From a virus: a DNA stretch of 22,101 nt. Both the position numbers and the translations under genes were made by a program. The DNA lies in IMG/VR virus record IMGVR_UViG_3300009537_000200, positions 1 through 22,101 of that record. One strand, given 5' to 3'. This document shows positions 1 to 22,101 of the stretch, one piece after another. The notes under the pieces are model-generated. The model was not told where the DNA came from, ran no database searches, and saw only the letters and a list, made by a program, of their open reading frames with translations. The number at the start of each line of letters is the position of its first letter. The stretch's first letter is position 1.

Positions 1-27
1 CTGTTTCTCCCAGGGTACAGCCACGCC

Positions 28-261
28 ATGCTCACGGTGCTGCGCGAAAACGTGAATGTTGATCGGCTGCTGGACGCGCTGGTCCTCCGCGACCGCGAGT
101 TGCGGGCGCTGCGGGAGACCGTGCGAAGTCTCGCCGTGCGCGCAGACGAGGCATACCAAGAGCACAACGGCGACAACGACCGCGGGCGCGTGAAGGACTT
201 GCTTGCAGAGATGAGCCAGGACGCATGGTTCGCGCTACCAACGGAGCCCACCGATGACTGA
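28..261 (+). CDS. Small hypothetical protein, possibly 5'-truncated
   Basis: I do not recognise this 77-residue protein. It is charged and probably helical: Leu/Arg/Glu spacing over residues 10-40 suggests a short coiled coil, and the C-terminus is acidic. The ATG at 28 has no convincing ribosome binding site, and the frame stays open to base 1, so the true start may lie outside the window. Its end overlaps the next gene by 8 bases, so it is the first visible member of a rightward cluster of four overlapping small genes. This strand and style differ from the leftward late operon, so it is probably an early or accessory phage gene. That role is inferred from context only. Confidence 0.55.
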   Translation: MLTVLRENVNVDRLLDALVLRDRELRALRETVRSLAVRADEAYQEHNGDNDRGRVKDLLAEMSQDAWFALPTEPTDD

Positions 262-739
262 CCCTAAGCAACCGAGCGCGGAGCACCGCTCACAGACCAA
301 GCCCTCGGGCGACTTGCTGGAGCGGGCGCGTTCCACGCTGAGCGGCACTCGCCGTCGGCGACCTGACATGACGGACGGTGAGCACGCTGCATACGGCGAC
401 TGTCGGTGCAACGGTTGCGAGCATGCGCGCGTACGCATTGTCGCCACCGCCATCCAACAGGCGGTTGACGAGGCGGTGCAAGCCGAGAGGGAGACGATTT
501 GGCGCGATCTCCAAGGCATCACGATGGGTCGCCCGACGAATGCCACGGCGGCAGCGCGACAGGCTGGCCACGGCGATGCAATCGCTCTCGTCAAGGAACG
601 CATGGACTGCCTCACTGCCAAGGAAAGCGAGGGAAGGGCAAACGAGCATGGCTCGTACACGGGCGGACGCGAGTACCTGCCCGATCTATCGGACGTGCTC
701 GGGCCAGACGAAAGCGAGGGCAGCGATGAACAAGCGTGA
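254..739 (+). CDS. Hypothetical phage protein with small Cys cluster
   Basis: This 161-residue protein of unknown function starts at an ATG that overlaps the stop of the preceding gene, which suggests coupled translation. Visible features are a basic segment at about residues 32-36 (RRRR), a CxCxxC cluster at Cys50, Cys52 and Cys55 that could bind a metal, and an Ala/Glu-rich helical middle. The C-terminus is acidic. No family could be assigned. It overlaps the following gene by 14 bases. The three overlaps in this cluster argue that these frames, not the long antisense frames here, are the real genes. Confidence 0.6.
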   Translation: MTDPKQPSAEHRSQTKPSGDLLERARSTLSGTRRRRPDMTDGEHAAYGDCRCNGCEHARVRIVATAIQQAVDEAVQAERETIWRDLQGITMGRPTNATAAARQAGHGDAIALVKERMDCLTAKESEGRANEHGSYTGGREYLPDLSDVLGPDESEGSDEQA

Positions 740-917
740 AGCTACGCAGCACGCGCATTCGGTCGTGCGCAAGCTGATCGAATCGTACTTCGATGTTGGG
801 CAACCTGAGACCGATTGTTTGGATTATGTCGGGGGCTGGAAGCCCGAAGACGCTGCCGTGCTTCGGGAAGCCTTTGAGAGGGTTGCGGATTACCACGCAA
901 GGCTAGGAAGAACATGA
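726..917 (+). CDS. Small hypothetical protein (63 aa)
   Basis: The frame could open earlier, but the ATG at 726 fits better because it overlaps the upstream stop by only 14 bases and follows a purine-rich GCGAGGGCAGCG stretch. The product (begins MNKREATQHAH) is small, mixed-charge and probably helical, with two aromatic patches, YFDV near residue 21 and DYVGGW near residue 33. Its stop shares the ATGA tetranucleotide with the next start at 914. Function is unknown. It sits in the rightward cluster of small genes. Confidence 0.55.
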   Translation: MNKREATQHAHSVVRKLIESYFDVGQPETDCLDYVGGWKPEDAAVLREAFERVADYHARLGRT

Positions 918-1216
918 GCAACAAGACCGACGACAAGCAAGAGGCGCGGGAGGCGGCAGAGCTACTGCAAGACACCCGCGAGGTGTTGCGCACAGACCTC
1001 GCGAGCGGCGGCGCGCAGATCGGGCACCGCTGGGGCGTCAAACGACTGACCGAGCTGTGCGACGCTCTCGAAGCCGCGCTTGAGCGCGAGCAGGAGGCGC
1101 GCACCGCAGCCGACCCCGAAGCGCCTTGCGCGCGGTGCACGGTCTGCCAACTCGGGCCGCAAGACTGCGAATGCACTGGAGGCCCGCGGCTGGAATGCAA
1201 TCGGTACGCGACGTGA
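914..1216 (+). CDS. Hypothetical protein with C-terminal cysteine cluster
   Basis: This 100-residue protein starts in an ATGA overlap with the previous gene. Residues 5-67 are strongly charged and helical (Glu/Arg/Ala-rich, likely coiled coil). The last 30 residues carry six cysteines (72, 75, 78, 85, 87, 95) spaced as CxxCxxC then CxC, consistent with a small zinc-binding tail. It is the last gene of the rightward cluster and faces the endolysin gene across a 75-base gap holding a terminator. No family was recognised. A nucleic-acid or protein adaptor role is possible but unproven. Confidence 0.6.
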   Translation: MSNKTDDKQEAREAAELLQDTREVLRTDLASGGAQIGHRWGVKRLTELCDALEAALEREQEARTAADPEAPCARCTVCQLGPQDCECTGGPRLECNRYAT

Positions 1217-1227
1217 CGGAAGAACGC

Positions 1228-1266
1228 CAAAAGCCCCCGACCACCGCGAAGGGTGAGCCGGGGGCT
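1228..1266 (-). terminator. Intrinsic terminator of the leftward late operon
   Basis: An 8-bp perfect inverted repeat (AGCCCCCG at 1232-1239, CGGGGGCT at 1259-1266) encloses a smaller CACC/GGTG stem. Read on the - strand the hairpin is followed by TTTT, the classic intrinsic terminator form, 26 bases past the endolysin stop. Read on the + strand there is no T-run, so it should act mainly on leftward transcription. Confidence 0.85.
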
Positions 1267-1291
1267 GGGGTTGATGGGGGTTGTGGGGATG

Positions 1292-2065
1292 CTAGCCGAC
1301 CGCGGCGGCCGTCGCCTCAAAGTGCATGCCGTCCAGCCGCGAGAAGTGCCCGCCCCAGTAGAAGCCGTGCTTGTTCGCCAGCGGCACCAGCTCACGCACG
1401 GAGCCGTGCTGCCCGACCAGCGCGGGCTGGTGGCCGATCCGGTTCTGCCGCACGTTGAGGTCGAAGGCGCTGCCGAACGCGTGATTGCTGAGAGTCTTGC
1501 GGCTGCCGCGGACGTAGCGCGCCGAGTACGTGCCCAGGCGAGTCAGCACCAGGTCGAGCAGCCCCGCTTTGTCCCACGCCGTCACGAGCCGTTGCAGCGC
1601 GGGCGCAGCGAGGCGGTGGAAGCGAACGGTGCGCCCAAGTTCGGGCAGCTCGACGCGGACGATGTTCTCGCGCGCCCAGTTGTCCAGGACCGTAACCTTC
1701 TCGGGGTTGGTGGCGGTGGGAGCGTGCTCGTACCCGAAGCGCCCGAAGACTCGCGCCCGTGCCGCGTTGCTCGTGAGCGGCTTCATGCCCGCAGGCTTGG
1801 GTGGCCAGTTCGCGCCCTCCTTCGAAGTGTCCGCGGGGTCCTGGTCGATGCCGCCGAATCCGAGCAGCAGCGCCTTGCCGTAGGTCTGCCCGCCGACCCA
1901 GCCATCGGGCTTGAGCCCGTGCTTGGCCTGGAAGGCGCGGGTCGCGTCGTCGGTCTTGGGTCCGAAGTCACCATCGACCGCGCCGAGGTACAGGCCTCGA
2001 CCGCGGAGGAACGTCTGCCACTGGATGACGGCCGGGCCGCGGCTGCCTTGTCGGATGGACTTCAC
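1292..2065 (-). CDS. Endolysin: peptidoglycan-binding domain plus M15 (VanY-like) peptidase
   Basis: This 257-residue lysin cuts peptidoglycan crosslinks or stem peptides at the end of infection. Residues 5-65 form a PG_binding_1 domain (RQGSRGPAV, then VDGDFGPKT and AFQ...GLKPDGWVG). Residues 130-255 form an M15 zinc peptidase: SNHAFGSAFDLN at 193-204 gives His195 and Asp202, and DGMHFE at 245-250 gives His248, the expected zinc ligands. No signal peptide is seen, so export would need a holin. The start is a GTG at 2065 overlapping the upstream stop (GTGA). It is the last gene of the leftward operon, just before a terminator. Confidence 0.93.
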   Translation of the reverse strand: MKSIRQGSRGPAVIQWQTFLRGRGLYLGAVDGDFGPKTDDATRAFQAKHGLKPDGWVGGQTYGKALLLGFGGIDQDPADTSKEGANWPPKPAGMKPLTSNAARARVFGRFGYEHAPTATNPEKVTVLDNWARENIVRVELPELGRTVRFHRLAAPALQRLVTAWDKAGLLDLVLTRLGTYSARYVRGSRKTLSNHAFGSAFDLNVRQNRIGHQPALVGQHGSVRELVPLANKHGFYWGGHFSRLDGMHFEATAAAVG

Positions 2066-2205
2066 GCCACAGCCACTATCGGAAGTGCAACGACTGGGCC
2101 TTGCCGCGGGTGGTCAAGGCAGAAGCTCAGGATGCGGCACCATCCGCCGCCGCGCGTGGCCTCGTACAGTGCGCCGCGTCTGCCTAGGTAGTATCCAGGT
2201 TTCAC
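2062..2205 (-). CDS. Very small hypothetical protein in lysis cassette (47 aa)
   Basis: This tiny frame starts at a GTG (2205) overlapping the upstream stop as GTGA and ends in a GTGA overlap with the endolysin start. Exact coupling on both sides supports it as a real gene despite its size. The product (starts VKPGYYLGRRG) is Gly/Arg-rich in its first half, has two cysteines (23 and 29), and ends in a hydrophobic PVVALPIVAVA tail. The pattern resembles small phage proteins that modulate translation or lysis, but no family is recognised. Confidence 0.5.
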   Translation of the reverse strand: MKPGYYLGRRGALYEATRGGGWCRILSFCLDHPRQGPVVALPIVAVA

Positions 2206-2363
2206 AGCCACGCCCCGCGGTCCTCGGCCTGGCGGTGCCCCATGTCGTACCGCTCCTGCGGCGTCGGTTCGGGCCACACAACCCGCCGCACCGCGATCGC
2301 GAGCAACCGCCGCGGCAGCCAGGTTGCGGCGCGCAGGGCGGTTGATGCGATGGCGTAGATCAC
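2202..2363 (-). CDS. Very small probable membrane-associated protein (53 aa)
   Basis: The frame starts at a GTG (2363) nested in the upstream stop (ATGTGA) and ends in a GTGA overlap with the next gene. Residues 1-29 are amphipathic or hydrophobic with interspersed arginines (AIASTALRAATWL, then LLAIAV), and residues 30-53 are polar, with PEPTPQERYD. It could sit on the inner membrane like other small lysis-cassette proteins. The only evidence that it is expressed is its position and perfect coupling with its neighbours. Confidence 0.5.
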   Translation of the reverse strand: MIYAIASTALRAATWLPRRLLAIAVRRVVWPEPTPQERYDMGHRQAEDRGAWL

Positions 2364-2704
2364 ATCCCGCCCCTGCACTCGGTCATCGCCTGGCACGTGC
2401 TCTGCCGCGACATGCACGCCGGGTCCACGCGCAGCCCGCCCACGGCTTCGGCGAACAGCGCGCAGACGCTCTGCGGCCAGTCGGGCGTATCGAGCGCCCA
2501 GCGGCATTGGAGCTCCACGCCGCGAAGGTGCGCCTGCTCGCACGGGGTCAGTCCGGGCGGTGGCGCTGGCGGGTCGGGCAGCGGCTCGACGACGGGCGGC
2601 GTGGGCTCGACGGGGTCGGGGGTGACGCAGCCTGGCTGCAACAGCGCGGCCCACACGGCGAGCGTGGCGAGGACGAGCGCGATGGTGGTTGCTTCGCGAT
2701 TCAC
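2360..2704 (-). CDS. Proline- and cysteine-rich probable lipoprotein (outer-spanin candidate)
   Basis: The GTG at 2704 overlaps the protease stop (GTGA) and gives a 114-residue protein. Residues 1-22 form a signal-like hydrophobic stretch ending LLQPGC, with Cys26 as possible lipidation site. The lipobox is imperfect, since Leu lies at -4 rather than -3. Residues 27-52 are proline-rich, as in Rz1-type outer spanins, and seven further cysteines (55, 67, 81, 97, 104, 110 among them) follow, unusual for Rz1. A lysis role at the outer membrane is inferred from position and composition. It could instead be a periplasmic disulfide-rich protein. Confidence 0.6.
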   Translation of the reverse strand: MNREATTIALVLATLAVWAALLQPGCVTPDPVEPTPPVVEPLPDPPAPPPGLTPCEQAHLRGVELQCRWALDTPDWPQSVCALFAEAVGGLRVDPACMSRQSTCQAMTECRGGM

Positions 2705-3570
2705 CTCGCCACCGCCGTTCCGTCCATCCTGAGCGCGGCTGGCGTGGTCGAGAACACGAACGCATCCCAAAACCACTTGCTCGCGATCCATTCGCCAGGC
2801 ACCCACGCGCATGACTCAACGCGTCCGTCGCTGCCGTGCGTCTCAGGTGTCATCAGGAAACCCCACCCACGCCACGAGTTGCCCATCAAGAAATCAGGCA
2901 GCGAGTCGCGCGCTCCGGGCCGCGCACACATCAGGTACGTGGCGTGTCCACCCGCTGGCGCTTCGGAGTCGAGCGGCATCACCATCGTACGCTCGCCGCG
3001 ATGGCGGTCGAACGTGGCGCAGGTATCGAAGCTCACGACAGCGGGCGATTTCTCCAGCGCCTTGGCGAGATTCCAGACGTACGAATCACCCACGCCCGTC
3101 ACGCGCTGGTACTGCAAGTCTGCGACCGTCACACCCGCGCTCTCGGCCTCCATGCTTGACCGCTCGTTGATGCGCTTCGGGTCCCACGGAGCAAGCGCTT
3201 CTGGCGCAATGCCATACTTGCAGAATGCATCGACTGCGCCAACCGTGAACGCGCCCATGTCCGCGAGCCGCGTCGTGTACGGCAGCGACCACAGACGGGC
3301 CTTTGCGTAGGCGTCCATGTACGACATGCGGACGCGCGGGATGCCGCGGATGTTGCGAAACAGCTCGCCGCCGCCGACCACACCGTGTCCAGTGCATGAG
3401 CTTGAACCGAATCCGGGCGCATAGCCCGCGCTCTGGTCATGCCAGCGGTCCGCAAAGCGGAAGTGCTCGGGGTACGTCAGATCCGTGGAACCGCTCGCGG
3501 TCGCGCCCGCCCAGCGGTAGTCCGTCTCCTGGGAGCCGTGCGCGATGCAGCCCTTGGCGCGGTCGGTCAC
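2701..3570 (-). CDS. Papain-like (C1 family) cysteine protease
   Basis: This 289-residue protein has the papain-type triad in order: Cys59 in GSSSCTGHGV, His209 in GGHATYL, and Asn231 in GNSWRGWGF. Asn followed by Ser-Trp is the C1 signature. Gln46 (HDQS) may be the oxyanion glutamine, although it lies 13 residues before Cys59 rather than the usual 6, so there is an insertion. No signal peptide or propeptide is evident, suggesting cytoplasmic action or release by the holin. The GTG start overlaps the upstream stop (GTGA). It lies between two probable lipoproteins in the lysis region. Its substrate is unknown: host envelope protein, a neighbour, or a virion protein. Confidence 0.85.
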   Translation of the reverse strand: MTDRAKGCIAHGSQETDYRWAGATASGSTDLTYPEHFRFADRWHDQSAGYAPGFGSSSCTGHGVVGGGELFRNIRGIPRVRMSYMDAYAKARLWSLPYTTRLADMGAFTVGAVDAFCKYGIAPEALAPWDPKRINERSSMEAESAGVTVADLQYQRVTGVGDSYVWNLAKALEKSPAVVSFDTCATFDRHRGERTMVMPLDSEAPAGGHATYLMCARPGARDSLPDFLMGNSWRGWGFLMTPETHGSDGRVESCAWVPGEWIASKWFWDAFVFSTTPAALRMDGTAVAR

Positions 3571-4079
3571 GGCGCCTTCGCGGGCGCTGGCGAGGCACCA
3601 GGAGCCTCCGCGCTCGCCGCGTCGGGCGCCATAGCAGCGGGCTCGCCCCGCGGCGTCTCAATACTCAGCGGCTCGCACTGGACGGGCTGCGGCGCCGCTG
3701 CGGGTGGCTGGGCGGCTCCTGCGAGTAGGCGATCCAGTCCGTTGACGAGCAGCTCGCGGGCCAGGCCGTCGCCGCACAACGTGTGCAGGAAGTTGCCCGA
3801 CGCCAGCGGGCTCGCCCCTGCCATCTTCTGCGCCTGCGCGTACCTCGCTGCCAGCCGCGGGTCCTCGCGAACGACGCGCATCGCCGCCGCCTCGTTCTTG
3901 CTCGTCAGCCGCTCGCAGACGGCCAGCCCCGTGTCCACGATCGCCGCAGTCTCCTGCGGGGTCAGCGCGCCGCACCCGAGTCCGAGCACCGAAATCAGCG
4001 CAAGCGCTGGGAAGCGGGTCCTACGGAGGGGGGCCGTCAGGCCGTTTCCGGTGCTCGGGCTCCGATGCGTCATCGTCAT
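3567..4079 (-). CDS. Probable secreted or lipid-anchored protein, Pro/Ala-rich tail
   Basis: A 170-residue protein of unknown function. The N-terminus has arginines (20, 22) then a hydrophobic run ALALISVLGLGC with Cys36, giving a signal peptide with an imperfect lipobox. Residues 40-125 look helical, including a conserved-looking NFLHTLCGDGLAREL segment with a cysteine. Residues 125-170 are low complexity, rich in Ala and Pro, as expected for a periplasm-spanning linker. It starts at an ATGA overlap and ends in a GTGA overlap with the protease gene. It could be a spanin-like or chaperone partner of the lysis system. Confidence 0.6.
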   Translation of the reverse strand: MTMTHRSPSTGNGLTAPLRRTRFPALALISVLGLGCGALTPQETAAIVDTGLAVCERLTSKNEAAAMRVVREDPRLAARYAQAQKMAGASPLASGNFLHTLCGDGLARELLVNGLDRLLAGAAQPPAAAPQPVQCEPLSIETPRGEPAAMAPDAASAEAPGASPAPAKAP

Positions 4080-4417
4080 TGCACTGCCTCCAGCGATTCA
4101 GCGTGCACGATAAAGTGCACTGGACACATCTCGGGAAAGTTCGAGTCAGCGCAGTGGCACGCGCCTGCGCGCCGCGCTGCCATAGCCGCCTTGTCGCCCG
4201 CGTCGATGCCTGGGCCAAAGCCCCAGCGCGCGGCCCAGGGAGTAGCGTTTGGGGATAGATATACGTACCACCCGCGCCCTCGGGTTGGCGGTCGGGCGCA
4301 CAGATAGCCCCGGCGCGTTGACAGTTGCCAAGCCCAATGCATGGCGTTGTCGCCGTAGATGGTCAGCGGACCAATGTTGACGTGTCCACGCAGAAGCCTG
4401 CGAAACCTTTCACGCAT
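4076..4417 (-). CDS. Hypothetical lysis-region protein (113 aa)
   Basis: The ATG at 4417 is preceded by a strong GGGAGG ribosome binding site (4423-4428) with a 5-base spacer, which decides the start over the longer open frame. The product starts with a basic helix (RERFRRLLR), continues with an aromatic-rich beta-like segment (NIGPLTIYGD, then WYVYLSPNAT), and ends with three cysteines (CHC and MCP) that might bind metal. No transmembrane segment is evident. It overlaps the holin-like gene by 8 bases. Function is unknown. Confidence 0.6.
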   Translation of the reverse strand: MRERFRRLLRGHVNIGPLTIYGDNAMHWAWQLSTRRGYLCARPPTRGRGWYVYLSPNATPWAARWGFGPGIDAGDKAAMAARRAGACHCADSNFPEMCPVHFIVHAESLEAVQ

Positions 4418-4646
4418 CCGAACCTCCCATATCTGGCGGCGCCACGCTCGCGCGCCGCTTCGCTTCCCGCGCCTGTCCTTGCAGAATGCCCGCGGCGTGA
4501 ATGCCAGCCGTGGCCACCATGCCCAACCCAACCATATCGGGCCAGCTCTTGGCGGCCAGGCCAGGCAAAAACTCGGGCAGCATCAGAACGCCAACGCCCA
4601 ATAGCGCCAGCACAATCTGCTGCCAAAATGGGCGCGCCTTCCCCAC
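4410..4646 (-). CDS. Holin-like small membrane protein
   Basis: About 78 residues with two predicted membrane segments: residues 8-28 (IVLALLGVGVLMLP and onwards) and about 36-53 (MVGLGMVATAGIHAAGIL), followed by a polar, charged tail. This two-pass form fits small phage holins, and the gene lies four frames upstream of lysis effectors in one operon. The GTG at 4646 is chosen because AGG lies 8 bases upstream. A TTG at 4652 would add two residues but has poor spacing. No family motif was recognised, so the holin call rests on topology and location. Confidence 0.6.
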   Translation of the reverse strand: MGKARPFWQQIVLALLGVGVLMLPEFLPGLAAKSWPDMVGLGMVATAGIHAAGILQGQAREAKRRASVAPPDMGGSDA

Positions 4647-4655
4647 GGTCAAAGC

Positions 4656-5111
4656 CTACCCCGAAGCCAGCGCCGCTCGCAAGGTGCGGTCGCTGGGCTT
4701 GTCGTGGACGTGCTCGGGCGGAACGTCGCGCACCTCGTCCCGGTACCCCGTCCAGACCTCGATCGGCATCCCTGGGAAGTTGCAGCGCACGAAATGCACC
4801 AGGTCGTCGCCTTGCTGCGGCTGGCCCTGAAACCGCCAGTCAGTCACCACGACGTCCACGCCGTTCGCGCGCGATAGCCGTTTGATCGCGTCGTCCACGC
4901 TGCTCACGCCATCGACATCAACGCCAAGCTCCGCGCCCCACACGTCGGACATGGTCTTGATGATGCTGGGTTCGTCATCGACCAGCAGCACGCGCTTGGG
5001 ACGGGGCGGAATGCTCGCGCGCTTGAGCGCTGGGCGGAACAGCAGCCACAGGATGAGCAGCCCCAACAACGCCGCGGCAGCAAACGCCAGTGCTTGCATG
5101 CCCATGCTCAC
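4656..5111 (-). CDS. Membrane-anchored response-regulator receiver (REC) protein
   Basis: A 151-residue protein with one N-terminal membrane segment (residues 6-25) followed by basic residues (RPALKR, RPKR), predicting a cytoplasmic C-terminus. Residues 40-148 form a CheY-like receiver domain: LLVDDEPS with acidic pair Asp45/Asp46, phospho-acceptor Asp91 in VVVTDW, Thr121 in WTG exactly 30 residues later, and Lys138-Pro139 in HDKPSD. All residues needed for phosphorylation are present. There is no DNA-binding or enzyme output domain. It starts in a GTGA overlap with the coiled-coil gene and lies just before the holin-like gene. A role in gating or timing lysis through host phosphorelay is inferred, not shown. 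Confidence 0.85.
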   Translation of the reverse strand: MSMGMQALAFAAAALLGLLILWLLFRPALKRASIPPRPKRVLLVDDEPSIIKTMSDVWGAELGVDVDGVSSVDDAIKRLSRANGVDVVVTDWRFQGQPQQGDDLVHFVRCNFPGMPIEVWTGYRDEVRDVPPEHVHDKPSDRTLRAALASG

Positions 5112-5485
5112 CTAGCCCGCCTGATGGGGCGCTTGATCGCCTCGCGCACCGCGTCGTCTAGGTCCTCAACTTTCGCCTCAAGCCCGCCAACTCGACCGCT
5201 CAAGCGGTCGAGCGCGCCCTCTACGTTCTCGCGCTTGTGCGCGCCGTTCGCCTGATCGGCTTGGACCTTCGCGACAATTCCCGCGTTGACCTCCGCCCTG
5301 CTCTCAACGCGCCCGAGGCGATCGAATGCAAGCAAAATGGCGCCGCCCACGACGGCCGCGGTTACGATCACGCTCACCCACCCGGCAACAGGCATGCTCA
5401 CGGACGATCGCGGCGTGATGGCCATTCGGTGCGCGTCGCTACTGCTCGACGATTTGCGCTCAGGCGGCCGGGTCTCGTCGGTCAT
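5108..5485 (-). CDS. Single-pass membrane protein with coiled coil (inner-spanin or holin-accessory candidate)
   Basis: A 125-residue protein: a polar, Ser-rich N-terminus with arginines, one membrane segment at about residues 34-54 (GWVSVIVTAAVVGGAILLAF), then a long coiled coil (about 60-118) with charged heptads, ending in a basic RPIRRAR tail. The form resembles inner spanins or XhlA-type holin accessories. It starts in an ATGA overlap and ends in a GTGA overlap with the receiver-domain gene, so the two are probably made together. The specific partner is unknown. No signature motif supports a firm family. Confidence 0.65.
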   Translation of the reverse strand: MTDETRPPERKSSSSSDAHRMAITPRSSVSMPVAGWVSVIVTAAVVGGAILLAFDRLGRVESRAEVNAGIVAKVQADQANGAHKRENVEGALDRLSGRVGGLEAKVEDLDDAVREAIKRPIRRAR

Positions 5486-5925
5486 CGTTCGAGGCCTTGG
5501 GGTTGGGCGCGTGCTGGCTCGGGCAAGGTATCGGCGCGGACGCGCGTACTCACGTCAACCGTCACACTGCGACCGCGCGGTGTCGCCGGGTCCGCGCCCA
5601 CGGCACGCTTCGCGCGGGTGACCGCATCCGGTGCGGTGCTCAATGCGGATGCCGCGGGAAGCTGAACGCCGCGACCCTGCAACGAGCGCACGAAGTCGTC
5701 CACCTCGACCACCCATCGATCGCGGTACTCGATGGGCTCGCAGTAGCGCAGCGTGACCCACTGCCCGCCAGTGTCGAGCCCATCACCCTCAGCCTGCGCA
5801 CGCGCGGCCTTCGTGTCAGCGTAGTACGCAGCCCACACCGCATCGCAGAACGCGCGTGCAGCGGCTTCGGTCGCGAAGCTCATCACCTCGCCGCGTGGCT
5901 CGTAGTCTGGTAGCGGTCCTGCCAT
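5482..5925 (-). CDS. Hypothetical protein downstream of fibre genes
   Basis: A 147-residue protein of unknown family. Residues 1-75 are mixed helix/strand with many aromatics (FATEAAARAFCDAVWAAYY, then WVTLRYCEPIEYRDRW). Residues 90-147 are Pro/Arg/Ala-rich and probably disordered. It lies between the LamG-like tail gene and the lysis genes, where fibre-assembly helpers are common, so a tail-fibre chaperone is one possibility. It is separated from the upstream stop by only 3 bases and overlaps the next gene as ATGA. Confidence 0.55.
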   Translation of the reverse strand: MAGPLPDYEPRGEVMSFATEAAARAFCDAVWAAYYADTKAARAQAEGDGLDTGGQWVTLRYCEPIEYRDRWVVEVDDFVRSLQGRGVQLPAASALSTAPDAVTRAKRAVGADPATPRGRSVTVDVSTRVRADTLPEPARAQPQGLER

Positions 5926-5928
5926 CGT

Positions 5929-6753
5929 CTAACTCGTGGGCAAGCTCAGGCCGTAACTGTAGCCGTTGACGACTGAGCGGTTGAACCAGTCGTGGATAGA
6001 GAAGCGCTCGTCGGCGGTAAGCGCGCGGGAGAGCGTAAGCTTCGAGCACAAGTCGCCGTTGGCAACGGATGCCGCGCCCGAGTTGCTGTTTATGATCTGC
6101 GGAGCCGTGTCGTCCGTGCTCGGCTGCGCCACGCACGCAACGCCGTTGTACTTCGTGGACGCGGGCGAAGTGTAGGACATCTCGATCAAGCCGTACGCGG
6201 ACGACGTCGCGGGCACCGTAAGCGCGTCGCTCTCGTCAGCCGACGTGGTGAAGTCGAAGTAGCTCACGAAGTTTCCGCCCGTTCGGTAGAACGTGATGAA
6301 GCCATTGCGGTAGTCGAAGATCTGCCCTGGGTCGTTATCGATGCGCGCCAGAATCAGGAACGTCGGCCGACTGGCCGCCGCTACGATCTCCGTCGTGCAG
6401 CGCACGTACTCGTTCGCGGCGGCGGCTGGTTGAAGCGTGGGCGTCGAGTTGGGCCCGGCAGTGGCCGCGAAGGCTGGCTGAAGCGACGCAGTCCCCTGCG
6501 TCTCGTGCTTGGCATTGCCGCTCAGGTCGGTCAACTGCGAGATGTCCGCGCCGTTGAGCGTATAACCGACGCCAACGCCGTAACGAAGATCGAACCACTG
6601 GCGCAGGACAGTTGATCCGAGGAGCTCCCGCGGGGAAAGCAGATGGATGGGAGGGTCAATCGACCGAATCTCGCCCGCAGGTATCCCATCGATGGCGCGG
6701 ATCTCGTTCCACGGGATTCCGGCGTACGAGCGGATGTCCTGCGACTTAGGCAC
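5929..6753 (-). CDS. Tail-fibre-like protein with LamG/concanavalin-like fold
   Basis: The GTG at 6753 overlaps the previous stop by one base (TAGTG) and gives 274 residues, so it is preferred to the longer open frame. Residues 6-33 contain three 11-residue repeats of the form [DE]IR[SA][IY][DA]. Residues 60-270 read as a beta-rich lectin-like domain (FDLRYGVG, LTDLSGN, then GLIEMSYTSP and LTADERFSIHDWFNR), the latter typical of the closing helix of LamG-like phage domains. It probably binds host surface sugar as part of the fibre tip. It is the last tail gene before the lysis region. Confidence 0.7.
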   Translation of the reverse strand: MPKSQDIRSYAGIPWNEIRAIDGIPAGEIRSIDPPIHLLSPRELLGSTVLRQWFDLRYGVGVGYTLNGADISQLTDLSGNAKHETQGTASLQPAFAATAGPNSTPTLQPAAAANEYVRCTTEIVAAASRPTFLILARIDNDPGQIFDYRNGFITFYRTGGNFVSYFDFTTSADESDALTVPATSSAYGLIEMSYTSPASTKYNGVACVAQPSTDDTAPQIINSNSGAASVANGDLCSKLTLSRALTADERFSIHDWFNRSVVNGYSYGLSLPTS

Positions 6754-9098
6754 TACGCACCCGTCTCGGACGCTTTGACCACGCTGCACGCGCTCATGCT
6801 GTGGATCGTGACGACGTTGCCTGAATCGTCGTCCAAGTTGCCAGCCTCTAGCTGCACATCATGGTCCAGTGTCGCAGTTAGTACCGCCACCACACGCACG
6901 GCATACAGGGTGTTTTGGGTAAGGCCGTCCGCCAGGATTGCGATATCCGAATCCGGGGCCTCTACCACCAGCGCGGCACTTCCTGCCCCCAGCTCAGACC
7001 ACGCAGCTTCTAGCCGCAAGGATAACGCGCTAGTGACCCCACTATCCGCGATCCTAAACGAGAGCCCTGTATTCACATCGGTAACGTCGTTGAACGACAC
7101 GACCAGATCCCACGTCACGATATACGACCCAGAACTAGGGATGTTCGGAGATAGACCAGTAACCAGCGCAGGCGTAGCCGCGTTGAACGTCTGGTCGCTC
7201 GTCTTGACAAGCGGTCCCTCGGACGGGGAGCGGCGCTCGACCAGTTGACCGGGCTCGAACCAGATCAGGTTTGCGGTTTCCGCGTAGCCCAGCGGTTGCG
7301 GGAAGTCGCCCTCGTCGTCGGCTTGCGTAATCGCGGTACCAGCGCCCGCGTAACCGAAGTACAGAGTCCCGCCCGGCGAGAAGCTAAACCCGCTCCCGTA
7401 GTACCAGCCTCGGCGCAGCACCATCCTCTGCCCCGTGCCAGCTTCCAGGGCCAGCTCGCGAACGGGCATCTCCGCGGCCGAGTCGTCGGCTTCCTCGCGG
7501 TTGCTGTCTGACGCGACGAACAGAGGCGCGCCGATGCCCGTCGCGTTTGCGTCGACCTGGACGACGTCGGTCTCGCCCGACCAAGCGTTGGCCACCGCAG
7601 GACGCACGGTTCCGTCGCTGCGCGTGACGGACGTGATTGCCCAGCCGCCCGCGCCGCCCTCCAACAACTGGACGCGCTCGACGACGAGGCTTTCACCGGG
7701 CATGAAAGCAATTGCCCGCGCCCCAACGGCGGTTGGCCCAACCGCGAAGACGCGGGTGCCCGCGGATGTGCCGGTGGTCTGGTTGTTTTCGATCAGGATC
7801 GGCTTTGACCCGCCGTTGAACAGGGTTTTCCGGAAGACCGTCAGCCCATCCGCTGATAGGCTCTTGATGTTCAGGATCGCGCTCGTCGGCGAAAGCACTG
7901 CTCGATGACACGCCGCCCATCCCACGGCGCTGCTCGGGGCGTAGTCCGCTTGATCTCCATCGTCGGTAGCGGACACTTCCAAGCTGCCAAAGCCAACGCT
8001 CGATCCGGCGAGCCCGTTGTGCCAATACGTGATGTCGTAGTCGTCAATCGACAGGACGTAGCCAATGCGACGCACGCTGTTTCCTGGCGTGAGGGACGGC
8101 AACGAGTCGTTGCCCGGGTAGACCGGATCGAGCGCCGAGAAGCCTTCGGGGTCAGCGACGAACGAACTGACGCCGATGTAGCGAACCCAAACCTGCTTGC
8201 CGCTCTCGACGGTGCCCGTGTCGTAGTCGCTTCCGTCGAGCGCGCCTTCGAGCACACCAATGTCTTGCACGCTTGCGTCGCTCGTGGCGCCTATTCGATG
8301 GACGAGCGGAATCTCCTTCGCCTCGAACGTGACCGCGCCATACTTCGGTGCCACCAACTCGCCAACGGCAGTCACGCCTTCGTTGGTGATTTGGCCGAGC
8401 GCGGGGCGCCACGCAATCTGTGTAAGACCCGAATCGTAGTCATCGTAGAGAGCAACGCCCTCTTGCTCCGCGATCCCGAGCACGCCAGCGCCGCCGCTCC
8501 ACGGTCCCGTCTCCGCGTGCTGGTAGTGCACGACGTACCAGACGCCAGATCCATCCGAGACCGCGATCAACTCGTCGCCGTTGGACGTGGTGATGTTTGC
8601 GGAACCAGGCAAGATGATCGCCGCGTTGTGCTCCAGCGTGTTCGCGCCAGTGAAGCGCACGAAGCGAACCGCGGCAGCGCCCTTGGTGCCGAACGACTGG
8701 ATCGTCTGACCGCTGCCAGTCACGTGGACGCGGTAGCCTGTAGCCGCCCCGATGTTGACGACGGACGCTGCCGCAAGGTCCGCGCCCTTGGTGTGCTGCG
8801 CATCGAGCCACGCGATCGCGGTAGACAGGCCCAGCAGATCGAACGAGAAGTCCCTGGCGCTCTTGCCCTCGGTCGTGCCCGTCGAGCGGCGCCCAAGCAC
8901 TTGCTCCGGGGAGAGCGTGAGCGAGGTTAGGATATCCTGGATGCGGTTGTAGAGGTACCGCGTGCGGTTGGCGAATCTCTGGATAGGGTCTTCGATTGGA
9001 CGATCCGCGCCGCCTGTCGTCGCAGTCGCCTTGTCCAGGTCCTGCGGCGTGCTGATCGGATCGTCGAACGAATCGACGTCTGTGATGGTTTTTGGCAT
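6753..9098 (-). CDS. Large tail fibre protein
   Basis: A 781-residue protein starting at an ATG that overlaps the gp48-like stop (TAATG). Residues 1-60 form a typical baseplate-attachment end (DVDSFDDPIS, then IQRFANRTRYLYNRIQD). The central part has Gly/Ala/Thr-rich beta segments typical of fibres, including a tail-fibre-like motif around residues 150-190 (NAAIILPGSANITTSNGDEL). The last 110 residues (VKTSDQTFNAATP, ALVTGLSPNIP) resemble a receptor-exposed beta-sandwich. It should mediate host recognition together with the following LamG-like protein. Confidence 0.75.
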   Translation of the reverse strand: MPKTITDVDSFDDPISTPQDLDKATATTGGADRPIEDPIQRFANRTRYLYNRIQDILTSLTLSPEQVLGRRSTGTTEGKSARDFSFDLLGLSTAIAWLDAQHTKGADLAAASVVNIGAATGYRVHVTGSGQTIQSFGTKGAAAVRFVRFTGANTLEHNAAIILPGSANITTSNGDELIAVSDGSGVWYVVHYQHAETGPWSGGAGVLGIAEQEGVALYDDYDSGLTQIAWRPALGQITNEGVTAVGELVAPKYGAVTFEAKEIPLVHRIGATSDASVQDIGVLEGALDGSDYDTGTVESGKQVWVRYIGVSSFVADPEGFSALDPVYPGNDSLPSLTPGNSVRRIGYVLSIDDYDITYWHNGLAGSSVGFGSLEVSATDDGDQADYAPSSAVGWAACHRAVLSPTSAILNIKSLSADGLTVFRKTLFNGGSKPILIENNQTTGTSAGTRVFAVGPTAVGARAIAFMPGESLVVERVQLLEGGAGGWAITSVTRSDGTVRPAVANAWSGETDVVQVDANATGIGAPLFVASDSNREEADDSAAEMPVRELALEAGTGQRMVLRRGWYYGSGFSFSPGGTLYFGYAGAGTAITQADDEGDFPQPLGYAETANLIWFEPGQLVERRSPSEGPLVKTSDQTFNAATPALVTGLSPNIPSSGSYIVTWDLVVSFNDVTDVNTGLSFRIADSGVTSALSLRLEAAWSELGAGSAALVVEAPDSDIAILADGLTQNTLYAVRVVAVLTATLDHDVQLEAGNLDDDSGNVVTIHSMSACSVVKASETGA

Positions 9099-9868
9099 TA
9101 GATGTAGTCCACCAGCATCACCAACCACGCATGCGTGGGGCAGATTTGAAGCACGAGTTGTTCGAGTTCGGCGCGACGACTCGCGGGAATCTCGACGCGA
9201 TCACCAAACGTCTCACCGCCCCAGTAGAGGAAGTGCACCCACGTGTCGGAGTCGTCAGTGATCGGCGGCGGCGCGAGCGGCAAAAGGTTGTCGTTGACCA
9301 GGTAGCCGGGATCGTTCGCCAAGAAGTTGTTGCATTGAGCCTGCGGCGCGAAGTCGCGGCAAAGCGCCTCGGCTTGCCCGCACTGGTACTGACCGATCAG
9401 CGGGACGCTCGTGTGGTCGCGCGGGTCGCGCACGTCGTTGTACGGCGGCTCCCACCACTCGTGCAGATACAGCGGAAAGCCCGCAGCCTGCACGGTCGTC
9501 TGCAAGTAACTAGGGCTCTGTCCGCCCTGCGCCTTCCAGCGCGCATTGACCGCATCAATTCGATCCGCAGTCGCGGGCGCAACGGGCTGGATCGCAAACT
9601 GCCCTTCCCACTCAGGGAGCGCACGCGTCGTGTCCGCGAACAAGTCGAAGTAGACATCGTCGATGAACTGTCGCGCATCGACGAAGATCCCGGTCAGCCC
9701 GAGAAAGAAACGGTCGATCATCCGGCCGCCAGGACTGCCACCCCACAGCAGACCCTGCGTGCCCCAGATCGAGCCGTCGCCCCAGCTCCACGGCGTCAGG
9801 AATTTGCGAATGCGCCACGCGACCGCATCGGGCAAAAGATGCTGAAAGATGCGGAAAAATAGGTCCAT
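9098..9868 (-). CDS. Mu gp48-like (YmfQ, DUF2313) baseplate protein
   Basis: A 256-residue protein that links the baseplate to the fibres in Mu-type tails. Evidence is the order after gp47-like and before the fibres, plus family features: an N-terminal LLPDAVAW region, a middle DRIDAVNARW segment, an aromatic region (FPLYLHEWWEPP) and the closing LEQLVLQICPTHAWLVMLV that resembles the conserved C-terminus (kPAHt-type) of the family. The Trp/Gly-rich N-terminus is longer than usual. The ATG at 9868 has a free 54-base spacer before the + strand lipoprotein gene, so its transcription must cross that gene antisense. Confidence 0.8.
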   Translation of the reverse strand: MDLFFRIFQHLLPDAVAWRIRKFLTPWSWGDGSIWGTQGLLWGGSPGGRMIDRFFLGLTGIFVDARQFIDDVYFDLFADTTRALPEWEGQFAIQPVAPATADRIDAVNARWKAQGGQSPSYLQTTVQAAGFPLYLHEWWEPPYNDVRDPRDHTSVPLIGQYQCGQAEALCRDFAPQAQCNNFLANDPGYLVNDNLLPLAPPPITDDSDTWVHFLYWGGETFGDRVEIPASRRAELEQLVLQICPTHAWLVMLVDYI

Positions 9869-9922
9869 TCGTGAGCCTCAAAACGTCCGTGCTAGGCTTT
9901 TTCAATGACGGGAGATGAAGCT

Positions 9923-10561
9923 ATGAGGACGATTTTGATTGCGGGAATGGCGCTGGTGGCGTGCGCAGACTCTGCGGAGCCAGCGCCGAACGCGAATGAT
10001 GAGGACGCGGCGACCGCATCTGGTCAGGCTGGGGCTGTCGAAGCGGCCGGGGGTCGGGGCCCTGTCGCTCCCGTGTTCGGTGGCAGCGGCGGCGGTGAGG
10101 GCGGCGCGATGGAGGTCGTCGATGACGGGGGCATGACCGTTCCGCTCATGGATAGCGGCGCGCGGGATGCCGCGACGGTGCCGGACGACGATTCAGGCTC
10201 GGACGCTTCGGACAGCGAGGACGCCGGTCACGATGCGGCGCCGTGGCTCGACGCTGATATCGCGGACGGGTGCGAGTGCTCCGTGGGGCCGTGCTGTGAC
10301 GGGTGTATGTTCGAGAGCGGCTCTCATGTGTGCGAGGTGCTGATTATCGACGGCGAGTGCCGAAGCAACGGGTCGTTCGTGGCCAGGGCCGTGCAGACGT
10401 CGTGCTCAAGCAACTCACCCGCATGCAACGGTCGCGTAGACACGTCACCGGTCGGAAGCATGGGATCGCCGTGCAGCGAGATTGGATCGACGTGCTCATG
10501 GGATGAGGGTCGCGAGCCTTACAGTTGGACGTTTGGAGAAGCCTACTTCCACTGTGAGTAG
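9923..10561 (+). CDS. Moron-like lipoprotein with Cys-rich, disintegrin-like domain
   Basis: This is the only + strand gene within the tail module. The ATG at 9923 is preceded by GGGAG 9 bases upstream (9910-9914) and gives 212 residues. Residues 1-14 are a lipoprotein signal (MRTILIAGMALVAC, lipobox LVAC, Cys14). Residues 20-115 are low-complexity Asp/Ser/Gly/Ala. Residues 117-211 hold 12 cysteines spaced like disintegrin modules: GPCCDGCMF, later CSSNSPAC and GSPC. It likely stands on the host outer membrane, for example to exclude other phages or alter cell contact; these roles are inferred. No clear promoter was found in 9869-9922. The gene ends 4 bases from the convergent fibre gene. Confidence 0.75.
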   Translation: MRTILIAGMALVACADSAEPAPNANDEDAATASGQAGAVEAAGGRGPVAPVFGGSGGGEGGAMEVVDDGGMTVPLMDSGARDAATVPDDDSGSDASDSEDAGHDAAPWLDADIADGCECSVGPCCDGCMFESGSHVCEVLIIDGECRSNGSFVARAVQTSCSSNSPACNGRVDTSPVGSMGSPCSEIGSTCSWDEGREPYSWTFGEAYFHCE

Positions 10562-10565
10562 CGAA

Positions 10566-11258
10566 TCACCACGTGACCGTCCCATCCGTCTCGTACGTCG
10601 AAAGCCTCGCAACGACCAGGCGTGCGTCCGTCGAGCCGATGTTGTTGCCGCTCGCGTTGCGCAGCGACCATTGACCGGAGCGCGCCAGCGCCCCGACGAT
10701 GCGCGGGCTGCCGTGGATGGCGATGCCGTGCGACGTGGTCGCAGAGTGCCTGAACGCGCGAAAGGTCGCGATGACGCCGGACACCGCCTCCACCAGCTCG
10801 ATGCTAAGTTCGGCCGGATTCGTGTTGTCGTTGAGCGTGAACACGCCGTCGAGCATGAACAGCAAGAAGCAGTTCTCGTCGGTGACGGTGATGACGTTGG
10901 ACGCGAGCTGAAAACTCGCTACGTCGTTCGCGAGGCTTCCGGGCGCCGCAAGCGTGAGCAGCGAGCCATCAGCGACGCCCGAAGCGCTCACGCCAAACTG
11001 TGCGAGCTGGATGCGCGTGAGACGACGGATGGCGCCCGCGATCTGCGAACTGACGGCGGTGTCGCTGGCGTTCGTCGGGGTGACGTCAGCGGAGCGGGCA
11101 AGGTACTGAAAGAACCCCATCAGGTCGCGGACCCAACGCGCCTCAAGCGGGAAGCCGTCGCCAGCTCCGGGCGTGGACTCGTTGCGCGGGCGGCCTAGGG
11201 GGTAGTTGGTCGGATCGTTGTCGACCTGTCCTGGGTATGCTGCGGATGGGTCGATCAT
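10566..11258 (-). CDS. Tail-fibre-like protein (230 aa)
   Basis: Residues 1-65 match the attachment end of phage fibre proteins: YPGQVDNDPTNYPLG, then STPGAGDGFPLEARWVRDL and FFQYLARSADVTP, ending DTAVSSQ. Residues 90-230 are beta-rich with no recognised motif and could be a small receptor-binding domain. It lies between gp47-like and gp48-like, an unusual place, since fibres follow gp48 in Mu. Nine bases separate it from the gp47-like gene. Confidence 0.7.
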   Translation of the reverse strand: MIDPSAAYPGQVDNDPTNYPLGRPRNESTPGAGDGFPLEARWVRDLMGFFQYLARSADVTPTNASDTAVSSQIAGAIRRLTRIQLAQFGVSASGVADGSLLTLAAPGSLANDVASFQLASNVITVTDENCFLLFMLDGVFTLNDNTNPAELSIELVEAVSGVIATFRAFRHSATTSHGIAIHGSPRIVGALARSGQWSLRNASGNNIGSTDARLVVARLSTYETDGTVTW

Positions 11259-11267
11259 TGTCTTACC

Positions 11268-12467
11268 TCACACATAGGTCGCCTCGCCGCCTTCGAGCTT
11301 CGCCTTTTCGCCATTGGCCAGCCCGTACGACTCTTGCTCGTTGCCACCGATCGTCAGCAGCACGTAGGCGACCGTCGCGCCCTTGGCGCTCGCGATTTCG
11401 TTGACCACGCCGCCAAGCGTCCCGCGCGTGATGCGGTCTTGGCGCGGCAGCACCGAAAGCCCCGTGATGAACGGCTCGCGCGTGCGCAGGTATTCGTCGA
11501 GGCCCTCGTTGATCGCAGTCTTGACGGCGGCTTCATCGGCGGCGGTCAGGGTCGCGACCGTCACGCCGATTTCCTTGCGCGTGATCGAAAGCGTGTTGAC
11601 GAGTGCGGTTGCGGGTCGGTTCGTCGCGAGCCCGTCCTCGTCCAGCTCGATCGCGGCGGCGACATCATCGAGCAGGCTGGACGGAGCGATGCCGTCTGCG
11701 TCGATTGCCTCGGTCGCCTCCACGTACACGTCCACGTACCCAGGCGTGTCACCCGTGTACGGGTAGGCGTTCTCTACGCCCGCGACACTCTCGGCCCAAA
11801 TCTGATAGTCCGCGTACGCCCCGCCCTGCGGCTTGCGCTGACTGCGCCGCAACACGCGGCTGCGATACGAATCCTCGGTCTCGGCGTCGGCCCCGACCTC
11901 GGAAACCGAAACAACGGTTGCGTTTGATGCGACGTTCGGCAACGGGTTGGCAAACGAGACGATGTCGCCCGCCTGCAAGTTGCCGATCGTTCCGATGCCG
12001 CCGCTTCCGCTCGGGTCCGACGATGCCTGAATCGTGACCTGCTTCGTCGCCGCATCGAGCGTGACGGGCGCCGTCGTGCGGTAGATGACGTTCGTCTCGG
12101 AGCGAACGAGCTGCGAGTCCGTGGCGAGCGTGCCGGTCTGTTGCAGCACCGTGATCTCAACGATCAGCTCGGCGCGCGTTCCGTCCTTTGGGTCGCCAAC
12201 GCCGAGCTGCCTGCCCCACTCGACGAGCGGGCGAATCGTCTTTCCGTTGATGACCGTTTCGTCCATCGTCGCGTGGGCGATGAACATTTGCAGGAAGATA
12301 AATCCCGCGTATTTCCACAAGAGCACGATGGCGCCCGCGAGCACTTTTGCGAGCACGCGCGTCCACGACTTGGGCAGAAGCGGGATCTCTTGCGCGATCG
12401 TCGCTTCGAGCTGGTTGACGATGGTCTCCGAAAGAGCCTGCGTCGTCGGTGTGGTGGGTCCGGGCAT
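11268..12467 (-). CDS. Mu gp47-like baseplate wedge protein (baseplate J family)
   Basis: A 399-residue protein with the baseplate_J fold: N-terminal hydrophobic helix (VLAKVLAGAIVLLWKYAGFIFLQM), then a repeated domain with GGIGTIGNLQAGDIVSF, and the typical AETEDSYRSRVLRRSQRKPQGGAYADYQIWA segment split over residues 197-228, leading into the conserved GVENAYPY stretch. The family forms the baseplate wedge around the hub. Length and order (gp46-like before, fibre after) agree with Mu-like tails. The start has only a weak ribosome binding site, 9 bases after the preceding stop. Confidence 0.9.
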   Translation of the reverse strand: MPGPTTPTTQALSETIVNQLEATIAQEIPLLPKSWTRVLAKVLAGAIVLLWKYAGFIFLQMFIAHATMDETVINGKTIRPLVEWGRQLGVGDPKDGTRAELIVEITVLQQTGTLATDSQLVRSETNVIYRTTAPVTLDAATKQVTIQASSDPSGSGGIGTIGNLQAGDIVSFANPLPNVASNATVVSVSEVGADAETEDSYRSRVLRRSQRKPQGGAYADYQIWAESVAGVENAYPYTGDTPGYVDVYVEATEAIDADGIAPSSLLDDVAAAIELDEDGLATNRPATALVNTLSITRKEIGVTVATLTAADEAAVKTAINEGLDEYLRTREPFITGLSVLPRQDRITRGTLGGVVNEIASAKGATVAYVLLTIGGNEQESYGLANGEKAKLEGGEATYV

Positions 12468-12476
12468 GGTGGCTCG

Positions 12477-12926
12477 TCAGCTTGGCGGCGTGGTGCGCTC
12501 GCCCCAGCCTTCGGTGAACTCGAACGAAAAGACCTTGTCGTCGATGGTAATGCGTGGCTCGACACGAACCCAGTTGCGCTTAGGCATCGTCACGCGAACG
12601 GATACGGCGGTCGCGTACTTGTCCTCGGTGAACCATGCAAGGTCCGCGAGCACGGCGTCTTCGAGCTTCAGCAAGTTCGCCGTGACAGCCGGAAGCGATC
12701 GCAGCAAATGTTGTGTCTGCGAACGGTACCGACGCGACGCGGCGGGTTCGTCGAAGTTGCCCCACCACTGAAGCCGCTCGTCGGGCTGTAGCCCGCTATC
12801 GCGCTCGTTGCCGCCAAACATCGACAGATAGACCGAGGAACGCAGCCCATCGTGGGTCGTGATTTGCCCATTGATGAACTGGATGTTCCCGCCGTCTGCC
12901 TCGTGGAATAGAAGCACGTCGGGCAT
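12477..12926 (-). CDS. Mu gp46-like baseplate protein
   Basis: A 149-residue protein of the phage GP46 family. Family features are an early ADGGNIQ segment, GLRSSVYLSMFGGN, the WWGNF motif at about residues 54-58, and a C-terminal VRVTMPKRNWVRVEPRI strand region. These lie at the positions expected for the ~145-residue family. It joins the spike or hub to gp47 in Mu-type baseplates. It follows the gp45-like stop by 3 bases. Confidence 0.88.
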   Translation of the reverse strand: MPDVLLFHEADGGNIQFINGQITTHDGLRSSVYLSMFGGNERDSGLQPDERLQWWGNFDEPAASRRYRSQTQHLLRSLPAVTANLLKLEDAVLADLAWFTEDKYATAVSVRVTMPKRNWVRVEPRITIDDKVFSFEFTEGWGERTTPPS

Positions 12927-12929
12927 GGG

Positions 12930-13439
12930 TCACTCGCCTTTGATCTTGGTGGACAACGCCGCGGTCTTGAGCGGGTCGAGCAGATCAACGGCTGCCTCGA
13001 ACGCGGCCTTGAGCCCAGGACCAGCGGCGGGCACGCCGTCAAGCCCCGCGCCAATCGCAGCAATGACTCCGTCGAGGTACGTCATCATGTCCTCGCCGCG
13101 CACGTAGCTCTGTTCCGCTTCGCCCCCAGGCTCTTGCAGCGACAGCGTGCCGTCGCCTTTGAGCCAGACGACGCAGACGTTGCCGCTGCCATCTCGCGCA
13201 ACGAATCGCTTCTCGCCAGCCGCCGCCACGCGATCGACGCCAGCATACCCAACAGCGGCGGTGGCGCCCGTGGCCTCATCGACCTCGACGCGCACCACCT
13301 CATCGCCCGCAAGTGGCGGTGAATCGTCACCGGGCGGCGCGAAGTGCCCCGGTGTCGCGTTGTCGTCGGCGTCGTCGGTGACGCGGACGCGCCCCTCGTC
13401 AGCCTCGTACGCCTCGACGTCGGAGATTTGGCCGCTCAT
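12930..13439 (-). CDS. Mu gp45-like baseplate spike protein
   Basis: The ATG at 13439 overlaps the hub gene stop (ATGA), giving 169 residues and excluding the longer open frame upstream. The middle carries a gp45-like spike region: GHFAPPGDDSPPLAGDEV followed by VARDGSGNVCVVWLKGDGTL, then LQEPGG and a helical C-terminus (DLLDPLKTAALS). This suits the membrane-piercing spike that caps the tail tube. It lacks an obvious OB-fold of full length at the N-terminus, so it is shorter than the Mu protein (197 residues). Confidence 0.75.
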   Translation of the reverse strand: MSGQISDVEAYEADEGRVRVTDDADDNATPGHFAPPGDDSPPLAGDEVVRVEVDEATGATAAVGYAGVDRVAAAGEKRFVARDGSGNVCVVWLKGDGTLSLQEPGGEAEQSYVRGEDMMTYLDGVIAAIGAGLDGVPAAGPGLKAAFEAAVDLLDPLKTAALSTKIKGE

Positions 13440-14509
13440 GGTGCCCACGGAAGCGTCTCGGGCGCCTCCCCGCTGAAGGCTCCGGGCATCACGACCGACA
13501 ACACGGCGTCCTCGCGCTCGCTGTCCTGGTGCAGCGCAACGCCGCGAATCAAGAATTCGTAGGGCCTGTAGATCATCGCGTTGGGTGCCTCGACGACGAT
13601 CGTGGTGTTCGGCTGCCACAGCTCGCCTTGCGGGTCGCGCCACGTGGATACGGGCACTTGCCACGACGCCGTGGTGCTGAACATGCGCGAGAGCTTCGCG
13701 CGCACGGCCTCGGGCGCATCGCCTGGCTCAACGTCCTCAAGCTTGAACGAATGCGGGCGAACGATGGCGTCTAGAAACGGGTTTCGCTCGGTGTGCTTGG
13801 CAGCGCGCTTGCCCTTTTTCTTGGCGACGAAGCCAGTCAGCTCCGCGAACCATTGCTGCGGATCAAAGCTCGCCTTGATGCTGCCAACCGGACTCTGCCC
13901 GCCCGTCAGTTTCGCAACGGGGTTTCCGGGCTCGACCGACTTGGTGCACAGCAGCTTGCCCTCGGGCGTGTTGGACAGGATGAGGTTGCGCTGCCGCGCA
14001 AGCTTGCTCAGGAACTCGTATGGCTTGTCCGTGACCTTGAGCTTGACCTGCGGAAACGGCGTGCCCTCGCTTGCATCGAACTGGACCTCGACGCCGAACG
14101 GTTCGGCGAGCCGCAGCGCGATCGCCTGTAGGCCGAGCTTCTTGAACTCCAGCGGGACGCTTTGGCCCGGCATGGTGCAATCGGCCATGACGCCAGGCTT
14201 GGCGTACGCGCTGACAGCGACCGTGCTCTTGGCGGGGTCGTCGTTCGGATGGATGCCGACAACCGTGCCGTCGAAGACGAGATCGTTTCGCGAGCGCCCG
14301 AACTGGTCGTCGTGTTTGATTCGAAGCTTGAACGGGTCGAAGGCAAACGGGCGAAAGGTGTTGCGAAAGGCTGGGTTGTCCGCCTCGAACGGCGCGGTGA
14401 AGTCAACCGACGAGAACGAGTCCAGTTGCAGGTTGATGTCAACCGACTCCCACCCGACGAACTTCTTGCTGTCGATGTGGGCCGCGACTTCGTTTTCGAT
14501 GTCGGGCAT
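13436..14509 (-). CDS. Mu gp44-like baseplate hub protein (tail protein P/D type)
   Basis: A 357-residue hub protein. The N-terminal half has the hub beta-domain pattern (INLQLDSFSSVDFTAPF, then FDGTVVGIHPN and TMPGQSVPLEF). A central FLSKLARQRNLILSNTPEGKL segment (residues about 167-187) is typical of gpD/gpP hub proteins, where the second domain reads the local operator. The C-terminus returns to strands (VVEAPNAMIYRPYEFLIRGV). Order between DNA-circulation and spike genes matches Mu. Its start follows the preceding stop without a gap. Confidence 0.88.
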   Translation of the reverse strand: MPDIENEVAAHIDSKKFVGWESVDINLQLDSFSSVDFTAPFEADNPAFRNTFRPFAFDPFKLRIKHDDQFGRSRNDLVFDGTVVGIHPNDDPAKSTVAVSAYAKPGVMADCTMPGQSVPLEFKKLGLQAIALRLAEPFGVEVQFDASEGTPFPQVKLKVTDKPYEFLSKLARQRNLILSNTPEGKLLCTKSVEPGNPVAKLTGGQSPVGSIKASFDPQQWFAELTGFVAKKKGKRAAKHTERNPFLDAIVRPHSFKLEDVEPGDAPEAVRAKLSRMFSTTASWQVPVSTWRDPQGELWQPNTTIVVEAPNAMIYRPYEFLIRGVALHQDSEREDAVLSVVMPGAFSGEAPETLPWAP

Positions 14510-15841
14510 TCATGCCGCCACGTAGTATTTGATGCGGCGTCCGCGCGGCAGTTCCAGTATCTCGCTGCCCGTCAAGCCGTTGCTGTCGATGATCAGATTG
14601 AGCGTGTCGTCTTGGACGTTGCCGTACAACTCGGCTGCCAGGTCGATGATCGTTCGGTTGCGGTCCAGCACGATTTGCCTTTCGGGCACGAGCTGGAAGG
14701 AGACCTGGATCAAGAAGCCAGCGCACAACGCCACCGCGTCAAGCAACGCCTGGTAGCTCTCTCCGGTATCAAGCTCGTCGAGCGCCACGAAGCCGTCGTC
14801 CGACCACGCCACCGCGTCGTCGAACTGCGCAATCATGTCGTCGGCAGCCTTGAGCGCTTCGGGCTTGGTTGCGAACTCGTTGTCGATGAGCGACAGCACG
14901 GACCCGCTCACCGCCGTCAGGCCGAGCAGATGGGCGACGCGGAAGTCGTTGGAACGCTTGATCAGCGCGCTCTCGGTTGCGGCGTTTGGCGTCGTTCCCG
15001 GCGTGCCAGCCTTGGACCCGAACGTGCGCTGCGCGAAGTCTCCGTAGCGCTCAAGCTTCGTCTGGATGCCAGCGGCGGCGTTGGCGGGAGCCTGAATCAG
15101 GTTGGATAGCTGCTGCGCCAGTAGAAGCGGCTGACCGATCAGGACATCGATGCTCGAGTTGATCGTGCGGTAAACGTCGTCGAACGAGCGACGCACCCCG
15201 GACGTTGCGTCGGACACAGCTCGTAGCGTAGCGCTCACGTCGCGCAGCGCCGAAACAACCGTCGCCGCCGTGCTGACCTTCCGCGCCTTGGTGGCGATGT
15301 CGATTCCGTCCTTGAACTGCTGTGCAGCGGCCACGTTGAAACCTGCGACCGCGGCTTCGATCTCTGTCTGCGGGTCCCGCGCGTCCGTAGGGTAGATCTT
15401 GACCAGCGTCGTCCAGAACGTGACCTCGACGACGCTTTGGTTTGCCTCGTTGACCAGGTCGTTGCGCCGCGTGATCGGGCCGAACGGCACGACGTTTGGG
15501 ATCTTGCCGTACATCGGGTGCGTCAGCGTCCCAACGCCAGCCTCCGCGAGCGCGTTCTCGAACGCCGTCGCCACCTTGTCGTGGTCGGGCCCGGAGAAGA
15601 AGCACAGCCACGGATACTTGCGCGCGCCGATGCCCTTGCGCTGCACGTAAGCGTTGTCGACGTTGGCGAACTCGAACGCCGTGCCGCGCGCCTCAAACGA
15701 GCGCGAGAACTCGACATACTCAAACGCGAACGGTGTCTTGCTCGGAGACTCGTACTCCGCATCGCGAAGCCGCTCCTCCCACGTCTGCCCGCTTTCGAGA
15801 CCGATCTGCGACGCAATCTCGGCGGGCACCGGAAGCGGCAC
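14510..15841 (-). CDS. DNA-circulation family protein (Mu gp43/gpN-like)
   Basis: A 443-residue protein with the family N-terminus (EYESPSKTPFAFEYVEFSRSF, LCFFSGPDHDKVATAF, HPMYGKIPNVVPFG, split over residues 28-130), helical middle, and a LysM-like C-terminus (IIDLAAELYGNV, then ILELPRGRRIKYYV). In Mu this baseplate component joins tape measure to hub. Its GTG start shares one base with the tape measure stop (TAGTG), a coupled junction. Confidence 0.88.
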   Translation of the reverse strand: MPLPVPAEIASQIGLESGQTWEERLRDAEYESPSKTPFAFEYVEFSRSFEARGTAFEFANVDNAYVQRKGIGARKYPWLCFFSGPDHDKVATAFENALAEAGVGTLTHPMYGKIPNVVPFGPITRRNDLVNEANQSVVEVTFWTTLVKIYPTDARDPQTEIEAAVAGFNVAAAQQFKDGIDIATKARKVSTAATVVSALRDVSATLRAVSDATSGVRRSFDDVYRTINSSIDVLIGQPLLLAQQLSNLIQAPANAAAGIQTKLERYGDFAQRTFGSKAGTPGTTPNAATESALIKRSNDFRVAHLLGLTAVSGSVLSLIDNEFATKPEALKAADDMIAQFDDAVAWSDDGFVALDELDTGESYQALLDAVALCAGFLIQVSFQLVPERQIVLDRNRTIIDLAAELYGNVQDDTLNLIIDSNGLTGSEILELPRGRRIKYYVAA

Positions 15842-17829
15842 TAGAACGACCCGCTGGGCGCAATGGACAGTCGCGAGTTGCGGCGACTGTCACGCGGTCG
15901 GATCTCGGCTTGCGCGCCGCCCTCGCCACGCACCACGACCTCGACGCGCTCCACGCTTTCGGAGCGCTCGACGTTGCGCGACTCGACGGCTCGCGGCGGC
16001 AAGACCTGCGGAGAGATTCGAGGCGTTGGCGCAGCGCTTGGTTGCGTGGTCATCGGGCCGAACGTCGCGACGGGCTTGAGCACGCCCTGCATCGCCGTCG
16101 TGATGGGCTCTGGCTTGATGGTCGCCGCGATGGTTTCGCTCAGCTTGATCTTGTCCAAGTCCCGCAGCGGGCCGATCTTGGCGGGGCTGAACGGGAGCAT
16201 GTCGCGCAGCTTGCCGAGGACGGTCTTCATCGCGTCGTACAGATGCGGCGCCCACCCGAGCAGGCCCTTGGCGATTCCCTTGAGCATCGCCTTGCCCATC
16301 TCGGCGAAGTCGAGCCGCTTGAACCACTCCGAGATCGTTTCCCACCCGAGCATGATCTCATCCTTGAACATCACCCACATGCCGATAGCGACGCCGATCA
16401 GAACGACGAACGCGCCGAGCGGGTTCATGGTCATCAGCAGGTTGAACACGGTCATGGCCGCGTTCGCCGCCTTGATCGCGGTGGCCATGCCGTAGAAGAT
16501 CACGAGCGCCTTTCCGACCGCCTCCAGCGCCAGCACAATCTTGGGCAAGTTGTCGCGGATGTCTGCGATGAACTCCTGCACGCCAGAAACGATCACGTCC
16601 TGGTTTGCGCTCACCCAATCGCGCATGCCCTTGATCGTGTCCTTGAGCGCGCCGCCCTCCAGGCCAAACAGACCCTGCGTCACGCCATCGATCGCGGACT
16701 TGAGCAAGGTCCACTCGCCTTCGACGCTGTCGAGGCGTAGATCCGCCATCTGCTTTGCAGCCCCTTCCGCGCCGCGCAACTGTTCCGTCAGCTCCGAGAA
16801 CTTGCCCGATGCGAACAGGTCCGCAAGGTTCGTCGCCGCCTTCTGACCGCGAAGCCCCACGAGATCGGCGAAGAATGCGACCTTGTCGAACGAGCCGCCG
16901 GACTTCTCGGCGGCAATCGACAGTTGCTCCAGCACCTTGGGTAGCGAGAGCATATCTCCAGCAACAACGCGCATCTTGGAGCCGGATGCAATCAGCCGCT
17001 CGTTCTCTTCGGCCGCTGTCCGCACCGAGTGCTTGAAGGTGACCCCGAAGTCCTTCATCTGCTTCTTGACGGCAGCGGCAGGCTTGGCCATCTTCGTCAG
17101 CATCGTGGCCATGGCCGATCCCGCCACGCTGGCATCGAGACCGACGTCCTGAAGCAACGCAACGCCAGCAACCGCGTCCTCAAACGGAACCTTGAGTTGC
17201 TTGGCGGTCGATGCGACGTTGCGCAACGACTCGCCGAGCGTGCCGATCGTGGAGTTAGTGCGCGAGCTTGCAAGCGCCAGCACGTCGGCCACGCGGGACG
17301 CTTGGTCCGTCTGCATACCGAAGCCCTTGAGCGCGTTGCTCACATGGTCCGCGACTTCCGCCATCTCCAGACCCGAAGCCGCCGCGGCGTTCAGCACGCC
17401 CTCGACGCCCGCCAGAACGTCGGTCGTCGAAAAGCCCGACTTGCGCATGAGCTCCATCGCGTTCGCGGCTTCGGTCGCGGTGAACTTTGTTGTCTTGCCG
17501 AGACTCAGCGCCTTTTCTTCGAGTTCCGCAATCTCGCTTCGGGTCTGTAGTCCGACCGCGCCCACGTTCGTGATCGCTTGCTCGAAGCTGGACCCGGCCC
17601 CGATGATATGCCGACCGACGAGCGCGCCCGCTGCGCCAACACCGAGCATCGCGGTTGCGACGCGACGAATGCCGCGGTGAATGGTCGCGAAGCCGCGGTC
17701 GAGACGCCGCAGGCCACTCGTCGTTCGGCGCACCATGCGCGTCACGCTGCTGCTCATGCGAGCAACGGGGCGCGTCATGCCGTCAACCGCCTTGAAGGCG
17801 GCTTCGATGCTGAATCGGCCCTTGCTCAT
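15841..17829 (-). CDS. Tail tape measure protein
   Basis: A 662-residue tape measure, the ruler for tail length and part of the DNA-delivery path. Residues 85-330 show the TP901-type core (GAALVGRHIIG..., TKFTATEAANAMELMRKSGFS split, VLNAAAASGLEMAEVADHVS). Residues about 430-490 hold a hydrophobic stretch (NPLGAFVVLIGVAIGMWVMF) that could enter the host inner membrane on ejection. At about 1.5 angstrom per residue the tail would be near 100 nm. It starts 4 bases after the chaperone extension ends, the expected order. Confidence 0.9.
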   Translation of the reverse strand: MSKGRFSIEAAFKAVDGMTRPVARMSSSVTRMVRRTTSGLRRLDRGFATIHRGIRRVATAMLGVGAAGALVGRHIIGAGSSFEQAITNVGAVGLQTRSEIAELEEKALSLGKTTKFTATEAANAMELMRKSGFSTTDVLAGVEGVLNAAAASGLEMAEVADHVSNALKGFGMQTDQASRVADVLALASSRTNSTIGTLGESLRNVASTAKQLKVPFEDAVAGVALLQDVGLDASVAGSAMATMLTKMAKPAAAVKKQMKDFGVTFKHSVRTAAEENERLIASGSKMRVVAGDMLSLPKVLEQLSIAAEKSGGSFDKVAFFADLVGLRGQKAATNLADLFASGKFSELTEQLRGAEGAAKQMADLRLDSVEGEWTLLKSAIDGVTQGLFGLEGGALKDTIKGMRDWVSANQDVIVSGVQEFIADIRDNLPKIVLALEAVGKALVIFYGMATAIKAANAAMTVFNLLMTMNPLGAFVVLIGVAIGMWVMFKDEIMLGWETISEWFKRLDFAEMGKAMLKGIAKGLLGWAPHLYDAMKTVLGKLRDMLPFSPAKIGPLRDLDKIKLSETIAATIKPEPITTAMQGVLKPVATFGPMTTQPSAAPTPRISPQVLPPRAVESRNVERSESVERVEVVVRGEGGAQAEIRPRDSRRNSRLSIAPSGSF

Positions 17830-17833
17830 GTGC

Positions 17834-18519
17834 CTAGCTCTTTGGCTTCGTCAGCTCTTTGAGCTCGTGGCGAACGCCGTTGTAGAAGAATCGAATCTGC
17901 GCGCTGGTCAGGCGCGTTGGGTCAGGCAGCCCAGGAAAGTCGCGCGTGACTTGCAACAGCATCTCGCGATAGACAACCTGTCGAACGTGCTGAGGCTTGC
18001 CGTGGCGGTCGAAGGGTAGCCAGTAGTCGCGCCCTGCGCGGACAAGTGGGGTGGCTACCCTCCCAGAAAAAGGGCGAGTATCGCGAGGCACAGCTTGACC
18101 TCGCGGTTCTGCAGGCGCTTGAACGTGCTCTCGCCCGCGCCTGTCATGTTTGCCAAGACCGCATAGCTCTTGGCGATGTCGTGGCCAGCCTTCTTGCCGT
18201 CCTGCGCCATGTAGGCCGAGCCTTCGGGTTCACCGAAAACGAGGTCGCGCCCCGTCGATGTACGCATGACGGGCTCGCCCTTGCTGTTGACGCTCAACGT
18301 GCCGCGCCGAACCGCTCGAACGAACCGACGCTTGGCCACGGTCAGCGTCGCCTTGTCGTCGTCGTCCATGCCCTCGGGGTCCACGTCGAGATCCATCTCC
18401 TCGACAAACCGCCCGAACTCTTCGTTGGCCACGTCCTTGGCGACCTTGAAGCCGTCGTCGGCCTCGCTGTCGCTCACATCCATATCCATGTCTTGCTCAA
18501 TAGATTGCACATCACCCAT
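17834..18519 (-). CDS. Frameshifted tail assembly chaperone (long form)
   Basis: Predicted -1 fusion of the 154-residue chaperone with the downstream frame 17834-18091. Reading shifts at the TTTTT run (18067-18071), giving about 228 residues: 151 of the short form, then 77 including a conserved-looking QIRFFYNGVRHEL near the end. The two frames overlap by 37 bases and lie directly before the tape measure, as in gpG/gpGT-type pairs. A GTG at 18091 could instead start the second frame alone as 85 residues. The site is not a canonical heptamer, so I rate the fusion as likely but not certain. Confidence 0.6.
18011..18074 (-). promoter_or_regulatory. Candidate -1 frameshift site with downstream stem-loop
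   Basis: On the - strand, CCCTTTTTC (18074-18066) is followed after 6 bases by a stem GGGTAGCC (18060-18053) that pairs perfectly with GGCTACCC (18021-18014), with A-U extensions on both sides. The loop of about 30 bases holds a further CGCGC/GCGCG hairpin option. The short-form stop TAG lies inside the stem. Slippery run, 5-8 base spacer and stem match known -1 frameshift layouts. P-site TTT re-pairing on the T run is clean, while the neighbouring codon pair is not. Confidence 0.6.
18055..18519 (-). CDS. Tail assembly chaperone (short form)
   Basis: A 154-residue protein that begins at the ATG at 18519, one base from the glycosyltransferase stop, rather than at the longer open frame. It has an acidic N-terminus (QDMDMDVSDSEADDG), a central ATLTVAKRRFVRAVRRGTL segment, and a hydrophobic end (LCLAILALFLGG) where the reading frame can slip. 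Its role is to coat the tape measure during tail assembly. The call rests on gene order and the overlapping second frame, not on sequence family identity. Confidence 0.7.
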   Translation of the reverse strand: MGDVQSIEQDMDMDVSDSEADDGFKVAKDVANEEFGRFVEEMDLDVDPEGMDDDDKATLTVAKRRFVRAVRRGTLSVNSKGEPVMRTSTGRDLVFGEPEGSAYMAQDGKKAGHDIAKSYAVLANMTGAGESTFKRLQNREVKLCLAILALFLGG

Positions 18520-18520
18520 G

Positions 18521-19243
18521 TCAGCCTCCCGTGCGCAGCGATTCCAGTGCCGCGCATTCATCTTGTGGAAACGGCCGCAGCGCTTCCTCGCGCTCGACAA
18601 GCACCGAGCCCGGTGCGGCCATGAACTTCTCGACCTTCGTCAAGCTCTCATCGCTCTTGACGCCGATCATCCGAACGCCAAGCTCGGCCTGTTTGCGCCC
18701 AGCCGTGTCGTATCCGAGACCGCGCAGCTTCTGGCGCATCGACCAGTCGAGCCCGCGCTCCTTGCCGATTAGCCACGGCTGCCAATCGAGTCGGTCGAGC
18801 ACATCCGCGCGCAGCCCGCGCGCAGCCCCGAGCGTCTCGCCTCTGCGGTGCGGCTTCGTGTAGCCGGGGTAGTACAGCGCCTCGGGCCGATGCACGCAGA
18901 CTTGCCACGAGTCGGTCACGCCCACGATCGGCGCGGCCGAAAGCTCGCGTTGCCACACGCCGAAGAATCGATCGCAGACCCAGTTGTCGGAACCAAGCAC
19001 CACGATCGCATCCACGCGACCGCGAAGGTGAGCCGCGCCAGCGTTGTGTTTGTTCGACAGCGGGCTGTTCTGGGCCTTGACGACTTCGCAGCCGAACATC
19101 TCAGCGGCTCGGCCGTTTTCCTCTTCGTCGGTGACGGCGGCGATCGTCACGTCGTGGCCGCGCGCCGCATTCGCCAGCCGCCGCAGCATCAGCCACGCGA
19201 TCGCCTCGCGTCGCCAGAACGCGACGACAACGCCAATCCTCAT
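18521..19243 (-). CDS. GT-A-like glycosyltransferase
   Basis: A 240-residue protein resembling short GT2-type transferases. MRIGVVVAFWRREA starts a Rossmann-like sheet, NKHNAGAAH (64-72) and LGSDNWV (83-89) lie at the nucleotide-sugar and metal-binding places, with SDN in place of the usual DxD. ERGLDWSMRQKLR (162-174) may supply the catalytic acid region. The sugar donor and acceptor are unknown: host surface glycan, virion protein or modified DNA base. It overlaps the methyltransferase stop (ATGA) and lies one base before the tail chaperone. Confidence 0.7.
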   Translation of the reverse strand: MRIGVVVAFWRREAIAWLMLRRLANAARGHDVTIAAVTDEEENGRAAEMFGCEVVKAQNSPLSNKHNAGAAHLRGRVDAIVVLGSDNWVCDRFFGVWQRELSAAPIVGVTDSWQVCVHRPEALYYPGYTKPHRRGETLGAARGLRADVLDRLDWQPWLIGKERGLDWSMRQKLRGLGYDTAGRKQAELGVRMIGVKSDESLTKVEKFMAAPGSVLVEREEALRPFPQDECAALESLRTGG

Positions 19244-19824
19244 TCTTCGTCGTCCTTGCGCTTGCGGAACGGGCGCACCGCTTCAACCGCGAACGCGCGC
19301 CCGATGCGCTCGACGGACCGAATCTCAAGCCGACGCTCGAATCGCTTGCACAGTCGCGCCATCGTCGGGAAGTGTCGGACGTGGCCAGCGGAGTCGTGCA
19401 TGGGAAGTGTCATCAGCACGCGCGTGCCCTGGGGCAGTCGGCGCAGCAAAGGAAGGTCGCCGCGAATGTGCTCCAGCACCTCGCAAAGCACGGCGGTGTA
19501 CTGTTGCCTTCGGACGCGCCGAGCGGTGTCGCTTATGTCCTCATGCACGAAGCGGTACGTCGGAACGCGCGCGCGGGCTTGTTCAATCGCGACCTCTGAG
19601 AAGTCGGAGCCGAAGTACAGGTGTGACGGGTGCTCGCGTCGGGCTAGCAGTTCGGCGAAGTGACCGGGGCCGCAGCCGAAGTCCATGACCAGCTCGACGG
19701 GCGAGACGCGGTTTGCAATCCAGTGCCACAGCGGCGCCCACGGCGATTCGTCGAGTCCAAGCGCGTACGCTGGGGACTCGGTGAATATCTCGTCGTAGTC
19801 GGTGCGGTGAAGCTCATCGCCCAT
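19240..19824 (-). CDS. Class I SAM-dependent methyltransferase
   Basis: A 194-residue methyltransferase: motif I VMDFGCGPG (46-54) binds SAM, the acidic strand end FGSDFS (71-76) follows, HEDIS at 94-98, and EVLEHI at 115-120 is the post-motif segment common in small-molecule and sugar methyltransferases. There is no DNA-recognition domain and no NPPY-type motif, so base methylation is less likely. The neighbouring glycosyltransferase suggests that it caps or methylates a sugar or lipid-linked intermediate. Starts overlap the previous gene by 11 bases. Confidence 0.82.
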   Translation of the reverse strand: MGDELHRTDYDEIFTESPAYALGLDESPWAPLWHWIANRVSPVELVMDFGCGPGHFAELLARREHPSHLYFGSDFSEVAIEQARARVPTYRFVHEDISDTARRVRRQQYTAVLCEVLEHIRGDLPLLRRLPQGTRVLMTLPMHDSAGHVRHFPTMARLCKRFERRLEIRSVERIGRAFAVEAVRPFRKRKDDEE

Positions 19825-20125
19825 ATGCCTCGATGCTCGCGTGCGCGATGTCGTACCAAGCGAGTGCGCGCGGATGGTCGGCGCCGTACCTGCCGCACAA
19901 CTCGGCGTTACCGAGAACCTTTCGGGCTCGCTTCATCTCTCCAATGTGAGCAAGCATGATCGCGAGCATCGGCGGTCCCCATTTGAGTCTGCCAAGCGTC
20001 AAGACCTTGAGACGCGGCTCGCCCTCGTGGGTGTGCGCGTCCCAACAATCGAGCGTGACGCGCGCAACAGAGCGTTTCCGCAGCCACTCACGGTAGGCGA
20101 CTGAGACGCTACCGAAGATGGTCAT
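19814..20125 (-). CDS. Hypothetical protein (103 aa)
   Basis: I do not recognise this protein. It has a basic N-terminal half (AYREWLRKRSVARV), a CWDAHTHEGEPR patch, and a helical C-terminal part (PPMLAIMLAHIGEMKRARKVL, split here over residues 51-71, then HPRALAWYDIAHASIEAY). The helix pairs resemble a single TPR-like unit, which might scaffold neighbouring enzymes, though this is weak. ATGA overlap upstream and 11-base overlap downstream place it firmly in the operon. Confidence 0.6.
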   Translation of the reverse strand: MTIFGSVSVAYREWLRKRSVARVTLDCWDAHTHEGEPRLKVLTLGRLKWGPPMLAIMLAHIGEMKRARKVLGNAELCGRYGADHPRALAWYDIAHASIEAYGR

Positions 20126-20499
20126 CGCTCAACGAACCTCAGCTCGCCGCGGTCGAAGTACCACGGCGCCGAACGGCCATCCGACATGAGGCGTGGCTCC
20201 GCGTTGTGGATCGGACAATCCAGCACGACGGCGTCGGTTTCAACGCTACCTCTCCCATGCCGTGTCGTGCGGACGGAAGCCACGACTACGCAGCGACCAG
20301 GAACGTCTTCTGTGGAATGGCGAGCGTTGCTTCCGTAAGCGTCCACTTGCGCCCCCTGCTCAACTGCCCTGTCCTCGCGCGCGCAACGCGAATCGAACCC
20401 GCACTCGTCGCACACGTAGCCGTCCTGGTTGTTCGGCAAGTCATTGTCGAGCGTCCACTCGCACTTGTCGCACCAGCCGATTTGACGCCAGTTGGTCAC
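20122..20499 (-). CDS. Zinc-ribbon protein
   Basis: The GTG at 20499 gives 125 residues; another GTG at 20508 would add three and is preceded by GGGGACGG, so the start is uncertain. Cys10, Cys13, Cys30 and Cys33 (WCDKC and VCDEC) form a zinc ribbon. The rest has strands (RCVVVASVRTTRHG, AVVLDCPIHNAEP) and an aromatic end. It may be an adaptor or small binding protein for the surrounding enzymes. Function is unknown. It follows the LpxD-like gene after 23 bases. Confidence 0.62.
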   Translation of the reverse strand: MTNWRQIGWCDKCEWTLDNDLPNNQDGYVCDECGFDSRCAREDRAVEQGAQVDAYGSNARHSTEDVPGRCVVVASVRTTRHGRGSVETDAVVLDCPIHNAEPRLMSDGRSAPWYFDRGELRFVER

Positions 20500-20522
20500 G
20501 CCCCTCACCCGTCCCCGCAATC

Positions 20523-21269
20523 CTACAGCCTCCGAGCCGGATTGCCACCCCAGCGCTCGCCCGCGGGCACGTAGCGCAGCACGACCGATCCCATGCCGAT
20601 CGTGGCGCCGTCGCCGATTCTGACCCCGTTCGCCACCATGGCGCCCTGCCACAGCGTCACCCGGTCGCCCAGCGTTGCCGATCCTCCAATCGTGCTCATG
20701 GGCGACACGAGGCAGTGCTTTCCGATTCTGACCCCGTGGCCGACGTTCACGGACGCGCCGATTTTAGAGCCGTCCCCGATCATGGTCGGGCCGATGACCC
20801 CGCGCTGGACCGTCACGAGCGGGCCGATTTCGACTTCGGCGCCGATCCGCACCCCGCCGCAGTGCGGCATCCGCTCGTACCGCTGCCCCGTCCAGACGTA
20901 GCCGAGACCGGGCTCGCCGAGAATTGCGGTCGGGTGGATCACGGCCGTGGCGTCCACGGACAGCATGGGCGCAATCGGCCGCATTCGCTGGAGCACCCGA
21001 AGCAATGCGAGGCGCGGAGAGGTGGTCGAGAGTACGCAGAACGGTGCCTGCACTCGACGCTCGGGGGTGCGGACGCCTTCCGGGGCGATGAGGACGGAGC
21101 CGCCCCACAGAGGCGCTGAGGCGCCGGAACGGAGCCAGGACAGCGCGCCTGGCATGGCGTGCTCGGGTAGGTCGAGGTGATCGAAGCCTGCCGAGGGGTC
21201 GCCGGCGGCCACGTGGGCGCGGATTTCGTGGGCCTGGATGGTGGCGAGGACTTCGGAGGCGGGGGTCAT
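20523..21269 (-). CDS. LpxD-like acyltransferase (left-handed beta helix)
   Basis: A 248-residue hexapeptide-repeat transferase. Residues 1-100 correspond to the uridine-binding domain of LpxD. Residues 103-235 contain repeats (HPTAILG, VRIGAEVEIG, MIGDGSKIG, RIGKHCLV, RIGDGATIG). LGYVWTGQRYERMPHCGGV parallels the LpxD insert between strands, and His178 in VGHGV aligns with the catalytic His of LpxD. It would acylate a sugar amine. It follows the WbpD-like gene with an ATGA overlap. Substrate is not certain, and family members also act on other sugars. Confidence 0.8.
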   Translation of the reverse strand: MTPASEVLATIQAHEIRAHVAAGDPSAGFDHLDLPEHAMPGALSWLRSGASAPLWGGSVLIAPEGVRTPERRVQAPFCVLSTTSPRLALLRVLQRMRPIAPMLSVDATAVIHPTAILGEPGLGYVWTGQRYERMPHCGGVRIGAEVEIGPLVTVQRGVIGPTMIGDGSKIGASVNVGHGVRIGKHCLVSPMSTIGGSATLGDRVTLWQGAMVANGVRIGDGATIGMGSVVLRYVPAGERWGGNPARRL

Positions 21270-21814
21270 CGGCGCCGCGCCGGAATCCCGATCCAGGTCT
21301 CGCCAGCGGGCACGCTCTTGGTCACGAGCGCCTTGGCCCCGATCACGGCGTCGTCGCCAATCTCGATCCCGGCTTGCAGCGTCGCGTTCGTGCCCACGTG
21401 GACGCGAGCGCCGATGCGGGCGCCGCCGATCGCCTTGCCGCGATGATCCAGGTTCACGGTCATCGTTTGAGGGCTGACAAAAGAGCTATTCCCGATCCGA
21501 CACCCGCGCGCGATGATGGCGTCGTAGCGCAAGGTCACGTTGTCGCCGATGACGCAATCGCCGCTGCTCTTCACGCCGCTGTCGATGTAGCAGCGGCGAC
21601 CGATTTCGGTGCCGTCGCGCAGCTCGACGAACGAGCGGATGCGCGTGGCCTCCCCGACCTTCGCGGCGCCGATCACGCAATGGTGCTCGACGGACACACC
21701 CTCGGCCAAATCGGCGCCGGGTCCGATGATGCTGTAGGCGCCCACGGTGACGGATGGGTGGAGCTTGGCCGCGGGGTCGATGATGGCGGTCGGGTGTCGG
21801 CTTTGGTTGCTCAT
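21266..21814 (-). CDS. Hexapeptide acyltransferase (LpxA/WbpD-like)
   Basis: A 182-residue left-handed beta-helix protein. The ATG at 21814 overlaps the PIG-L stop (ATGA), fixing the start. Repeats begin with HPTAIIDPAAKLHPSVTVGAY (7-27) and continue through VIGAAKVG, CVIGDNVTL, CRIGNSSFV and ARIGARVHVG. The end DDAVIGAKALVTKSVPAGE (154-172) is typical of sugar N- or O-acetyltransferases. The helix start resembles LpxA, while the end and length resemble WbpD-type amino-sugar acetyltransferases. It acts on an activated sugar, with the deacetylase and LpxD-like partners. Confidence 0.8.
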   Translation of the reverse strand: MSNQSRHPTAIIDPAAKLHPSVTVGAYSIIGPGADLAEGVSVEHHCVIGAAKVGEATRIRSFVELRDGTEIGRRCYIDSGVKSSGDCVIGDNVTLRYDAIIARGCRIGNSSFVSPQTMTVNLDHRGKAIGGARIGARVHVGTNATLQAGIEIGDDAVIGAKALVTKSVPAGETWIGIPARRR

Positions 21815-22101
21815 ACAATCACCCGTATCGCCTCGAAGGCTTCCGCGAACTCGTCGCCCGTTTGCAGCCCTCGCGTTCGCGCGAGCGCCGTCACGCTTTG
21901 GCCGCTCACGTAGAGTCGGTCGCACTGCGTCTCGAAGCACTCGACGGCGCGCAGCTTCTTGGTCAGCGACACGCGCACATGCACGTCTGCGCGGAAGTTT
22001 CGGCAACTCCAGGACGATTCGTATCCCAGCGTCGTGATGCCGCGAAACGCTCGCACGCTTTCGTCATGCGCCACGGCGTGGTCCTGGTGCTCGTCGGACG
22101 A
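21811..22101 (-). CDS. PIG-L (LmbE-like) deacetylase, C-terminal part
   Basis: The gene continues beyond the window, so only about 96 residues are seen. The visible sequence begins SSDEHQDHAVAHDESVRAFRG, which carries the PIG-L motif HxxH-like EHQDH that completes the zinc site, followed by the usual helix. The end KLRAVECFETQCDRLY is a typical PIG-L helix. PIG-L enzymes remove N-acetyl groups from sugars such as GlcNAc derivatives, and the next genes could then add other acyl groups. A GTG at 22074 is an internal in-frame codon and not a likely start. Confidence 0.8.
   Translation of the reverse strand, partial: SSDEHQDHAVAHDESVRAFRGITTLGYESSWSCRNFRADVHVRVSLTKKLRAVECFETQCDRLYVSGQSVTALARTRGLQTGDEFAEAFEAIRVIV

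Follow-up and report, generated by a model that had tools for sequence, protein, structure and literature searches.

A membrane-anchored receiver protein among predicted lysis genes of a virus record suggests a possible route from host signalling to phage lysis

Introduction

How phages match lysis to the condition of their host is an old question. In lysis systems of the XhlA/XhlB type (PBSX), a small protein with a coiled coil and a transmembrane (TM) segment is encoded within the lysis cassette, and to our knowledge no receiver protein has been described together with such systems. Small membrane regulators are also part of the lysis cassette of phage N4 (gp62 and gp63), for which the wording "Receiver domain" is in use; there it names a region of the pinholin that lacks the fold of a response regulator receiver (REC), and it was thus rejected as a REC (PMC12642591). 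A divergent receiver-like fold is encoded by jumbo phages (cREC), but it is tied to NAD/ADP-ribose processing enzymes and in the same work never to lysis genes (PMC7824862). Among cellular proteins, EpsW, CheY and DivK consist of a REC domain only and act by protein contact, in the case of the single-domain regulator EpsW on the membrane enzyme EpsZ (PMC12802240). These proteins are soluble and have no link to lysis, whereas the protein described here carries its own TM anchor.

The closest phage genes are those for V22 gp30, A5 gp11 and R8W gp48, which were read as auxiliary metabolic or signalling genes or as part of a host recognition module (PMC7289586, PMC10579305, PMC8228385). Like the gene studied here, they encode stand-alone RECs, follow tail-fibre genes and directly adjoin a small coiled-coil gene and genes of the lysis type; unlike it, they encode soluble proteins, and they were not published as lysis genes. 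In the open-access literature, we found no report of a lysis role for a phage receiver.

In this study, we analysed a virus record of 22.1 kb, the whole of which is called the window in the following. It carries myophage baseplate and tail genes and has a GC content of 65%; the closest cultured phage is Shewanella phage SppYZU01, with 54% identity in a baseplate protein. A sequence-only reading of the window had proposed that a membrane-anchored receiver sits inside its lysis cassette.

Results

The gene at 4656..5111 (minus strand, as all genes of the window discussed below) starts with GTG and encodes a protein of 151 amino acids. The analysis confirmed that it consists of one membrane anchor and a true REC domain. 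The predicted TM segment covers residues 7-25 (5037..5093; hydropathy 2.63) and is directly followed by the basic stretch RPALKR, so that the REC is predicted to be cytoplasmic. Residues 39-151 (4659..4997) were assigned to the REC domain by profile, alignment and model. In the profile search that the sequence-only reading had proposed as a check, PF00072 matched residues 41-126 with 32.5 bits (E 1.1e-7), above the curated cut-off of 30.2. All five catalytic residues named in that reading were found at their positions, namely the acidic pair D45 and D46, the predicted phosphoacceptor D91 (codon 4839..4841), T121 and K138. The latter two fall into REC columns that are conserved in the core alignment (A8); a looser alignment including degenerate homologues misplaces them. 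The single anchor held, and so did the lack of an output domain: residues 39-151 contain REC only, and a DNA-binding output domain was absent from the window protein as well as from R8W gp48 in the domain search.

An AlphaFold2 model of the REC core, built from 14 sequences, reached a pLDDT of 90 and showed the (beta/alpha)5 receiver fold. Its closest PDB structure was the receiver 2rdm (TM-score 0.79), and the V22 receiver ranked sixth among the viral models matched. The region from beta4 to alpha5 is short in the model and alpha4 is nearly absent, as suggested by the short gap between T121 and K138. Single-sequence fold prediction of the whole protein was poor.

The surrounding open reading frames overlap or are closely spaced, and the REC gene is co-directional with an M15 endolysin gene 2.6 kb downstream (1292..2065; PG_binding_1 and Peptidase_M15_4 by Pfam and PHROG). 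Directly upstream, a gene for a candidate REC partner with TM segment and coiled coil (5108..5485; 125 aa, assigned by hydropathy and heptad score) overlaps the REC gene by four bases (GTGA). Its heptad score exceeded 500 of 500 shuffles. The protein matches phrog_4153 ("membrane protein") and phrog_2658 ("hol-like chemotaxis") weakly, and its topology is ambiguous with basic residues on both flanks of the TM segment. It is in turn overlapped by four bases by an ORF of 147 aa without assigned family (5482..5925). Downstream of the REC gene, a small membrane protein of 80 aa (4410..4652) with two hydrophobic segments, one clear and the other weak, is a holin candidate. Because it has no match in Pfam, PHROG or NCBIfam, the holin label rests on size and hydropathy only. 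The placement between a membrane coiled-coil gene and a small membrane gene is right as to position, and the designation holin-like is weaker than claimed.

Further downstream follow an ORF matching phrog_32401 (4076..4417) and a lipoprotein-like ORF (3567..4079), which by eye has an N-terminal hydrophobic segment and the lipobox-like motif LGLGCGAL; it is a candidate for an outer spanin, and has no family match in Pfam or PHROG. The next ORF (2701..3570; 289 aa) appears papain-like by eye (SSCTGHG, GGHATYLM, GNSWRGWG) and has no Pfam match. In V22, an annotated permuted papain-like amidase is encoded just upstream of the coiled-coil/REC pair.

The sequence-only reading had named related phages with the same gene beside lysis genes as a further check. 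Relatives of the window were searched via the endolysin. In the viral contig L004, whose endolysin is 43% identical, two RECs were found in the same place, followed downstream by a coiled-coil/TM gene and the endolysin gene; one is intact (35.7 bits) and the second is degenerate (18 bits). The degenerate copy (L004:5678-6148) directly follows the intact one. The receiver was absent from the other endolysin relatives among the viral contigs, including the nearer ones L005 and L012-L022. L005 retains the endolysin gene together with genes for a TM/coiled-coil protein, a small membrane protein and a lipoprotein-like product; its small membrane and coiled-coil genes and those of the window have no mutual sequence match. 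The expectation was borne out by RECs in lysis cassettes of several lineages, but not by these nearer endolysin relatives. In bacterial genomes, endolysin relatives are widespread; the only case of a REC directly upstream (L049) is part of a chromosomal regulator of the LytTR type and was rejected.

For recurrence, cultured phages and viral contigs were searched with phage receivers as the only queries and without selection for lysis genes. For the window REC and its coiled-coil partner, neither source yielded useful close relatives. Carriers of stand-alone RECs were the Alteromonas phages R8W/H4 (H4/4), R9Y1-3, XX1924/PB15, A5, V22 and PT11-V19, and the IMG/VR contigs L120, L121, L123, L124 and L129 have the same setting. 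R8W and H4/4 belong to the Autographiviridae, A5 to the Schitoviridae and V22 to Myoalterovirus. The RECs V22 gp30, A5 gp11 and R8W gp48 are 16-20% identical to the window protein. All stand-alone phage RECs inspected adjoin a small coiled-coil gene, usually a membrane one, near genes for holin, spanin or endolysin. For comparison, a set of phage genes sampled and typed by hand contains small one-TM genes of the partner kind at about 1 in 105 CDS.

The gene orders differ between carriers. In R8W, holin, TM/coiled-coil protein, REC and a membrane protein follow one another; in R9Y1, TM/coiled-coil protein, REC and a GH108 endolysin. XX1924 and PB15 have an XhlA-type protein with coiled coil and TM segment, then REC, a DUF5675 or M15 endolysin and GTA_holin_3TM. 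In A5 and V22, coiled-coil protein, REC, an Rz-like spanin and a two-TM protein are encoded in this order, with the endolysin next in A5. Holins were recognised by family match in R8W, XX1924 and PB15. The coiled-coil partners of R8W and R9Y1 are homologous (E 8e-11 in a single comparison), and those of XX1924 and PB15, which thereby resemble the XhlA/XhlB-type systems, match phrog_937 ("hemolysin"). The partners in the window and L004 have no PHROG match in common with those of the Alteromonas phages. The partners of A5 and V22 lie below the hydropathy threshold for a TM segment, and their link to the membrane is therefore uncertain.

A5 and V22 share modules (PMC10579305). As the neighbours of A5 gp11 include a match to Rz-like spanins, an annotated endolysin and a protein with two TM segments, the published module extends into the lysis cassette. 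The genes gp12-gp14 of A5 (L113:4416-5751) were published without a function as part of the host recognition module; by their products, they resemble genes for an Rz-like spanin and a holin-like protein with two TM segments, and the endolysin comes next. Since the carriers mostly infect Alteromonas, much of the recurrence may stem from horizontal exchange of a single module, which makes the number of independent origins uncertain; the cases from outside the search by REC similarity are two, the window and L004.

The catalytic residues (D-D, D, S/T and K) are retained in all intact REC copies, at identities of 13-47%. Two degenerate copies lack catalytic residues, the PT11-V19 receiver and the second REC of L004. 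For receiver pairs with measurable dS, dN/dS was 0.07-0.25; judged from their sequences, the receivers are under purifying selection. The PT11-V19 receiver (L110:4998-5450), without phosphoacceptor Asp and Lys, still lies beside a coiled-coil gene and can be called a pseudo-receiver. Histidine kinases (HATPase_c) were searched in eight virus records (the window, L004 and six others, several of them fragments) and none was found. A phage-encoded kinase for the REC thus appears unlikely, and the phosphate would come from the host.

Discussion

The gene content of these loci, which belong to several unrelated phages, suggests that the time of host cell lysis may in some phages be open to influence from a bacterial signalling pathway. 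For the window, we propose as the most likely role that the REC works as a phospho-switch at the step of membrane coiled coil and holin, by which the state of host kinases would tune lysis; we consider this role to have about an even chance of being correct. The REC aspartate would receive its phosphate from a histidine kinase of the host or from acetyl phosphate, and the phosphorylation state would alter the contact with the coiled coil of the membrane partner. This altered contact would favour or delay holin assembly, so that the timing of lysis would follow host physiology. In most phages, the membrane link would be provided by the partner gene, and in the window additionally by the anchor of the REC protein itself. 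In favour of this proposal are the identity and fold of the REC with its intact catalytic residues, the tight coupling to a TM/coiled-coil gene, the recurrence of the gene pair beside lysis genes, the low dN/dS and the lack of a histidine kinase in the eight records; EpsW, a single-domain regulator that contacts the membrane protein EpsZ, is a precedent (PMC12802240). Against it count the absence of a REC from the nearest endolysin relatives, the two copies deficient in catalytic residues, the window's holin candidate without family match, the possible exchange of a module among Alteromonas phages, the ambiguous topology of the window's coiled-coil gene, the low TM scores of the A5 and V22 partners and the lack of a PHROG match shared by the partners of window and L004 with the Alteromonas ones. 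Somewhat more tentatively, with confidence a little below even, lysis timers of this sort may form a class of their own among phages: a receiver encoded by the phage and phosphorylated by host kinases would gate the holin via a membrane coiled-coil partner, and the time point of lysis would be set by bacterial two-component signalling.

The main rival holds that the gene is a decoy or auxiliary gene of host signalling. The REC would then drain phosphate from a host response regulator or mimic it and thereby rewire the host late in infection, the site in the late operon being merely convenient. In the V22, A5 and R8W studies, the genes were given an auxiliary role in metabolism or signalling (PMC7289586, PMC10579305, PMC8228385), and intact catalytic residues without a detectable phage kinase are in line with such a function. 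However, it leaves unexplained the constant coiled-coil neighbour, the overlapping frames, the anchor of the window protein and the position of the REC within sets of lysis genes that vary from phage to phage. Moreover, PhoB-like DNA binding is excluded for R8W gp48 and the window protein, as neither has an output domain; on balance, we regard this explanation as unlikely. A pure change of swimming is very improbable: a CheY mimic binding the flagellar motor or a chemotaxis kinase of the infected cell, located among lysis genes by accident, would be in keeping with the CheY-like fold and residues and with published phage genes named CheY-like, but the window protein is held at the membrane by a TM segment of its own and resembles CheY no more than it does other receivers, and the coiled-coil neighbour would again be without explanation.

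The persistence of pseudo-receivers in PT11-V19 and L004 implies that contact may matter without phosphate. This would suit a membrane complex of coiled coil and REC as a sensor of superinfection or membrane stress; such a complex would postpone lysis or keep out a second phage (lysis inhibition), and phosphorylation would modify its action. The small membrane regulators of the N4 lysis cassette were proposed to act in lysis inhibition (PMC12642591). Family searches revealed no homology to the N4 or T4 regulators, nor does any sequence feature point to superinfection, and we judge a sensor of this kind to be quite improbable. Least credible is the chance pickup of a host gene that contributes to neither lysis nor signalling. 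REC is among the commonest bacterial domains, which makes such an acquisition conceivable, but purifying selection, conserved catalytic residues and the repetition of the same setting in many phages speak against it.

If the phospho-switch proposed here is true, a receiver placed among the lysis genes would connect bacterial signalling directly to the holin, and genes published as auxiliary metabolic genes would be re-interpreted. The carriers A5, V22, R8W and R9Y1 are in culture with known Alteromonas hosts, so that the idea is testable now.

Further observations

Surveys of phage receivers are inflated by database records. A generic REC search of cultured phages returned mostly records resembling fragments of host chromosomes, and this applies to many "phage" records under OR84xxxx-OR85xxxx, MT83xxxx, CAKLQ* and AGRM/AFYI. 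Several single candidates were also set aside. L002 and L003 encode multi-domain proteins beginning with a REC and of host-derived appearance; the receivers of L125-L128 look host-type, lie outside a lysis setting and were left out of the count. Pseudomonas phage Y11 was rejected as a carrier after checking, and in Stenotrophomonas phage Bhz63 the gene encodes a full-length multi-domain regulator that adjoins another signalling-type gene away from the lysis genes.

In the contigs L123 (6117-6851) and L124 (6111-6845), closely similar genes of 244 aa lie between the spanin-like and two-TM genes and possibly represent a homing-type element.
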